64,000 nucleotides of DNA, from NCBI GenBank assembly GCA_019685555.1, contig JABFQN010000003.1, positions 1 through 64,000 on the forward strand. The letters run 5' to 3'. Below are positions 1 to 64,000 of this stretch, in pieces; within the stretch, counting starts at the first letter, position 1, and every line of letters begins with the position of its first letter. Source of the stretch: Candidatus Bathyarchaeota archaeon A05DMB-3. Its GTDB lineage: Archaea; Thermoproteota; Bathyarchaeia; Bathyarchaeales; Bathycorpusculaceae. A model generated the notes under the pieces. That model was given only the letters and a program-made list of their open reading frames with translations. It was not told the DNA's origin and ran no database searches. Position numbers and translations under genes: made by a program.

Positions 1-30
1 GGAGACTGTGGAGATGTCGCCAGCTATCAT

Positions 31-70
31 AGGGTTCAAATCCCACCCCGCCCGTTTCAGAATGAACCCT
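31..70 (+). repeat. tRNA-3'-end-like sequence, left copy of a direct repeat, with an 8-bp inverted repeat
   Basis: Positions 34-41 plus 44-68 recur at 2413-2420 plus 2422-2446. The second block is 25 identical bases and the first is GTTCAAAT. GTTCAAATCC followed by a C-rich tail ending in CCCGCCCG looks like a tRNA T-arm plus 3' acceptor strand. However, the T-stem 5' side pairs at only three of five positions, and no 5' half can be judged because the window starts here. AGGGTTCA (31-38) and TGAACCCT (63-70) form a perfect inverted repeat around it. Repeats of this kind flank elements inserted by tyrosine integrases into tRNA 3' ends. That reading is inference. Confidence 0.55.
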
Positions 71-79
71 ACCCGCGTG

Positions 80-184
80 CTACTTGCGTTTTCTAAATAG
101 CATCACGCCGTCTGTGGCTGTGCAGACATATTCAAATCCGGCTTCTATGAGTTGTTCAGCTTCTTTTTGGTGGGCTTGGTCTTT
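80..184 (-). pseudogene. Decayed C terminus of an archaeal tyrosine integrase
   Basis: The minus strand carries an open stretch of 34 codons ending in TAG at 80-82. It contains EAEQLIEAGFEYV and ends LFRKRK. From memory of the family, this resembles the C-terminal tail of archaeal XerC/phage-type integrases. The same frame is broken just upstream by TAA (185-187) and TGA (191-193), and then stays open further upstream without a recognisable domain. So only a tail remains and the gene is dead here. It lies directly beside the tRNA-like repeat, where an integrase would be expected. No catalytic residues are visible. A plus-strand frame over the same bases (84-356) has no recognisable product. 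Confidence 0.4.
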
Positions 185-187
185 TTA

Positions 188-612
188 TGATCATCGTAGG
201 TATAGCAGTGCATGTGATGTGGCTTCAAAGCTAACATCTAGGGAAGTTATGAATTTACTTAATATGGAATCTCCTAAAAACATCTTCAATCGTCTATATG
301 AATCAAACCTTGCATCTTCAGATTCCATGAATCGGCTACAAGCCATTGGCTCATGAGCTTATTCCGAACTAAGAGCATTCTTCATTTCTCTTCTTAAGTT
401 ATTTTTATAGTCTATTCACGCCTTTCTTTACGTAAGGAAAACTCCAAGCGAGTGCTTTGCTCAATGCCCTTTATAAATGCTCAACATAATTGAGCAACTA
501 AACAGAAACAGGATTTTGCTGGATTTCCAATTACTTTTAGGGTTAAAATCTTTATATATTTAATATGTTCGCTGACGGTGAACGCGCTTATGTGTAGTTA
601 AGTTCACATACT
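188..612. other. Gene-poor stretch between integrase remnant and DUF4143 ATPase
   Basis: No convincing gene was found. The minus strand continues the broken integrase-like frame to roughly position 390. TGCTCAA occurs at 458-464 and again at 478-484, where it faces TTGAGCA (490-496) across five bases, making a small hairpin. An AT-rich block near 550-566 looks like a TATA element, but no gene can be assigned to it. Confidence 0.4.
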
Positions 613-2094
613 TCAGCACATTAGGAGAAAAAGCCACAATGGTATCAGGATTGTGTTGTCTTTTATGTCTAGTTTTTCTTTTGTTATGAGTATCTGGAAT
701 GGCGGCTTGTGAACTTCAGAAAACTCTAGTATTCCTTTTAAGTCCTTCGCGTCTATGGTGTCCCTGTATTTGACTTCTATGGGTATTGGTTTTTGGTGGA
801 GATCAAATACAATGTCAGTTTCGTATCCCTTATTTTTCCAATAAAATAGCTGCACTTCGTGAGCGGGCTCTAGGTCAAACTTTAGTCTCCTGCAATGATC
901 AGCAACAACCGCCTCGACAATTTTCCCAAGCTCAGCAGCATCACTTAACAAATAATTGTTCAGAGTCCCCGCAGCAACGTTTCTAATGCCAGGATCGTTT
1001 ATGTAGATTTTTTTCTCTTTCCTTACCCGTTTTGCGCGGCTTCTTGAATAGTATTCTGACTCAGATATTAGGAAGGCTGTTTTTAAGAAGTAAATATAAG
1101 CTTTTAATGTATGCCTCTTCAAACCCAATGTTCGAGCTAATTCCGAATAATTTACTCTTTGACTACATTCCCTTGCCAGAAGAGTTATGAGTTCCTCGAA
1201 AGCAATGGGATCCCTTATTTTAAAAGTTCTTACAATGTCCTTGTAAATGGTGAGATTCAGATATGTTTTAAGGGATTCCGCAACTACATCTAAGCTGTCA
1301 AGTTTAAGAACTTCAGGGTATCCACCCTTCAACAAATAATCCTGCAGAAAAAGCAAAATGCGGTCAATATCTCCTGCCAGCGAATTAGCCTGCTCCACTA
1401 GAGCAGAATAAAAGATTGAAGCATCATTTTTTTCAACAGCTTTTAAGAAAGCTTCCCTCAACCTCCAATTAACTTTGTTAAAACGTCTTTCAAAGTCTTC
1501 TGCCGCCATGCGAAAGCGAATAGTCTCCAAAAATTTCAACGGGAAAACTATCTGTAACTGCATTCTACCAATAAGAGATTCAGCACCCCCCGTCAAAATA
1601 TTAACACTTGAAGAACCGGAAACAAAAAACTTCATTTTATAGCCAAGATCAAACCACCTCTTCAAAACAAGCTCCCAACCCTCCAGAGTTTGGATTTCAT
1701 CTAAAAAGATGTATACGGGTTCTGAAATATCCGAAAATGGCTGTTTAAGAATATACTTCGAATAAAGGTCAAAAAGCCGACCAAGCAGCTGCACATCAAC
1801 CTTCAAATAAGGGTCGTCGAGGGAAATATACATAGCTCTTTTAGGGCCGAAATTTGAAACCACATAATCGATTAATTGGTACATGAGAACAGTTTTTCCA
1901 ACCCTTCTCGCCCCAATAATCGCACTTATCTTTGGATTATTTAGCTCCTCCAAAAGTTTATAGAAATCCCTCCTCTTGAAAGGAAGAGCTTTTGAAGGAG
2001 GCACCTGCCCAGAATCCCACCAAGGATTATGCAAATACAAAATCCTTAAAATTTCGGTTTCAGCACCCCTCAATTTCTCTGAATCCTTAATCAT
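613..2094 (-). CDS. AAA+ ATPase with C-terminal DUF4143 domain
   Basis: This 493-residue protein has a P-loop GARRVGKT at residues 61-68 and a Walker B IFLDEIQ at about 129-135. The C-terminal part (about 380-480) contains ETDIVF then PIEVKY, the PD-(D/E)xK-like core typical of DUF4143. The family is widespread in archaea and bacteria, usually as single, mobile, patchily distributed genes, and the cellular role is not settled. A TATA-like element (about 2127-2137, read on the minus strand) lies some 40 bases before the ATG. The gene sits alone between two direct repeats and next to an integrase remnant, so it was probably brought in with an integrated element. The family call is sure; the function is unknown. 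Confidence 0.85.
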   Translation of the reverse strand: MIKDSEKLRGAETEILRILYLHNPWWDSGQVPPSKALPFKRRDFYKLLEELNNPKISAIIGARRVGKTVLMYQLIDYVVSNFGPKRAMYISLDDPYLKVDVQLLGRLFDLYSKYILKQPFSDISEPVYIFLDEIQTLEGWELVLKRWFDLGYKMKFFVSGSSSVNILTGGAESLIGRMQLQIVFPLKFLETIRFRMAAEDFERRFNKVNWRLREAFLKAVEKNDASIFYSALVEQANSLAGDIDRILLFLQDYLLKGGYPEVLKLDSLDVVAESLKTYLNLTIYKDIVRTFKIRDPIAFEELITLLARECSQRVNYSELARTLGLKRHTLKAYIYFLKTAFLISESEYYSRSRAKRVRKEKKIYINDPGIRNVAAGTLNNYLLSDAAELGKIVEAVVADHCRRLKFDLEPAHEVQLFYWKNKGYETDIVFDLHQKPIPIEVKYRDTIDAKDLKGILEFSEVHKPPFQILITKEKLDIKDNTILIPLWLFLLMC

Positions 2095-2546
2095 GGAAAC
2101 ACCTTGTAAATTATAATGGCCAAAATGTTATTTAAACTTGTCCCTTATAAGAGCCAAAAATAATAAAAACTCAGCCTATAAACTGGTCATCGTAAGGTCC
2201 CATACATAGGTCCCAGAAAAAGCGGCGTTTTGCGCAGACATCTAATATCAAACCTAAAACTACGCATTCGATAATAGTGAACATTTATATACCCAAGCGA
2301 ACAACCAAAACGCTACGGCAATTACTTAGGACTCAACAAGGTTTTGATTAAAGTCATTTTCGCAAATAGAAAAAGAAGGGAGTTGCGGGAGTTTTCGCCA
2401 TGCCTCAGAAGCGTTCAAATTCACCCCGCCCGTTTCAGAATGAACCTTGGTTATAACATATCAGTGACAAGAAAAGGGAAGTTAACAACAACCGTGAAAG
2501 AGGATAAGAGTGTTTATGCTTTAAAGGGTTTTAGAAAAATTGGGGT
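2095..2546. other. Intergenic stretch with the right-hand repeat copy; no convincing gene
   Basis: The stretch holds a good plus-strand TATA element (about 2283-2293) and the second repeat copy at 2413-2446. A plus-strand frame running from 2344 to 2550 reads through the repeat and overlaps the 3' end of the thermosome gene by four bases. It has no recognisable domain. I treat it as non-coding. The TATA element could drive a short untranslated transcript toward the repeat. Confidence 0.45.
2413..2446 (+). repeat. Right copy of the tRNA-3'-end-like direct repeat
   Basis: GTTCAAAT at 2413-2420 is followed, after one base, by 25 bases (2422-2446) identical to positions 44-68. In the left copy the two blocks are two bases apart. 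Flanking sequence differs completely beyond the repeat, as expected of an attL/attR pair or a copied tRNA end. The T-stem is even less complete here, so this is not a functional tRNA end. About 2.4 kb lies between the copies. Confidence 0.55.
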
Positions 2547-4193
2547 TTAGTATTCTTCGCTTTCGGTTTCGCTTGGAGTTTTTTCTTTTTCCTCTTTTGG
2601 TTTTGTTGCTGCTATGACGTCGTCTATGCGGAGTATCATTGAAGCTGATTCTGTGGCTGATTTTACTGCTTGTTCTTTTACGATGGCTGGTTCGACTACG
2701 CCGTTGCTGTACATGTTTTCAATTTTTCCTGTGAAGACGTTTACGCCCATTGGGTGGCCGTCTGTTTTTTCGTGGGTTGTGCGGAGTTCGACTATTATGT
2801 CTATGGGTTCTAGTCCGGCGTTTTCGGCAAGGGTTCTTGGGATTATTTCTATGGAGTCTGCGAAGGCTTCTATGGCTAGTTGTTCTCTTCCGCCGACTTT
2901 TGCAGCGTAGTCGCGGAGTTCTTTGGCTATTTCCATTTCTGTTGCGCCGCCGCCTGCCACGATTTTGTTGTGTTCTATGACGTCTGAAACCACTGATAGG
3001 GCGTCTGTCATGGCGCGTTCCGCCTCGTCCACCATTCTTTCAAGTCCAGCCCTTATTAGAACGGCTACTGAGCGGGGGTTTTTGCAGTCTTCAACAAATA
3101 TCATTTTGTCTTCGCCTATTTTTCGCTCTTCCACTATGCCGGCTGCGCCCAAGTCTTGCGAGGTCAAATCGTCTAGGTCTGTGACTATTCTGCCGCCTGT
3201 GGCTCTTGCAAGTTTCTCCATGTCTGACTGTTTTACCCTTCTAGCTGCGAGGATGTCTTCTTTCGCCAAGAAGTGTTGTGCCATGTCGTCTATGCCTTTT
3301 TGGCAGAAGACAACGTTGGCGCCTGCAGCCTTTATTTTTTCAACCATTTCTTTTAGCATTTTGGTTTCCTGGTCTAGGAAGGCTTTCATTTGGGTTGGGT
3401 CGCGGATTCTTATTTCTGCGCTGAATTCTGTTTTTTCGATTTCCAGTGGGCAGTCTAAGAGGGCGATTTTTGCGTTTTCGATTTTTTTGGGCATTCCTGG
3501 GTGGACGACTTCTTTGTCGATGATTACTCCTCTGACCAGTTGGGATTCGAAGAGTCCTTTTCCTGTTTTCTTTACGATTTGGATGTTGTCCATGTCTGCG
3601 ACTTTTCTGTCGCCTCTTTGTTCCACGATTTGTTTTACGGCATCTATGGCTATTTCCGCTAGGTGTTCTTTGGCTGGGCCTACGGCTTTACTTGCCATTG
3701 ATGTTAACGCCACTTTTCTTAGGGTTTCTCTGTCTTCGATGTCCACTGGTTTGGCTATGGTGTTTATTGCTTCTATGGCTTTTTGGGCTGCTTTTCGGTA
3801 GCCGCTTACAATTATTGTTGGGTGGATGTTCTGGTCTAAAAGTTCTTCTGCTCTTTTTAGGAGTTCGCCTGCTAAAACGACGGCGGTTGTTGTTCCGTCT
3901 CCGACCATGTCGTCTTGGGTTTTGGCTACTTCCACCATCATTTTTGCTGCTGGATGTTCTACTTCTATTTCATCTAGGATGGCGGCTCCGTCGTTGGTTA
4001 TGGTTATGTCGCCTAGGCTGTCGATGAGCATTTTATCCATTCCGCGGGGTCCAAGCGTCGTTTTCAAGACTTCGCCTATGATGCGGGCTGCCATGATGTT
4101 GTTTCTTTGGGCTTCTCTTCCACGGCTTCTTGTTGTTCCTTCCTTTAGGATTAAGACGGGTTGTCCCGAAGCTGTTGTTGTTAAGTAAGCCAT
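2547..4193 (-). CDS. thsA: Thermosome subunit (group II chaperonin), copy 1
   Basis: This 548-residue protein is full length for an archaeal group II chaperonin, the ATP-driven protein-folding ring of the cytosol. It shows the N-terminal LGPRGMDKM segment, the nucleotide motif GDGTTTAVV near residue 95 and GGGATEME near 410. The C terminus is a charged tail rich in Glu and Lys. A second, clearly different paralogue lies at 25517-27163, so mixed rings are possible. The ATG follows a GGAGGG ribosome-binding site and a strong TATA region. It is transcribed alone. Which paralogue corresponds to alpha or beta in other archaea cannot be decided here. Confidence 0.97.
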
Positions 4194-4245
4194 ATCATTC
4201 CCTCCAATCAGTGTAAAATGTTTCCAGTCTGGATAAGCAAAATGC

Positions 4246-4268
4246 GGTAAAATATAAACTTTTACCTT
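4246..4268 (-). promoter_or_regulatory. Promoter of thermosome copy 1
   Basis: Read on the minus strand, this is an A-rich BRE-like stretch followed by TTTATATT. It lies about 60 bases before the ATG at 4193, leaving room for a leader with the GGAGGG site. The 12-mer AAAAGTTTATAT (4252-4263 on the plus strand as its complement) is identical in the promoter of the second thermosome gene at 27234-27245. This suggests shared control, perhaps heat-responsive, which is inference. Confidence 0.6.
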
Positions 4269-4277
4269 TGAATGGCT

Positions 4278-4847
4278 TTAAACCAATGTCAAGTGTTCAA
4301 TAAGGATTTTTGCTCCGATGGCTATTAGGATTAGCCCGCCTAAAATCTCAATTTGGTCTGGTTTGAAGCGGCTGAGTTTGTCGCCTAGAACTGTGCCTAC
4401 AAATGATAGTGTGAAGGTGACGGTTCCTATGATTATTATTGGGGTGATTATGGAGACTTTTAGGAAGGCGAAGCTTAAACCAACGGCTAGGGCGTCTATG
4501 CTTGTGGCTATTGACAGGACAAGGAGAACATAAACATTTAGCGGCTTTGCTTTTCTTTGGGCATTTGGTTTCGTCGACTCGTAAATCATTTTGCACCCAA
4601 TTAGGAGTAGGAGAGCGAAGGCAAGCCAGTGGTCAAATCCAGCTATGAAATCCAACATTTTTACGCCTGCAAACCAGCCTAACACTGGCATGAAGGCTTG
4701 AAAGGCTCCGAAGGAAGAGGCCATTGCTAATGCGTTGTTTGTGCTTCTGGATTTTGCTTTGATTCCGTAGGCTATGGAGACGCTGAAGGCGTCCATGGCA
4801 AGTCCGACGGCTATTGCCAAGATGGTTAAGGCGTCCATGATTGGCAC
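4278..4847 (-). CDS. mntP: MntP-family manganese efflux pump
   Basis: This 189-residue, six-helix membrane protein has the internal duplication typical of MntP (DUF204). Acidic motifs MDAFSVS (about residues 18-24) and SIDALAVG (about 116-123) lie in matching helices of the two halves. Family members export Mn2+ and protect against its excess. Length matches the family. The gene stands alone between thermosome copy 1 and a divergently transcribed MoaD-like gene. No known manganese riboswitch was recognised upstream. Family assignment is firm; the exact ion is known only for bacterial members. Confidence 0.88.
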   Translation of the reverse strand: MPIMDALTILAIAVGLAMDAFSVSIAYGIKAKSRSTNNALAMASSFGAFQAFMPVLGWFAGVKMLDFIAGFDHWLAFALLLLIGCKMIYESTKPNAQRKAKPLNVYVLLVLSIATSIDALAVGLSFAFLKVSIITPIIIIGTVTFTLSFVGTVLGDKLSRFKPDQIEILGGLILIAIGAKILIEHLTLV

Positions 4848-4915
4848 TTTTCTGGGTTTGGCTGGTTTGCCTATGATAGTGGGCTGATGTATTGTAAAAA
4901 CTTTCTGTGAGGAAA

Positions 4916-4926
4916 CTGTTTAAATT
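4916..4926 (+). promoter_or_regulatory. TATA element of the MoaD/SAMP-like gene
   Basis: TGTTTAAATT lies about 40 bases before the TTG start at 4962. The expected transcription start would leave a leader of roughly 15-20 bases. The assignment rests on spacing and composition only. Confidence 0.45.
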
Positions 4927-4961
4927 TCAGCTTATGCCTTTATCGCATTGGTGAAGTTGCC

Positions 4962-5255
4962 TTGAAGGTTTCGGTGCGCTTCTTCACTACGCTGCGGGAG
5001 ATGATTGGGAAACGGGAGGAAACCTTGGATTTTCCAGACAGCGAACAGATTACTGTGGCTAGAGTGCTTGGGAAACTGGCTGAACGTTATGGGAAAGGCT
5101 TTGTGGAATATGTTTATGACAGCAAAACAGGCGATGTTAAGGGTTTTCTCCAGTTCCTAATTAATGGAAGGAGCGCCGCAACCCTCAAAGGGCTTGAAAC
5201 TGAGCTTGCAGACGGCGATGTTTTGGCGATTATTCCGCCAGTTGGCGGTGGTTGA
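4962..5255 (+). CDS. MoaD/ThiS-family sulfur carrier or SAMP-like modifier
   Basis: This 97-residue beta-grasp protein ends in the diglycine tail PPVGGG, the thiocarboxylation or conjugation site of MoaD, ThiS and archaeal SAMP proteins. It most resembles MoaD, the small subunit of molybdopterin synthase: it opens with a VSVRFF strand and carries LREMIG, with a late NGR and DGD before the tail. The start is TTG, because the only in-frame upstream codons are closed off by a stop. Two MoeA paralogues elsewhere in the window (53-56 kb) fit a molybdenum or tungsten cofactor role. A tRNA-thiolation or ubiquitin-like role is equally possible from sequence. Confidence 0.85.
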   Translation: MKVSVRFFTTLREMIGKREETLDFPDSEQITVARVLGKLAERYGKGFVEYVYDSKTGDVKGFLQFLINGRSAATLKGLETELADGDVLAIIPPVGGG

Positions 5256-5310
5256 AAGTATAGGCTGTTTCGGTCAAATTTAGGTTGTGGGGTTTGGCTA
5301 AATTGAGTAG

Positions 5311-5510
5311 CCTCTCCCCTCTAGATTTTTGGTGTCAATTATTGCTAGGCGTTGGGGACTGCAAAATTGGGCTAGTCCCTCTAGTTATTTTTGTGCTTGG
5401 TGAGCATCCATAAAAACACTACCCCTCTATAGTTTTTGGCCAAGGGCTGGGAAAATGGCTTTTAGGAGACTTTATTTTCTCTAGCCTCTTCCTCTAGATT
5501 TTTAGGTTTG
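5311..5510 (+). repeat. Four imperfect CCTCTAG-plus-T-run repeats
   Basis: CCTCTAG (third copy CCTCTATAG) begins at 5318, 5378, 5424 and 5491, each time followed within two or three bases by a run of at least five T. Copies 1 and 4 are most alike: both are preceded by TAGCCTCT and followed by ATTTTT. Spacings are 60, 46 and 67 bases. The array fills the gap between the MoaD-like gene and the radical SAM gene. T-runs after pyrimidine-rich words resemble archaeal transcription terminators, so this may be a stacked terminator. A protein- or RNA-binding array is another option. No open reading frame explains it. Confidence 0.6.
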
Positions 5511-5526
5511 TTGTGCTATACTTTTC

Positions 5527-6654
5527 TTGAGTCTAGTTATGGGGAAATGCCAAGTTTGTGGTGAATGTTCGCCCTTAACTTCTGGAAAGTTGGGCGTTTG
5601 TCTAGGATGTATTAGGAAAAAGCCAGAGCGGGCCCTTGAAATTGCAAAGGAAGCGCATGCGCGAAGCCGAGCGGTTTATGGTTTGCCCACTGAGCCGCCG
5701 AAGGATGAGGGCGGCTTGCCTTGTGGTGTTTGCGCTAACAACTGTGTTATTGGTGTTAGCAAAAGCGGTTTTTGCGGGCTTGTCTGGAATGTGGACGGGC
5801 GGCTTGTGCGTTTTGGCGGCACCGCTGAACAAGGCGTTTTAGAATGGTATTATGATGGACTGCCAACCAACTGCGTCAGCTGGTGGTTTTGTCCGGGCTG
5901 CACTGGAAAGGGCTATCCTAAATACGCTTACAAGCCCGAGCCAGAATATGGCTATTACAATTTGGCGGTTTTTTACGGCGCATGCAGTTATGGCTGTCTC
6001 TTCTGTCAGAACTGGCATTACCGCAATCTATCCGCACAACACAAGCCTGTTATGAGTGCCGAAGCACTAGCCCAAAAGGCTTTTGACCAGCGGGTTTCTT
6101 GCATATGCTATTTTGGAGGCGACCCTTCACCGCAGATGCCTCATTCATTGGAAGCTAGCCGTTTAGCATTGGAAAAAGCAAAGGCTGAAAACCGTATTTT
6201 GAGGATTTGCTGGGAAACCAACGGCTACATGAACCAAAAAATGGCTGAAAAAGCGGCGGAATACGCCCTAAAAAGCGGAGGAAACATAAAATTCGATTTA
6301 AAAGCATATAGTGAAGAGTTGGCGTTGACGCTTTGCGGAGTCTCCAACAAACCCGCCCTCGAAAACTTTCGTTTAATAGGAGAAAAATACTATGCGGAAC
6401 GTTCAGAACTGCCAGTCCTAACGGCAAGCACACTGCTTGTGCCGGGATACGTTGACGTAGAAGAAGTCGAACAAATAGCCCATTTCATAAGCCAGATAAA
6501 CCCAGAAATCCCCTACACGCTACTGGCGTTTTACCCATGCTATGTCATGAATGATTTGCCAACAACAAGCCGAAAACAAGCAACAGAATGTCTAGAAGCA
6601 GCAGAAAAACACCTAAAAAACGTAAGAATAGGAAACGTCCATCTGCTGTCGTAG
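5527..6654 (+). CDS. Radical SAM enzyme of the PFL-activase-like group
   Basis: This 375-residue protein has the radical SAM cluster CX3CX2C as CSYGCLFC at about residues 153-160. The N-terminal 120 residues contain several further Cys pairs (CQVCGEC, CLGC, CGVCANNC, CPGC), probably binding zinc or an extra iron-sulfur cluster. The group resembles pyruvate-formate-lyase activating enzyme homologues that archaea carry in several copies, and the substrate is unknown. The frame opens with TTG at 5527, but ATG at 5539 (giving MGKCQVC) is the likelier start. It stands alone downstream of the CCTCTAG repeats, and no partner glycyl-radical enzyme is nearby. Confidence 0.82.
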   Translation: MSLVMGKCQVCGECSPLTSGKLGVCLGCIRKKPERALEIAKEAHARSRAVYGLPTEPPKDEGGLPCGVCANNCVIGVSKSGFCGLVWNVDGRLVRFGGTAEQGVLEWYYDGLPTNCVSWWFCPGCTGKGYPKYAYKPEPEYGYYNLAVFYGACSYGCLFCQNWHYRNLSAQHKPVMSAEALAQKAFDQRVSCICYFGGDPSPQMPHSLEASRLALEKAKAENRILRICWETNGYMNQKMAEKAAEYALKSGGNIKFDLKAYSEELALTLCGVSNKPALENFRLIGEKYYAERSELPVLTASTLLVPGYVDVEEVEQIAHFISQINPEIPYTLLAFYPCYVMNDLPTTSRKQATECLEAAEKHLKNVRIGNVHLLS

Positions 6655-6713
6655 CTTTACCATAAAGTTTTCACGGTTAACCTTTTAATCTATTTTAAGT
6701 CAAAGGAGCATCA

Positions 6714-6956
6714 GTGAAAGAATTGAGGCTTAAGCCATACTCTTATAATATAGTGATTAAGGCTTTAGGTAAAATAGGCTTTAAAGTTGTTAGACAAAGG
6801 GGCAGCCACATCGTCCTAAAAGGTTTTTACAAAGACAGAAAGCGTACAGTTGTTGTTCCAAGACACGAAGAAATTGCAATAGGCACTCTTAAGGGCATAC
6901 TGTTTCAAGCTGGACTTACAGTAGAAGAGTTCATTAAATTGACCGAGAAAAATTAG
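6714..6956 (+). CDS. hicA: HicA-family mRNA interferase toxin
   Basis: This 80-residue HicA (YcfA) protein has a double-stranded-RNA-binding-like fold with the conserved GSH motif (RQRGSHIVLK, about residues 27-36) carrying the catalytic His. The VVPRHEEIAIGTLKGIL stretch is typical. Starts with GTG after a GGAG site. HicA toxins cleave mRNA and are held by HicB. Here the HicB-like gene is on the opposite strand and the two stop codons overlap by four bases, unlike the usual co-directional operon. Confidence 0.85.
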   Translation: MKELRLKPYSYNIVIKALGKIGFKVVRQRGSHIVLKGFYKDRKRTVVVPRHEEIAIGTLKGILFQAGLTVEEFIKLTEKN

Positions 6957-7168
6957 ACTTTTATTTCAATTAGCATTGTGGCAACTGGTTCGCCCTTTTT
7001 CGCCCTTTCTTTTTCCCATTCTTCTGCGCTTTCAAACCATAGTTCAAAGGCTTCTTGGAAGTTTTTTAATGCTTCGTCGATGGTTTTGCCTTGGCTGGTA
7101 ACTCCTGTAACTGGGTCTATGGCAATGTACCATTCGCCCTCTTTGTGTATAGCAACACTAACTTTCAT
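6953..7168 (-). CDS. hicB: HicB-family antitoxin, short form
   Basis: The protein has 71 residues with the degraded RNase-H-like HicB fold: VSVAIHKEGEWYIA, then DPVTGVTSQGKTIDEALKNFQEA. Family members neutralise HicA. This short form lacks the C-terminal DNA-binding domain found in longer HicB proteins, so it may not repress its own promoter. A TATA-like block (about 7204-7216 on the minus strand) gives it its own promoter. It converges on hicA with a four-base overlap, so the mRNA 3' ends are complementary. Confidence 0.8.
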   Translation of the reverse strand: MKVSVAIHKEGEWYIAIDPVTGVTSQGKTIDEALKNFQEAFELWFESAEEWEKERAKKGEPVATMLIEIKV

Positions 7169-7243
7169 AATAAATGACCAATTACATGATATGTTGTGGA
7201 ATCTTATTAATATTTCACGCTTTTATCGATTGATTTCGCAAGG

Positions 7244-7927
7244 TTAGGGATGAGAGTAGTCAACACGGTATATTTTCCCTTTCCCATTGTCGTAGATTTT
7301 TGTGAAGTGGGTCGGGTGTAGTTCCTCATCAAATATTAGCCTTAACAGTGTTGTTTGTCTACCAAGCAGTGTAGGCTGATACTGGCTATCAGTGTAGACC
7401 AGATAGTCTGTGGCGTTGTATCCGGCGATGTGGGCTATCCAATAGAATTTTTGCAGTTCGTCTGGAACGAAAACCAAAACATATGAAACGTTGTATTGTT
7501 CCATCAACTGCAGTGACTGGTATTCTGGGAGCATAAACATGGCGGCTATGGCTCTGATTTTTTCATGGGAACCCCATTTTCCAAAGATTTGCGTCTCAAG
7601 ATTGCGCAGAGGGTCTCTGCTCACGCCTAGGGTGTACCAGATTTCCCGCGATGGGTAAGCCTCTATAACATCCCGTTGACTCCATTCGCGCACCGCTCTG
7701 CCATAGTCCCACCAGCAAAGCACCACCGCATCCGGAGGAGTAAGCTCTGAAAGGTTTGCAAAAACTTCGGGCATGCCCTCCTGCTTAGAAAAATAGACGA
7801 GCACTTCGTCCTCCCTTCTACCATAATCCACCCTAAGAGCCAACAAAGTTAGGGAAACCAAAATCCCGACAGCTAACAGGGCGATGAACCATTTGCTCCG
7901 CCAAAACTTTCCAGTCAATGCAGGCAT
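7244..7927 (-). CDS. Membrane-anchored WWDYG (STT3-like) extracellular domain; probably the 3' part of a frameshifted gene
   Basis: In this 227-residue frame a transmembrane helix (about residues 12-31) is followed by an extracellular domain. That domain contains PPDAVVLCWWDYG with W72-G76, the acceptor-sequon recognition motif of oligosaccharyltransferase STT3/AglB. The multi-helix catalytic membrane part of STT3 is missing, so it cannot be a transferase alone. Before the ATG at 7927 the frame stays open for 16 more codons up to a TGA, overlapping the end of the upstream gene. A one-base shift near 7975 would join the two into one protein with a sensible topology. The full-length AglB lies at 38869-41130. 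Confidence 0.7.
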   Translation of the reverse strand: MPALTGKFWRSKWFIALLAVGILVSLTLLALRVDYGRREDEVLVYFSKQEGMPEVFANLSELTPPDAVVLCWWDYGRAVREWSQRDVIEAYPSREIWYTLGVSRDPLRNLETQIFGKWGSHEKIRAIAAMFMLPEYQSLQLMEQYNVSYVLVFVPDELQKFYWIAHIAGYNATDYLVYTDSQYQPTLLGRQTTLLRLIFDEELHPTHFTKIYDNGKGKIYRVDYSHP

Positions 7928-9074
7928 CTCCCATTCTAGGGTGTTTTCCGCACCATTGATTTTGTAGCGCCTTCACTCTCTTATAGTTTAGGACTGTAAA
8001 CACTGCTAATATTACGATTACTACAATTTCAGCTATAACCCCCATCCTCATGTAATTCAACAACCTTTCAGTTTCAAGCGCTTTTTCTCTATCGCGAAAC
8101 CATTGGCTTGCGCTCCAACCGCTAAGCCTCAAAGTCCCATCATCGTTCACCAGCCCCCAGCCGCCGTCTCCATCATACATAGCAAAGTAGGTTATTATCT
8201 CGAAGCGGCTACTGGCAAAATCAAAATACTGTTTTATAAGCTCCGCCTTAGCGGCTTCACATGAAACCATGCCAAAATCCCAGTGATGCGCGGGCTTCCA
8301 CATTCTAAAGCCGTACTCGCCTATGAAGACTTTTTTCCCGCTTTTTTCAAAATACGCCGCATAATCCAGTATATGCTGAGCGTCAATGTCATCCTTTCTA
8401 GTGGAGAAAGGCTGTATAAAATAGCCGTCAGCGTTTTCAATAAAATTGACCGGAAAATCCCGCGGAATTCCTTCGCTTTCCACGGCGCATTTGACGCCGA
8501 AGCTTTTAACATAAGCCACAATATCCGTTATTGCATCGTTGAATTCTGTGCTGTTTATGCGTTGCAAACACTCCTCATAGGTTATGCCCGCCACTTCCGG
8601 AAACGGTATCGGATAAAAGACTGAAACGTAAAGCACATGCGAATACTTCGAAGAGGCGTTGGCTATAACGCGCAACTCTGCCTTGTAGCTTTGCACGATT
8701 GTCTCGTTTGGAAAATCTCTTGTTGGAAACTTGATATTCCAGTATGTGGCATGCGTAGACCAAATAACCTTCAAACCCAAACGTTGCGTATAATCCAGCA
8801 AACGCTCAACCAAGCCAAGCTCAACCACATACTCGTAATGGATGCGGACGCCGTCAAAACCCATCGACTTAATCAGTTCAAGGTCTCTAGCCACCGCCGT
8901 CCAATTGTTGCCCTTGAAAAACTGGAACCAGTAAGGCGAATACGCCAAAAACACAAGCGCCTTAGACTGCGAACCAAAAACGCAACAGCAGCCAAAACTA
9001 AACTGGGAAACTCCAAGCAAAACAGCCAACCCTAAAACCGCAAGGCTCTTCGCTAAACCCATAACTCTCTCCAA
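7833..9074 (-). CDS. Secreted TIM-barrel glycosidase-like membrane protein; probably the 5' part of a frameshifted gene
   Basis: This 413-residue frame has a signal peptide (about residues 5-28), a TIM-barrel domain resembling GH5-like glycosidases (about 35-330), and a transmembrane helix (about 345-363). IGEYGF near residue 250 matches the nucleophile strand of such enzymes. The usual NEP acid/base motif is absent, so activity is uncertain. After the helix the last 50 residues look unnatural (Cys- and Trp-rich, no domain) and overlap the WWDYG frame by 95 bases. Both parts of a fused product would face outward with a basic cytosolic hairpin between the two helices. Substrate unknown. Confidence 0.65.
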   Translation of the reverse strand: MERVMGLAKSLAVLGLAVLLGVSQFSFGCCCVFGSQSKALVFLAYSPYWFQFFKGNNWTAVARDLELIKSMGFDGVRIHYEYVVELGLVERLLDYTQRLGLKVIWSTHATYWNIKFPTRDFPNETIVQSYKAELRVIANASSKYSHVLYVSVFYPIPFPEVAGITYEECLQRINSTEFNDAITDIVAYVKSFGVKCAVESEGIPRDFPVNFIENADGYFIQPFSTRKDDIDAQHILDYAAYFEKSGKKVFIGEYGFRMWKPAHHWDFGMVSCEAAKAELIKQYFDFASSRFEIITYFAMYDGDGGWGLVNDDGTLRLSGWSASQWFRDREKALETERLLNYMRMGVIAEIVVIVILAVFTVLNYKRVKALQNQWCGKHPRMGDACIDWKVLAEQMVHRPVSCRDFGFPNFVGS

Positions 9075-9133
9075 GTTTCAAAGGTTAGGTGGCTGTTTCA
9101 TTTTTAATGCTTATCCAAAAACGCGGTTGTCTG

Positions 9134-10915
9134 TTAGGTTGCCCAGAAAGGCACCTTCTTCCGCATCAAACCAACATACTCGTTTAATGCTTCTTGTTCG
9201 TCCAGTGTAAGCTTATCCATAAAATCCTTTAACAGAGCTTTGGCGTGGGCTTCTGGCAATTTAACGTACAGAATGTCTTTTTCGAAAATATGTCTGCCCA
9301 CCATGGGCTTGTCTAGGCTTATGGCTACTTGCATGCCTTGCTTGGCTTCTGACAAGGCTTTACCCTTCTCTTGGATTTGCTGTATTTCCCCCACTTCCTC
9401 GCCGTCCTCAGCCCTTACAAGGCTGATTTTTGGCTTTATCTTTCCAGCCAAAACTTCAACACCCACTATAGCTGGTTTGGCTCTTCTGAAAACGTACCCT
9501 TCCAAAATGCGAATCTTCCCTGGTTTAACGATTTTTTCAAATTCAGCCTCAATTTTTGCTTCTCGTTGAGCTTTAAGCCAAGAGACATAGTTTTCTATCA
9601 GATGGTAAATTATTTTTTCTCTAAAAATTTGGACATTGCTGTTTTTGGCTTCTTCTTCAGCGTCTGGCAAGACTTTAACGTTAAAGGCTAAAACAGTGCC
9701 ATATAGAGGCTCATGTTCTTTCACAACAGCAGCTTCTGTAACATCCCTTTTTGAAACGTCTCCAACATCAGCCAAACGGATTGGCACGCCGTTACGCTTC
9801 AGGTTTTCGGCAATAGCCTCCAAAGAGCCAAGAGCATCTGCCTTCAAAACAACACCATCAACATCAGTGGCAATCCTAATCTTCTCAATCTCTTCGGAAA
9901 CAAGCCTCACATATTTTTCGACATCCCCCTCTTCTGGAACAGCATACAAAGGCGCCCCGGCTAAGGCTCCCTCCAAATCCGGAGCAACTATTTTAACCCC
10001 AGCCGCTGCAGAAACAACATCCACAGCAGAAAATTTGTCCCGCGGGTCCCTAATTTCATCCAAGGGTTTAGGAACCAAAATAGCCCTTATCCTTGTTACG
10101 ATGGGCTTTTCCTTACCGCCAACCACAATCAAATCATCCTTACGCAAAACTCCATCATAAACAATTGTGTTAAGCGTCAAACCCAAACCTGGCTCCTCTT
10201 TTACCTCCAAAACAGTGCCTTTAGCTGGACCAGCCGTGGTCTGCAATCGCTTCTTCAGATACTGCTGTGTTAAACCCACAAGAACCGCCAAAAGCTCAGT
10301 TATGCCTTCGCCTGTTTTAGCGCTGGTGGGCACAATAGCAATAGTCTTTGTAAAGTCTTTAATGCGGTCAAAGCGGTCAGCCCTAAAACCCAAACGGGAA
10401 AAAATTCCAATAATCTCGTAAAGGCGGTTATCCAAATCCTCCCGAACATACTTGTCCTGAAGCTGATAAACCTTCAAAAAAGGCGTGTCCGGATAAGAAT
10501 TCCATCCTGGAATGCGGTCTATTTTGTTTGCTGCCACTAGAAAAGGTGTTTTCCGCGCCTTCAAAATCTCAATACACTCATAGGTTTGAGCTTCAAAACC
10601 CCGAAGCACATCAATAACGAGGATGGCGATGTCCGCTACGCTACCGCCACGCTTGCGCAAATTTGTGAAAGCCTCATGCCCCGGAGTGTCCACAACAAGC
10701 AATCCCGGAATCTCAATCTCGCTCTTCATGGTTGAAAGCAACGGGCCAACCATCTGCCTCAAAGTGTCAACTGGGAAGAAACTGGCGCCAATATGCTGTG
10801 TAATGCCGCCTGCCTCGCGAGCTTGAACACTGGTTTTGCGAATCTTGTCCAAAAGCAAAGTCTTACCAGTATCCACATGACCAAGAACACATACAATCGG
10901 CTGCCGAATAGACAT
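9134..10915 (-). CDS. infB: Translation initiation factor aIF5B (IF-2 family GTPase)
   Basis: This 593-residue GTPase promotes subunit joining and initiator tRNA placement. The G-domain is at the N terminus: GHVDTGKT (about 12-19), DTPGHEAF (about 76-83) and NKID (about 130-133). Domains II-IV follow. Length and order match archaeal aIF5B, and no intein interrupts the P-loop, where some archaea carry one. The ATG at 10915 gives the short archaeal N terminus. It is the last gene of a minus-strand run but is separated from the ATPase/TOPRIM pair by about 80 bases. Confidence 0.97.
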   Translation of the reverse strand: MSIRQPIVCVLGHVDTGKTLLLDKIRKTSVQAREAGGITQHIGASFFPVDTLRQMVGPLLSTMKSEIEIPGLLVVDTPGHEAFTNLRKRGGSVADIAILVIDVLRGFEAQTYECIEILKARKTPFLVAANKIDRIPGWNSYPDTPFLKVYQLQDKYVREDLDNRLYEIIGIFSRLGFRADRFDRIKDFTKTIAIVPTSAKTGEGITELLAVLVGLTQQYLKKRLQTTAGPAKGTVLEVKEEPGLGLTLNTIVYDGVLRKDDLIVVGGKEKPIVTRIRAILVPKPLDEIRDPRDKFSAVDVVSAAAGVKIVAPDLEGALAGAPLYAVPEEGDVEKYVRLVSEEIEKIRIATDVDGVVLKADALGSLEAIAENLKRNGVPIRLADVGDVSKRDVTEAAVVKEHEPLYGTVLAFNVKVLPDAEEEAKNSNVQIFREKIIYHLIENYVSWLKAQREAKIEAEFEKIVKPGKIRILEGYVFRRAKPAIVGVEVLAGKIKPKISLVRAEDGEEVGEIQQIQEKGKALSEAKQGMQVAISLDKPMVGRHIFEKDILYVKLPEAHAKALLKDFMDKLTLDEQEALNEYVGLMRKKVPFWAT

Positions 10916-10998
10916 GACATGTCTTCCCTATGCAAATCGCAACAAGCCCAAACCTTTCCAAACTATTAAAGTTTATACCATGATAGGCATTTTTTGAC

Positions 10999-11619
10999 TC
11001 ATCCTTCATTAGATTCCAAGCTACTAAGAATGGTGTCTAATGCTGGAAAGCTTGCTTTGATTTTGCTTATACTCGCGCTTGCCATAAGCCGTTCGATGTT
11101 AACATGATGCTTTTTTAATATGCTCTTAACACCATCTTTAGTAGGTTCAACTCTTTCCCTAAATTTGGCTTCAAGTATCTTAGCGATGTTTTCTTCTATA
11201 CATTTTTCCCTTCCAATAATAGCTGTCCATAAGATGAATTTATGAATACCAACAGTCCCTTCTACGCGCAATGCTTCCTCACCCTCTGCTAGAAACTTTT
11301 GAATACTGCCAACCTCGACACCAAATTCTCTAAGTTTGTTCTCAACCTCTCTTTCAGTTATGCTTGTTTTGATGTACTCTCTATCAATTAAGCAGAGGAA
11401 ATCCTTGATATTATATTTACTAACATATATTTTTGTGACTTTTAAAACTGATAACCCGCTGCCATGTTGATATCCTGGTCGCCTCGGAAAATAGAGTATT
11501 TTCTTTCCACCATCATACTTTTTAGCAATTCCTTTAAGCACTTTATGCTCTGTTGGTCCGTTGCCAGTTAAAACTCCAATTACAATTTCGGCTTTCTTGA
11601 ATTCTTCGACAAGTTCCAT
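10999..11619 (-). CDS. TOPRIM-like protein partnered with an OLD/SMC-type ATPase
   Basis: This 206-residue protein is not recognised with certainty. The opening IVIGVLTGNGPTEH has a Glu after a Gly-rich turn, and FLCLIDREYI (about residues 64-73) ends a hydrophobic strand with acidic residues. That is the spacing and style of a TOPRIM or RloB/DUF4435-type metal-binding fold, with DxE in place of the common DxD. It starts 11 bases after the stop of the ATPase gene at 11631, so the two are almost surely co-transcribed. Such pairs form anti-phage systems (OLD/Gabija, PARIS). That role is inference from pairing and motifs. Confidence 0.5.
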   Translation of the reverse strand: MELVEEFKKAEIVIGVLTGNGPTEHKVLKGIAKKYDGGKKILYFPRRPGYQHGSGLSVLKVTKIYVSKYNIKDFLCLIDREYIKTSITEREVENKLREFGVEVGSIQKFLAEGEEALRVEGTVGIHKFILWTAIIGREKCIEENIAKILEAKFRERVEPTKDGVKSILKKHHVNIERLMASASISKIKASFPALDTILSSLESNEG

Positions 11620-11630
11620 GGTGCAACCCT

Positions 11631-12638
11631 TTACAGTTGCAAAGCATCAACCAGAAGTCGTGGATCTTGGTTGGCTTCCATTATCGCTTCAAGCTCCTCT
11701 AGGCTTAATTCTTTATGTAGAAGAATATCCTCTGCCGTTTTCTTCAACTGTATTACTTTTGCATCCTTAGGTTTCACCTCTAAAAGCCTGTCTAAAACAT
11801 CTATGCTATGCGTTGACAGAACCACTTGCCACCTCCCTTCGCCAAGCCAATTCAACAACATCCTTATAAGTGTGGGATGAGCGGTCGTCTCAAAATCATC
11901 CCACAAAACAACATCCGGCTTAAAGGCATTTACAAAAAGCATTATAGCAATAGCCTTTTCCGTACCATCACCCAAATCTTCAAGTTTGATATAAAGAGGA
12001 CCAGTCTTAGGAAATTCTTTTCTGGCGTAAAGGCCATCCTTACCCATCAAAATTTCAGTATATTTATCATCAACGCATTGGCTAATTTGGCTTGCAACCT
12101 CAAAATGTGCCCGTTGCTTCGTAACAAAATTCCAGTATTCGTCCCTTCTAAGATTTTCTATTAACGTTTTGATAAATCCTGTGCTGTTTGGAATAAAAAA
12201 GACCAGCCTCTGAATATTTTTAACATCTCGTTTCACTTCTAATGAAGAGGATATTTCATCAATAATATTGTAAGGTGGAAGATTTACTGTTTTATTACCA
12301 ATTACAATTTTTTCCGTTTGGCCTTTCTCATTTATTTCAATTTTCCATGAGCTATTATTAATTTTGTAGGTTAGCTTAGCTTCACCAGAATACGCATAAA
12401 CCAGCGAACTGGCTCCACCTATTAATCCTTTCAAAAAATCTATTCTATACGCTGACACAATTGGTTCTAAATAATCAGAGGGTATTGGTAGTAGGGATAG
12501 TGCTCCTAAAATTGTTGATTTTCCGGAGTTGTTTCTGCCTATTAAAATGTTAAACTTGGATAGTTTAATTGGTTCTTTACATTTTTTGATGCCTCTGAAC
12601 TCTTCTAAGTCTAATTGATGGATAAACATCGCATTCAC
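11631..12638 (-). CDS. OLD/SMC-type ABC ATPase, probable defence partner
   Basis: This 335-residue ATPase has Walker A GRNNSGKST at about residues 34-42 and a signature-like LGDGTEKA near 225. Walker B VVLWDDFE lies near 245 and the switch STHS near 280. The FRGIKK start and overall order match AAA_15/AAA_21 ATPases. These work with TOPRIM nucleases in overcoming-lysogenization-defect and PARIS-like modules. It lacks its own nuclease domain; the next gene seems to supply it. The pair is inserted between housekeeping genes (aIF5B and Top6). Confidence 0.75.
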   Translation of the reverse strand: MNAMFIHQLDLEEFRGIKKCKEPIKLSKFNILIGRNNSGKSTILGALSLLPIPSDYLEPIVSAYRIDFLKGLIGGASSLVYAYSGEAKLTYKINNSSWKIEINEKGQTEKIVIGNKTVNLPPYNIIDEISSSLEVKRDVKNIQRLVFFIPNSTGFIKTLIENLRRDEYWNFVTKQRAHFEVASQISQCVDDKYTEILMGKDGLYARKEFPKTGPLYIKLEDLGDGTEKAIAIMLFVNAFKPDVVLWDDFETTAHPTLIRMLLNWLGEGRWQVVLSTHSIDVLDRLLEVKPKDAKVIQLKKTAEDILLHKELSLEELEAIMEANQDPRLLVDALQL

Positions 12639-12698
12639 ATACCTTTCTACTTTAAAATTACCTTATATGGTTTATTCATTTCGTTTTGGCGTGTTTGC

Positions 12699-12896
12699 TT
12701 ATTCTGTTTTGGCGATGATGAGGAACAGTCCCAGCGCAAGCAATATGATGCTTAGGAAGCCGAAAAATCCCGTGTAGACGCCTAGGGCTTGGGTGCTTGT
12801 TAGGGTGAAGTAGGTGGCTAACGCGCCTACAATTATGAGGATTAGTCCAAAGAATTTTTCTGCTGCTGTTATTCCGATGCCGCCTTCCTCGCTCAT
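12699..12896 (-). CDS. Small two-helix membrane protein
   Basis: The 65-residue protein has a short polar N terminus and two hydrophobic helices (about 16-33 and 40-61). No family is recognised. An overlapping longer frame (12676-12915) is basic and His/Pro-rich and looks like a shadow. The ATG lies just downstream of top6A on the same strand, so it may share that transcript. Existence is supported by clean membrane-protein composition only. Confidence 0.55.
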   Translation of the reverse strand: MSEEGGIGITAAEKFFGLILIIVGALATYFTLTSTQALGVYTGFFGFLSIILLALGLFLIIAKTE

Positions 12897-12967
12897 GAGT
12901 GTTTCGCCTCTGCACGTTTATGGTGGGATGTTACATAAAATATTAAGGAGCTATTTTAAATTTCCCG

Positions 12968-14062
12968 TTATTTTGTCTCTTCAAGTTTTGCTGGTAAATA
13001 CTCGTCCACGATGTAGGTTAAGCCATATCTGCTGAAAGCTTCTTGTTCAGCTTTGCGCTTTATTTTCATGAAGGTTTTTATTTCCCTCTGCCAAAGGGGG
13101 TCTTCTTTGTATCTTGGGTCTTTTTGCAGTTCGTAAAGCCTTTTCATGTCTATTTCATCCAATGGGTCTGTTGGCAGTTTGTAATTCACTATGTCAGTTG
13201 CCCATACACCGCTCCATTTGGCGTCGGGCGTTGTTAAATCCCTTAGGTGGGCGGCGTTCGCCGAACCCGAGATTATGACCATAGCTATGTGCATTCCCCA
13301 TGGGTCGCCGTCAGTAAAAACGTAAACAGGCAATCTCAGTTCGCGGTTCAGCCGCCCGATGAAGTGGCGGGTTGCCCGTGGCGCTTGTCCCGCCGTTAGC
13401 ACAAGTATGGCGTTGAATTTTTTGTGCACGTTTTCCTCTATAAACCGAGTGAAGAGTCCGCCTTTCTCTATGGCTATGACTTTGTCTGCTGATGTTTCCA
13501 CGAAATCGGCGGATGTTAATGCTGGTCCAATCATGACGCCGTCTGGATGTGAAGTCAAGTTCAATGTTTTTCCTTCGTAGCCTGGCACCGTGTAGCTTAT
13601 TGTTAGGTCGCCGAAGACTGCTGAACGTTCTTCTGGGAATATGTTGAAGTCTTCGCGTGAAAAGCCCAACACTGTTTCCAAATCCGTTATGATGTTGTTG
13701 GATTCCTGCTGGTCTTTGAAGGTCATTTCATAGGCTTGGGCTGAATAGTAAACGTCTCTAAGGGTTGATGTTTTGCGTTGGGATGTAAGCTCATAGGAGA
13801 AGAGTGCTGTCCAAACAAGTTGGGCGAAGGGTTTCAAGTGGCGGATGTTGCGGGCGCTTCGCTTAACCCTTTTATCGCCTAAAATATACTGCCTAAATTT
13901 CGGGTCGTAGTAGATGTTTTCTGTGGAGCGGCTTGGCATTTCAATGGATGGGAAAAATCCCCTATCAATCTGTTCATAGATTTTTGCTCCAAGGTTTCCT
14001 AGGCTGGCTAAAACCTCTTTCCTTCTTTCCATTATGCTGCTTCTATACTCCTTCGGCTCCAA
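12968..14062 (-). CDS. top6A: DNA topoisomerase VI subunit A
   Basis: This 364-residue Spo11-like subunit makes the transient double-strand break. The catalytic Tyr lies in LRDVYY (residues 101-106). The TOPRIM metal site is formed by E199 (VIAIEKGG) and DGDPWG (D251, D253). Length matches archaeal Top6A. The gene overlaps the end of top6B by 20 bases, the usual order B then A, so the subunits are made together. Topoisomerase VI relaxes and decatenates DNA ahead of replication forks. Confidence 0.97.
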   Translation of the reverse strand: MEPKEYRSSIMERRKEVLASLGNLGAKIYEQIDRGFFPSIEMPSRSTENIYYDPKFRQYILGDKRVKRSARNIRHLKPFAQLVWTALFSYELTSQRKTSTLRDVYYSAQAYEMTFKDQQESNNIITDLETVLGFSREDFNIFPEERSAVFGDLTISYTVPGYEGKTLNLTSHPDGVMIGPALTSADFVETSADKVIAIEKGGLFTRFIEENVHKKFNAILVLTAGQAPRATRHFIGRLNRELRLPVYVFTDGDPWGMHIAMVIISGSANAAHLRDLTTPDAKWSGVWATDIVNYKLPTDPLDEIDMKRLYELQKDPRYKEDPLWQREIKTFMKIKRKAEQEAFSRYGLTYIVDEYLPAKLEETK

Positions 14063-15569
14063 ACCTTTTCACACTCCTTAAAAGTTTTTCAATATCTGGA
14101 GGCTTCTCTTTGCCAGCAAGTTTCGCTGAAAAATGGGCTATTTTTGGCAAATATTTGCTGAAAACCCCAAGCCTTTTCCGCTCTCTGTCCACGTGTTCCC
14201 TTCGCGTTAAGAAGCGTTGAATTTGACGGGCTACTTCTCTTAAGCCGTTGGCTATTTCCCGTCTCACTTCGGGTCTGTCGGCGATGAACTCTTTACCAAC
14301 AGTTTTGTAGGGAACTTTTGTGCTGCATATGTGCACAACTATGGCGATGGGCATGTCTGGCGAAACCTTATAGCGTCGCCAGTTCATGGCGTTTATAACT
14401 TTTACAGAAACGTCGCTTGCTTCATCATAGAGCAGTGGGATTCTGTTGGCGAAACGGTAAATTAGGAAACCGCCTCTTTGGGGGATTTCACCGCCATAGG
14501 CTATTGCCACTTCAACAATAAACGGATGCCCCGCATAAGTGGCTGGTTTCCGCTGGTGGACAGCCACAAACTCTGGCTTTAACTCTTTCAAAACACCAGT
14601 CTTCAACAATTCTTCACCTAATGGTGATAGGCAACTGGCGTCTGGCGGCAGAAACTCCTTAAACTTTTTCAGCATGTGCATAAGCCTAACAATTTCTTCG
14701 TGGGAAAGCCTCTTCGGATTTTTTGAGGGGCTTATACCGCTGAATTCTAGAAACTTCGTTGCAGTTATTTCGCCGACTCTGTGGAAATGGTTTTTCAAGA
14801 ACTCCAGCATGTTCTTGTAGGGTGTTATCTGTATAAGGCGTTGGAGAAGTTCCACATCAACACCATATGGGTGGGGCAAAGTTTCCTTTGGCGGGTCAGG
14901 CATAACCGTTGTTGCCCTAATAAACTTGTACAGTCTACCCTTCGGGTCTACAAAGGTTAAGTTAGCGTAAGGGTTCACCATTGCCGTCTGCTTAAAATAC
15001 TCTAAGATTTTTGGCATAGCCCTCAAATAGTCGCCTTCAAGGCTGAACTCAACGATGGTTCCCCGCCATCCTTCCTTGTTCAAAAACACCTTCCTATCGA
15101 GGATTATTGGGCGATTTCTCTGGATGTCGATCAGCAGCTTATACATGTAAATTTTCGACATGCCAGTGCTTGAGATTATGGTGGCGGGTTGATGTGTCGT
15201 TATCTGTCCATATAAAATTGCCATTTTGCCCCCTAAACCGAAGGTGCCCCTCTGCTGTTTGAGTTTGTATTTTGAGCCGAAGAGCACTTGTCCGAAGGCT
15301 GATGGGATATGCCGCGGCGGTACTCCTATGCCGTTGTCTTCAACCCTCAGCTTGTAAATTTGGGTTTCTTTGCTTGCTTCTCCTTCAAAAGATAGTCTAA
15401 CATAGATTTCTGGTGGTATTTTGAGGCTTTCAGCAGCGTCTAAAGAGTTTTCCACAAGTTCCCGTACAGCTGCAAAAATAGCCCTTGTGGGGTTTGTAAA
15501 TCCGGCTATGTCTCGGTTCCTATAGAAAAAGTCTGAAGCGCTTATCTCTTCAAATGTTACTTGTGCCAC
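14043..15569 (-). CDS. top6B: DNA topoisomerase VI subunit B
   Basis: This 508-residue GHKL-ATPase subunit has the Bergerat fold motifs RELVENSLDAAE (about 36-47), EDNGIGV (about 77-83) and GTFGLGGKMA (about 108-117). A helix-two-turn-helix and transducer domain follow. ATP binding dimerises the subunit and closes the DNA gate. It is slightly shorter than some homologues that carry extra C-terminal domains, a normal variation. The gene begins the top6B-top6A pair with a 20-base overlap. Confidence 0.97.
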   Translation of the reverse strand: MAQVTFEEISASDFFYRNRDIAGFTNPTRAIFAAVRELVENSLDAAESLKIPPEIYVRLSFEGEASKETQIYKLRVEDNGIGVPPRHIPSAFGQVLFGSKYKLKQQRGTFGLGGKMAILYGQITTHQPATIISSTGMSKIYMYKLLIDIQRNRPIILDRKVFLNKEGWRGTIVEFSLEGDYLRAMPKILEYFKQTAMVNPYANLTFVDPKGRLYKFIRATTVMPDPPKETLPHPYGVDVELLQRLIQITPYKNMLEFLKNHFHRVGEITATKFLEFSGISPSKNPKRLSHEEIVRLMHMLKKFKEFLPPDASCLSPLGEELLKTGVLKELKPEFVAVHQRKPATYAGHPFIVEVAIAYGGEIPQRGGFLIYRFANRIPLLYDEASDVSVKVINAMNWRRYKVSPDMPIAIVVHICSTKVPYKTVGKEFIADRPEVRREIANGLREVARQIQRFLTRREHVDRERKRLGVFSKYLPKIAHFSAKLAGKEKPPDIEKLLRSVKRFGAEGV

Positions 15570-15660
15570 CTAAGCCTCCACCACAACTCATTGAGGAAAT
15601 CACCTTTTACGTATGCACGGCTGACACATTAATTTAACTATGGTTTTCGGCCTGTTTTGC

Positions 15661-16083
15661 TCATTTCCTAAAAGGTTCTGGTAACATTTCTTTGAGCATC
15701 TTTACCTTAACCGTTTCAAAGAGAATTTTATCTCCGTCAGCTTTTGCCGTAACAATTTTAATTTCGGGAGTTTCTGCGAAATCGGCAATATATTGTAGAC
15801 ATGCTCCACAAGGCTTAATTTCACTTTTATTTTTAGCGTCCGCCACTACGGCTATTTCCCTAATTTTCTTGTTTCCATGTAAAACCGCATGGTGTATGGC
15901 GCATCTTTCAGCACATATGCCCAATCCCGAAATCCAGCTTTCCACATTGCAACCGCTGTAAACTTTTCCATCTTGTGCTAAAACCGAAGCGCCTACACCA
16001 AAGCCCCAGAGCACATAGGCGTTTTTCAAGGCTTTTAGGGCTTCTTCTAAAAGTTTTTTCTCCTTTTTCCTAACATCACCCAA
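15661..16083 (-). CDS. cdd: Cytidine deaminase
   Basis: This 140-residue zinc enzyme converts cytidine or deoxycytidine to uridine in pyrimidine salvage. It shows the substrate motif GCNVES, the zinc motif CAERCA (about 55-60, with Cys where other deaminases have His) and PCGACLQ (about 91-97). Homotetrameric class by size. It begins two bases after the ABCE1 stop, so the two are likely co-transcribed. Confidence 0.93.
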   Translation of the reverse strand: MGDVRKKEKKLLEEALKALKNAYVLWGFGVGASVLAQDGKVYSGCNVESWISGLGICAERCAIHHAVLHGNKKIREIAVVADAKNKSEIKPCGACLQYIADFAETPEIKIVTAKADGDKILFETVKVKMLKEMLPEPFRK

Positions 16084-16085
16084 AC

Positions 16086-17888
16086 CTATTCCTTCCTAGT
16101 TAGGCTTGTTTGACGCACGTAATAGTATTCGCCTATTTCCTTTTGAAACTTGTCAAGCTTTGAGCCTTCCTTGTTAACCCTCGGCCTCTTTGTGAGGGGA
16201 TCCCTCCTAAAGGTAACCCTCATCTCTCTGAGGAAGGCGTTCATCCCATCCCTTAGGCTTGTAGGCGGGTTTGCCAAGCCCTTTATTCCAGGCTCTCCTG
16301 TGAAAACCATTAGGCGGTCTGCGATGAAGTCTTGGGCTACCACGTCGTGTTCAACAACAAAGGCTGTGGCACTGCGGGCTTCGATGATTCTGCGGATGGT
16401 GCGGGCCATGTTAAGTCTCTCTTCAACATCTAAATATGCACTTGGCTCGTCTAGGAGGTAAAGCTCCGCCTTTTTTGACAAACAAGCGGCTATGGCTGTT
16501 TTTTGCAGTTCTCCACCGCTGAGTTCAGCTATGTTTCTTTCTAAAAGCTTGTTCAACCCGAGAGGTTGAAGGATTTCAGCTTTATACCAGCCCGATGTGA
16601 ATTCTTCTTTAGCTATGCTCATTAGGAGCTCTTGAACTGTTCCCCCATATTCAGCTGAAATATATTGGGGTTTGTAGCTTACCTCCAACTCTTTAAACTC
16701 CCTTCCGTTATCTGTTCTTTCTATCCCAGCCAAAATTTTCACGAAAGTTGTTTTGCCTATGCCGTTTGGTCCGAGGATTCCGATGATTTCGCCTTTTTTA
16801 ACTTCTCCTGGATGAGCGATAAGTTTGAACTCTTCATAGGTCTTTTCGATGGTGTTCCATTTTAACAGTGTTTCACCCACGCCGAGGCTTATTGTTGGAG
16901 GTTTTTCATGGAAGATTATGGATTCTTTTCTGAAGCGGATGTTTTCGTCTGGAATATACCCTTGAAGGTAAATGTTTATACCCATTCTCACACCGTGGAC
17001 GTGGGAAACAATGCCATAAACACCTGCTTCTCCGTAGAAAATGGATATTTGGTCTGAAAGGTAATCTATTATCGCGAGGTCATGTTCAGCAATTACAATG
17101 ATTTTTTCTTCTCCTTTTAGGCTTCTTATAGCTCTGGCAACTTCAAGCCTCTGTTTAACGTCAAGATAGCTTGAGGGCTCGTCGAAAAGATATACGTCGG
17201 CGTCTCTGCATATGGCAGCTGCTACCGCTACCCTTTGCAGTTCGCCGCCGCTTAGGGCTTCCAGCGGTCTGTCCCAAAGCTTTTTCAGTTCAAGCTGTTC
17301 CGCTACAAGGTCAAGGGTTGTCCCCCGCTCGTTCACTTTTTCGAGGAGTTCGCCAACGTTGCCTGATATAACCCTCGGGATTTTGTCAACGTATTGAGGT
17401 TTATGCACCACCTTAAGTCTGCCTTCACTCATTTTCTGAAAATAGTCTTGCAACGTCGAGCCTCTGAAATACCTTACTATCTCGTTCCATTCCGGCGGAT
17501 TTTCATAGTTTCCAAGATTAAGCCTAATTTCGCCCGAAAGTATTTTTAGCGTCGTTGTCTTTCCCATGCCGTTTTTTCCAAGCAATCCTAGAACAGTGCC
17601 CGGTGATGGCATAGGTAGTCTATAAAGCTTGAAAGTGTTTGGTCCAAAACGGTGGCTGCATTCTGTTTCTAACTCGTCAGGTAGGTTGACTATGGATATG
17701 GCGTTGAAGGGGCATTTTTTAACGCAGATTCCACAGCCGGAACAAAGGGCTTCAATTATGAGTGGCTTGCCGTCTTCGAAGCGGATTGCCTCCACGTGGC
17801 TTCTAACCATGGGGCAGAAGCGATGACACTGTCTACCGCAACGTTTCGGCTTGCATTTATCCGAGTCCAGCACCGCTATCCGAGTCAT
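16086..17888 (-). CDS. Ribosome-recycling ATPase ABCE1/Rli1
   Basis: This 600-residue protein has an N-terminal iron-sulfur domain with two Cys clusters (CKPKRCGRQC at about 12-21; CSGCGICVKKC at about 49-59). Two ABC modules follow, each with its own motifs: GKNGMGKT with LSGGELQ and LFDEPSSYLD; GPNGIGKT with LSGGELQ and LLDEPSAYLD. It splits terminated ribosomes with aPelota or aRF1. Length and order are canonical. The downstream cytidine deaminase follows after two bases. Confidence 0.97.
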   Translation of the reverse strand: MTRIAVLDSDKCKPKRCGRQCHRFCPMVRSHVEAIRFEDGKPLIIEALCSGCGICVKKCPFNAISIVNLPDELETECSHRFGPNTFKLYRLPMPSPGTVLGLLGKNGMGKTTTLKILSGEIRLNLGNYENPPEWNEIVRYFRGSTLQDYFQKMSEGRLKVVHKPQYVDKIPRVISGNVGELLEKVNERGTTLDLVAEQLELKKLWDRPLEALSGGELQRVAVAAAICRDADVYLFDEPSSYLDVKQRLEVARAIRSLKGEEKIIVIAEHDLAIIDYLSDQISIFYGEAGVYGIVSHVHGVRMGINIYLQGYIPDENIRFRKESIIFHEKPPTISLGVGETLLKWNTIEKTYEEFKLIAHPGEVKKGEIIGILGPNGIGKTTFVKILAGIERTDNGREFKELEVSYKPQYISAEYGGTVQELLMSIAKEEFTSGWYKAEILQPLGLNKLLERNIAELSGGELQKTAIAACLSKKAELYLLDEPSAYLDVEERLNMARTIRRIIEARSATAFVVEHDVVAQDFIADRLMVFTGEPGIKGLANPPTSLRDGMNAFLREMRVTFRRDPLTKRPRVNKEGSKLDKFQKEIGEYYYVRQTSLTRKE

Positions 17889-17990
17889 AGTTTACCAGCA
17901 ACTATTAACCGAATTAACATCATAAACATGAGCCTTAAAATCAGATTAGGAGGATGCTAAAAACTTTTCGGGTTAAAAGAAGCAGGGAAG

Positions 17991-18005
17991 CCTAAAAGCT
18001 TTAGG
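17991..18005 (-). terminator. Hairpin just after the Glu/Trp peptide gene
   Basis: CCTAAA (17991-17996) and TTTAGG (18000-18005) pair across a three-base loop. On the minus strand the hairpin starts six bases after the stop codon of the 23-codon gene. It would end or protect a very short mRNA. On the plus strand it is followed by a T-run, but no plus-strand gene precedes it. Confidence 0.45.
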
Positions 18006-18010
18006 GTTTT

Positions 18011-18082
18011 TCACCATTCCTCTTCTTCCCACTCTTCTTCTTCCCAGTCTTCCTCTTCCCATTCCTCTTCTTCTTCCGGCAT
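18011..18082 (-). CDS. 23-residue acidic Trp-pentad peptide
   Basis: The gene is an ATG at 18080-18082, 23 codons, then TGA. After MP the product is only Glu, one Asp and Trp. Trp sits at residues 8, 13, 18 and 23 with four acidic residues between each pair, and the peptide ends in Trp. An almost ideal ribosome-binding site AAGGAGGTG (complement at 18089-18097) lies seven bases before the ATG. A TATA element lies about 35-45 bases further up, and a hairpin follows the stop. It stands between the asparaginase and ABCE1 genes on the same strand. I know no family for it. The strong signals suggest real translation; the function is unknown. Confidence 0.6.
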   Translation of the reverse strand: MPEEEEEWEEEDWEEEEWEEEEW

Positions 18083-18132
18083 GCTTTTCACCTCCTTAAA
18101 GGTTTTCTTGCATAGGGAGAGCCACCTAAGAA

Positions 18133-18144
18133 ATCTTTAAACAT
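18133..18144 (-). promoter_or_regulatory. TATA element for the Glu/Trp peptide gene
   Basis: On the minus strand ATGTTTAAAGAT is a typical archaeal TATA region. A start about 25 bases downstream would give a leader of about 30 bases that contains the complete AAGGAGGTG site. The distance from the preceding asparaginase gene (end 18201) allows an independent transcript. Confidence 0.45.
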
Positions 18145-18200
18145 TTTTATTCGGCAATTGTCGAGATTGGACTTCAAGAAAAGTGCATAGATTTTAAAGT

Positions 18201-19184
18201 TTACTTCAGAATTTTTGCCGTCATAGAAGCCACGGGTTCTTGCAATTCAGGCGTGATGTAAGCCCAGCAAAGATGTGCAGAGTTATGCGCGGCTCCAATT
18301 TCGCCTCTTGAGTTTACTGCAATCAAACCCATTGAATTATAGGTTCCAGCAGTCCTTTCGTTGACAAGTTTTATGGCATTTTCAACGGCTTCTTGAGCGG
18401 ATTTCCCATGTTCCATATAGTTGCACACAGTCTTCGCCAACACAAGTCTGATGGCAATTTCGCCTACTCCCGTGGCTGAGCATGCTCCGCTTCGGTTGTC
18501 TGCATATGTGCCGCATCCAATCAAGGGCGAGTCGCCTATTCTTCCAGGCAGTTTTAACGGAAAACCTCCGGTGGAGGTTGCAGCGGCGACGTTTCCATCC
18601 TTGTCTAGGGCGACGGCGCCTACGGTTTCTAAATCAAAAAGTTCCGGATGAGTTTTTATTAGGTTTGCGAGTTTTGGCAACCCAAATTTTCCATCAATAA
18701 GCGTCTGTTTTTGTTGTTCATAATATTTTAGGCGGAGTTCTGTTATGGGGTTTCTCCTTTCAAAATTGAACATTTTGGCGAGTTTCTCCGCCCCCTCGCC
18801 TACAACAAAAATGTGGTCTGTTTCCTCCATAACTATTCTTGCCAGCTTAACTGGGTTTTTGATGTCTTTTAGAAGCCCAACTGCCCCAGCCTTCAAGGTT
18901 TTTCCATCCATGACAGAGGCTTCCATTTCTATGCCTTTTTCTATGGTTAGGCTTGAACCGTAACCAGCATTAAAGGAGCCATCGTCTTCCATAGAAGCCA
19001 CCGCTTCCACAACAGCGTCAAGGGCGCTTCCCCCATGCAACAAGATGTCAAACCCTAGTTTTGCAGCCTTCTTAACTCCTTCCAAACCTGGATTGACGCG
19101 TTCCGGATGCCAATTTCCAGCGCCGCCGTGAACCACCATCACAGGCTTCAACATTTTAGGCTTCCTCCCCTCAGTTGGAATCAT
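18201..19184 (-). CDS. Isoaspartyl peptidase / plant-type L-asparaginase (Ntn hydrolase)
   Basis: This 327-residue Thr-dependent Ntn hydrolase is made as a precursor and cuts itself before T187 (ETVGAVA). HGGAGNW lies near the N terminus, and GCGTYADN and SATGVGE come later. The family removes isoaspartyl residues from damaged peptides or hydrolyses asparagine. A TTTAAA element about 20-25 bases before the ATG at 19184 suggests a leaderless mRNA and supports this start over M11. Transcribed alone. Confidence 0.92.
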   Translation of the reverse strand: MIPTEGRKPKMLKPVMVVHGGAGNWHPERVNPGLEGVKKAAKLGFDILLHGGSALDAVVEAVASMEDDGSFNAGYGSSLTIEKGIEMEASVMDGKTLKAGAVGLLKDIKNPVKLARIVMEETDHIFVVGEGAEKLAKMFNFERRNPITELRLKYYEQQKQTLIDGKFGLPKLANLIKTHPELFDLETVGAVALDKDGNVAAATSTGGFPLKLPGRIGDSPLIGCGTYADNRSGACSATGVGEIAIRLVLAKTVCNYMEHGKSAQEAVENAIKLVNERTAGTYNSMGLIAVNSRGEIGAAHNSAHLCWAYITPELQEPVASMTAKILK

Positions 19185-19263
19185 TAGAATTTCTATCCAT
19201 AGATTTAAACCTAATGTCTAAACGCATCAAAACGGATAAATTTCTGTAGGTGAATATCATATT

Positions 19264-19331
19264 TTGGGATGATGTGAGGCGACGGCTAGGAGCCTTAACG
19301 CTGTGAAAAGCCAACTAACCTGCACTGACCC
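19264..19331 (+). ncRNA. Candidate C/D box guide RNA
   Basis: GGG is followed by ATGATGT, close to the C-box consensus. About 50 bases later CTGA (a D box, around 19325-19328) is followed by CCC, so the ends can pair. An internal TGTGAAA could be a weak C' box. The length suits archaeal guides. It fills the gap before the Tan1-like gene. No rRNA or tRNA target was matched, and the internal boxes are weak, so this is only a candidate. Confidence 0.25.
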
Positions 19332-19369
19332 TTTTGGCTTACAAACGTTTAACGGAAAAGGTGTGGGCG

Positions 19370-19894
19370 ATGCTTAGGGATTTCAACCTTTTAGCCACAA
19401 CCGCGCGGGGCAATGAGGATGAGGCTTGCTCTGAACTTTGGTATCTGCTTGGCGAAATAGGCGATTCAGCACCCGCCGTTGAAAGAACTGGAGTGGCTGG
19501 TTTAATCGCTGCAAAAACAGTCTTCAACCCCTTTGAAGTTATTGGAAAGTTTAGGCAGATTCTTCAAGAACGCCCCTACGAATTCCGCTACACATTGAGG
19601 ATTATTCCCATCGAAAAGGTAATTCGCACAGATTTGGGGGAAATTCAACGGGTAGCCACAGAATTAAGTGCTAAAATTGGACGAAATGAAAGTTTTCGCG
19701 TAACTGTGGAGAAGCGGTTCACAGAAACCCCCACAAGGGACATCATAGAGGCTGCAGCTTCAAACATTGAAAGGAAAGTTGACTTGAATAAACCTGACAA
19801 AATCCTATTAATCGAAGTTATCGGCGGACTGACTGGAATCTCTGTGATTAAGCCTGAAGACATTTTGTCCGTTATAAAAGAGAAAGTATTATAG
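19370..19894 (+). CDS. THUMP-domain protein, Tan1-like
   Basis: The protein has 174 residues from ATG 19370, preceded by AAGGTG. The frame also opens at TTG 19334, but MLRDFNLLAT matches the family's usual N terminus. The THUMP domain occupies about residues 55-165, with VEKRF and late GISVI strands. Tan1 binds tRNA and helps place N4-acetylcytidine at position 12 in eukaryotes; archaeal homologues are assumed to do likewise. It converges with the Cgi121 gene, four bases apart. Confidence 0.8.
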   Translation: MLRDFNLLATTARGNEDEACSELWYLLGEIGDSAPAVERTGVAGLIAAKTVFNPFEVIGKFRQILQERPYEFRYTLRIIPIEKVIRTDLGEIQRVATELSAKIGRNESFRVTVEKRFTETPTRDIIEAAASNIERKVDLNKPDKILLIEVIGGLTGISVIKPEDILSVIKEKVL

Positions 19895-19897
19895 CCT

Positions 19898-20464
19898 CTA
19901 ATGTCCAGTTGCCAACAGCGCCATCCGCTCAATCACAAGGTCTGTTAAGGCTTTATTCATAGCGCCTTCTCTTGCCACGGCTTCAAGCTCCACATCTGAA
20001 ATTTCGAAGGCATTTCGTATCTTCTCAATTTTCTCTCGTGAAAGCTCCAGAACTTCGTCGTCGCGTTTCCCACCCAAAATTCTGGAAACCGCATGTAACG
20101 CTGAATCCACTTCGCCAGCGTTTTCACCTATTATAAGCACGGCTATTTCCCTTAAGTTTTGCTTAATTCCCAGAAGCTTCATGGCTTTTCGAATTTGGCG
20201 CTGCGCAGAAGCATAGAGCAGTGTTTCAATGGCTAGACTTTTCGAAATGTTCTCACGGTTTTTGAAAGCTGTCAAAGCGTTTAAAGCCGCGAAATATAGG
20301 TGCTGCCCTGTTGCCACAAACCCAGCATCAAAAAATTGCACTTCGATGTTTTTGCCCACATTTTTTCTGATTTTCTCTAGAAGGGCTTCAACATATGCTA
20401 TCTCAACGTCTCTAAAACCTGCAATTGCAATATATTTTCCGAACTCTTCCAGATATTTTATCAA
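19898..20464 (-). CDS. cgi121: KEOPS subunit Cgi121
   Basis: This 188-residue protein matches the Cgi121/TPRKB family, the KEOPS subunit that binds the tRNA CCA end during t6A37 formation. Typical features are AIAGF near the N terminus, FDAGFVATGQHLYFAALNA at about 45-63, and ASAQRQI near 105. The start overlaps the end of the phosphoribosyltransferase gene by four bases, so they are co-translated. The t6A precursor enzyme Sua5 is encoded at 27251-28309. Confidence 0.85.
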   Translation of the reverse strand: MIKYLEEFGKYIAIAGFRDVEIAYVEALLEKIRKNVGKNIEVQFFDAGFVATGQHLYFAALNALTAFKNRENISKSLAIETLLYASAQRQIRKAMKLLGIKQNLREIAVLIIGENAGEVDSALHAVSRILGGKRDDEVLELSREKIEKIRNAFEISDVELEAVAREGAMNKALTDLVIERMALLATGH

Positions 20465-21060
20465 TTCTCTTCCTCTGAAATTTCCTTCAAAAACTTTTCA
20501 ACAAGGCTTTTAGGCACACCAGTTTTCACGAGTTTTCCAATTTCCGGTTGAGCTGGCTTGCCTTTTTTCCCGCATTTCTTGATAATCTTCTTAATGGTTT
20601 CTTTCACTTCCCATGGGAAAACTATCCAGCGGCTCGTTTCCTTAGCATAATAGTCTGGTTTTATTATGCTCCAGGGTTTAAGGTAAACTGTTGCTATTTT
20701 AACTTCGACGGCGCCTTCTGCTTTCAAATGTTCTTTAATAAGTTGGAGGCTTTTTCCAGTGTCTGCAACCTCGTCTACTACGAGACATTTTTTACCAGCC
20801 ACTTTCACTGAGACTGGCTGTGTTAGGGTGGGCTCCCCTTTTGTTTCAGCCACGCCAAGGTAAAATTCAACCTTAACGTTAGCAAGGTTCGGATTGTCCA
20901 AAAGGTCGGAGAGAACCCTTGCTGGGGGCCATCCGCCGCGGGAAACTCCCACTATTATGTCTGGTTTAAAGGAGTCTTTTCTGATTTCCTCCGCTATGTG
21001 AAGCAGCATCTTGTATATTTGGTTCCATGTGGGGGCTTCAAACTCTATTTCTTGGCTCAA
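20461..21060 (-). CDS. Purine-type phosphoribosyltransferase
   Basis: This 199-residue type I phosphoribosyltransferase has GVSRGGWPPARVLSD (about 39-53) and the PRPP loop CLVVDEVADTGKS (about 92-104). Archaeal homologues act on guanine, xanthine or hypoxanthine; the base cannot be read from sequence. A lysine-rich C-terminal extension (about 150-199) is longer than in the compact bacterial enzymes. It overlaps cgi121 by four bases and is divergent from ftcD. Confidence 0.8.
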   Translation of the reverse strand: MSQEIEFEAPTWNQIYKMLLHIAEEIRKDSFKPDIIVGVSRGGWPPARVLSDLLDNPNLANVKVEFYLGVAETKGEPTLTQPVSVKVAGKKCLVVDEVADTGKSLQLIKEHLKAEGAVEVKIATVYLKPWSIIKPDYYAKETSRWIVFPWEVKETIKKIIKKCGKKGKPAQPEIGKLVKTGVPKSLVEKFLKEISEEEN

Positions 21061-21097
21061 TTTCTTGTCCTTCCCTTTTGGAGGCGATTAACAGTTG

Positions 21098-21108
21098 GAT
21101 TTAAAGGC
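21098..21108. promoter_or_regulatory. Palindromic TTTAAA core shared by divergent genes
   Basis: GATTTAAAGG lies 38-48 bases from the minus-strand phosphoribosyltransferase start (21060) and about 70 bases before the ftcD start (21175). TTTAAA reads the same on both strands, so one TATA site may serve both directions. The plus-strand start expected near 21128 gives a leader that holds the AAAAGGGG site before ftcD. Confidence 0.45.
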
Positions 21109-21174
21109 GATTTTAACTTTTCTAGGAAATGGCTGATAACTTTAATTAGTCGCCGAAATGTGATAAAAGGGGCG

Positions 21175-22104
21175 GTGGAAGGTTTGAAGGAGATAATTGA
21201 ATGTGTACCAAATTTTAGCACTTCAGACCCGAAAGTTGTCGAACAAATTCTTAATCAGCTTAAAAGCACTCCGGACGCCTTTCTGCTTGACTACACTTTT
21301 GACAGTTATTATAACCGCCTCGTAGTCACCTTTGTTGGCGATAAACAATCAGTTCTTGAAGCTATGTTGAAAATGGCTTCTAAAGCCCTTGAGCTTATTG
21401 ACATGCAAAGCCATAAGGGACAGCACCCCCGCATAGGCGCCGTAGACATAGTCCCCTTTATACCCATAAAAAACGCCACAATGGAAGACTGTATTCAGCT
21501 CGCGCGAAGGTTCGGCGAAACATTAGCCAACAAACACAATGTGCCAGTCTACCTTTATGCCGAAGCAGCCACAAAACCCGAAAGAAAGGATTTAGACTGG
21601 ATTCGCGAAGGCGAATATGAACGGCTGGCTGAAATGATTGTCAAACCCGAAAGAAAGCCGGATTTTGGTCCAGCTAAAATGCATCCAACTGCTGGAGCAG
21701 TGATAACTGGTGCTCGCAAGGTTATGGTTGGCTTTAATGTGAACCTTGGAACCGCAGATTTGAAGATTGCAAAGAAGATTGCCAAAGCTTTACACTCGAA
21801 AAAAGGCGGGCTTTCAAATGTTAAGGCTATGGCAGCCTACATCCCTGAAAGGAATATTACGCAGATTGGGATGAGCGTAACGGATTTTGAAGCAACTCCG
21901 CTTCACAGGGTTTTTGAGCTAATTAAGGTTGAGGCTTCCCGCTACAATGTGCCTATAATAGGCTCAGAATTCTGTGGAATGGCACCTTTAAAGGCGATAA
22001 TTGATGTGGCTGCACACTACTTGAAAATTGACAATTTAACCTTCGACAGAGTGTTAGAAATAGCTGTTCAGAATGCAATAGAACAGAGGGAAAGCTTTGC
22101 GTAA
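21175..22104 (+). CDS. ftcD: Glutamate formimidoyltransferase
   Basis: This enzyme moves the formimino group from N-formimino-L-glutamate to tetrahydrofolate (or an archaeal pterin), the last step of histidine breakdown. The 309-residue product has EIIECVPNFS at its start, QSHKGQHPRIGAVD near 80 and GFNVNLGT near 185. The frame is open from 20998, but that extension overlaps the neighbouring gene and has no family match. GTG 21175 after AAAAGGGG, or TTG 21184, fits the family. The cyclodeaminase domain of mammalian FTCD is absent. First gene of the ftcD-hutI-hutU operon. Confidence 0.9.
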   Translation: MEGLKEIIECVPNFSTSDPKVVEQILNQLKSTPDAFLLDYTFDSYYNRLVVTFVGDKQSVLEAMLKMASKALELIDMQSHKGQHPRIGAVDIVPFIPIKNATMEDCIQLARRFGETLANKHNVPVYLYAEAATKPERKDLDWIREGEYERLAEMIVKPERKPDFGPAKMHPTAGAVITGARKVMVGFNVNLGTADLKIAKKIAKALHSKKGGLSNVKAMAAYIPERNITQIGMSVTDFEATPLHRVFELIKVEASRYNVPIIGSEFCGMAPLKAIIDVAAHYLKIDNLTFDRVLEIAVQNAIEQRESFA

Positions 22105-23425
22105 AAACGACAAAACAGCAGCTAAAGAAAAAGTCGACTTACTTATCATAAACGCCAGTGAACTCGTAACTTTGGCGGGTGAAAATCAGAAACCTCGAAC
22201 TGGCAAGCAAATGCGGGAACTTGGCATAATTCGAAATGGCTGCTTAGCCATTAAAGATGGCAAAATCTTGGCTGTAGGCAAAACCTCTGAAGTAAGGAAA
22301 AAGGTCAAGGCTGAAAACATAATCAATGCCAGCGGAAAAACCGTTATGCCCGGGTTTGTTGACCCCCATACACATCTTGTCTTTGCTGGTTCAAGGGAAG
22401 ACGAGTTTCAAATGCGGATTGAAGGAGCCTCCTACATGAAAATCCTCAAAGCTGGCGGAGGCATTCTCAAAACTGTTAGGGAAACAAGGAAAGCCAGCAT
22501 AGACGAGCTTTTGGGTTTCGGCTTGAGCACCTTGGATGTAATGTTGCAGTATGGGACAACCACCGTTGAAGCCAAAAGCGGATACGGCTTAACAACAAAA
22601 GACGAGTTGAAAATTTTGGAAGTTATAAAACGTTTGAACCAACTGCACGCGGTTGACGTAGTTCCAACTTTTATGGGAGCCCACACCATCCCAGCCGAAT
22701 ACAAAAACAACCCTGAAGAATACGTTAACCTAGTCATTGGCGAAATGATTCCATTGGTTGCTGAGAAGGGGCTGGCTGAATTCTGCGATGTTTTCTGTGA
22801 AAAAGGTGTCTTCACATTAGAACAGTCTAGACGAATTCTCGTCGCCGCCAGAAATCATGGTTTAAAACTGAAGGTTCATGCTGACGAGATGAGTCAGCTT
22901 GGCGGAGCTGAGCTTGCAGCTAATATGGAAGCAGTTTCAGCTGAGCACCTATTGTTTTCTTCAGATGTTGGTCTTGAGGCTATGGCTGAAAAAGGGGTAA
23001 TTGCAGTTTTGCTTCCAGCTGCAGCCTTCAGTCTCATGGTTGGGCGTTATGCTGATGCGAGAAAAATGATTGACGGTGGTGTTCCAGCGGCTTTGGGGAC
23101 AGATTTTAACCCAAGCTGCTGGATTGAAAATCAACAATTGGTTATAGCTTTCGCCTGCCACTTTATGAAAATGACGCCCGCCGAAGCCATAACAGCAGCG
23201 ACAATTAATGCGGCGCGTGCAATAGGAAGAGCGGATGAAGTTGGCAGCTTAGAAGTTGGTAAAAAAGCTGATATAATAGTTTTAAACGTGCCCAACCATG
23301 TTTTTCTAGGCTACCGCTTCGGCGTAAACCTTGTGGATAAGGTGATAAAAAACGGAAGACTGATTGTTGATGAAGAAACCAGTATAGCTGAAGCTGTTAA
23401 GTTTTTCAGCAAAGAATTAGAATAA
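22097..23425 (+). CDS. hutI: Imidazolonepropionase
   Basis: This 442-residue amidohydrolase opens the imidazolone ring to formiminoglutamate. Metal ligands lie in DPHTHLVF (about 92-99), HADEM (about 262-266) and AEHLLF (about 287-292). GTDFNPSCW (about 335-343) carries the last Asp. The TTG start overlaps the end of ftcD by eight bases, so translation is coupled. Product of this enzyme is the substrate of FtcD. Confidence 0.94.
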
Positions 23426-23456
23426 CCCTCCAACTATATTACTTGTTAGGTGGAAC

Positions 23457-25118
23457 TTGTTGCTGAAACTGGAAAAACCCATAAAATGTTTAACGGGTCC
23501 AGAATTGCACTGCAAAAACTGGCAAATTGAAGGAATCCTCAGAATGCTTTTTAACGTTGTTGACCCAGAAGTGGCTAAAGACCCTGAAAAGCTTATTGTT
23601 TACGGAGGAACTGGAAAGGCGGCGCGGAACTGGGAATGTTTCGAGAAAATTGTTGAGACTTTAGTGAAACTCGAGCCAGATGAAACCATGCTTATTCAAA
23701 GCGGCAAACCAGTGGCAGTCTTCAAAACCCACAAGTGGGCGCCCAGAGCCCTCATCGTAAACGCTATGCTTGTGCCGAAATGGGCTACATGGGACTACTT
23801 CTACGAGCTGGAACAGAAAGGCTTAATCATGTTTGGGCAGATGACTGCTGGTTCATGGGCGTATATTGGTACGCAAGGCATTCTGCAAGGCACTTATGAG
23901 ACTTTGGCGGCTGTTGCCAAAGAACACTTTGGCGGCTCCCTTCGTGGAAGACTTGTTTTAACCGCTGGTTTGGGTGAAATGGGTGGCGCACAACCTTTAG
24001 CTGTCACTATGAATGATGGTGTTGCGCTTGTTGTGGAAATTGATAAACGAGCTATTGAAAGACGCATACGCCACGGCTACTTGGAGACTTGGACAGACAA
24101 CTTGGATGAGGCGGTAAAAATGGCTTTGGAAGCTAAACGTGAAGGAATCCCCCAAAGCATAGGCTTACTGGGCAACGCTGCCGAAGTCCATCCCGAACTC
24201 TTAAAAAGAGGCATAATCCCAGATGTTCTAACAGACCAGACAAGCGCCCACGACCCATTAAACGGTTATTATCCAGCTGGACTTTCAAAGGAAGAAGCCG
24301 ATTCGCTTCGAAAAAACAATCCAGAAGAATATTTGCAACGTGCCAGCGAAAGCATGCGCACCCAAGTTGAAGCTATGGTAAAAATGATGGATAAAGACGC
24401 AGTAACCTTCGAATACGGCAATAATCTCCGCCAACAAGCTTACAATGCTGGTTTCAAGGAAGCCTTCGCTTTCCCAGGGTTTGTTCAAAGGTATATCCGA
24501 CCAATGTTCTGTGAAGGCAGAGGGCCCTTCCGTTGGACATCCCTTGTCGGCAGCGCCGAGGATATTTACACGCTGGACGACGTCATTTTGAAAGAATTCT
24601 CCTATAACAAGGAGCTCTGCCGATGGATACGGAAGGCAAAGGAACAGGTTAAGTTTCAAGGTTTGCCAGCGCGGGTTTGTTGGCTAGGATTTGGTGAACG
24701 GGCGCGCTTTGGGAAAATAATCAACGGTATGGTGGCAAACGGGAAGCTTTCTGGTCCAGTATGGATTGGAAGAGACCATTTGGACGGTGGAAGCGTAGCC
24801 TCGCCAAACCGGGAAACAGAAGGCATGATGGATGGCAGCGATGCAGTGGCAGACTGGCCCATACTAAATGCTTTGCTAAATGCTGTTGCTGGCGCCACAT
24901 GGGTAAGTGTCCACCACGGTGGAGGAGTAGGCATAGGCTACAGCATCCACGCTGGCATGTGTTTAGTGGCAGACGGAACAAAAGAAGCAGAAAAACGAGT
25001 GGTGACAGTGCTAACAACAGACCCAGGCACAGCCATAGTTAGACATGCAGATGCGGGATATGAAAAGGCAAAGAAAATAGCACATGAAAAGGGAATAAAA
25101 ATGCCAATGTTAAAGTGA
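23457..25118 (+). CDS. hutU: Urocanate hydratase
   Basis: This 553-residue NAD-dependent hydratase turns urocanate into imidazolonepropionate. Typical features: [12 protein letters not shown] near 40, [12 protein letters not shown] (about 83-94), [11 protein letters not shown] near 170 and [11 protein letters not shown]-like sequence near 460. The start is TTG with AGGTGG a few bases before. The gene follows hutI after 31 bases. Histidine ammonia-lyase (HutH), which would make urocanate, is not in the window. Confidence 0.96.
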
Positions 25119-25486
25119 TGGTGTGGGAGGAAACAAGTGTGGCTTTTTTCTTACTAGACACTTGGGTGGTTCTCAAGGGTAAAGAGGAAGAAAACGAGGA
25201 AGTTGTAAGGCAAATTCTTCAGTATGGGCGACACCACCCAGACATCTTTAAACATGTGAAGTCGCTGCGATGCTTTAAACAAAGCATAGGTGGAAAGCCG
25301 CCTGGAATGTACGTATTGATAACGGAGTTCGCAAGTCTATCTGACATGGAGGATTTCCTCAGAAAAATTAAGGTAGGCGGTGAATGGAAACAGATAGAAC
25401 AGAAATGGAAGGAGGTCATGGATCAATCCTCTATAGAGAGCATCATATGGAGCGATATGTTCAGAGAGCTTTGGACTGAGAAATAG
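25115..25486 (+). CDS. Small protein of the hut operon, possible dimeric alpha/beta barrel
   Basis: This 123-residue protein begins GTG or ATG (25115/25118), overlapping the hutU stop as GTGATG, so it is translated with the operon. A strand-helix pattern with [19 protein letters not shown] in the middle resembles dimeric alpha/beta-barrel (ABM/NIPSNAP-like) proteins. No catalytic motif is recognised. Position suggests a link to histidine breakdown or simple read-through; function unknown. Confidence 0.6.
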
Positions 25487-25516
25487 AACTTAAGTAATTA
25501 AAGAAAAAAGGGTGTT

Positions 25517-27163
25517 TTACTCGAATTCTGGTGTTTCTTCAGGTTTCTTTTTCTCTTTTTCCTTCTCCTTTTCCATGCCCTTCGCTGCGATTAAGTCGTC
25601 GATTTTCAGAATCATGTTTGCTGCTTCCGTGGCTGATTTGATGACTTGAAGTTTAACCCGCAGCGGCTCCACCACGTTAAGCTCTAGCATATCCATGATT
25701 TTGCCGCTGAATACGTCGACGCCATAGGAAGGTGTTGAGGCGCTTTCGTGTTTTGCTCTTAAGGCGACCATGATGTCGACTGGGTCTAAGCCAGCGTTTT
25801 CAGCCAGTGTCAGTGGTATGGATTCTACTGCGTCGGCGAAGGCTTCTATGGCTAGTTGTTCTCTTCCGCCGACTTTCACCGCATAATCCCTCAACTGTTT
25901 TGCCACTTCTGCTTCTGGTGCACCGCCTCCGGGCACGATTTTTCCGTCTTCGATGGCGTTTCTGACCACGCATAGGGCATCATGCAAAGAGCGTTCCGCC
26001 TCGTCTACCACGTGCTCTGTTCCACCTCTAACCACTATTGTGACGGCTTTGGGGTTTTTGCATTCTCGCACATAGACAAGTTTGTCTTCGCCAATCTTGA
26101 CTTCTTCAACGATTTTTGCTTCGCCCAGCACATCTGATGTTAAGTCTTTTACGCTGGCTACTATTTTGCCGCCAGTCGCCCTTGCCAGTTTCTCCATGTC
26201 GCTGCTGCTGACGTTTTTGACGGCTAAAATTCCCTTTTTCGCTAGGAAATGCAGCGCCACATCGTCTATTCCTTTTTCGCAGAAAACAACATTGGCGCCG
26301 ACCTCTGCAATTTTGTCCACCATTTCACGGAGCATACGCTCCTCCTCGTCCAAGAAGAGCTTCATCTGTTCTGGGCTTTCAATGTTGATTTTTGCGTCGA
26401 ACTCCGTCTTCTCAATTTCCAATTTGGCGTTCAAAAGCGCAATCTTAGCGTTGCTTACAAGTTTAGGCATCTGTGGATGAGCCACTTCTTTATCAACAAC
26501 CATTCCTTTAACAAGCTCTGTTTCCTCAAGGCTTTTTCCATGCTTCTTTAAAACTTTAATCAAGTCAATGTCAGCTTTAATTTTCCCATCCTTTTCTTCA
26601 GCCACTTGCCTTACAGCTTCAACAGCCAACTTTGCAAAGTGCTCTTTAGCGGCGGCTATGCCCTTGCTTCCCATGGAGGTTATGGCAACATCCATAAGCT
26701 GCTTATCATCCTTTATGCTCACTGGAATAGCCATGCTTTCAAGGATTTCCCTTGATTTCTCACTGGCTTTTTTGAATCCCTCAATGATGATTGTTGGGTG
26801 AATGTTCTGGTCCAAAAGTTCTTCAGCCTTAGCGAGGAGTTCGCCGGCTAGGACGGCGGCTGTGGTTGTTCCGTCGCCCACTTCATTGTCTTGGGCTTTT
26901 GCAACTTCAACAAGCATTTTTGCCGCTGGATGCTGAACATCAACTTCCTTCAATATTGTTGCGCCGTCATTGGTTATTGTGACATCTCCGAAGCTGCTGA
27001 CAAGCATTTTGTCCATGCCCTTCGGTCCCAAAGTTGTCTTTACAAGCTCGGCTATGATTTTAGCTGCCATAATGTTGTTTCGCTGGGCTTCCCTTCCTGT
27101 TGTTCTCCCAGTCCCTTCTTTCAGCACTAAAACTGGGACCGTTCCAGAGGGTACGGCAGCCAT
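25517..27163 (-). CDS. thsB: Thermosome subunit (group II chaperonin), copy 2
   Basis: This is a 548-residue chaperonin of the same length as copy 1 but clearly divergent. It has [18 protein letters not shown] and [10 protein letters not shown], and a charged tail ending in a Lys/Glu run. It has ATP-driven folding activity as part of a homo- or hetero-oligomeric ring. The ATG follows GGGGGTGATG-type purine-rich sequence and a strong TATA element. Naming as alpha or beta is arbitrary here. Confidence 0.97.
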
Positions 27164-27227
27164 TTACCATCACCCCCTTCCTTCCATTTTAGGTGTTAAC
27201 TGAAGCAGCAAAATCAGACGAAAAATT

Positions 27228-27248
27228 GCTTCTATATAAACTTTTCTA
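27228..27248 (-). promoter_or_regulatory. Promoter of thermosome copy 2
   Basis: The minus strand reads GAAAAGTTTATATAGA, sharing the 12-mer AAAAGTTTATAT with the copy 1 promoter, about 75 bases before the ATG at 27163. BRE-like purines precede the TATA core. Identity over both BRE and TATA suggests the same factor set reads both promoters. Confidence 0.6.
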
Positions 27249-27250
27249 AC

Positions 27251-28309
27251 CTATGCCTTGACAATTTTATAGCCAGAAGCCTTCCTAAGCCTATTCATAA
27301 CCGCCAACCCCAACCCCTCGGTGGGCACCCCCTCAGCTATGATAACATCAACTCCTTCCAAATCGAATTCCCTCAAAAGCCTAAACAGGTTTTTGGCAAT
27401 GGCGTTTAGGCTGCTTCTGCTTCCAAGGGATTTTACAACATCCGCCCTATATGAGGCGGCAGTCTCATCAGTGGCCAAAACGCCGACCTTCAGCTTTCTC
27501 CGCCTATAAAAATCCGTTAACTCCGCAACTTTTTTGGTAACCGCCGTCAACTCGCCTTCCACCACAACCACCTCCGCCTTGGGCGCATAATGCCTATGCT
27601 TCATTCCCGGAGAACGCGCCTTTTCAATAGCTATTTCTTTTTCAGCAACAACCACTGGATGAAGTTCCACCTTTCCAAGAACCCCCTTTAACGCTTCGAG
27701 TGGTGTTCCTCCGGGGCGAAGGATTTGCGGCGGGTCAACAGTCAAGTCCAACACTGTGGATTCCACGCCGATTCTTGTGGGACCAGCGTCTAGAACAGCG
27801 TCTATTCGGCCATTAAGGTCTTCTAGGACATGTTCCGCTGTTGTTGGGCTGGGTTTTCCAGCGAGGTTTGCGCTGGGAGCAGCGAGGGGGCAGCCGCTTT
27901 CTTTTATTAATGCTAAAGCCACATTGTGCCTTGGCATCCTAATCGCAATTGTGTCCAAACCGGCAACTGTCACGTCGGGCACAATTTTTGAACGCTTAAA
28001 AATGAGGGTTAAAGGTCCAGGCCAGAAAACATCCATTAACCTTTCAGCTTTCTCTGGAACTTCTGTTACAAGTCTGTGGACGTCTTGGAAGTCTCCCACA
28101 TGCACGATGGGCGGGTTGTCAAACGGTCTCTTTTTAGCTCTGAAAAGGTTTCGAACAGCTTTAGGGTTAAGCGCGTCCGCCCCTAACCCATAAACAGTTT
28201 CTGTTGGAAAGGCCACTAAGCCGCCGTTTTTGATGAAAATGGCTGCAACACGGATAGCTTTAATTTCCGGAGTGTTAGGGTCAACCTTTAGCACTAGAGT
28301 TTCTCTCAT
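27251..28309 (-). CDS. sua5: Threonylcarbamoyl-AMP synthase Sua5
   Basis: The 352-residue protein has an N-terminal YrdC domain (AFPTETVYGLGADA at about 34-47; SANLAGKPSPT near 145) and the C-terminal Sua5 domain (about 235-350). It makes threonylcarbamoyl-AMP, which KEOPS uses for t6A37 of ANN-decoding tRNAs. Length is that of two-domain Sua5 proteins. A KEOPS subunit gene, cgi121, lies 7 kb away. Transcribed alone. Confidence 0.95.
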   Translation of the reverse strand: MRETLVLKVDPNTPEIKAIRVAAIFIKNGGLVAFPTETVYGLGADALNPKAVRNLFRAKKRPFDNPPIVHVGDFQDVHRLVTEVPEKAERLMDVFWPGPLTLIFKRSKIVPDVTVAGLDTIAIRMPRHNVALALIKESGCPLAAPSANLAGKPSPTTAEHVLEDLNGRIDAVLDAGPTRIGVESTVLDLTVDPPQILRPGGTPLEALKGVLGKVELHPVVVAEKEIAIEKARSPGMKHRHYAPKAEVVVVEGELTAVTKKVAELTDFYRRRKLKVGVLATDETAASYRADVVKSLGSRSSLNAIAKNLFRLLREFDLEGVDVIIAEGVPTEGLGLAVMNRLRKASGYKIVKA

Positions 28310-28379
28310 ATTTCAGCCTGCGCCAAAGTTTGTAAAATTAGATCGCGACATTTAAAGATTCTAAGTAAGAGGTGAATTT

Positions 28380-28880
28380 TCACACTACATAGTATTCTAT
28401 GACTTTTTTCATGCTTTTAGGCGCGGCTTGTCTCATGGCAAGTTGTCTAAGTATCCTTATCATTTGGGGTTGGAAGCGGGCTATGTCTGTTAGGCTTACC
28501 AGCCCTACGAGGCGTTTTTCATCAACGACTGGCAGTTTCTTAATTTTCATTTGAAACATTAGTTTTACAGCTTCTTCCAAGTCCATGTATGGCTCTACAA
28601 CCACCAGCGGACTTGACATCACATCCTTAACCCTTGTTTTGTTCACGTCTTTTGCTTCAGCCACCACCCTTTTTAGCAAGTCTCTTTCGGTTATTATTCC
28701 GACGGCTTTCCCTTTCCTAACGGCGATTAAACATCCAATTTCAAACTTGTTCATGACGTCTGCTGCCTCCTTCACTGTTGAGTTTTCATCTATGGTTATT
28801 ACTTCCCTCACCATGACGTCCTCAACCTTCAAGGATAGCTTGCTTTCCTCCTCTTTTTTCTCAGCAGACAAATCAGCCAC
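28380..28880 (-). CDS. Two-CBS-domain regulatory protein
   Basis: The 166-residue protein has two CBS motifs: VMVREVITIDENSTVKEAA (about 23-41) with GIITERDLL (about 61-69), then VMSSPLVVVEP (about 87-97) with GLVSLTDIA (about 125-133). CBS pairs bind adenine nucleotides and sense energy state. No catalytic domain is attached, so it probably regulates a partner. TATA-rich sequence (28905-28918) precedes the gene. Partner unknown. Confidence 0.85.
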   Translation of the reverse strand: MADLSAEKKEEESKLSLKVEDVMVREVITIDENSTVKEAADVMNKFEIGCLIAVRKGKAVGIITERDLLKRVVAEAKDVNKTRVKDVMSSPLVVVEPYMDLEEAVKLMFQMKIKKLPVVDEKRLVGLVSLTDIARFQPQMIRILRQLAMRQAAPKSMKKVIEYYVV

Positions 28881-28937
28881 CGAACTTTTCTATTTGAAGG
28901 CTCATACATATATAATTTGATGTGTGAATGTTAGACA

Positions 28938-30281
28938 CTACAAACTGTGCAGTTTTCGCGTTAACTCTTCAACGCGTTTGCTTGCTGGAATTCTCGCCTT
29001 TTCAAACTTTTCTTTAGGCTTTGATAGGGGTCTTGTAGCGTCTATCCCCATTTTAGTTGTTAATCCAGTTTCCTGATTTGCAGAGGAATCCAGCGTTGAG
29101 CCCCGCACGTTTTCTATCACCAGCAAATCTTCGCCTGCTTGAAATCTTGTTGCAATAGCCCATTCAACATCCAAAATATTGAAAACGTCGATGTCAGAGT
29201 CTACAACAACGGCGTGTTTTAGGCTTAGATGGGCTGCGAAAGCTGCTAACAACGCGTTTTTTCCATCCCCGTCCAACTGTTTTTCGATTGAGATTATGGC
29301 GTGGAGCCATCCGCTTCCGCCAACTGAAAGGTTTACAGCGCAAACTTTTGGCACAACCTTCGAAACAGCCTCATAAATAGCTGCTTCAAAAGGCATCCCC
29401 ATCAAAAGCTTGTGCTCAGTGCTTGACGGGAGAAGCGCTTGGTAAACATAGTCTCTGCGGTGCATGACATTCACGACCTCTACAACTGGCTGTTTTCTCT
29501 CAATGTCATATGTCCCTGTTATGTCCACGAAAGGTCCTTCGGCGACTTCTTTAGTTGCCGATATTCTTCCTTCTAAAACTAGTTCTGCATCCGCCACCGC
29601 GTAAGCGTCTACGTATTTGCACTTGATAAGGCGTAGGTTATCATTAAGCAGCGTGTTTGCAACATCGAATTCGCATACTCCAAATGGGAGGGGCGATGAA
29701 GCTGCAAGCATAACTGCTGGATGAACCCCTATAGAAATGGCTATGTCCAAATCCACTTCGGCTTCCTTCGCCATCTGCCAAAGCTTATACAAATGTCGTG
29801 GAACCAAACGTATCGCCAAATGCCTCTCATCTAAAACCTGAAATCTGTGGATGGAAACGTTTTCAGTTGTTCCGTCAAGGCTTTTGGCATGGACAACAGC
29901 TGATGTTATATATGGTCCAGCATCCCTTTCAAAATGCGTTAAAACTGGGATTCTAAGCAAATCCGGTTCTTCAACAACCTCCTTAACAGCGCCATCATCA
30001 ACGATTCTAGGCTTTTTGGGAGAACGCCAAGCCTCCAACAATCTCTGATAAAGTTGGTGTTGCTCAACGCCTAGTGCTTCGCAGAGGCGTCTTCTGGTTC
30101 CGCAAACATTAGCCGCAATTTTGGTTTTTGTGTCTTCTACTTTTTCAAAGAGGAGGATTGGGCCGTTGTCACTGAAGCTTTTCATAATATATGCGATTTC
30201 AAAATTTGGGGAAACCTCATCCTCTATATGGAGTACTTCTTTCCTATTTTCCATTTGTTCCAAAAAGCTTTTGAGGCTCAT
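28938..30281 (-). CDS. UbiD-family decarboxylase, possible anhydromevalonate phosphate decarboxylase
   Basis: This 447-residue prenylated-FMN decarboxylase shows PVLTHFERDAGPYIT near 112 and SIHRFQVLD near 144. Late it has IDATRPLSKPKEKFEKA. Most archaea use a UbiD homologue for decarboxylating trans-anhydromevalonate 5-phosphate in the modified mevalonate pathway, and single-copy archaeal UbiDs of this size are good candidates. The aconitase-like dehydratase subunits and a UbiX flavin prenyltransferase are not in the window. Start overlaps the upstream PAC4-like gene by four bases. Family sure, substrate inferred. Confidence 0.8.
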   Translation of the reverse strand: MSLKSFLEQMENRKEVLHIEDEVSPNFEIAYIMKSFSDNGPILLFEKVEDTKTKIAANVCGTRRRLCEALGVEQHQLYQRLLEAWRSPKKPRIVDDGAVKEVVEEPDLLRIPVLTHFERDAGPYITSAVVHAKSLDGTTENVSIHRFQVLDERHLAIRLVPRHLYKLWQMAKEAEVDLDIAISIGVHPAVMLAASSPLPFGVCEFDVANTLLNDNLRLIKCKYVDAYAVADAELVLEGRISATKEVAEGPFVDITGTYDIERKQPVVEVVNVMHRRDYVYQALLPSSTEHKLLMGMPFEAAIYEAVSKVVPKVCAVNLSVGGSGWLHAIISIEKQLDGDGKNALLAAFAAHLSLKHAVVVDSDIDVFNILDVEWAIATRFQAGEDLLVIENVRGSTLDSSANQETGLTTKMGIDATRPLSKPKEKFEKARIPASKRVEELTRKLHSL

Positions 30282-30649
30282 GTAATGCTTTCCCCCTTTT
30301 CCGCTTCTGCAGGGATTACTCTTTCCAAAAGCTTCTTAAAAATTGATTGAGCTTGCATTTCGTTAATTGTTTCTAGATATATGGAGACTAGGGTTATCTT
30401 CCTTTTTCTTGAAGCCAAATACTCAGCGAACATGCGCGCTGAAATCATGTTTCTATCCCCTAAAAGAACAGTTGAAGACGGTAGTCCCGGCGAATCGGCG
30501 GGTTTCGGAATGGCCACAGCCAATGTTCCAAGTCTATCCTCGTTTTCGCTTAAAAGCACTAGGCAAGAGTTTTTTGTTTCAAGGTAAACCGCCAAGAAAT
30601 GAACGTTCTGCTCAACTATTTCATCTTTAACAACTTTCGCGCGTTCCAT
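30278..30649 (-). CDS. PAC4-like (PSMG4-type) proteasome assembly chaperone homologue
   Basis: The protein has 123 residues. LAVAIPK, then SSTVLLGD, then AEYLASRKRKITLVSIYLE follow the order of human PSMG4 (LAVAM, VSTSLLGD, AQRLARKTNKQVFVSYNL), as I recall it. PSMG4 helps load beta subunits during 20S assembly. The archaeal protein may do the same or simply share the fold. It is co-transcribed with the UbiD-family gene (four-base overlap), which gives no hint on function. It is divergent from nth, 71 bases away. Confidence 0.55.
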   Translation of the reverse strand: MERAKVVKDEIVEQNVHFLAVYLETKNSCLVLLSENEDRLGTLAVAIPKPADSPGLPSSTVLLGDRNMISARMFAEYLASRKRKITLVSIYLETINEMQAQSIFKKLLERVIPAEAEKGESIT

Positions 30650-30720
30650 AACAGACTCTCCGCTTTTTATTTATAGCTTTACGCATTCACTATTTATCAC
30701 TTTCAAAAGGCGACCGACAA

Positions 30721-31377
30721 ATGATTGAAAAAAGAGCTGAAAAAATTCTGGAAGCCCTAAGAAAAAACTTCACGTTGCCAAAGTGGATATCCTCAAGACA
30801 TGACCCCTTCGAAACCTTGATTATAACGATAATTTCCCAGAACACTTCTGACAGAAACACTGCAAAAGCCTTCGAAAATCTCTCGAAAAAGTTTCCCATA
30901 AGCCCCAAAAAACTGGCAAACGCTGAAACCAAAGAAATCGAAGAATGTTTAAGGGTTGCCGGATTATATAGAAACAAAGCCCGTGTAATAAAGGAAATAT
31001 CCAAAATAGTTCTCGAAAAATTCGGCGACAGCCTAACCCCTATCTTGTCAATGCCCTTTGAAAACGCGAGGGAAACCCTCATGCAACTTCCAGGTGTTGG
31101 ACCCAAAACTGCTGATGTGCTTTTACTTTTTTCCGCAAACCAGCCAACAGTTCCCGTTGACACCCATGTTAATCGTGTGTCAAAGAGGCTTGGACTTGCA
31201 CCTGTAAACGGCGATTATGAAGCTGTTCGAAACTCCCTTCAACTATTGTATAAGCCTAAAGACTACTTAGAGATTCACATACTCCTAATCTTACTGGGCA
31301 GAAAATATTGTAAAGCTAGAAACCCCCTTTGCAAACCTTGTCCAGTAAACACCCTTTGCCCTTCAAGAAGAAGCTAG
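30721..31377 (+). CDS. nth: Endonuclease III (DNA glycosylase/AP lyase)
   Basis: The 218-residue protein has a helix-hairpin-helix LPGVGPKTA with the catalytic Lys K129, and the essential D147 in VDTHV. The 4Fe-4S motif is C197-X6-C204-X2-C207-X5-C213. It excises oxidised pyrimidines and cuts the abasic site. It is full length and overlaps the 3' end of the convergent Clp1-like gene by 15 bases. Confidence 0.96.
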   Translation: MIEKRAEKILEALRKNFTLPKWISSRHDPFETLIITIISQNTSDRNTAKAFENLSKKFPISPKKLANAETKEIEECLRVAGLYRNKARVIKEISKIVLEKFGDSLTPILSMPFENARETLMQLPGVGPKTADVLLLFSANQPTVPVDTHVNRVSKRLGLAPVNGDYEAVRNSLQLLYKPKDYLEIHILLILLGRKYCKARNPLCKPCPVNTLCPSRRS

Positions 31378-32679
31378 GCTGTCTGATATAACTTTTCCAC
31401 TTTCTTCAGAGGTTATGGTTATTTCCCTCAAATTCTTGTCCAACCTAACTTTTCCAATGGCGACTGCTGATATGTTGCTTGAAGTAGGCGTGTAAATCTT
31501 CATCACTTTTCTTCCATAATCTACTTCACGTAAAACCCCTATTCCAAGGAACCTTCTTTCATCATTGTATAGGGCTGTCAGCAAGCCTTCCTCTTCCCCC
31601 TTCCATGTAACCACCACTTTTTTGCCAAGGGTTTCCTCAGTTTTACTAATTCTTTCGGGGTCTATCCAGCGGCCTTTGCCAATAACTACATAGATTTTTT
31701 CCTTCAACTCTGCAATGTGGAGCGGTTTCATTCCAAGGAGTTCGCAGATTTCCCTATCCCTTTTCATCATTCCAAAACTTTTGTTTAAGCCTATGAATTC
31801 ATCGCTTTCGATTTTTAGCCAGCTTATGGGTATGGACTGCACTTTTGCGTTTTTCAAGTATTTGATATAGCCGAGTTCTCTGAGGCTTCTGCGTTTCTCT
31901 CTGCTTCTCTGCTTTATGGTTTGGGGGGAATCAATTTTTAAAGTTTTGAAGTTTTTAAGCATAGACAAAAGGGGCGTTAGTTTCTCGTTTTGTTGTATAT
32001 AAAAGATTATGTTTGGGTTGATTTTTTCAATAAGTTGAGCCTTGTAGTTTACGGCGTCTTCTCCCTCAACCCATCCATCAGTGTTTACCACTACATAGTC
32101 TGGATTACGTCTCAAAACCTCATCTCTTAGCAAAGCTAAACCACTAATAACTTTTTCAGTGGCTTTGCTTGGGGAGGTGACTCCTACAAAAAAGGCGTTT
32201 TCCGCCTCTAGGTTAAACAAGTCTGTGACTGGGTTAGAAACAACGGCATAGGCAACAGTGCATGGGGGCCCTATATCTGACTGCCCCAAGTCTCCGTCTA
32301 GAATGGCGATTTTACGTTCTTCATTTAGAAGCTTGTTTACTAGGTATGTGCAGAAACTTGTTTTCCCAGAGTCCACGGTTCCCAAAACCAATGCTGTAAC
32401 TGGTTTTGTTTGTAGAGTTTTCAATTCTTTGTAGGCTTCGTCCCATGATGGTGGAATGGTGTGTCCTTCAATTTCCTCCATGTTTGCGGTTTCTCCAATT
32501 GAAATCTCGAAGGTTGCGGTTTCTTCAACTGCGAAGGGCATGCGCTTCCCGTCTCTTATAACAACTTTCCCCATATGCCTCAAAGCATAGCCAAAAACCT
32601 CAGCCTTGCCCGAAACAAGCGTGACAGAGGCTGGGCCGTCGACTAGAAGTGTTTTTCCAGCTTCAACAGTTATTTTCAT
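31363..32679 (-). CDS. Clp1/Grc3-type polynucleotide 5'-hydroxyl kinase
   Basis: The 438-residue protein starts with an N-terminal beta domain. A P-loop GTVDSGKTSF (about 104-113) and ILDGDLGQSDIGPP (about 130-143) follow, typical of Clp1/Nol9/Grc3 RNA 5'-kinases. C-terminal domain about 330-438. Archaeal homologues phosphorylate 5'-OH RNA and may act in RNA processing or repair. It overlaps the upstream RNase H-fold gene by 17 bases, so both are made together. Confidence 0.85.
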   Translation of the reverse strand: MKITVEAGKTLLVDGPASVTLVSGKAEVFGYALRHMGKVVIRDGKRMPFAVEETATFEISIGETANMEEIEGHTIPPSWDEAYKELKTLQTKPVTALVLGTVDSGKTSFCTYLVNKLLNEERKIAILDGDLGQSDIGPPCTVAYAVVSNPVTDLFNLEAENAFFVGVTSPSKATEKVISGLALLRDEVLRRNPDYVVVNTDGWVEGEDAVNYKAQLIEKINPNIIFYIQQNEKLTPLLSMLKNFKTLKIDSPQTIKQRSREKRRSLRELGYIKYLKNAKVQSIPISWLKIESDEFIGLNKSFGMMKRDREICELLGMKPLHIAELKEKIYVVIGKGRWIDPERISKTEETLGKKVVVTWKGEEEGLLTALYNDERRFLGIGVLREVDYGRKVMKIYTPTSSNISAVAIGKVRLDKNLREITITSEESGKVISDSLASS

Positions 32680-33316
32680 CTACTTCTCTCCTAGCGAATT
32701 TGTAACCGTTTCTTCTCGCGATGTTTATGGCTGAAACTATGTCTCTTAACCCCCTCCTATGTTTTGCCTCGCTTATTTGTCGGTCTGTTCCAGCTTCACT
32801 TACGCTTTCCAGCACCACGTTTGAAGGCAAAAGCCTATCTAAAGCCTTTAACAGTTTTTCTTTATACTCTGGGATGCCGTCTCCAACTTTAACCGCAATC
32901 ATTGATGTTTTAACATCTTTTAGGTTTTTTATTATACTTTCTATTTCGCTGATGGTCTCTTTTATGCTAAAACAGTTTCCAGTTTTAATAACTTTTCCAT
33001 CTGCCAAAACCGCCAACCCCAAAACTTCGCCTGGGTCGATGCCTATCACAACTTTTTCATATGAGTTTTTACCCTCTATACATTGCAGTGCTTGATTTAT
33101 CAATACTTGTGGGTCTGCGCCTTCTTTTAATGTTAAAACATTTTCATGCCGTATTAATGGACGCTCCTCTTCTGTGGTGATTACAACCCTTATTTCCATT
33201 GGAACAGGTTCATAAGGTGTTAAGCTTATGAAGGGCACATCTCTCTTCTTCAATTCGTTAACTATTAGGTAGTAGGCTTTTCCTGAAACCGTTGCCACAG
33301 CTATCTTAGCCTTCAT
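32663..33316 (-). CDS. Conserved archaeal RNase H-fold protein, RuvC-like N motif
   Basis: The 217-residue protein from ATG 33316 begins MKAKIAVATVSG. The frame is open to 33580, but that extension overlaps radB on the other strand and is low-complexity. GIDPGEVLGLAVL (about 98-110) looks like the first strand of a RuvC/RNase H-like nuclease with its metal-binding Asp. RRGLRDIVSAINIARR near the end could carry a later Asp. Function unknown. Co-transcribed with the Clp1-like kinase, which hints at RNA or DNA end processing. Confidence 0.7.
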   Translation of the reverse strand: MKAKIAVATVSGKAYYLIVNELKKRDVPFISLTPYEPVPMEIRVVITTEEERPLIRHENVLTLKEGADPQVLINQALQCIEGKNSYEKVVIGIDPGEVLGLAVLADGKVIKTGNCFSIKETISEIESIIKNLKDVKTSMIAVKVGDGIPEYKEKLLKALDRLLPSNVVLESVSEAGTDRQISEAKHRRGLRDIVSAINIARRNGYKFARREVDENNC

Positions 33317-33387
33317 ACAGTTTCCTATCGCTGTTAAGCCTTTAGCAAACCAAATATTATTTTCGATGTTTATATCTATTGATGTGC

Positions 33388-34098
33388 ATGGCGTTGCTAC
33401 AGAAGATTCCAACGGGCTGTAAAGTGCTTGATGAAACATTAAAAGGAGGCTTAACCCTCGGCAACGTGAGCCTAGTCTATGGCGAAGCAGAAACGGCAAA
33501 AACAACCCTAGCAATGCAATGCGCCGTAAACTGTGCAAGGCAAGGATACAAAACATTGTTTGTGGACTGTGACGGCACATTTTCAGCTAAAAGGCTATCC
33601 CAAATCTCCTCGGGGAACTTTGAAAAAATCGCCGAACATATAATCCTTGCTAGACCTAAGGATTTTAAAGAACAAGCCTCCGCCATAGACCAGCTGACCA
33701 ATTATGTGGCAAGGGGCTTCGGTTTAGTTGTCATTGACACTATTACATTTTTATACCGCTTAGAAATTGCGGAGAATCCTGGGAAAACCTTTGAGCTGAA
33801 TCGTGAATTGAATAGGCAGATGGCGTGGCTGGCGCAAGTTGCGAAAATGCAGAAAATAGCTGTTCTTGTTGTGAGCCAAGTGAGAAGCGTGTTTGAAGAT
33901 GCTTACGTGGATGTTGAACCAGTCGCCACAAGAGTGCTAAAGTTTTGGGCAGACGTAATAATAGCGATGAAACCCTCTGAAAATCTGAAGGTTGTAAAGG
34001 TCACGGTGGAGAAAAAGTCAGAGGCTACCCAACCCTTTTCCTGTTATTTGAAAATATGTGAAACTGGATTAAGCGAGTATTCTAACCCCTCAGTTTGA
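33388..34098 (+). CDS. radB: RadB recombinase paralogue
   Basis: This is a 236-residue RecA/RadA-fold ATPase without the N-terminal HhH domain of RadA, which is the hallmark of RadB. P-loop GEAETAKTT (about 32-40) is atypical for GPxxSGKT, a common RadB feature, and LVVIDTIT (about 113-120) is Walker B. RadB assists RadA in homologous recombination. ATGs at 33382 and 33388 are both possible; a TTTATAT box close upstream suggests a nearly leaderless mRNA. CarS follows after ten bases. Confidence 0.88.
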   Translation: MALLQKIPTGCKVLDETLKGGLTLGNVSLVYGEAETAKTTLAMQCAVNCARQGYKTLFVDCDGTFSAKRLSQISSGNFEKIAEHIILARPKDFKEQASAIDQLTNYVARGFGLVVIDTITFLYRLEIAENPGKTFELNRELNRQMAWLAQVAKMQKIAVLVVSQVRSVFEDAYVDVEPVATRVLKFWADVIIAMKPSENLKVVKVTVEKKSEATQPFSCYLKICETGLSEYSNPSV

Positions 34099-34108
34099 TG
34101 GTGGGGAA

Positions 34109-34609
34109 ATGGGCACTTTAATAGAGTTAGTTTTAGAAGCGTTAAAATTCATACTTCCAGCCTACTGTGCAAACGCCGTGCCAGTGTTGGTTGGAGGAGG
34201 CTTACCTTTAGATTTTGGGAAAAATTTCTATGATGGAAAACCGATTTTTGGGAAAAACAAAACCTTTAGAGGCTTCTTCTTCGGGTTAGCCATAGGAACG
34301 TTGGTCGGCGTTATAGAGGCTTTTTTCTTTACAGAATATCCAATTTCCTTCGGTTTTCTTCTTTCCTTGGGGGCTTTGCTTGGAGACTTGGCGGGCGCCT
34401 TTTTGAAAAGACGAATAGGTTTGGCTCCTGGAGAACTTTTGCCCGTTGTTGACCAAATTGATTTTATAATTGGCGCCTTAGCGTTTTCCCTTCCCTTTAA
34501 CGTTTTATCCCTAGAACTTGCCTTAACAGTGCTGCTTATAACGCCTCCACTGCACATAATTACCAATTTTACGGCTTACAAAATGGGTTTGAAAAGTAAC
34601 CCTTGGTGA
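34109..34609 (+). CDS. carS: CDP-archaeol synthase
   Basis: This 166-residue membrane enzyme (DUF46) has about five helices and the conserved loops NAVPVLVGGG (about 23-32) and GKNKTFRGFFFG (about 48-59). DQIDFIIGA lies near 119. It uses CTP and digeranylgeranylglyceryl phosphate to make CDP-archaeol, the head-group precursor of archaeal lipids. Length matches. Ten bases after radB; it converges on the small membrane protein gene at 34615. Confidence 0.94.
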   Translation: MGTLIELVLEALKFILPAYCANAVPVLVGGGLPLDFGKNFYDGKPIFGKNKTFRGFFFGLAIGTLVGVIEAFFFTEYPISFGFLLSLGALLGDLAGAFLKRRIGLAPGELLPVVDQIDFIIGALAFSLPFNVLSLELALTVLLITPPLHIITNFTAYKMGLKSNPW

Positions 34610-34614
34610 AGAGG

Positions 34615-35034
34615 TTATACGCCTTTCCAGTAATGCATCACGGCTTCTATTGATACATATGCAATTATAAGGAGAGCTGCTCCCACAATGAACATGAGAT
34701 ATGCTTGTCTCGGATTATAGGCGTATTTTGTGCTTTGGTACATAAAAATTGAACCCATTATGCCTAAGGAGAAGAGAATCATTGCTATAAGGCTGTCTGC
34801 AACCCACTGTTCAGATAACCGTGGGTAAACGAAGAGGAAGCGCCCGCCATAGTATACCGCTGGGTAAGGCTTTACGATAATTAGGTGTAGTCCGCCTCCG
34901 AAAAGGAAAATGGCAATCGCCATGGTTATTGCGGCAAGAACAATGTTTGACGGCTTTATTGTTGATATTTTTCTATAGATTTTCTGAAATGAGTATGGCA
35001 TTGATGAGATTGTTCTTTTGGCTTTACGCGCCAC
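34615..35034 (-). CDS. Small membrane protein resembling the OST3/OST6 membrane part
   Basis: I chose GTG 35034, which overlaps the stop of the preceding zinc-finger gene by 11 bases; ATG 35001 is an alternative. The frame is open to 35109. The product (about 139 residues) has three or four helices. It has a loop PYPAVYYGGRFLFVYP then SEQWVADSLIA, followed by two more helices. The order GG, P-Y, GG, Q-x-V-x-[DE]-S is like eukaryotic OST3/OST6 and archaeal relatives, partners of STT3. AglB lies 4 kb away. The resemblance is by eye only. Confidence 0.45.
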   Translation of the reverse strand: MARKAKRTISSMPYSFQKIYRKISTIKPSNIVLAAITMAIAIFLFGGGLHLIIVKPYPAVYYGGRFLFVYPRLSEQWVADSLIAMILFSLGIMGSIFMYQSTKYAYNPRQAYLMFIVGAALLIIAYVSIEAVMHYWKGV

Positions 35035-35251
35035 TTTCTTCCTCTCCACCTTTAAGTAAGTGTTCCGCCACTTCTTTAGCCCATTCGCCTGTAAATGGAT
35101 TCTTTGCAATCTCGCTTAAATACTCTTTCCAAGAAATTTCCAAAGCCCTTTTCCACACCTCATACTTTTTCATAATGCTTTGATAAGCTCTGGCATGTAG
35201 TTCGCAGTAGTCGTTTTCAACAGCGTCTCTACTGCACACTTTGCATCTCAT
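35024..35251 (-). CDS. Small CxxC...CxxH zinc-finger protein
   Basis: The 75-residue protein has MRCKVC (residues 1-6) and YCELH (about 15-19), a single likely zinc site CxxC...CxxxH, followed by a helical, acidic C terminus. Start lies 23 bases inside the end of topA and its stop overlaps the next gene, so topA, this gene and the OST3-like gene form one operon. No function is known; the zinc finger may accompany nucleic-acid work with TopA. Confidence 0.65.
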   Translation of the reverse strand: MRCKVCSRDAVENDYCELHARAYQSIMKKYEVWKRALEISWKEYLSEIAKNPFTGEWAKEVAEHLLKGGEEESGA

Positions 35252-37328
35252 TTCTTCTCCTCCTCTCCTCTTTCAATGGACATTCCGGATTAAAACATAA
35301 GTTCCAAGGGCGTCTCCCCTTGATTCTAATTTGAACGGTGGGCCAACCGCATCCACGGCAATTCCTCCCGAGGGGTCTCACTGTTCCTCTTTGAGGAAGC
35401 GGGAAGGCTGTGTTGCACATTTTTTTGAAGTAGTTTGTGCATCCGATAAAACGCTTTCCGGTTTTTCTTGAATAAAGTATCATAAGCGTGCCTGTTCCGC
35501 ATATGGGGCATTGTCCCACGATTCTTTCTTCAAGTCTCGCCCTTTTTATTGCGTTGCTTAACTGTTCGCCTATTGTCTTTTCTTTGTCTTTCAGTTCTTC
35601 AACCACTGGTTTTAGGATTTCAACCGCGTCTAATAGGACGTTTTCCCTTTTCTCCATGTTTGTTTGAATTTTGTCCATTCGCTCTTCAAGTCTTTTAGTG
35701 AGTTCGATGGACACGATGGTGGGACAGTGGTTTTTCAAGACTTCGAGGACTTCAAACCCCAGGTCTGTTACAACTATCCTTTCGTCTCGAACGTATTTCC
35801 TATCATACAATGTCTGTATAATGTCGGCTCTGGTTGCCTTTGTTCCAATCCCTACCTCTTCCATTTTTTTGAGGAGACTGCCTGGATTATACCTTGGCGG
35901 CGGCTTAGTGAATTTATCCTCTAGAATAACCCGTTTAACCTTTAGTTTCTGTTCCCTCTCTATTTGGGGCAGAAGAACCTCTTCAGCCCTAACGTAGGGT
36001 CCGTAAAAGCGAAGCCACCCCTCTTTAAGCGTTTGCCTTCCCCTTAAAAAGAACCTCTGCCCATTCACGTTAATGCAGACTTTTACGCTTTGCCTTATTG
36101 CTGGCTCGCCGAAAACAGCCATAAACCTTCTCACAACAAGGTCCCATATTCGCCTTTCAGGCTCTTCTAAAACCCTTTCTGGCAGGTTTCCAGTGGGGTA
36201 AATTGCTGGATGTGCTGGGTCTTCTTTTTTGCCCTCGTTTGGTTTTAATTCCTTTTTAGCTAGAAGTTCTGCAGTTAACTTCTTGTATTCGGAGACGCTG
36301 CTTAGATTCTTCAGTATTTCCTCATGGTTTATTACTGGTGGGAGTTTTTGGCTACTGGTTCTTGGGTATGAGATTAACGCTTCTAGATATAGGCGTTGGG
36401 CAATGTCAAGGGTTCGCCTAGGTGTGTATCCAAAGAGGCTGTAGGCTTCGCTTTGTAATGCACCAATGTCAAAGGGTGTCGGCGGCATTTGCTGGAACTG
36501 TTTGAAGTCTATGCTTTCAACAACTCCATTTTTGCCTTTACACGCATTTATGATGGCTTCAGCTTCTTTCTTGGTTTCAATCATGTCCTTTTCATATTCA
36601 GCCTCGAAAATTTTTCCCTCAATCTCGATTTCCGCCCTAATCTCCCAGTAGGGCGTTGGCACAAAACTTCTTATCGATTTTTCCCTTGCAACAAGAAATC
36701 TCAATGTTGGACCTTGAACTCTTCCCGTGCTCAGCGTCGCGTATTTTCCACTCCAGTTTTTTGCGGCTATTGTTAAGGCTCTGGAGAGGTTAACTCCATA
36801 AAGCCAGTCAATTTCATGCCTTGTTCTTCCAGCCTCTATGAGGGCAAAATCAAGTTTTGGCAGTAGTTCCGCATAGGCTTTTTCCAGTTCTCCTTTGGTT
36901 AGGGTGGAGTACTTCATTCTTTTTGCTATGTCATCTTTGCCGCCGCATGCGTATTTTAGTATGCAGTATCCGATTATGCTTCCTTCGATGTCGTAGTCGC
37001 ATGCGTCGATGTAGGTGTCAGCGTTTTCCGCCAATTTTGAAATGGTTTCAAGCCAGACGCGAATTTGTTTTGCTCCCCTCTCTGCCATGTAACGTGGAAC
37101 CCATTTGAAACTGAAAACTGGATAATAGTTTCTTCCGCTTCTTTCCTCGGCTACAGTGTACAAGTGCCCTATAGCTGGAACAACAATTATGGGTTTGTCT
37201 CTTTTAGCCGCGTAGTAGGGCACCCCATTGTCTTCCATTTTCTTGGCTTTGCCTTTCAAGTCGAGGGCTGAAGCTATTCTTTGGGCGGCGTCTGGTTTTT
37301 CCGTAATAATGAGAGTGTATTTCTCCAT
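35229..37328 (-). CDS. topA: Type IA DNA topoisomerase
   Basis: This 699-residue enzyme starts MEKYTLIITEKPDAAQRIA, so ATG 37328 is preferred over 37343. TOPRIM is at the N terminus (with DACDYDIEG near 110), and the catalytic Tyr is in ISYPRTSS near 317. The C-terminal part (about 590-690) has zinc ribbons CPICGTG...CTNYFKKMC and CRGCGW...CFNPEC. It relaxes negative supercoils by single-strand passage. It is not a reverse gyrase: no helicase part is attached. Two small genes follow in the same operon. Confidence 0.93.
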   Translation of the reverse strand: MEKYTLIITEKPDAAQRIASALDLKGKAKKMEDNGVPYYAAKRDKPIIVVPAIGHLYTVAEERSGRNYYPVFSFKWVPRYMAERGAKQIRVWLETISKLAENADTYIDACDYDIEGSIIGYCILKYACGGKDDIAKRMKYSTLTKGELEKAYAELLPKLDFALIEAGRTRHEIDWLYGVNLSRALTIAAKNWSGKYATLSTGRVQGPTLRFLVAREKSIRSFVPTPYWEIRAEIEIEGKIFEAEYEKDMIETKKEAEAIINACKGKNGVVESIDFKQFQQMPPTPFDIGALQSEAYSLFGYTPRRTLDIAQRLYLEALISYPRTSSQKLPPVINHEEILKNLSSVSEYKKLTAELLAKKELKPNEGKKEDPAHPAIYPTGNLPERVLEEPERRIWDLVVRRFMAVFGEPAIRQSVKVCINVNGQRFFLRGRQTLKEGWLRFYGPYVRAEEVLLPQIEREQKLKVKRVILEDKFTKPPPRYNPGSLLKKMEEVGIGTKATRADIIQTLYDRKYVRDERIVVTDLGFEVLEVLKNHCPTIVSIELTKRLEERMDKIQTNMEKRENVLLDAVEILKPVVEELKDKEKTIGEQLSNAIKRARLEERIVGQCPICGTGTLMILYSRKTGKRFIGCTNYFKKMCNTAFPLPQRGTVRPLGRNCRGCGWPTVQIRIKGRRPWNLCFNPECPLKEERRRRNEMQSVQ

Positions 37329-37475
37329 GTTTGCACAAACCATTTACCTATTAAAGGTGAAACTCTCCAAAATAAGCCTTATAGTTGAAATTAAAAGTTT
37401 CTGCGTAGCCGCGTTCCAGATTAGCAACCAATAAATATGCGTTGGCATATTCCCTTTACTGTCGAGGGTTGTGAC

Positions 37476-37640
37476 ATGCCTCAACATGTTGTTTGCCATC
37501 AATGTGGCTATGTTTTATATGATGGGGATGAACTTAAACCCCCAGACGAGATTATCCACAAATACAACGGCAAATGTCCAAAATGTGGCAGAAAACTTGC
37601 GTTCATACCATTAAACGTTGAAGTTAAACCCATAAAATAG
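37476..37640 (+). CDS. 54-residue zinc-ribbon protein
   Basis: The protein starts at ATG 37476 after GAGGG; the frame is open from 37437, but the extension adds nothing family-like. CHQCG (7-11) and CPKCG near 36-40 make a complete four-Cys zinc ribbon with DELKPPDEIIHKY between. Such ribbons often bind nucleic acid or ribosomes. It lies 16 bases before gcvT on the same strand. Function unknown. Confidence 0.65.
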   Translation: MPQHVVCHQCGYVLYDGDELKPPDEIIHKYNGKCPKCGRKLAFIPLNVEVKPIK

Positions 37641-37656
37641 CAAACCACGCCTTGAA

Positions 37657-38802
37657 ATGGTGACTGCAATGCGGAGAACCCAGCTTTTCGAAATCCACAG
37701 CAAAACTGCGAAAATGACAACCTTTGCAGGGTTTGAAATGCCCTTATGGTATAAGGGAATAGTGTCCGAGCATTTGGCGGTGCGAAATAACGTAGGCATT
37801 TTTGATGTTTCCCACATGGGGCGAGTAATCATAACCGGAAAGGATGCTGAAAACTTCCTAAATCATGTAATAACAAACGACGTGTCAACTTTAACGCCTA
37901 ACAGTGCCCTCTACTCTGTAATGTGCAACGAAAAAGGCGGCATAATCGACGATTTCGTTGTAAGCCGTCTCGAAGAAGAAAAGTTTCTGCTGGTCCCCAA
38001 CGCCACCAACAGAGAGAAAGACTACAACTGGCTGGTTAAAAACGCCAATGGCTTCGGCGTTAAAGTAGAGGATATTTCAGATAAGGCTGCAATGTTCGCT
38101 GTTCAAGGTCCAAAAGCCGAAAAGACTCTGCAAAGCATCTGCACAACAGACCTAAGCAAAATCGAGCGTTTCAAATGCGCTTCAGCTAAAATTGCGGATG
38201 TAGATGTTTTCTTATCCAGAACAGGCTATACTGGCGAAGATGGCTTCGAAGTCTACGTTTGGAACGCACCGCTGGAAAAGCCAGCCAACGCGGTCAAAGT
38301 GTGGAACAGTATTCTTGAAGCGGGCAAGGCTTTTGGAATAGAGCCCTGCGGTTTAGGCGCAAGAGACACGCTGAGACTTGAAGCTGGACTATGCCTATAC
38401 AGAAACGACATAGACGAGGACACAACACCATTAGAGGCAAGATTAAGCTTCGTAGTGAAATTTCAAAAAGCTGATTTCGTTGGGAAAGGCGCGCTGCTGA
38501 AACAGAAAAGCGAAGGGGTTAAACGCAGACGGGTCGGACTGCAAATGATTGAGCATGGAATACCCAGACCAAGCTTCAGAATTTACGACGAGAAGGGCGA
38601 AAATATAGGGCTAGTAACAAGCGGAACATTCTCGCCACTGCTAAAATGTGGAATCGCCATGGCTTATGTTCAAATAGCACAAGCCGTGGAAGGAAACATT
38701 GTGAATGTGGAAATCCGCGGGAAAATGGTTAAAGCAAAAATTGTGCCTTTCCCATTTTACGAAACCGAAAAGTATGGGTATAAAAGAAAAACGCCCATAT
38801 AG
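37657..38802 (+). CDS. gcvT: Aminomethyltransferase, glycine cleavage T protein
   Basis: This 381-residue tetrahydrofolate-dependent T protein has RRTQLFEIH, GIFDVSHMGR (about 48-57), NDVSTLTPNSALYS (about 72-85), RTGYTGEDGFE (about 188-198) and LGARDTLRLEAGL (about 230-242). It releases ammonia and transfers a methylene group from the lipoyl arm of GcvH. GcvH and GcvP are not in the window. With FtcD this indicates tetrahydrofolate- or pterin-linked C1 metabolism. ATG 37657 or 37669 are both possible starts. Confidence 0.93.
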   Translation: MVTAMRRTQLFEIHSKTAKMTTFAGFEMPLWYKGIVSEHLAVRNNVGIFDVSHMGRVIITGKDAENFLNHVITNDVSTLTPNSALYSVMCNEKGGIIDDFVVSRLEEEKFLLVPNATNREKDYNWLVKNANGFGVKVEDISDKAAMFAVQGPKAEKTLQSICTTDLSKIERFKCASAKIADVDVFLSRTGYTGEDGFEVYVWNAPLEKPANAVKVWNSILEAGKAFGIEPCGLGARDTLRLEAGLCLYRNDIDEDTTPLEARLSFVVKFQKADFVGKGALLKQKSEGVKRRRVGLQMIEHGIPRPSFRIYDEKGENIGLVTSGTFSPLLKCGIAMAYVQIAQAVEGNIVNVEIRGKMVKAKIVPFPFYETEKYGYKRKTPI

Positions 38803-38868
38803 CTTCGGAGTAAACCGTAAGGGAAATAAAACACCCCTCATAATCTATTCAAAAGAGCTGGAACCCAA

Positions 38869-41130
38869 ATGAAAATCAGAAACGCTTTCACAAAGGAAAA
38901 CATTCTCAACGTCTTTAAGAATTTTGGAAAAATCCGCCCAAAAATGAACCACACTTCAATAATAACCCTGTCGGCATTAACCCTTATCCTCTTCATAGCC
39001 TTTGCCATAAGGCTTTTTCCGATACGTTGGGAAATAGACCCCAAAACTGGGAAATCCAATCTTCTATTATCGGAGTTTGACCCATACTTTCAATATAGAT
39101 TTGCAAAATACAGTGTGGATAATGGTTTCCTAGCTTGGTTATGGTGGAATGACACCCAACGTTGGTATCCACAAGGATTTGAAGTGGCGAAAAAGGCTTA
39201 TCCAGGATTGCCTCTCACAGCTGCCTTCCTCTACAGCATAATTTCGATGTTAGGCACGGGCATAGACCTCATGAGTTTTTGCTCGCTTTTTCCAGCCATA
39301 ATGGGAATGCTGACATGTCTCGTCATGTACTTTTTAGGAAAGGATATAGGCGGTAGACCAGTGGGCTTGTTGGCTGCGCTTTTCTTGGCTTTGCATCCAT
39401 CCTATATTCAGCGTACTTCTGTGGGTTTCTTCGACGACGAAACTGTGGGGATTTTCTCCCTCATACTTTTTGCTTTCCTGTTTTTAAGAGCTATCGAAGA
39501 GAATAGACAAATGGGTTCAACAGTTAAGTATGCCCTTGCTTCCGGGGCTGTTTTAGGATACTTTTGCATTAGTTGGGGTGCAGCCTATTATCCAATTGGC
39601 TTAACAGTGCTCTTTGTTTTTGTGTTGCTAATAATGAAGAGGTATACTCGTCGGCTGTTTTTGACTTACAGCTTAACCTTTGGGTTGGGGTTGTTTATTG
39701 CCATAAATGTTCCATATCTTTCGCCAAACTACCTCTTAACAAGTGCCATAGTTGCAGTTGCGGGCGTTTTCAGTTTGTTATGCCTCGCCGAGGTTCTTAA
39801 TGCATTAACAACGCAAAAATGGAAAGCAATAGCTGTGATTGCTTTTCTGGCATTAATAATTGGCGGTTTTGCTGTCCTTTGGCAGTTGGGTTATGTGCAA
39901 GGCATAACCGGCAAGTTTCTTTCCGTTGTAAACCCGTTTACCCGCGCAGAGTCTCCGCTTTATGAGTCTGTGGCTGAGCATAGGATATCCGCGTGGGGTT
40001 CCATCTACTACGACCTTGGCATAGGAATAATCTTCTTCACTATCGGGTTTTTCTTCATTTTCGGAAACTTAAATGATAAAAACTTGTTCCTTCTTGTTTT
40101 TGGTTTAACCTCCCTTTACTTTGCATGTTCAATGGTGCGGTTGCTGGTGCTTATGGCTCCGGCTTTCAGCCTTCTAACCGCAGTTGGAATCGCTGGTCTT
40201 TTGAAGCCTTTCATTGCTTTGTTGAAGGAACCGCCTAAAATAAGCGTAAAGAAAAAGTATGGATTAGAACACGTTGGAAAAGAGTTCAGTGGAGCTGCAG
40301 TTTTCTTAATTTTCCTTATTTTGATGACAACTGTGGCCTTTCCAATGCCAAAGGTTTACAGACAAGCTTATGCGCCGACAACCATATCTTCTGGAAGCCT
40401 TTCCCTAATACCCAGTGAACCAGTGCAAGAATGGATAAACATGCTTTATTGGACGAGGACAAGGCTGAGCGGGTCAACCGTTGTTTGCAGTTGGTGGGAC
40501 TATGGATACTGGTTGACGGTTTTGGGAAATGTTACAACGCTCGCGGATAACGCAACAGTAAACGGCACCCAGATACAAAACATTGGCTTCATATTTATGT
40601 CTAATGAGACTCAAGCAATAGAGATGCTGAAACGTTACAACGCTGAATACATACTTGTGTATGCAACAATATATTATAGCAGTCAAAGTGGTAGCGTGGG
40701 TTTCGCTAACGCTGGCGGCGACGAGGGTAAATGGACTTGGATGGCAAGCATATCTGGAAAAGCGCGTGAACGCTTCATAAGTCAAGGCTTGATTTCAGAT
40801 GACGAGATGTGGACAAGCGATTTGGATGAAGTGAGGCAAATGTTTGGAAACTACACGCTGGGAACGCATTGGCATGACTCCAACAATGATGGAAGTGCAA
40901 CTAGCGATGAACTTATCGCAGTGAGTAAAGGGCAGAACTCCACCATATACAAGCTAATGAATTACGCCTTGGAGCGGTGGGTGCAAGTACAGAAGAGCGG
41001 TTCAGCACCTTCAATCAAACTCCTATACTTTAGTGAGGCGTATATCGCTGGATTGGATAATGATGGAACCAAATACGGCGGTGTTGTCCCCCTTGTTTGC
41101 CTCTACAAAATTAATTATCCTGAAGATTGA
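38869..41130 (+). CDS. aglB: Oligosaccharyltransferase AglB/STT3
   Basis: The 753-residue protein has about a dozen helices followed by an extracellular C-terminal domain. SEFDPYFQYR near 68-77 carries the first acidic metal site, GFFDDETVG near 185 the second. SWWDYGY near 541-547 is the acceptor-recognition motif. It transfers lipid-linked glycans to Asn in N-x-S/T of surface proteins such as the pilins and Ig-repeat protein in this window. A GlcNAc-1-P transferase-like gene follows 13 bases later. Confidence 0.96.
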   Translation: MKIRNAFTKENILNVFKNFGKIRPKMNHTSIITLSALTLILFIAFAIRLFPIRWEIDPKTGKSNLLLSEFDPYFQYRFAKYSVDNGFLAWLWWNDTQRWYPQGFEVAKKAYPGLPLTAAFLYSIISMLGTGIDLMSFCSLFPAIMGMLTCLVMYFLGKDIGGRPVGLLAALFLALHPSYIQRTSVGFFDDETVGIFSLILFAFLFLRAIEENRQMGSTVKYALASGAVLGYFCISWGAAYYPIGLTVLFVFVLLIMKRYTRRLFLTYSLTFGLGLFIAINVPYLSPNYLLTSAIVAVAGVFSLLCLAEVLNALTTQKWKAIAVIAFLALIIGGFAVLWQLGYVQGITGKFLSVVNPFTRAESPLYESVAEHRISAWGSIYYDLGIGIIFFTIGFFFIFGNLNDKNLFLLVFGLTSLYFACSMVRLLVLMAPAFSLLTAVGIAGLLKPFIALLKEPPKISVKKKYGLEHVGKEFSGAAVFLIFLILMTTVAFPMPKVYRQAYAPTTISSGSLSLIPSEPVQEWINMLYWTRTRLSGSTVVCSWWDYGYWLTVLGNVTTLADNATVNGTQIQNIGFIFMSNETQAIEMLKRYNAEYILVYATIYYSSQSGSVGFANAGGDEGKWTWMASISGKARERFISQGLISDDEMWTSDLDEVRQMFGNYTLGTHWHDSNNDGSATSDELIAVSKGQNSTIYKLMNYALERWVQVQKSGSAPSIKLLYFSEAYIAGLDNDGTKYGGVVPLVCLYKINYPED

Positions 41131-41143
41131 AGGCGAGACATGA

Positions 41144-42016
41144 TTGTTTCCAAAAGTTCCAGACTATCATAAGCCGAATAAGCCGCTTATCCCAACGGGT
41201 TTCGGCGTATTTTATGTTTTAGCAAGTGCGCTTTATCTGTTTTTGCTGCATTTTTTCCTTGAAATAGACACTCCCGGCAATGTTAACAGGGCTTTAACCC
41301 TGGCGGTTTGTATTTTATTTGGGGGTTTCATGGGTTTGCTTGACGACTGGATGGACTTGCGGTGGCGTTATAAGGCTTTTTTCCCTTTGGTTGCGGCTAT
41401 TCCTCTTATTGCATTGGCTTATAGGCTGCCTCATGTGCGTACATCCATAACAATCCCAATTTTGGGAACCATAAATTTCGGCGTATACTACTATTTCCTT
41501 TTAATACCATTAATTGTGACTGTAACCACGAACACTGTTAACCAGTTGGGCGGGTTAAACGGTTTAGAAACCGTTTGTCCAGCCATAGTGTTAATAGGGC
41601 TTATGGTTGCCTCGGAACAGAACGCTCTTCTTCTAACAATCCCATTAGCTGTTTGGCTCACCCTTGCCTTCTTCAACTTTCAAGGAAAAGTTTTTGTTGG
41701 CAATACTGGCTCTTTCGCCATTGGAATAACATTAGCAGCGTTTGCAATAATCGCTGATTTAAAATGGTGTTTGCTGATTTCGATACTGCCCTACATCCTT
41801 AACTCATCTATGATTTTGTTGAACTATTTCTTTTTCCGAGCCAAGGCGAATGTTTCTTTTGATGGAAAAAGGCTTTTTTCAGAACATCGGCGAAGTTTAA
41901 TAACGCTTATCACCTATAAACATCCCATGACTGAGCGGCAAGTGGTTGCCATAATATCTTTTCTGGTGGCTGCTTCAACTTTTATCGCTGTTATAATCCA
42001 GGTTTTTTGGTTTTAG
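41144..42016 (+). CDS. GlcNAc-1-phosphate transferase-like membrane enzyme (GPT/AglH type)
   Basis: This 290-residue member of the dolichyl/undecaprenyl-phosphate sugar-1-P transferase family has FMGLLDDWMDLRW (about 65-77), NTVNQLGGLNGLE (about 128-140) and GNTGSFAIG (about 187-195). In N-glycosylation it starts glycan assembly on the lipid. The start is TTG right after an in-frame TGA, and the first helix of the family is missing, so the protein begins at VPDYHKP. An out-of-frame ATG (41140) reads MIVSK, so a small frameshift near the start is possible. Directly downstream of aglB. Confidence 0.8.
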   Translation: MFPKVPDYHKPNKPLIPTGFGVFYVLASALYLFLLHFFLEIDTPGNVNRALTLAVCILFGGFMGLLDDWMDLRWRYKAFFPLVAAIPLIALAYRLPHVRTSITIPILGTINFGVYYYFLLIPLIVTVTTNTVNQLGGLNGLETVCPAIVLIGLMVASEQNALLLTIPLAVWLTLAFFNFQGKVFVGNTGSFAIGITLAAFAIIADLKWCLLISILPYILNSSMILLNYFFFRAKANVSFDGKRLFSEHRRSLITLITYKHPMTERQVVAIISFLVAASTFIAVIIQVFWF

Positions 42017-42129
42017 CTGTATGTAATAAAAGACTACACACAAAAGGCAAAAATTTGTCAGAGGCGAGGCTTATCACGGAGGTTGTTAAAGCATAATATT
42101 TCGCATAGCCTTAATGTGAGGAATTAACT

Positions 42130-42630
42130 ATTTGCCCAACACTCAACATTCCAAACGTTTCGGTTAAAGTGGAAACCACGAGTATAGTAGGAGTTAAGCT
42201 TGATGTCAAAGGCGGAGCTGGAGCCGTAAACTTTGATGTTAAGGCGAAACTTGAAGAGAAGGAGAGGAGAAGCCAGACGGTTGTGGTGGGCTTCAGTCTT
42301 CAGTTAACAACAAAACCAAGCATTGTCAAATTCGAAATTGAGGGAACCGCGACCCTCACGGGCAAAGACACCGAAATAAACAAAATGCTGGAAATAGACC
42401 CTGAAACAAAAGTGCCATACATTTTCCAGAAGGTTTACCAAAACACTTTCACAGCCATGTACCTGCTCTCAACAATTTTAAACGTTCCTCCGCCACCCAT
42501 CGACCTGCTGCTCTTCCGGAGAGGAGAAGGAGCATTAGCAGAACATGTGACACTGGAACCGGAAACAGCTGAAACTGTTGAGGCTACTGCTGAAGAAAAA
42601 CTAGCTGACGAATCTGAAACTGGAACATAG
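42130..42630 (+). CDS. Conserved archaeal protein of unknown function; probable ATT start
   Basis: The first canonical start is GTG 42169. However, the frame stays open upstream and reads LNIPNVSVKVETTSIVGVK, which looks like one continuous beta-strand protein. GAGGA (42118-42122) lies seven bases before an ATT (42130) that would start it. From ATT the product has 166 residues: a beta-rich N-terminal part (about 15-75), a helix, PPPP near 120, and an acidic Thr/Glu tail. A SecB-like or other chaperone-like fold is conceivable but not shown. A one-base change in TTGCCC would also repair the start. Confidence 0.6.
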   Translation: MCPTLNIPNVSVKVETTSIVGVKLDVKGGAGAVNFDVKAKLEEKERRSQTVVVGFSLQLTTKPSIVKFEIEGTATLTGKDTEINKMLEIDPETKVPYIFQKVYQNTFTAMYLLSTILNVPPPPIDLLLFRRGEGALAEHVTLEPETAETVEATAEEKLADESETGT

Positions 42631-42654
42631 CCTCTGTGGTTAAAGGTTTAGAAG

Positions 42655-42665
42655 AATATTTATTA
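42655..42665 (+). promoter_or_regulatory. TATA element of queT
   Basis: AATATTTATTA lies about 25 bases before the GGGTTTT arm of the folded leader. The transcript would start close to 42680, exactly where the structured RNA begins. This matches the placement expected for a leader-encoded regulatory RNA. Confidence 0.5.
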
Positions 42666-42680
42666 GCTTCTTGTTATGAT

Positions 42681-42750
42681 GGGTTTTCTGTTGGCGGGTG
42701 AGTGGGACCTCCCACCCGTTCCGCCATAAAAACCCCGGTGTAGGGAGGTG
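42681..42750 (+). promoter_or_regulatory. Structured queT leader with anti-Shine-Dalgarno, candidate riboswitch
   Basis: Seen directly: GGGTTTT (42681-42687) pairs with AAAACCC (42729-42735); GGCGG (42693-42697) with CCGCC (42721-42725); GTGGG (42702-42706) with CCCAC (42711-42715). The hairpin element ACCTCCC (42707-42713) is perfectly complementary to the ribosome-binding site GGGAGGT (42743-42749). An alternative pairing CGGGTG/CACCCG (42695-42700 with 42713-42718) competes with the inner stem. Mutually exclusive stems plus a hidden ribosome-binding site are typical of translational riboswitches. Bacterial queT genes carry preQ1 riboswitches; the class here cannot be told. Confidence 0.55.
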
Positions 42751-42755
42751 AAAAA

Positions 42756-43265
42756 ACGAAATTTGAAAGCAGAGACTTGGCTTTAACCGCGGTTTTTGCA
42801 GCACTTTACGCTGCCGGAGTGGTTTTCCTAGCGCCTATAAGCTTTGGGATTTATCAAGTGAGGGTGGCTGACTCGTTGTTGCCGTTGTCGGTGATATTCG
42901 GTATGCCTGTTGCCGTAGGGGCGAGTCTTGGTTGTTTGATTGCGAATTTTTATGGTGGTCTAGGCGTCGTCGACATCATTGGCGGAGCAGCTGCAAACTT
43001 TGTGGCGTGCACTTTGGCTTGGTATGTTGGCAGAGGTGGCTTTACCCGTAGGTTTTTAGGATGTTTTGTTGAAACAGCAGTTATAACAATAATTGTTGGA
43101 GGCTACTTGGCGCTCATATTTGATGTTCCAGTGGAGCTTGGGTTGTTTGGCGTTTTTGTCGGTTCCATTGTGGCAATCAACATCTTAGGCTTTGCACTTT
43201 TAGAAGGGTTGCATCGAAGTGGCATAGGAAAAAGCTATGCCAAAAGGGATTCGAGGTCTACATGA
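42756..43265 (+). CDS. queT: QueT-family transporter for a 7-deazaguanine precursor; probable ACG start
   Basis: This 169-residue membrane protein of the QueT family (about five helices) takes up queuosine or archaeosine precursors. ARVADSLLPLS-like sequence (VRVADSLLPLSV near 37) and GASLGCLIANFYGG are typical. The first canonical start is TTG 42777. However, seven more in-frame codons begin at ACG 42756, five bases after GGAGGTG, and read KFESRD, the usual N terminus. So initiation at ACG, or a T-to-C change in ATG, is likely. The 3' end overlaps convergent polB by eight bases. Confidence 0.85.
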   Translation, partial: TKFESRDLALTAVFAALYAAGVVFLAPISFGIYQVRVADSLLPLSVIFGMPVAVGASLGCLIANFYGGLGVVDIIGGAAANFVACTLAWYVGRGGFTRRFLGCFVETAVITIIVGGYLALIFDVPVELGLFGVFVGSIVAINILGFALLEGLHRSGIGKSYAKRDSRST

Positions 43266-45939
43266 AGCGTTCCAGTTTTGTCAAGCCTATTATTTCATCA
43301 AAATCTAAGCCTAAAGCGTCTAAAACTTGGTCAAATGTGGAATGCAGATAGGCTATGTATTTATCGACGTCTATCTCGTTTTTAGATGCCAATTCAACTG
43401 GTTTGACATGGGGCTCGTTTACGACTTTTACAAAACTTATCAAGTCGCCTGCTTTCAGCTCTATTCCCCCTTCTTTTAGGATTCTTGCAGCTTTAACATG
43501 TTGTGGTGTAGTCTTTGTATAGCGTTCTGGTTCCTCTCCTAAAACCACGTTGAAGGCAAGCTCGCTTAGGCTTTCCCATTCCCGTCTTTTGAGGCGCATG
43601 TAGCAGTCGCGGATGTTTTGGATAATGTCCTTTTTCGCTTTTTCGAAATCCGCTGGGGTTTTCACCATGGCTAGGCGTTCCTTCATTTTGTCAAAAGCCT
43701 TTTTAATGAAGAGAGGTATGTGGCGTTTTTTGCCAGTTAACCCTTTCACGTCTACGCTTCCGTCTTCTAAAACGCCTAGGTAATTCTTTTTGCGGGAGCT
43801 GAAGACTGCGTAACGATAAACCTTATCCACATCCAAGCCCATTTTAAGCTTGCGTTCAGTCCACTCTTCCAATCCGCGTATCTGCTCCTTTGATGGATTT
43901 TTTAAGAAAACGCTGTCTGTGTCTCCGTAAAGAACTTGGATGCCAAGCTCCTCAGCCTTTTTGATTATTTGGGTTATGGCGTGTCTCCCTATAGCTGCTG
44001 TTGCTTCAGCCACTGGCGGACAGTAAAGGTCAAAGGTTTCAGCTCCGAAAACACCGTAGCTGGCGTTCAAAATCACTTTTAAGGCGCCTTGAATAATGTT
44101 GTACCAGCTTCTAATATCTGCTGGTAAAGCCTTGTCTTTGGATTTCGGCTTATACCATTGAACTCGCAAGTCTCTAAGCGAGCCTATTAAAAGGCTTTCC
44201 AAAGCGCGTTTTTTCCGGCAAACCCAGTGAGGCGTGTCTGGTATAAGGTTTGTTTGGCATTCTGGATGGTTGCATAAAATGGATTGGTAGCCCAAGTTCC
44301 AAACTTTTATTATTGATGGGTATAGGCTTGGAAAATCCATCACTGCGACATTGAAGTGGACGCCTGGCACTGGTTCGACGACTATGGCGCCTTTGTACTT
44401 TTTTCCTTTAATTATGGCTTTTGTGGCTATTTTCCCTTTTAGGGCTAGGATGTCTTCTGCGTTGGGAATTAACAGTTTTCTTCTGCGGTGTTCCCGGTGC
44501 ATGAAGTTTCTTATCCATCTGGAAACTCCTTGGCGGCTCACGTCTTCCATGGGCATGCTGCTTATTCTAGCCAAAACGAGAATAAGCTTCAAGACAAGTT
44601 CGTCTTCGAAGCTTGTGAGTTTGTAGGTGATTTCAGCGTCTCTGAAACAGTATTTGGCGAGTTCCGTATAGGTTAATTCGCCTATGCCCTTTTCCAACGG
44701 TATCTTGTCCAATCCTACTAAGGCTTTTCCAACATCGCTTAAGGTTACGTCGCGGTAGCGATTGTTAAAAGCGTAGATTTGGATGGAGCGGTTGAAGAAG
44801 AACTTGTAAAGGTCTATGTGCACCCCATATTTTAAAGAGCAGACGCGTTTGCCAATCTCTATTGGAATTTCGTCTCTTCTGAAGCCAAATTTTTCCGCTC
44901 TATGCGCTAAATACCGCAAATCAAAATCGTCGCCGTTGAAGGTTACAACGAAGGGATAAACCCACAAAACGTCAAAAACAGCCCTTATCAACTTTTCCTC
45001 AGAATCAAAATACTCAATCTTCACATCTGCAGGCAAACGTTCTACGCCTTCACGGATTCCCTCTCGCTTTAAAAGTAGAACACGCTTCTTGTCGTCTGAG
45101 CTGTAAAGGGAGACACAGACAATGGGGTAATCCGCCGCGCGGGGGTCAGGCATCCTTGTCGGAATCGGCGAATAAACCTCGATGTCCATAGCCACATAAC
45201 GGAATTTTGGAGCTGGATACTCCAGAAGCCTTGCCCACTGCTCAATATGCTCAAGTTCTTCAACGTCAGCATCCCCAAAAATTCCAACAATTTGCTGAAC
45301 CATTTGCTCGGCTTCTTCCAACGGTTTCGAAACAAGACTGCCATTTTTAACCTCGTAAAGCATACTGGGCAAAAGTCCGCGGTCGTAAATGTAAGACTGG
45401 TAATATTTTATTTTGGCTTCCCAAACCTTAACAGCCTCAGAGGCCATGGATACCTCTGAAACTCTTGGAAAATCTTCCGGGATAATGTCTCTGATGCAGC
45501 CTTTTGGGCGCCCTCCAATAGCCAAAGGGTCTTTAGCCACAATTTTTGTAACGCTAACAGTCTTATCTTGAAGCGGGTCGATTTTTTCCTCAATTTCAAA
45601 ATGGTCAAAACCCGGATGATTCATTAAACGGTCAATTTTCTCCAGTTCCAGTGGCGAGAGGTTTGTATAGCAATATGGCTTATGCCCAGTGTTGTCATGC
45701 CAAAAGTATATCCTACATGAAACTGGCTCATAGAGTTTGATTAACGCTTTGCCTGTTTTTCCGTTGTAGGTGGCGGAAACAAAATAGGATGGTGGAAGAT
45801 TATCTGGGGCTAAAGATGGAAAACCTCGCTGCTGCTTCTCCTTTTCCAGCGCTGTAGTGAAAGGCAGTGCTTCCGCTTCAGCCTTTTGTGGGGGTTCAGC
45901 CTTTAATGTTGAGAATTCATCCAGCCGTTTCTGCGCCAT
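43258..45939 (-). CDS. polB: Family B DNA polymerase
   Basis: This 893-residue replicative-type polymerase has proofreading motifs MDIEVYSP (near 252), NGDDFDLRYL (near 333) and YCFRDAEIT (near 430). Polymerase motifs are DFPSLYPSII (near 547), ILNASYGVFG (near 643) and YGDTDSVF (near 690). No intein was found in the usual insertion sites. The N-terminal domain may include the uracil-reading pocket of archaeal enzymes, but I did not verify residues. Transcribed alone. Confidence 0.97.
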   Translation of the reverse strand: MAQKRLDEFSTLKAEPPQKAEAEALPFTTALEKEKQQRGFPSLAPDNLPPSYFVSATYNGKTGKALIKLYEPVSCRIYFWHDNTGHKPYCYTNLSPLELEKIDRLMNHPGFDHFEIEEKIDPLQDKTVSVTKIVAKDPLAIGGRPKGCIRDIIPEDFPRVSEVSMASEAVKVWEAKIKYYQSYIYDRGLLPSMLYEVKNGSLVSKPLEEAEQMVQQIVGIFGDADVEELEHIEQWARLLEYPAPKFRYVAMDIEVYSPIPTRMPDPRAADYPIVCVSLYSSDDKKRVLLLKREGIREGVERLPADVKIEYFDSEEKLIRAVFDVLWVYPFVVTFNGDDFDLRYLAHRAEKFGFRRDEIPIEIGKRVCSLKYGVHIDLYKFFFNRSIQIYAFNNRYRDVTLSDVGKALVGLDKIPLEKGIGELTYTELAKYCFRDAEITYKLTSFEDELVLKLILVLARISSMPMEDVSRQGVSRWIRNFMHREHRRRKLLIPNAEDILALKGKIATKAIIKGKKYKGAIVVEPVPGVHFNVAVMDFPSLYPSIIKVWNLGYQSILCNHPECQTNLIPDTPHWVCRKKRALESLLIGSLRDLRVQWYKPKSKDKALPADIRSWYNIIQGALKVILNASYGVFGAETFDLYCPPVAEATAAIGRHAITQIIKKAEELGIQVLYGDTDSVFLKNPSKEQIRGLEEWTERKLKMGLDVDKVYRYAVFSSRKKNYLGVLEDGSVDVKGLTGKKRHIPLFIKKAFDKMKERLAMVKTPADFEKAKKDIIQNIRDCYMRLKRREWESLSELAFNVVLGEEPERYTKTTPQHVKAARILKEGGIELKAGDLISFVKVVNEPHVKPVELASKNEIDVDKYIAYLHSTFDQVLDALGLDFDEIIGLTKLERFM

Positions 45940-46057
45940 ACTTGCTCTTAACCTAACCTAATATTGGTGGGGCAGACTAAAAAACTTACTAGGCATGATT
46001 CCTAAATGTTGGGTTAAACTCTAAAATATGCCTTCTAAGAATTTTAACTAGACCGTC

Positions 46058-46483
46058 ATGGTTAAAACCTTCATGATGAAGCTTGACAAGATACAGCCAA
46101 CCCAGCTCTTCATCAGTTCAGAGAAGCTATCCGAAGTAATGAAAACTGTTAATCCCAAGAACCCAAAATCGATAGAACCCATACCAGTAAAGAAACTGGA
46201 TAATGAAATAATTTTTGTAGATGGACATACAAGGGCTTTCGCAACTTTCTTGTTGGGCTTTACCAAAGTCCCAGTCTACTGGGAAAGCGAGGAGCTTGAT
46301 TGGGACGCCTACAAAATCTGCGTTAAATGGTGCAAGAAGGCTAAAATTCGCACAATAATCGACCTCAAAAATAGGGTTATATCCCAAAAAGATTTCGAGG
46401 TGCTGTGGTATAGGCGCTGTGAGGAAATGCAACGCAAACTACAAAGGAAAAGAGAACAAAATCTCGTTAAAGCTAAAGATTAA
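46058..46483 (+). CDS. ParB/sulfiredoxin-fold protein
   Basis: The 141-residue protein carries EPIPVKKLDNEIIFVDGHTRAFA (about 46-68 region), the ParB-type core with its DGHTR nucleotide-binding motif. It is then followed by a basic helical tail rich in Lys and Arg. ParB-fold proteins include CTPases and nucleases; this small free-standing form has no ParA neighbour. ATG 46058 or 46076 could start it. Function unknown. Confidence 0.7.
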   Translation: MVKTFMMKLDKIQPTQLFISSEKLSEVMKTVNPKNPKSIEPIPVKKLDNEIIFVDGHTRAFATFLLGFTKVPVYWESEELDWDAYKICVKWCKKAKIRTIIDLKNRVISQKDFEVLWYRRCEEMQRKLQRKREQNLVKAKD

Positions 46484-46566
46484 AAGCCGTGTGCCCTCTC
46501 TTATGGAAACTTTTAATCCTTTGTGTTTCACTTATTTGCTTTTATTTATCCTATGTAGTTTAGCAA

Positions 46567-47928
46567 GTGAAAGGCATGCTGAAAGAGGGTTGGACTTTAG
46601 CCATTGAAGCCCTAAGCTGGATGGAGAAAGAGAAAATCGGCGAACGCTTAGCCTTGGCTCGGACAGCAAGACAGCTGGAGATAAGCAACTTGGATGCTTT
46701 ACGTTTTGCCCATGGGCTTTTATGCGAAACTGCCAGGCGCCTAAACTTCATAGACCGTTTTATCAACACGGTTTTAAAGCCAAAAGCCATAGGCGAGTTC
46801 ACATTGGGCATTCAATCCTTCTTGAGGCTTTACGTTTACCAAATGAAAATTGCCAAAAACTGGTCGAAAATCGATGTTGAAGAAGCTAAAAACGTTGTGA
46901 GGTTGGCGCGTTCAATTTTAGGGTGGAAAACCCTTCAAAAGGTTGAGCCTTTTCTTGGTTTTCTTTTAACAGAAGACCCGAAAATAATCCTTAAAGGCGT
47001 AGGGGATGAAGAGCGCACTGGGCTTTTAACTTTTCATCCCACATGGTTTGTGCGATATTGCTTCAAGCTTTTCGGCAGAAAAGAAGCCCTAGCCATGCTG
47101 GAAGCCAATCTAGAAAATCCTCCAACCTACATAAGACTGAACACCCTTAAAGGAAACGAAAACGAAATTTTAGAGAAACTCGCCGAAGACAAAGTCAAAA
47201 CTGAAAAGGTTGAAGGGCTGCGCCATGCCTACAAAGTTTTAAGCACAAAACAGCCCCTAACCAGAACCCAAAGTTTCCAAGAAGGCTTATTTTACATTCA
47301 AGACAAAGCCAGCTGTTTTGCCGCGGAAGTTGCAAACCCCAAGCCTAACATGGTGCTTTTGGATGTTTGTGCAGCACCCGGAGCAAAGACCACGTATTTG
47401 GCGCAGCTTATGCAGAACCGTGGCATAATCTATTCCATTGATTATTCAAGGCGTAGAATGGGCGTATGGAAAAACGAAGTTGCCAGAATGGGCGTTGAAA
47501 TCGCCGAACCAATAATCGCAGATGCATGCAACCCGCTGCCTTTCGCCGTGGAAGCTGACATGGTGATTTTAGACCCGCCTTGCACAAGCACCGGAGCCTT
47601 TGCAAAGCTTCCATCAGCCAAGTGGAGGCTCACGCCCCGCTCTATTGAGAGGATGGCTGAAATCCAGTGGCAAATGTTGGAAAACAGCGCTGAAAAAGTC
47701 AAACCCGAAGGCACACTCGTCTATTCTACATGTAGCATAACAATTGAAGAAAACGAAATGCTCATTGAACGATTTTTGAAACGGCGTCCAGAGTTCCAGC
47801 TTGTTGAAATAAGCCCAAAAATAGGACTGTCGGGGCTAAGGGGCATGGAAAAATGCCAGAGGCTTTATCCGCATATTCATCAATGCAACGGATTTTTTAT
47901 AGTAAAGCTGTTAAGGAGCAGCGTCTAA
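46567..47928 (+). CDS. RNA cytosine-C5 methyltransferase (NSUN/RsmB family)
   Basis: This 453-residue protein has a helical NusB/RsmB-like N-terminal domain (about 1-140) and a SAM-binding core. VCAAPGAKT lies near 263-271, DPPCTSTG near 337-344 with one catalytic Cys, and YSTCSI near 386-391 with the other. Target may be tRNA or rRNA. The GTG start (ATG 46576 alternative) lies right where a transcript from the TTTATTT box would begin, so it may be leaderless. The following gene starts 14 bases later. Confidence 0.9.
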   Translation: MKGMLKEGWTLAIEALSWMEKEKIGERLALARTARQLEISNLDALRFAHGLLCETARRLNFIDRFINTVLKPKAIGEFTLGIQSFLRLYVYQMKIAKNWSKIDVEEAKNVVRLARSILGWKTLQKVEPFLGFLLTEDPKIILKGVGDEERTGLLTFHPTWFVRYCFKLFGRKEALAMLEANLENPPTYIRLNTLKGNENEILEKLAEDKVKTEKVEGLRHAYKVLSTKQPLTRTQSFQEGLFYIQDKASCFAAEVANPKPNMVLLDVCAAPGAKTTYLAQLMQNRGIIYSIDYSRRRMGVWKNEVARMGVEIAEPIIADACNPLPFAVEADMVILDPPCTSTGAFAKLPSAKWRLTPRSIERMAEIQWQMLENSAEKVKPEGTLVYSTCSITIEENEMLIERFLKRRPEFQLVEISPKIGLSGLRGMEKCQRLYPHIHQCNGFFIVKLLRSSV

Positions 47929-47942
47929 AGGAATTTGAGGGG

Positions 47943-48236
47943 ATGGTTGACTTGAAAAGCTGCAAATTGGTTGGAAAAGTTGTTAAGGTTCAAGGCGAAT
48001 GCGTTGCCGGACACTATGTTGGCGAAGAATTTGATTTTACGCTATTTTCGGAAGAGAGAGATAAAATTCACAGAACACCACAAGTTTGCGGCTTCCTCTA
48101 TGATGTTCTATTTCCATATTTGGTTACTTTGCAGTTTGGAGGCTCTTTCCCGTGGGAAAAAGATAAGAACAAGTTTACTGCTGGTTGTCCAGACAACTAC
48201 AAAGTGATTGTTGAAATCAGAAGAGTTGAAGAATGA
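47943..48236 (+). CDS. Small TIGR04076-like protein
   Basis: The protein has 97 residues from ATG 47943. The frame is open to 47853, but the extension lies in the end of the methyltransferase gene. CKLVGKVVKVQGECVAGH with spaced Cys residues, then GEEFDF, and a late TAGCPDNYKV, match the small Cys-rich TIGR04076 proteins as I recall them. No function is known. Likely co-transcribed with the methyltransferase. Confidence 0.65.
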   Translation: MVDLKSCKLVGKVVKVQGECVAGHYVGEEFDFTLFSEERDKIHRTPQVCGFLYDVLFPYLVTLQFGGSFPWEKDKNKFTAGCPDNYKVIVEIRRVEE

Positions 48237-48278
48237 ATTTCGCCTTGTGGGGCTGCTATGTTCCCTTTTCTGTATTTT

Positions 48279-48316
48279 AGTAATACTTATAAGTATTACT
48301 TGTGTATATACACAAG
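48279..48316 (+). promoter_or_regulatory. Two abutting perfect palindromes over the vapBC promoter
   Basis: Positions 48279-48300 form a perfect 22-bp palindrome centred on CTTATAAG, which is also the TATA box. Positions 48299-48316 form a second perfect palindrome of 18 bp centred on GTATATAC. They share two bases and end seven bases before the vapB ATG. Ribbon-helix-helix antitoxins bind such sites in tandem to repress their own operon. Binding here is inference. Confidence 0.7.
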
Positions 48317-48322
48317 GTAAAT

Positions 48323-48550
48323 ATGAGCAAAACAAGCGTCATTACAGTAAAAGTTCCTGAAGAGTTAAAGAGAAAAATGAAAAAGATTAAGGTAAACTGG
48401 AGCGAGTATATCCGAAGCGCCATTCAAAAGAAATTGGAGGAGCAAAAAGTGAGGACAGCCTCTGCCACTCTTGACGAGATAAGGGCAAGAAGCAAAACCG
48501 TCGCAACAGACGAATTAGTTGAATGGATTAGAGAAAAGAGGGAGAGATAA
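48323..48550 (+). CDS. vapB: VapB-type ribbon-helix-helix antitoxin
   Basis: The protein has 75 residues from ATG 48323; the frame opens at 48302, inside the operator. SVITVKVPEELKRKMKK is the DNA-binding beta strand and first helix, WSEYIRSAIQKKL the second, and the acidic-basic C terminus (about 45-75) would bind the toxin. The stop codon TAA overlaps the probable ATA start of vapC. It very likely represses the promoter through the two palindromes just upstream. Confidence 0.85.
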   Translation: MSKTSVITVKVPEELKRKMKKIKVNWSEYIRSAIQKKLEEQKVRTASATLDEIRARSKTVATDELVEWIREKRER

Positions 48551-48984
48551 AAACGCCCCGATACGTTGTTGACGCCAGCGTCATCGCAAAATGGGTTTTA
48601 CCCGGAGAACCCTACCAAGAAGACGCTGTAAGACTAAAGGAAGATTTTGTATCTGGGATTGTGGAACTGTGTGCACCTACCTTTATTGTTGAGGAAGTGG
48701 CTAACGCTCTTTGGAGAGCGGTAAAACTTGAGAGAATTTCTGAGAAAGATGCTAAAATGGCATTGGAAGCATTAGGCGATATGAAAATAGAACTTCACGA
48801 ATCAAACTGGGTTCAAGCAAGCCATGAATTAAACATGGCTTGCAAGCTGAACCTAACAGTCTATGATGCGTCGTACCTTCTCCTTGCCAATAAAACTAAA
48901 ACCAGCCTCATAACTGCAGACGAAAAGTTATACGAAAAAGCAAAGCAATACTTCAAAGTTACGTATATCAAAGAATATCCGTAA
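48547..48984 (+). CDS. vapC: VapC-type PIN-domain RNase toxin; probable ATA start
   Basis: The first canonical start (GTG 48661) would remove the first PIN strand. The frame reads on upstream as RYVVDASVIAKWVLPGEP, the normal VapC N terminus with its metal Asp. No ATG, GTG or TTG exists between the preceding stop (48529-48531) and that motif. ATA at 48547 overlaps the vapB TAA as ATAA, just where ATGA is usual, after GAGGGA. Product is 145 residues with EEVANALW, VYDASYLLLA and TADEKLY, so all acidic residues of the site are present. Either ATA initiates weakly or the toxin is silenced. Confidence 0.75.
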   Translation: MKTPRYVVDASVIAKWVLPGEPYQEDAVRLKEDFVSGIVELCAPTFIVEEVANALWRAVKLERISEKDAKMALEALGDMKIELHESNWVQASHELNMACKLNLTVYDASYLLLANKTKTSLITADEKLYEKAKQYFKVTYIKEYP

Positions 48985-48989
48985 AGTCT

Positions 48990-49898
48990 TTAACCTACCC
49001 CTCTCTTTTTTGTTTCATCCATTTTGCAGAGTATTTCAAACATGACTTTTGCTGCTTGAACTGCTGAAACTCCTTGGTCATAATTAGGCGCTATTTCCAC
49101 AACGTCAAAACCCACAAGACGTTTGTTGCATATACCACATAAAATGTCAAGTAAAGTATGCATTTCGAGTCCTTCTGGTTCTGGGTTCTGCACCGCCGGG
49201 ACATAGGCGGGGTCAAGAACATCCATGTCTATTGACAAGTAAACGTTTCTGCACTTTTCCAGTTTCTCTTTCAACTGATTTGCAACTTTTTCGCTTCCCA
49301 CCCTTCTTATCTGGTGCACCGTGAAAAATTCTATTCCAGCTTTTTCTGCATAGTCAAGCTCTTCTTTGCAGACCGCTCTTGTGCCAACTTCGATAATTTT
49401 GGCTGGCTTTACTTCTTCGTTTATTCTTCGCATGAAAGTTGTGTGGGAAAGCTTCAACTCCATAAACTGGTCGCGCAAATCAAGATGTGCGTCAAAACTT
49501 ACAACAGCAGTTTTTGAAGCTTTGTCGCCTAAACCTTTCAGCACACCTAAAGTGATGGTGTGTTCTCCGCCCATGATGACTGGAGTTTTTCCGGTCTCCA
49601 AAATTTCTCTGACAACCTTTCCCAGTCTCTCCAGAGTTTCCCTTGTGTCTGCAGACACGTGTAAATCGCCAATATCGTGTAGCCGCAAATCTTCGACGTC
49701 GATGTTGCTGCGGAAACTGTAGGTTTCAATGTTTAGTGAGGCTTCCCTTATGGCGTTTGGTCCAAACCTCGCTCCAGTCCTGTAAGTGCTTGTGACATCG
49801 AAGGGAACTCCTAAAATTACGTAGTCAGCTTCCTCAAAGCTTTTTTGGAAACCGCTGAAAACGTTTGATTGAGAAGCGAAAAGTTCACGGTAACCCAT
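48990..49898 (-). CDS. speB: Agmatinase / ureohydrolase
   Basis: This 302-residue arginase-family enzyme carries the dimanganese motifs GGEHTIT (about 107-113), DAHLDLRD (about 132-139) and SIDMDVLDPAYVP (about 222-234). In archaea such proteins usually hydrolyse agmatine to putrescine and urea; arginase or formiminoglutamase activity cannot be excluded. It converges on vapC, five bases apart. Confidence 0.88.
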   Translation of the reverse strand: MGYRELFASQSNVFSGFQKSFEEADYVILGVPFDVTSTYRTGARFGPNAIREASLNIETYSFRSNIDVEDLRLHDIGDLHVSADTRETLERLGKVVREILETGKTPVIMGGEHTITLGVLKGLGDKASKTAVVSFDAHLDLRDQFMELKLSHTTFMRRINEEVKPAKIIEVGTRAVCKEELDYAEKAGIEFFTVHQIRRVGSEKVANQLKEKLEKCRNVYLSIDMDVLDPAYVPAVQNPEPEGLEMHTLLDILCGICNKRLVGFDVVEIAPNYDQGVSAVQAAKVMFEILCKMDETKKRGVG

Positions 49899-49958
49899 CC
49901 ATGATCCTTCTCCAAACGCTTAACAGTTTTCACTGAGGAAGTTCTAAACTCTTTCGCT

Positions 49959-50303
49959 TTAAAAGTTATTTTGTGTTGCGTTCGCTGTCTTTTCTAATGC
50001 TTCTTCAATCTGCCCTAAACCCTTCAGTTTTCGCCCCATATAAACCAGAGTTGGCGTTTCATTAACACCTTCGGTTTTCGCTTTAAAACGCGTCAAGGCA
50101 TCTGCTAAACCGAGGTCAACGATTTTAAATTTTAAGTTTGCCTTTTCCAAGAGTTCTACAGCCTTTCTATCTTCTTCGCCTAACACGTAATCGGTTTTTG
50201 TTACACGATATCCGGCGGAGCACCAGTGGTCATGGTGGGGCATTGTGTATTCTACTTGTTCAAATTTTTCAGACTTAACATAGAGGATTGCGTTTTCCGG
50301 CAT
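49959..50303 (-). CDS. Thioredoxin-fold-like small protein lacking CxxC
   Basis: This 114-residue protein has a beta-alpha pattern with ETPTLVYMGRKLKGLGQI near 83-100. The TP before a strand resembles the cis-Pro site of thioredoxin and glutaredoxin folds. Only one Cys (HWCSAG near 28) is present and no CxxC. Similar to glutaredoxin-related proteins; role unknown. It lies downstream of the small membrane protein gene on the same strand. Confidence 0.5.
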   Translation of the reverse strand: MPENAILYVKSEKFEQVEYTMPHHDHWCSAGYRVTKTDYVLGEEDRKAVELLEKANLKFKIVDLGLADALTRFKAKTEGVNETPTLVYMGRKLKGLGQIEEALEKTANATQNNF

Positions 50304-50338
50304 AGGCTTCCAGAATAAGTTTTAGTGAAACTTTAGAT

Positions 50339-50845
50339 TTAAGTTTTGGCGCACGTCGATCTGAAGATGTAAACGAAAACGCCTGAGAGAAAGGATAAAC
50401 CGCAGAATCCATAAACAAGACTATAGCTGCCCCAAAAATCCAGCACATTAACAAATGGGTTGCCATGTAGAGGGTAGAAGAGCATCATTTCTCCGTAGAG
50501 AAAGGAATCTAGAAAAACGTGGAAATAGACCCCTACAAAAGATGTGAATAAGAGTTTCTTGAAGGAAGCTTTCTGCTGCGATATTCGGAAAGCCTCCATG
50601 ACGTACTTTAGCATGTCTCTAAACGGATAAACAATAAGGGCCGCTAGAAAAGCCAAAAAAGATGCGCCTAAATATGAATGGAAAAAGCCGTGGAGCGGAT
50701 ACCCATAAACATGGAAATAGATAACGCAAAAGGGCTCAATGTATGGAATGACGCTTGCTATCAAAAATGTTGGTAGGTCAAAAATGGAGAGCAAAGCTAG
50801 ACCAAAGAATAAGGCTGGTCCTAGATGGAATGGCGTGAACGGCAA
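50339..50845 (-). CDS. Integral membrane protein of the DUF4184/YdjM-like group
   Basis: The 168-residue protein starts MPFTPFHLGPALFFG, the typical opening of this group. It has His- and Asp-containing loops (YPLHGFFHSYLGA; YFHVFLDSFLYG) that could bind metal, and about four helices. Relatives are annotated as metal-dependent membrane hydrolases without proven function. Between the Ig-repeat protein and the thioredoxin-fold gene on the same strand. Confidence 0.65.
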   Translation of the reverse strand: MPFTPFHLGPALFFGLALLSIFDLPTFLIASVIPYIEPFCVIYFHVYGYPLHGFFHSYLGASFLAFLAALIVYPFRDMLKYVMEAFRISQQKASFKKLLFTSFVGVYFHVFLDSFLYGEMMLFYPLHGNPFVNVLDFWGSYSLVYGFCGLSFLSGVFVYIFRSTCAKT

Positions 50846-50872
50846 ATAGCATCACTTCGCATATTCACTTTG

Positions 50873-52552
50873 TTATAGACTTGAAACGGCTAAATAAGTG
50901 GCACTGCCAGCAACGCGTTTCCTTTTTCTCAAGTAGTATGCTGTGGAAGCTAAAATCACAAAAATGGCTATTATTGCCAGTATAAGCCAGTACAACGGAA
51001 AACCTGGAAAACCTTCCTTTATAGCAGATTTGACAATGTAATGGTTTTCAAGGCTTTCTGCAACATTCCCCGCGTTATCACAGCTTTCCACATAAAAGGT
51101 TATTATGGCGTTTTCTTCATGTCCTGGGATTTCGCCAGTCCAGTTGCCGTTTTCCAAAGCCATAGATATGCTTTGCCAATCTTCGCCTAGACGTCTAAAC
51201 CATAGGGTTGCGGTTTTTATTCCGCTTCCGTTATCGGTTATTTGAACAGAAACTTTGACGGTTTCGTTTGTTTTTGGCTCCTCGGGTGTCCATGAAGCTT
51301 CGCCTATCATGGGGGCGGTGTTATCCACGGTTGTTGTTATCCTATTTTCAGCTTTGTTTCCAGCCTTGTCAAGCACCGTCAAGGCGATTTCGTATGTGCC
51401 GTCGCTGTAATTGGTGGTGTTCCAAGCATAGGTTTGGTCTTTTATCTCCCACGCGTAAACAAGTCCGTCTATTTTTAGTTCCATTCTCTCAAAGTTTGCG
51501 TCTTCGGCGTGAAGCTTAATAAGCGCGGTGTTTCTGATGAGGCTTCCATTCTTGGGCCATAGGATTTCAGCCTTAGGTGATGTGTTGTCCACTGTTATTT
51601 TGATTGTTTGTTTTGCCATGTTTCCAGCATTGTCCAACGCTTCCAATGTTAATTCGTGTAGGCCATCGCTGAGCATCGCCGTGTCCAATGCGTATGTGCG
51701 GAACCCAGTTGTGTTCCATGCTGCTAGAAACGCGTCGTCAAGCGTTAGCTTAGCCTCGTATAAGTTATCGTCTTGAACATAGAACGTGACGTTTACACTT
51801 TTTGAAAGGAAACTTCCATCTTTGGGAGCGGTAATGGCTGCAACTGGCAAATAGTGGTCGTCCACTTCGTAGGAGTAAACGTCTAATGCTGCAGTGTTTC
51901 CAGCGTTGTCAACTGCCCATATCTTGTAGTGGACGGTTGTTCCATAAGGAAACTTCGGTATTGTCGCGTTATACAAGGTGCCGTTAAACATCATTTTAAC
52001 GCTTTTCCAAACTGTGTCGTTGCTATAAGATAAAATGAGTTCTTTTACGCCGCTGGCAAGCAGTGGTTCCGTTGCATTGGCAACAACTATAACAGTGTCA
52101 TTATAGTTTGGCTGGGCTGGAATCCGCTCAATAAAAGTGATGGTTGGAGGATGGAAATCACATACTTTATAGGCGTATTCTTGGGAGCACGCCTTATTCC
52201 CAGCCTTGTCATAGGCGTAAATCACGTATGTAACTGTTGAATTGTAAGGTTGAGGCGGAATTTCGATGGAGTATAAATTGCGGGTTCTACTCATCATCAT
52301 TCGGATGCTTTCCCCTCCGTTGACTGTGTAACATAAAGTTGCATTGGCAACTCCGCTTTTTGAATCTGTTATGTAAGCCATAACCAACACGCTGTCTTCA
52401 TATTCGGGCACTGAGGGTTGTTGCCACACATTGTAAATTGTTGGAGGTTTTGAATCTCGGCGGCGGCATCCGCCAACAGAAAAAGTCTGTGCACCGATAA
52501 CAGTCAACATTAGCATAATGATGAATAGATATAGGACTCCAGACTTTCTCAT
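50873..52552 (-). CDS. Surface protein with Ig-like repeats and C-terminal membrane anchor
   Basis: The protein has 559 residues from ATG 52552, which follows GAAAGGGG; the frame is open to 52651, but the extension precedes the signal peptide. Residues 4-24 are a signal peptide. At least five beta-sandwich repeats follow, each with KAGN or NAGN turns (DKAGNKA, DNAGNTA, DNAGNMA), like bacterial Ig-like or cadherin-like modules. A membrane helix (about 525-545) and basic tail end the protein. Several N-x-S/T sites make it a likely AglB substrate. Probable adhesion or S-layer-associated role. Confidence 0.75.
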   Translation of the reverse strand: MRKSGVLYLFIIMLMLTVIGAQTFSVGGCRRRDSKPPTIYNVWQQPSVPEYEDSVLVMAYITDSKSGVANATLCYTVNGGESIRMMMSRTRNLYSIEIPPQPYNSTVTYVIYAYDKAGNKACSQEYAYKVCDFHPPTITFIERIPAQPNYNDTVIVVANATEPLLASGVKELILSYSNDTVWKSVKMMFNGTLYNATIPKFPYGTTVHYKIWAVDNAGNTAALDVYSYEVDDHYLPVAAITAPKDGSFLSKSVNVTFYVQDDNLYEAKLTLDDAFLAAWNTTGFRTYALDTAMLSDGLHELTLEALDNAGNMAKQTIKITVDNTSPKAEILWPKNGSLIRNTALIKLHAEDANFERMELKIDGLVYAWEIKDQTYAWNTTNYSDGTYEIALTVLDKAGNKAENRITTTVDNTAPMIGEASWTPEEPKTNETVKVSVQITDNGSGIKTATLWFRRLGEDWQSISMALENGNWTGEIPGHEENAIITFYVESCDNAGNVAESLENHYIVKSAIKEGFPGFPLYWLILAIIAIFVILASTAYYLRKRKRVAGSATYLAVSSL

Positions 52553-52725
52553 TCCCCTTTCTCCAGAAGAGGCAGTGACCGCTACTCTATAAAAGGGGTG
52601 TTTCAAAATAGGAATATCCCACAAAACGTAAATGGAACAATTTTGTGCCATTTCAACTGTTAAGAGGCATATAATTTATTAATCATAGTGTTTCATTTAT
52701 TGCATTAATTTGGAAGGCTGACAGG

Positions 52726-53085
52726 ATGGGTTTAAAAGCAAAGTTAAAGTTTGAAGATGGCGGAATTCTTACCGCTTCAGTTTTTTATGCTGTTGTGGGC
52801 GTCATATGCTTCGTGGTTTTGGCCATCACAGACCTTGGGTTAATACATATTGGCTTGTTGGGTGTAATTAGTTTGGCAACAGCCTACGGTTTGTTCAGGC
52901 GGAGGAGCTGGGCGCTTTGGAGTGTTTTCGCCGTCGCCATTATGGTTACAGTTTTCGACGCTTCCATGCTTTACTTCATCATGGGAAGCGATGTTCTAGT
53001 CGACATGGCTATGGTTGCGTATCTGATTTCCACATGGATTTTCACAGTTTACGTGGCTGCTAAAAGAAAGAAACTTGAATTTTAA
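52726..53085 (+). CDS. Small four-helix membrane protein
   Basis: The 119-residue protein has four hydrophobic helices (about 16-35, 42-58, 66-88, 93-110) and a basic C terminus. No family is recognised. TATA-rich sequence before the ATG, and divergent to the Ig-repeat protein. It converges on moeA copy 1, four bases apart. Clean membrane-protein composition supports it as real. Confidence 0.6.
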   Translation: MGLKAKLKFEDGGILTASVFYAVVGVICFVVLAITDLGLIHIGLLGVISLATAYGLFRRRSWALWSVFAVAIMVTVFDASMLYFIMGSDVLVDMAMVAYLISTWIFTVYVAAKRKKLEF

Positions 53086-53089
53086 ACGC

Positions 53090-54340
53090 TTATTCTTCTA
53101 GGGTTTTAAAAAGGTGCACGACGACTTCGTCGTTTACATCCACAAACTGCTGGTTTTCGGGAATTTCGACAAAGCCGTCAGCCTTCAAAAGTGTTGTTAT
53201 TGCCCCAGAAAGCCCAACTGGAACAGGCTCAGCCACAAACCCTTTTTCCTCGTTCTTTTTCAGTTTCACCATGGTGAATGTACGTCTACCTCTTGCTGGA
53301 AACATCCTCGTTGAGGCTAAAGCCTTCACTGTAGCTGGTTTCGCTGGTTTCCTTCCAGCCATACATTCAATTATTGGGCGCACAAACAGGTGAAAAATTA
53401 GCAGTGCGGATGTTGGGTGTCCCGGAAGGGAGAAAATAAGCTTTCCATCCACCACAGCCACTGTTGTAGGCTTTCCAGGTTTTGTGGCTACTCCACATAC
53501 AATAACGCCTGGCTTTCCAAGAGCGTTCAACGTTTTTGGAACAACATCTTTAGGGCCGACTGAAACTCCGCCTGAAGTTATGACCATGTCTGCGGAGACC
53601 AACGCCTTTTTTAACACTTTTTCAAGGGTTGCTGCTTCGTCTGGGAAAACTCCAAGATAAACTGGTTTCCCGCCGCCCTCGAGGACTGCTGCGCTTAGGC
53701 TGTAGGCATTTATATCATAGATTTTTCCAGGCGTGAGGGGCTTGCCTGGCTCGGTTATTTCCGCCCCAGTGGATAGAATTGCCACTTGGGGAACTTTGTA
53801 GACTTTGACTTTTCCTTTCCCTAGGGCTGCTATTGCGCCTATTTCACGCGCACTCAGCAACTGTCCTTTCTTTACCACTGTTTCGCCTTTCTTTATGTCT
53901 GCTCCAGCCTTCATTACATTTTCATCTTTTGCCACGGCAGCGTAAACATAGATTTCGCTGTTTTTTCGCTCTGTGTTTTCAGCCATGACAACGGCGTCTG
54001 CGCCTTCCGGCATTGGTGCTCCAGTCATTATTTCAGCTGCTTTTCCACTTCTCACTGTGATTTTTGGTTTTTCTCCTACATTTACTGTCCCGCAAATTTT
54101 CAGCTTTACTGGCTTGTTTTCATATGCGCTGAAGGTGTCTTCGGCTTTTACTGCGTAACCGTCAACGGTTGAACGGTTAAAGGGCGGGATGTCAAAAGAA
54201 GCGGTTATATCTTCGGCTAAAACGCGATTGTGGGCTTCTAGAAGCGGAACCTCTTCCACGCCTAAGGGTTTAGCTTCGAAATGATTTTGGATGGTTTGTT
54301 TTGCCTCTTCAAAGGTTAGAAGCCTTCTAAACACTTTCAT
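53090..54340 (-). CDS. moeA: MoeA-type molybdopterin molybdenumtransferase, copy 1
   Basis: The 416-residue protein has the standard four-domain MoeA order: RSTVDGYAVKAEDT near 58, MTGAPMPEGADAVVM near 108, SGGVSVGPKD near 255 and LPGHPTSALL near 311. It inserts molybdate or tungstate into adenylated molybdopterin. Its start overlaps the end of a second MoeA gene by 14 bases. Archaea often carry two paralogues, perhaps one for tungsten and one for molybdenum. Confidence 0.92.
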   Translation of the reverse strand: MKVFRRLLTFEEAKQTIQNHFEAKPLGVEEVPLLEAHNRVLAEDITASFDIPPFNRSTVDGYAVKAEDTFSAYENKPVKLKICGTVNVGEKPKITVRSGKAAEIMTGAPMPEGADAVVMAENTERKNSEIYVYAAVAKDENVMKAGADIKKGETVVKKGQLLSAREIGAIAALGKGKVKVYKVPQVAILSTGAEITEPGKPLTPGKIYDINAYSLSAAVLEGGGKPVYLGVFPDEAATLEKVLKKALVSADMVITSGGVSVGPKDVVPKTLNALGKPGVIVCGVATKPGKPTTVAVVDGKLIFSLPGHPTSALLIFHLFVRPIIECMAGRKPAKPATVKALASTRMFPARGRRTFTMVKLKKNEEKGFVAEPVPVGLSGAITTLLKADGFVEIPENQQFVDVNDEVVVHLFKTLEE

Positions 54341-55571
54341 CAGCCTCCTCTAATGTGTCGAAAAGGTGGACTTGAACGGTTTCGCCTTCTTCTAAGCCTT
54401 CTCGGTTTTCTGGAACAACAACATAGCCATTCGCCCTCGTCATGGTTGAGATTATGCCTGAACCCCTAGCGCTCACCGGCTCTGCGTAAAATTCGCCGCC
54501 ACGTTGGAATACGCGGATCCGCACGAAGGTTCTTCTTCCAAGAGCCGTTGTTGTCCTACGGGTCAACCTTGCATTAACAACTGGTCTTCTTTCACATCTG
54601 ACGCCTAACATTTTAAGGATTAATGGTCTGGCGAAAACCTCAAAGCCAAACATGGCTGCTACCGGGTTGCCTGAAAGAACTATTATGGGCTTATTATCTA
54701 TTATGGCTAGGGCTGTAGGCATAGCTGGACGCATTGCTACACCATGAACTATTACGCCTGGCTTGCCTATGCTGTTTACGGCTGTGGGAACAAGGTCTGA
54801 TGCGCCAACACTTGTGCCGCCAGTAGTCAAAACCATATCCGCCTTTTCCAGCCCAAACCTAATTTTCTCCGCGATTTCAGCTACATCATCTTTTGCTATT
54901 CCTAAATCCAGCGGCTCAGCGCCAAGTTCAAGGCATAAAGCCCCTAAAACCAGTCTATTTACCTCAAAAACCTGCTCTTCACGGGGTTTTTGTCCAGTTT
55001 CTACAAGTTCGTTTCCAGTGGCTAAAACTGCCACTTTGGGTTTTTCAAAAACGCAAATTTCGCTTTTGCCTAAAGCCGCTATCAGACCCAAATGATGAGG
55101 TTTTAGGCGAGTTCCAGCTTTTACTGCAATTTCGCCTTTTGCAATGTCTTCGCCCTTTTTGGAAACGTTTTCGCCGGGCGTAACAACAGTCCAAACTTCT
55201 ATTTCATCGTCGAAGCGTTTGGCGTTTTCCAACATTAAAACAGCGTCTGCGCCCTTTGGAAGCGAATTTCCAGTCCAAACTTGTTTCGCTTCTCCCTTTT
55301 TCACTTCGTTTCCATTCGTGAGTTTAAGGGTTTTAGGTTTAAACTGAGAAACGCCAAAGGTGTCTTCGGCTTTTACTGCGTAACCGTCAACCGCTGACCT
55401 ATCAAATCTTGGCAAGTCTTCCTCTGCAATTATATCTTCGGCAAGAACACGGTTAAGGGCATCATAAATAGAAACCATAACATTTTTTCTCTTAATTTTT
55501 AAACCATCCATTAGCCGCTGTCTTGCCTCCTCAATAGACATAAGTTTTTGAAATCCCCTCAGCCTAACCAA
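54327..55571 (-). CDS. moeA: MoeA-type molybdopterin molybdenumtransferase, copy 2
   Basis: The protein has 414 residues from TTG 55571 (VRLRGFQKLMSIEEA is the usual opening); the frame is open to 55622. Motifs are RSAVDGYAVKAEDT, GNSLPKGADAVLM, TGGTSVGASDLVP and LSGNPVAAMFG. It differs in the active loop from copy 1 (LSGNPVA against LPGHPTS), so substrate choice may differ. First gene of the pair, upstream and overlapping. Confidence 0.9.
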   Translation of the reverse strand: MVRLRGFQKLMSIEEARQRLMDGLKIKRKNVMVSIYDALNRVLAEDIIAEEDLPRFDRSAVDGYAVKAEDTFGVSQFKPKTLKLTNGNEVKKGEAKQVWTGNSLPKGADAVLMLENAKRFDDEIEVWTVVTPGENVSKKGEDIAKGEIAVKAGTRLKPHHLGLIAALGKSEICVFEKPKVAVLATGNELVETGQKPREEQVFEVNRLVLGALCLELGAEPLDLGIAKDDVAEIAEKIRFGLEKADMVLTTGGTSVGASDLVPTAVNSIGKPGVIVHGVAMRPAMPTALAIIDNKPIIVLSGNPVAAMFGFEVFARPLILKMLGVRCERRPVVNARLTRRTTTALGRRTFVRIRVFQRGGEFYAEPVSARGSGIISTMTRANGYVVVPENREGLEEGETVQVHLFDTLEEADESV

Positions 55572-55621
55572 AATGGGACACCTATAAACAGCACACAAAC
55601 AGCATAGAAAAACATATCGCA

Positions 55622-56500
55622 TTAAACACTTTTAAAACTCGTCTTCATTTCTTTTTGAAGTATGTCTCGCATTTTTATTGCGTCAACGTCTAGAACTGGG
55701 CTCTCGCTTATTATAACTGGGTTTAGCTTGAACTCTGCTATGACCTTCGCAAGCATGGTGAAGTCCGGTCCATAATCTGCCTCATCCATTGTATGGTGGC
55801 GTTTTTCTCCCTTATCCGTGAACTCCACTTTAGTGAAATGGCAATGCATGTTTCTAACCGCTTCGGTTCCCAAACGGTTTTCAATAATTTCTACAACCTT
55901 GCAGAAGTCGTCAACAGTTTTGAAGCGCCCACGTTCTCTTGCATGCAAGTGCGCCCAGTCTATGACTGGTTGGGACTGTTCAACATTTTCACATAACGCT
56001 AAAACTTCTTCTAGGCTGCCAAACTGGGAAGGTTTCCCCATAGTTTCTGGACCCAGTTTAACATCCCTTATCCCCAATGTCCTTAACGTTTCAACAACCT
56101 CTTTTAGGGCTTTTAAACAGCCTTCGAAGCCTTCTTTTGGCGGTTTTTTGCCATAAAATCCAGGGTGGAAAACCACTATTTGGGAGCCAATCCACTGGGA
56201 GGCTGTGGCGCAGGCAACGAGGCGGTTTTTGCTGGCTTCAATGGTTTCTTTTCCGCCGCAGAAGTTTATGAAATAAGAGCCATGTAAACTAAGCAGGACA
56301 TCGTTTTCCCTAGCCTTCAAGCCCAGTTTTTCAGCTTCTTCCCGTTTAATCTGGGGTTTTTCACCCCAGCGAACCGCCTGATATTCAAAAGCGTCTAGGT
56401 TTTCCTCCCGCAAAAGTCTTGGAACATCAGCTAAAGCTGTTTTCATTGCTTTAAAAGTTGGAGGAACCCCTGCTGGACCAAACCTTGGGTGGTCAGCCAT
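55622..56500 (-). CDS. nfo: Endonuclease IV-family AP endonuclease
   Basis: This 292-residue TIM-barrel enzyme has zinc ligands in LHGSYF (near 73), VFHPGFY (near 109), GPETMGK (near 148), IDWAHLHA (near 180), MHCHF (near 217), and ISESP near 265. This is the complete Nfo set by eye. It cuts DNA 5' of abasic sites; endonuclease III in this window supplies the other branch. It follows the small gap after the membrane protein gene and ends at moeA copy 2. Confidence 0.9.
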   Translation of the reverse strand: MADHPRFGPAGVPPTFKAMKTALADVPRLLREENLDAFEYQAVRWGEKPQIKREEAEKLGLKARENDVLLSLHGSYFINFCGGKETIEASKNRLVACATASQWIGSQIVVFHPGFYGKKPPKEGFEGCLKALKEVVETLRTLGIRDVKLGPETMGKPSQFGSLEEVLALCENVEQSQPVIDWAHLHARERGRFKTVDDFCKVVEIIENRLGTEAVRNMHCHFTKVEFTDKGEKRHHTMDEADYGPDFTMLAKVIAEFKLNPVIISESPVLDVDAIKMRDILQKEMKTSFKSV

Positions 56501-56511
56501 CCATGAAGCCT

Positions 56512-57393
56512 CTAGCTTCTCTTTGGCTTTCTATAGCGATAACCTTTTCGCATATAGGCTCCGTAAAAAAGAACTGTTAAGGCGGAAATCCAAGCTGCAA
56601 GGTTTTGAAAAGCCAAATACTTGCCAGTTGGCGGCAAATCAGCCAAAGGCTTTGTTACCCTTCCAAGGGTCAAAACAAAGTCTCTAAAGCCCGGAGCAGC
56701 AGATATTAAGGCGTTGTTTATGGCAGAGCATATCCATCCAACTGGCGCCACGGCTTCTGCGAAATCTTTCAAAGCATTGTTTGTTGATTTCACAAATTCA
56801 AGCAGTGAAGGGTTGCCTTGATAAAGATTTGAAAAAGTTTGATAGATTAACCGTGGATAAGCCAAGACGGATGCTAAAAGAATTAATGTTGAAAAAACAA
56901 GCAGCAGTATTATGGCACTTTTTATTGTCACCCGCGCGGCGCTCACTTTATTCCAGATGTAGGCTATTCCCTTAACCTTAAGCATTCTGGACTTTATCTT
57001 TCCAAAAAAGTTTCTTACGGCATCCACCATTTTCGTCGTGAATTTTTCTCTCTTCCTTCTCTGGGGAAGTTTGGGCTTTTCTCTAAAAGCTTTTGGGGTT
57101 TTCACTGCCGTATATCTTGTTAGGCAAATCCAACTGAAGACAAGCGCCATCATGGTTGAGAGGGGAACCAGATGAAACAACGGGCTCACACTAATAGTCG
57201 CTGTCCAGTCTGTGCCTGGAAACTGGATTTTCCATTGTAGGGGGTTCTCCTCTCTAACCCCCAGAGCGACAGCGTAGACTACTATTGCATATTCAATTAA
57301 GGCAGCTGCTATGAGGAAGAGGATTAAGGCTGTTATCCCCTTAAGGGTAGTCCACCGAAATGTCAAACGTTTAGGAGATGTTTGAGTTGACAA
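56512..57393 (-). CDS. Hypothetical membrane protein
   Basis: The 293-residue protein has about four helices (about 18-45, 70-92, 158-182, 262-282). A basic cytosolic loop (about 98-150) and an extracellular segment with FPGTDWTATISVSP (about 53-66) are visible. No family recognised. Twelve bases after it on the same strand comes nfo, so they may be co-transcribed. Confidence 0.6.
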   Translation of the reverse strand: MSTQTSPKRLTFRWTTLKGITALILFLIAAALIEYAIVVYAVALGVREENPLQWKIQFPGTDWTATISVSPLFHLVPLSTMMALVFSWICLTRYTAVKTPKAFREKPKLPQRRKREKFTTKMVDAVRNFFGKIKSRMLKVKGIAYIWNKVSAARVTIKSAIILLLVFSTLILLASVLAYPRLIYQTFSNLYQGNPSLLEFVKSTNNALKDFAEAVAPVGWICSAINNALISAAPGFRDFVLTLGRVTKPLADLPPTGKYLAFQNLAAWISALTVLFYGAYMRKGYRYRKPKRS

Positions 57394-57486
57394 GCCATCA
57401 CCGTTACGCTAGTGCCCTGAAAGTTTCTTCATGAATATGAGAATTCAAGTTAAAAAACATACTGTTGTGCCTTAAACTGTTACGTG

Positions 57487-57621
57487 TTACTGTAATGGGA
57501 ATTCGTGCCCACATTTTGGACATTTGGCATATCCACATTGCACTGTTGATGGGCAACCTGAGCAAGCGAAAGCTCTGCCATAGGATATGTCAAACGTGAA
57601 ACCGCATTTTGGGCAGCGCAC
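57487..57621 (-). CDS. 44-residue zinc-ribbon protein, probably leaderless
   Basis: This gene is too short for usual gene calls. From GTG at 57619-57621 it reads MRCPKCGFTFDISYGR, then CSGC, CGYAKC and CPKCGHEFP, then TAA at 57487-57489. Seven Cys and a His in paired CxxC motifs suggest two zinc sites. The upstream TTTTAAAG element sits about 25 bases before the GTG, which fits a leaderless mRNA. The frame is closed just upstream by TAA. Similar tiny ribbons accompany archaeal transcription and translation proteins; function unknown. Confidence 0.6.
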   Translation of the reverse strand: MRCPKCGFTFDISYGRAFACSGCPSTVQCGYAKCPKCGHEFPLQ

Positions 57622-57758
57622 CAGCCTCTTTGCTTTTGTGCTTTAAAACTTTTCGAGGAATCCGCTTTTTATGGAAAGTTTTAACAATAAAGAAATCTTA
57701 TTAATAAGTTTGAAAAATTTAAAGAGGCTTACTGAGCGGTAGCTGGCATGGGGATTTA

Positions 57759-58742
57759 ATGCCAAAGTTGGAAAAATCTGAAAGGCTGGAGCTGTATAAG
57801 GAGCGGGATGTACAAATTTTTCTAGGCAAATTCTTAAGCAACGAAATAAGCGAGCTTAAACCCTCTTTTGACCCAAAATTCGGCTATAGATACTTGGAAG
57901 TTGAAGAATTTTTAGGAGAAACTTCAAACGTTGAAGAATTTTTAAACAGGCTTTATGATGCTGGAATCCTTGAAAGAAGGCTCTACGACAAAATCCTATA
58001 TTGCCCAAACTGTGGTTCGCAAAGTGTTTCCACCCATTATTGTTGCCCCTACTGCAAGTCCTTCAACATCCAGAAAGGCTCACTTATAGAACATGTTAAA
58101 TGCGGTTACATGGATGTTGAGGAAAACTTTCGAAAGGGAGACAAACTTGTCTGTCCCAAATGCCGTGAAGAACTGAAAAAATTAGACGTAGATTATAGAA
58201 AGGCTGGGATATGGTGCACATGTCAAGACTGTGGAAAAAGCTTTGATATCCCCGTCCCTAGGCATTTCTGCAGAGATTGCCAAAACGAATTCACTTTTGA
58301 GGAAGTGGAAATAAAGGATGTTTACTCTTACACGCTTAACGAGGAAGTTAAGGGCGAAATAACTGCAGGATGGATTTTCGTCGCTCCGATAAAGGAGTTT
58401 CTTGTTGAAAGTGGATTTGAAGTTGAGGCTCCAGCCTTCCTTAAAGGAAAGTCTGGTGCAAACCACATGTTTGACATAGCCGCCTACAAAGGAAACTTGA
58501 CGAAAAAAGTGACGGTTATGGATGTGGCAACAGCAACAGAAGACATAGTCTCAGAACAACCAGTAATCGCCCTCTTCGCAAAAATATACGACGTTTCACC
58601 AGAAAACGCCTACTTAATAGCCATTCCAAAACTAAACGAAAACGCAAAAAAGATGGCTGAACTCTACAACATTAAAGTGATAGAAGCGAAAGACGCAAAA
58701 GAAGTGATGAAAGCTCTTAAGGAAAAAATGGCTAAAAAATAA
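57759..58742 (+). CDS. TackOD1-type zinc-ribbon protein with C-terminal nuclease-like domain
   Basis: The 327-residue protein contains several Cys pairs (CPNC, CPYC, CPKC, CTCQDC, CRDC) between about 86 and 180. This pattern is like the thaumarchaeal output domain TackOD1, which is thought to act in TACK-archaeal signalling. After about 220, GKSGANHMFDIAAYK and KVTVMDVA resemble a PD-(D/E)xK restriction-like fold. It converges on the pilus operon. It may sense or control surface structures, but that is inference. Confidence 0.6.
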   Translation: MPKLEKSERLELYKERDVQIFLGKFLSNEISELKPSFDPKFGYRYLEVEEFLGETSNVEEFLNRLYDAGILERRLYDKILYCPNCGSQSVSTHYCCPYCKSFNIQKGSLIEHVKCGYMDVEENFRKGDKLVCPKCREELKKLDVDYRKAGIWCTCQDCGKSFDIPVPRHFCRDCQNEFTFEEVEIKDVYSYTLNEEVKGEITAGWIFVAPIKEFLVESGFEVEAPAFLKGKSGANHMFDIAAYKGNLTKKVTVMDVATATEDIVSEQPVIALFAKIYDVSPENAYLIAIPKLNENAKKMAELYNIKVIEAKDAKEVMKALKEKMAKK

Positions 58743-58760
58743 TCAGCAAAAGCCCATTTA

Positions 58761-60104
58761 TCATTCGCATGGCAAAACTGCAATATTCCCCCTCTCAGTT
58801 ACAGCCTTAACTATGGAATTAGTTGTTGGCAAGTCTTTGTCAACTACAAAATACGTTACAGTTTCGCCGGCGTTAATGAAAATGTCTACAGAGTATCGTT
58901 TATGAAATGTTGAATTGTTCACCCATATAGAAACTATGTGCGCTGTCAACGCGCTTGTATTTCTTAATTTAAGAGTTATTTTATTTTTATTGTAAAAGGT
59001 TTCACTGTAAATCTCTTCGTTCCCCCATGCTTCATGTGTAGGCTCTGGATCAACGCGTTTGCAAACAAAGATATAGTCATAGAAGGTGTCTCTGCCTGTG
59101 CTGTCAGAGTCTCCGATGAGGTATAGTGGACCAGTGCTGTACGTGTAAGAAGCTGTTGTGTAGCTATTGGCGGTAAAATCATAAAACGCTTGATAATTGG
59201 GCAAAATGGTTGCCTCGTAGATATGCCATGAAACTACATCTCCCGCAGATCCGGAGGGATATCCCCATCCAGTTCGTATGATGGGATTGCCTGTTCCTTG
59301 ATCGCTTATAAAGTAGAGGTTGCCGACGCGGATGCCGCTGTCAAAATCGCCGGAGGATTCTCCCTTCATTTTGAACTTTACTGCGAAGGGAGCGGAGAAA
59401 GTTTGCAGTGTTTCCATCCAAAACTTTTGGTTTCCTCCGTTTCCTCTAAGTGTTCCTCCATTTTCTGCAGCGTCGTTAATGTTTGTCCATTTGGTTGTGT
59501 CAATGGAGTCGTCATCGAAGTCGTCGAAGAAAATGAAGGTTGCATCTCCATTGCTTTCCGTTGCTGCATCCATTTCCCCGTAGTAAACATAAATTGTGGT
59601 TAAGCTTGGATTAGCTGGTATGTGTGGAACTTTAATCCAAAAAGTTGCGTTTACCCCGTCATAGACTGCTTCACGCCAGTAGGGTATGGGCTGCTCTAAT
59701 CTGCTTGTGCTGTTGTACCATGTGAATCTTACATCGTCAAAGTCTGGCTGGCTAACATTTGTTGTGTAGTGGATGTTTCCTTCACTGTTTCCCGTGCCGT
59801 TTACAATCGTTATTTTTATTTGATAATCAGTTAAATCTCCAGCTGTGCTTCCGCTGATGTTGTGTTGGACACGGTAATTAAAGTTTGGATAATGCCAAGT
59901 GTGTAGGGTTGAAGATGCTTCTACTATTTCGATTTTTTCTTGCATTTTCTCCCAGTCTAATTGGTTCATCTGGTAGCTCCAGAGCACTACGTTTGCTGCT
60001 ATGACTACAACTAGGATTAGGCTTAGCATTACGACTAGCACGTTGCTTATGCCGTGTTTGGCGTTTTTGAAGCGTTTAAGGTGCCTTATAATAGCCTCCA
60101 ACAT
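58761..60104 (-). CDS. DUF2341-containing pilin-type protein
   Basis: This 447-residue protein has a class III (pilin-type) leader: basic start, KHG then ISNVLVVMLSLILVVVIAAN as the helix. An extracellular DUF2341 domain follows (DFDDVRFTWYNS; PIPYWRE; WIKVPHIP; IYVYYG, about 85-190). A jelly-roll or LamG-like part (about 195-345) and a C-terminal beta domain come last. This would place a large binding domain on the pilus. Overlaps the end of the smaller pilin gene by 29 bases. N-x-S/T sites are frequent. Confidence 0.8.
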   Translation of the reverse strand: MLEAIIRHLKRFKNAKHGISNVLVVMLSLILVVVIAANVVLWSYQMNQLDWEKMQEKIEIVEASSTLHTWHYPNFNYRVQHNISGSTAGDLTDYQIKITIVNGTGNSEGNIHYTTNVSQPDFDDVRFTWYNSTSRLEQPIPYWREAVYDGVNATFWIKVPHIPANPSLTTIYVYYGEMDAATESNGDATFIFFDDFDDDSIDTTKWTNINDAAENGGTLRGNGGNQKFWMETLQTFSAPFAVKFKMKGESSGDFDSGIRVGNLYFISDQGTGNPIIRTGWGYPSGSAGDVVSWHIYEATILPNYQAFYDFTANSYTTASYTYSTGPLYLIGDSDSTGRDTFYDYIFVCKRVDPEPTHEAWGNEEIYSETFYNKNKITLKLRNTSALTAHIVSIWVNNSTFHKRYSVDIFINAGETVTYFVVDKDLPTTNSIVKAVTERGNIAVLPCE

Positions 60105-60495
60105 GAGTCCCCCTTGATGTTACAATGTCCACGTGGTATAGGCTGTTTGGTGTCCAAGGGTAAGTGATGTTAAGCCATCCATGCTCCTCCAGCCCTAAAC
60201 TAAGCTTTAGCGAATACTGACGGGTGTGGTTTATGTAGACTGTTGAAACGGTTATGGGAACTTTGCCGATGTTGCGTATGTAAACGCTTATGCGGTTAAC
60301 GCCGGTTGCGTTGTTGAACCAAACGTCTTCTATCATTAGGCGTTCGCCCATGGTTTCCCTAAGGTTTGTTGTTATGACGTAAGTGGCTGTGGCAGCTATG
60401 GACATGGCGGCTACTGCCACAATCATGAGCAGAAGATTGCTTAACACCGGGGTTATAGCCCGTTTATCCGCAAAAATCCTCAAAATCCCTTGCAT
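60076..60495 (-). CDS. Archaeal type IV pilin-like protein
   Basis: This 139-residue protein has a class III leader (KRA then ITPVLSNLLLMIVAVAAMSI) and a beta-rich head. DUF1628/ flagellin-N-type pilins begin the same way (AITPVLS). It would be processed by a prepilin peptidase such as PibD, whose gene is not in the window. Start lies 14 bases after the TadC-like gene. Likely major or minor subunit of the pilus. Confidence 0.8.
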   Translation of the reverse strand: MQGILRIFADKRAITPVLSNLLLMIVAVAAMSIAATATYVITTNLRETMGERLMIEDVWFNNATGVNRISVYIRNIGKVPITVSTVYINHTRQYSLKLSLGLEEHGWLNITYPWTPNSLYHVDIVTSRGTHVGGYYKAP

Positions 60496-60508
60496 TGCAT
60501 CCGCCTCC

Positions 60509-61330
60509 TCATAGGAAAAGTTTTAGGGCTATGTAGCCGCAGACCATTAGCACTAGGCTGTGCTTCAATCCAGCGTTTACAGTTCCTTCGCCCATTTTTC
60601 CAGTCACCAAACCGCCAAAAAAGGCTTGGATGGCTGTCATGTGGAAGAATATGCGCTTAACCTCTTCAGGCGCCATTACCGCTGCGCCGAGGAGCGGCAG
60701 GCCTTGTATGTCTACGAAGAAGGATTTGAAGAGCAGTATTATGGTGAATATGAAGACGAAGAATGCCACGTAAATTATTGCGATATATGGGCGGGTCTGG
60801 TTTCTCCGCTCTTTATGAAGCAGCAGTGTTGACTGGACAAACTTGCCCATGGGGTCGAAAACCTTCTCCAGGTGTCCTCCAGAACGGTTAGCTTCAATTA
60901 TCAATGGAACGGTTCTCTGCACCAGAACAGTGTTTACGCGTTTACTAAAAGCCAACAAAGCCTCTTCAAGAGTCATGCCCCAAGAAATTTGAGCGTTCAT
61001 TTTCCGCAATTCAGTTGTCAAAGGTCCATAATCTCTTTTAGCGGCTTCTTCCAGTGCGCGGGGCAACGTCATTCCAGTTTCTTGAGCTTGAACTATACTT
61101 CTGAAAAGGTCTGGTAAATGCTCGTCTACAGCTCTTTTCCACCTGTAATCAATGTAGTTGAGGACTGTTGGAGGGGCGAAGGCGGCTATAACCGCAAAGA
61201 ACACAAACTCATCGAAGGTTGCGGTTCCATAAGTTGCGAAAAAGCCGAAGACTGTTATGGCTGTGGCTAACGCAGCCGACGCAACCCATGTGATTTGCTT
61301 AATAGTTTTTTCTATTTTTGGCATTGCCAC
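60509..61330 (-). CDS. TadC/FlaJ-type pilus membrane platform protein
   Basis: The 273-residue protein contains a T2SSF domain (DLFRSIVQAQETGMTLPRALEEAA, about 73-96) followed by three helices. It would act with its neighbour as the membrane platform on which the ATPase drives pilus assembly. Start abuts the neighbour (stop at 61331). The pair TadB-like and TadC-like replaces the single FlaJ of archaella. Confidence 0.85.
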   Translation of the reverse strand: MAMPKIEKTIKQITWVASAALATAITVFGFFATYGTATFDEFVFFAVIAAFAPPTVLNYIDYRWKRAVDEHLPDLFRSIVQAQETGMTLPRALEEAAKRDYGPLTTELRKMNAQISWGMTLEEALLAFSKRVNTVLVQRTVPLIIEANRSGGHLEKVFDPMGKFVQSTLLLHKERRNQTRPYIAIIYVAFFVFIFTIILLFKSFFVDIQGLPLLGAAVMAPEEVKRIFFHMTAIQAFFGGLVTGKMGEGTVNAGLKHSLVLMVCGYIALKLFL

Positions 61331-62347
61331 CTACCATTTTGGCGAAACAGCGTCTAAGATTATGAGGAACATTATAGAGCCTACAGGGATGCCAATGTAG
61401 GTGATGATGTTGAGCAATAGGTCTGGACTTAAAAGCCCTAAATCGCCGCCGCCCATCATAGCCATGACAGCAAGCATTATGATGAGAAGCAGCGGTCCAG
61501 TCACCAGCAGTGCCACATAGAACTCTGAAAGGATGGACAGCGTGTCTGAGAACTTGCGGAGGCTTATCCTCTTCAGTTTCATATGCTGCCTAGATCTTTC
61601 CCTTAAATAGGCGGCTAGGCTGCTTCCAGAATGTATGGTTGATATGAAGCCTTCCAGCATTTCACGGAACATTTCTGAAGGTGTACGCTTCGAGTTGCGC
61701 TCCAAGGCGGAAATGATGTCTAAACCAAAAAGGTTCACGTCTCTAATGATGCTTTTTGCTTCAGCGGAAATGGTTAACGGTATAGGAATATTTGACAATG
61801 AGTGGAAAATTTTCTCCGGCGAAACTCCAGCACTTGCCAAAATCGCCATGTAACCAGTCGTAAAAGCCAATTCATCTTCCAAATCCCGTTTAAGCTTGTC
61901 AGCGCGGTAAACTGGATAAACGTAAAACCCGAGAACTGAAAAGGCTACTGTGAAGAGGCTTCCGCCAAAGCCGAATAAGACAGCGGGGAAAACAGGTATG
62001 TTGAAGGCGAAAACCAGCAAACACGGTATGGAAACAAGTGTTACAATCGATATTAGAATAGTTAGGAAAACTGTTAGGCTAATGTAAACTCTAAAGTTTG
62101 TTTTAAGTCCAGCCCTCTGCAGATGCAAGTCCAAATCTTGGAAAAGGGGCAAAACGCGGCTGATTTTTCCGCCTATAAGCCTATAAGCAAGAGACTGAGG
62201 GCTGCCAATTCTAAACTTGGAACTGCCGCTGCCTCCTTCTTTTCTGGATGCCTTTTCTGAGCAGATTTTTGAACGAAAATGGCTTAATCGCGAAAGTAAG
62301 CCTTTATAGATTCTCTTGAAGATTTCGAAAAGTTCCTCTCTTTTCAT
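61331..62347 (-). CDS. TadB/FlaJ-type pilus membrane platform protein
   Basis: The 338-residue protein has two pairs of helices around a T2SSF domain (EDELAFTTGYMAILASAGVSP, about 155-175). N-terminal basic cytosolic part (1-85). It overlaps the ATPase gene by four bases (62344-62347), so translation is coupled. Second platform protein of the pilus. Confidence 0.87.
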   Translation of the reverse strand: MKREELFEIFKRIYKGLLSRLSHFRSKICSEKASRKEGGSGSSKFRIGSPQSLAYRLIGGKISRVLPLFQDLDLHLQRAGLKTNFRVYISLTVFLTILISIVTLVSIPCLLVFAFNIPVFPAVLFGFGGSLFTVAFSVLGFYVYPVYRADKLKRDLEDELAFTTGYMAILASAGVSPEKIFHSLSNIPIPLTISAEAKSIIRDVNLFGLDIISALERNSKRTPSEMFREMLEGFISTIHSGSSLAAYLRERSRQHMKLKRISLRKFSDTLSILSEFYVALLVTGPLLLIIMLAVMAMMGGGDLGLLSPDLLLNIITYIGIPVGSIMFLIILDAVSPKW

Positions 62348-63900
62348 TTTAATTCTATCCTTGCCCTTTGGAAAACCCGTGCTGGGTTAGCATAATATTC
62401 GCGAATTACATTTGCCACTTCTGTATATCGGCGAATGCCCTTTCGAACCATCCATTCCAGAACAGTCTTTCTGCGCTGAAGTTCACGTCTAACGTTTTCC
62501 TCGCTTATATCCTGCTTTTTCATATGCTCTTCTAAGAGGCTGCTGTGGTTTAGAAACTCGAATTTGTCGCTTTTTGGTTTCCAGCGGAAAACCTCTTCTG
62601 TCATGAGTTTTCTTGTTTTTGTGTCAAGTCCCACAACCTCTGTTGCTGTTAGAGTTCTTCTAGCTGGTTTTCCCTCGATTTCCGTTCTCGCCATCACCAT
62701 TATTAGGTCAATCATGGCTATGAGGGGTTTTGGAATATTCATTGGTTCAGATTCAAGACGGTTTGTTACGGCTTCAACGGATTCTGCATGGATGGTGCAC
62801 ATTCCCAGATGCCCCGTCGCCATGGCTTGGAAAAGTGTGTAAGCTTCTTCTCCACGGATTTCCCCAACAATTATGTAGTCTGGTCTCTGCCTTACAGCCG
62901 CCTTTAAGAGGTCGAAGAGGGTTATGGCGCTTCTTCTGTCTTCATGTCCAAAGCCTAACCTAACAACTGATGGAATCCAGTTTTCATGGGGAAGGTTAAG
63001 CTCCTGCGTGTCTTCAACACTTACTATTTTCATTTCAGGCTTTATGAACATGGATAGGCAGTTCAGCATGGTGGTTTTTCCAGCGGCTATGCCGCCGGCA
63101 ACAAGCACTGATGCACGGTTCTCTATAATGTACCAGAGGTATGCAGCCATTTCCGATGAAAGCGTGTTAAAAGCTATGAGGTCTGAAATTGTTAAGGGGT
63201 CAACCCTGAAACGGCGGACAGTGAATGTTGAGCCCCTTCTGGTTACCTCGTTTCCATAGGTAAGTTGTATGCGGCTTCCATCTGGCAATGAAGCGTCCAA
63301 AATCGGAGAGGCTATTGAAATGTTTTTACCCGCCAAGTATGCCAAGCGGACTATGAAGGAGTTTAATTCCGCCTCATCTTTGAAGATTATGTTTGTTGGA
63401 AGGGATTCATAAGACCTATGCCAAACATATATGGGTATGTTTACGCCGTCAGCTGAAACATCCTCAATAAGATGGTCTTTCATCAGCGGGTCTATTTTTC
63501 CATAACCCACGAAATCCCTTACAATGTAGTATAGAAGCTTGTCAATGGATTCTGGCGGGATTTTTATGTGATATTTTTTAATTATCTGCCTTGCCTTTTC
63601 TTTAAGGTACTGTTCAGCCTTTTCCTTGGTTTCTATGTCTTTTAAATTTATGTCGATTTCTTCCATTAGCAAGCTTTTAATCTCTTTGAGGCGTTCTTCT
63701 TCCTCTTTTTGCAGTGTGGGCTCTATAACTTCGTAGCGGGTTTTCTGGTTTTCTGGGTCTTTCACTATTGCTGCGTAAGCGTAGGGCTCCTGTATTGGGT
63801 AAACTTCTCTGAAGACAGCTGTTTTTCTTCCTTTTTCTTCGATTATTACTCCGAATTCTGTTTTTTCTGCGGTTTTTGCTGTTTTTGGAGTTTTTGGCAT
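62344..63900 (-). CDS. TadA/GspE-type pilus assembly ATPase
   Basis: This 518-residue secretion ATPase has Walker A GGIAAGKTT (about 265-273), Asp box, Walker B IIVGEIRGEEAY (about 345-356) and GHLGMCTIHAES (about 364-375). Such ATPases power type IV pili, archaella or Tad pili in archaea. First gene of the operon ATPase, TadB, TadC, pilin, DUF2341 pilin. A leading TATA box is likely in the AT-rich stretch at 63940-63975. Confidence 0.93.
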   Translation of the reverse strand: MPKTPKTAKTAEKTEFGVIIEEKGRKTAVFREVYPIQEPYAYAAIVKDPENQKTRYEVIEPTLQKEEEERLKEIKSLLMEEIDINLKDIETKEKAEQYLKEKARQIIKKYHIKIPPESIDKLLYYIVRDFVGYGKIDPLMKDHLIEDVSADGVNIPIYVWHRSYESLPTNIIFKDEAELNSFIVRLAYLAGKNISIASPILDASLPDGSRIQLTYGNEVTRRGSTFTVRRFRVDPLTISDLIAFNTLSSEMAAYLWYIIENRASVLVAGGIAAGKTTMLNCLSMFIKPEMKIVSVEDTQELNLPHENWIPSVVRLGFGHEDRRSAITLFDLLKAAVRQRPDYIIVGEIRGEEAYTLFQAMATGHLGMCTIHAESVEAVTNRLESEPMNIPKPLIAMIDLIMVMARTEIEGKPARRTLTATEVVGLDTKTRKLMTEEVFRWKPKSDKFEFLNHSSLLEEHMKKQDISEENVRRELQRRKTVLEWMVRKGIRRYTEVANVIREYYANPARVFQRARIELK

Positions 63901-64000
63901 TTGTTTTCCCTTTTGTGTTTGGAGTCTGGGCTGGTTTTCTGAATAATTATACTATCGTAAGTCTTAATAAGCTATATGCACGTCCAATCTTTAACACGCT
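63901..64000. other. Upstream region of the pilus operon
   Basis: There is an AT-rich stretch with AATAATTATACTAT around 63942-63955 and AATAAGCTATAT around 63967-63978. Either could hold the promoter of the pilus operon. No gene seen before the window ends. Confidence 0.35.

Follow-up and report, generated by a model that had tools for sequence, protein, structure and literature searches.

To our knowledge, natural archaeal riboswitches are very few, and all three known classes of preQ1 riboswitch have been described from bacteria only. These classes are the closest described systems to the element reported here. PreQ1-I (RF00522) is an H-type P1/P2 pseudoknot with an A-rich third loop and the Shine-Dalgarno (SD) sequence in or near P2; types I and II carry UC or AC before the P1 3' strand (PMC11625349). 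It controls queT, queCDEF and yhhQ, the last reportedly through a type III preQ1-I riboswitch (PMC11625349, PMC10622847). PreQ1-II (RF01054, COG4708/queT) is an HLout pseudoknot of helices P1-P4, found in Bacillota only (PMC11625349). A hairpin precedes its SD strand, and the SD is fully paired to a loop anti-SD inside the aptamer, giving translational OFF control. PreQ1-III (RF02680) also precedes queT; it comprises about 100 nt and five helices, with a separate, distant expression platform whose anti-SD forms a second pseudoknot by docking with the SD, and has been reported in Ruminococcaceae and in metagenomes (PMC11625349). Archaea receive no mention in the 2024 review on the preQ1 family (PMC11625349). 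In 2021, the fluoride (crcB) riboswitch of Thermococcus was described as the sole natural riboswitch of archaea to have been determined by experiment (PMC8241225).

The window (the whole 64,000-nucleotide stretch of DNA analysed) belongs to a bathyarchaeal genome. The gene of interest encodes a QueT transporter (PF06177, E 1.5e-26). An upstream ORF ends at 42630, and the element, with a core at 42693-42750, lies in the gap before the queT start. In archaea, transcription usually starts about 22-30 nt from the TATA box. The distance from P1 at which TATA-like motifs are most frequent in the 161 related copies is 30-39 nt on the 5' side, with A-rich positions immediately before them, so that the transcript probably begins within a few bases of P1. 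The listed queT ORF opens with TTG at 42777, the next start codon in frame, 27 nt from the SD; the start adopted in Table 1 lies 6 nt from it. This codon is ACG here, and TTG, GTG or ATG occupies the same place in relatives; either an ACG start or an error in the assembly would account for it.

Table 1. Predicted features of the queT promoter, leader and gene (window coordinates).
Feature	Position	Strand	Basis
TATA box TTTATTAG of queT promoter	42659..42666	+	Motif peak in 161 related copies
Probable transcription start, nearly at P1	42686..42690	+	Usual TATA spacing and motif peak
P1 5' strand GGCGG	42693..42697	+	P1 covariation
Start of L1, GUG, nearly invariant, candidate pocket bases	42698..42700	+	96-100% conserved
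5' strand GUGGG of inner hairpin, state with SD free	42702..42706	+	Inner-hairpin covariation
Anti-SD ACCUCCC, P2 5' strand, overlapping inner hairpin 3' strand	42707..42713	+	Covaries with SD
Inner hairpin 3' strand CCCAC	42711..42715	+	Inner-hairpin covariation
L2 CCGUU, almost unvarying, possible pocket bases	42716..42720	+	94-100% conserved
P1 3' strand CCGCC	42721..42725	+	P1 covariation
L3 AAAAACCCCGG	42728..42738	+	A 42728, A 42730-42732 and CCC 42734-42736 conserved 99-100%
Shine-Dalgarno GGGAGGU, P2 3' strand	42743..42749	+	Covaries with anti-SD
queT	42756..43265	+	Start placed at ACG 42756; PF06177 match, leaders of relatives

The core is about 58 nt long and reads GGCGG GUGAGUGGGACCUCCCACCCGUU CCGCC AUAAAAACCCCGGUGUAGGGAGGUG. 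In the queT leaders of close relatives it is nearly letter-for-letter identical, and the bases farther upstream diverge. The UU before the P1 3' strand (42719-42720) is 94% and 100% conserved. P1 is joined to the SD strand by a 17-nt linker (42726-42742), which keeps its sequence but has no conserved hairpin. A structured 5' leader of this kind, conserved, covarying and carrying conserved unpaired bases, is what is generally expected of a riboswitch. Two other readings of the leader were rejected: a short leader peptide, since 2-nt indels among relatives shift the frame, and the use of the L3 CCCC as an SD-masking strand, as drawn in the energy fold. The CCC stays fixed where the SD changes, and pairing with the SD is therefore not what maintains it.

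Three helices are supported by covariation, in shuffle tests whose statistics still contain shared ancestry. P1 shows 27 two-sided changes where shuffles yield 4.4 (0/500; 82 sequences), with 99.3% of cells paired and rival registers nowhere near; pair 1 changes from G-C to A-U, C-G or U-A and pair 5 from G-C to C-G, among others. For P2, the pairing score of cognate strands is 16.97 against 15.67 +/- 0.18 when shuffled (0/200; 150 sequences), and in the 17 copies without GGAGG in the SD it is 16.4 against 13.3 (0/1000). Anti-SD and SD change jointly, as in TCATCTCC/GGAGATGA, ACATCTC/GAGATGT, CCCTCT/AGAGGG, GCCCCCT/AGGGGGC and TTTCCGAC/GTCGGAAA, and Asgard copies pair CCTCGCA with TGCGAGG and CCTCTCA with TGAGAGG. 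Their lengths match too: both are long in 62 copies, both short in 50, and mixed in 18. The inner hairpin GTGGG/CCCAC has 13 two-sided changes against 2.1 in shuffles (0/500), a count favoured by an alignment model that already contained the hairpin. It excludes full P2, because both use the CCC of the anti-SD. Comparison thus gives the anti-SD two covarying partners, GUGGG and the SD GGGAGGU, which indicates a two-state design. The calculated stability is -17.7 kcal/mol for P1 with the inner hairpin and -11.2 kcal/mol for P2. The folding energy of the leader (z -1.76; 12/200 shuffles equally good) would not alone have revealed the element.

Much of the first-pass annotation agrees with this anatomy. 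It had named the gene as queT, noticed the exact 7-base complement of the SD, placed it within an inner hairpin and proposed that the queT leaders of related archaea be compared for compensatory changes; P1, P2 and the inner hairpin all show them. Its start of the leader at 42655 falls instead in the promoter. Of the three nested stems it drew, the inner hairpin stands; the outer ones (e.g. GGGTTTT, 42681-42687) are unconserved and probably untranscribed, and the conserved outer stem is GGCGG/CCGCC. A competing stem CGGGTG/CACCCG can be drawn, but it has 0 compensatory changes in 82 sequences, does no better than shuffles and is broken by GGCGC..GCGCC variants. The switch would not involve that stem, and is better described as P1 with the SD pseudoknot against the inner hairpin.

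The element is widely distributed. Searches used a covariance model for the element (R1) and a second model built from diverse copies (R2). R1 finds it in 195/257 genomes of the window's archaeal class (E <= 0.1; best about 1e-27) and in 82/398 genomes sampled from the phylum (E <= 0.01). With R2 it is present in 13/228 genomes of the Asgard phylum, and QueT lies downstream in 12 of these 13. A pattern scan of GTDB genomes names Bathyarchaeota, Methanomethylicota, Nitrososphaerota/Thaumarchaeota bins, Odinarchaeia, another Asgard bin and Njordarchaeum as carriers. In the phylum to which a Methanospirillum bin belongs, which offers no positive control, R2 found none in 247 genomes. No bacterial copy was confirmed: pattern matches failed the model, apart from two whose scores, near 20 bits, are what chance would give. 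Two elements occur in each of the genomes G006, G013 and G055; in G006 (G006:C1:411954 and 1304497) both precede QueT paralogues, and QueC comes after one of these.

The controlled genes share a single metabolic theme, as would those of a riboswitch. QueT is encoded downstream in 144 of 152 distinct copies that exceed about 23 bits and have sufficient flank, and in one further copy (L110) seen with longer flank; about 95% of confirmed copies precede queT, sometimes as queT-queC. In the most informative exceptions the element is followed by QueE and then a Gat-QueC fusion (L197), by QueE (L178), or by an ArcS alpha-like and then a RaSEA-like gene (L193, an element that R1 scores weakly, at 23.8 bits, and R2 more clearly, at E 1.3e-6). 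The gene names in these three loci are by best family, because the scores fall under the NCBI equivalog cut-offs. QueC exceeds its cut-off in 11/61 relatives and, where compared, lies close behind the element and QueT (e.g. G006, G013, G068).

The genome of the window encodes an archaeosine TGT that carries a DUF5591 domain. None of its proteins passes the cut-off for QueC, an absence that is not certain in a MAG 96% complete. Together these suggest that the organism probably salvages a 7-deazaguanine base by import and makes archaeosine from it. The base inserted by archaeal TGT is preQ0, which is for this reason the favoured ligand. Descriptions of bacterial QueT name either preQ1 or preQ1/preQ0 as what it transports (PMC11625349, PMC12519234), on which account preQ1 is a possible ligand as well. 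The genes alone point to the ligand, and preQ1, archaeosine base or another relative would fit them almost as well as preQ0.

In four further loci (L066, L072, L099, L297) the element is followed by a membrane protein of about 230 aa, and in one copy then by a QueC-like gene. The L066 protein has no Pfam or NCBIfam match, and a profile comparison of L066, L099 and L297 with QueT gave no support for identity (probability 10.8%). It is possibly another 7-deazaguanine transporter.

We consider it quite likely that the element acts in cis as a riboswitch of the translational OFF type, with a 7-deazaguanine base (preQ0 being the likeliest) as its ligand, and that it represents a new archaeal structural class. 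Covariation supports the pseudoknot and the inner hairpin, around which we infer a ligand, a pocket and a direction of control. The mechanism may be outlined as follows. (i) The message would begin near the element, with P1 formed in practically all copies. (ii) When ligand is scarce, the inner hairpin would take up the anti-SD, leaving the SD free for ribosomes to start. (iii) When ligand is present, it would sit between P1 and P2, touching GUG of L1, CCGUU of L2 and AAA-CCC of L3. (iv) P1 and P2 would then stack as an H-type pseudoknot in which the SD is hidden. (v) A plentiful base would thereby reduce translation of the genes for its uptake or synthesis. The wider proposal, of an archaeal-born preQ0 riboswitch class serving archaeosine and common to TACK and Asgard archaea, is in our judgement close to evenly balanced, leaning slightly against. 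As such a class would be shared by both groups, it may go back to an ancestor common to them, on the lineage that led to eukaryotes.

The leader might instead belong to one of the bacterial preQ1 families (I, II or III), inherited by archaea or transferred into them. It precedes the same gene, its SD lies within a pseudoknot, and it combines an H-type topology like that of preQ1-I with an anti-SD:SD helix like that of preQ1-II (PMC11625349). Membership is nevertheless unlikely, as the UU before the P1 3' strand departs from preQ1-I types I and II, the linker lacks the preQ1-II hairpin, and the element is far smaller than preQ1-III. No Rfam family was matched in the window, none of the preQ1 families was found in the leader at a relaxed threshold, and RF00522 did not match the element, nor any Rfam family its divergent copies; the positive control, the yhhQ leader of E. 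coli, gave no match either, so these negatives say little. The search for preQ1-I, II and III put forward in the first-pass annotation therefore has a negative but weak outcome. Of its alternatives of a new element or a rare transfer, the former fits what was found; the latter finds no support, given the element's spread through TACK and Asgard archaea and the absence of any confirmed copy among the bacterial matches of the scan. The underlying suggestion of an archaeal SD-sequestering element for a 7-deazaguanine, new and not a transferred bacterial preQ1 riboswitch, is strongly supported by covariation, archaeal breadth and gene context.

A regulatory protein responding to 7-deazaguanines or to tRNA state could also bind the leader, so that the RNA would not be the direct sensor. 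Archaea possess RNA-binding regulators, and the neighbouring genes do not show whether the sensor is RNA or protein. However, the invariant unpaired bases at the pseudoknot junction, kept over TACK and Asgard archaea, are riboswitch-like, the element precedes the genes of one pathway in differing operons, and no regulator gene was seen to accompany it in the loci read; we regard protein sensing as very unlikely. Passive SD masking or an RNA thermometer without ligand, for which the stable stems might speak, is scarcely credible, since it needs pairing rather than invariant unpaired GUG, CCGUU and AAA-CCC, and since the element tracks the 7-deazaguanine pathway across different genes.

A second kind of leader also precedes queT. 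It consists of GGTAG-TTTCCGNNNNNAAC-CTACC followed by AAAAAACC(C)GG, and all 6 exact-pattern matches lie before queT: L324 (G090), L326 (G026), L327 (G043), L329 (G160), L333 (G174) and L014 (G097). G174 contains both kinds of leader. The second kind looks like preQ1-I type II, with AC before the P1 3' strand, a loop CCG and a tail CGG; it has no Rfam match. In G089, a short degenerate form of the first kind, GGGCGGGATGAGTTCCGCCCTAACCCC (L013, 1372-1419; 13.9 bits), lacks the anti-SD insert and lies about 110 nt upstream of queT; masking of the SD could fall there to a CAGCCTC/GAGGCTG hairpin farther downstream.

A widespread and compact archaeal class with a covarying two-state anatomy would show that archaea have metabolite-sensing RNAs of their own. 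With it, sensing of preQ0 and of preQ1 could be compared directly, and uncultured archaea that salvage or make 7-deazaguanines could be recognised. The minimal RNA, about 65 nt, is small enough for immediate binding tests.

No published account of such an archaeal element was found; because the literature searched leaves out most subscription journals and preprints, its novelty is likely rather than proven. The Thermococcus fluoride riboswitch is likewise natural to archaea and thought to act on translation, but it has another ligand and another fold, and it is shared with bacteria. Like preQ1-III, the archaeal element stands before queT and docks an anti-SD with the SD; it is half that size, and its core itself contains the SD. 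With preQ1-I it has in common the H-type pseudoknot, both helices of which covary, the A-rich third loop, the position of the SD and queT as a target. It differs in its longer core, in a long L1 bearing a competing hairpin, and in keeping GUG/CCGUU/AAA-CCC rather than the preQ1-I consensus. With preQ1-II it shares the gene and the full pairing of the SD to a loop anti-SD; translational OFF control, shown there, is proposed here, and a simple H-type knot, confined to archaea as far as found, replaces the HLout fold. The archaeal element would work like preQ1-II, with the SD inside the knot, and has a topology like that of preQ1-I, but it lacks defining features of each.
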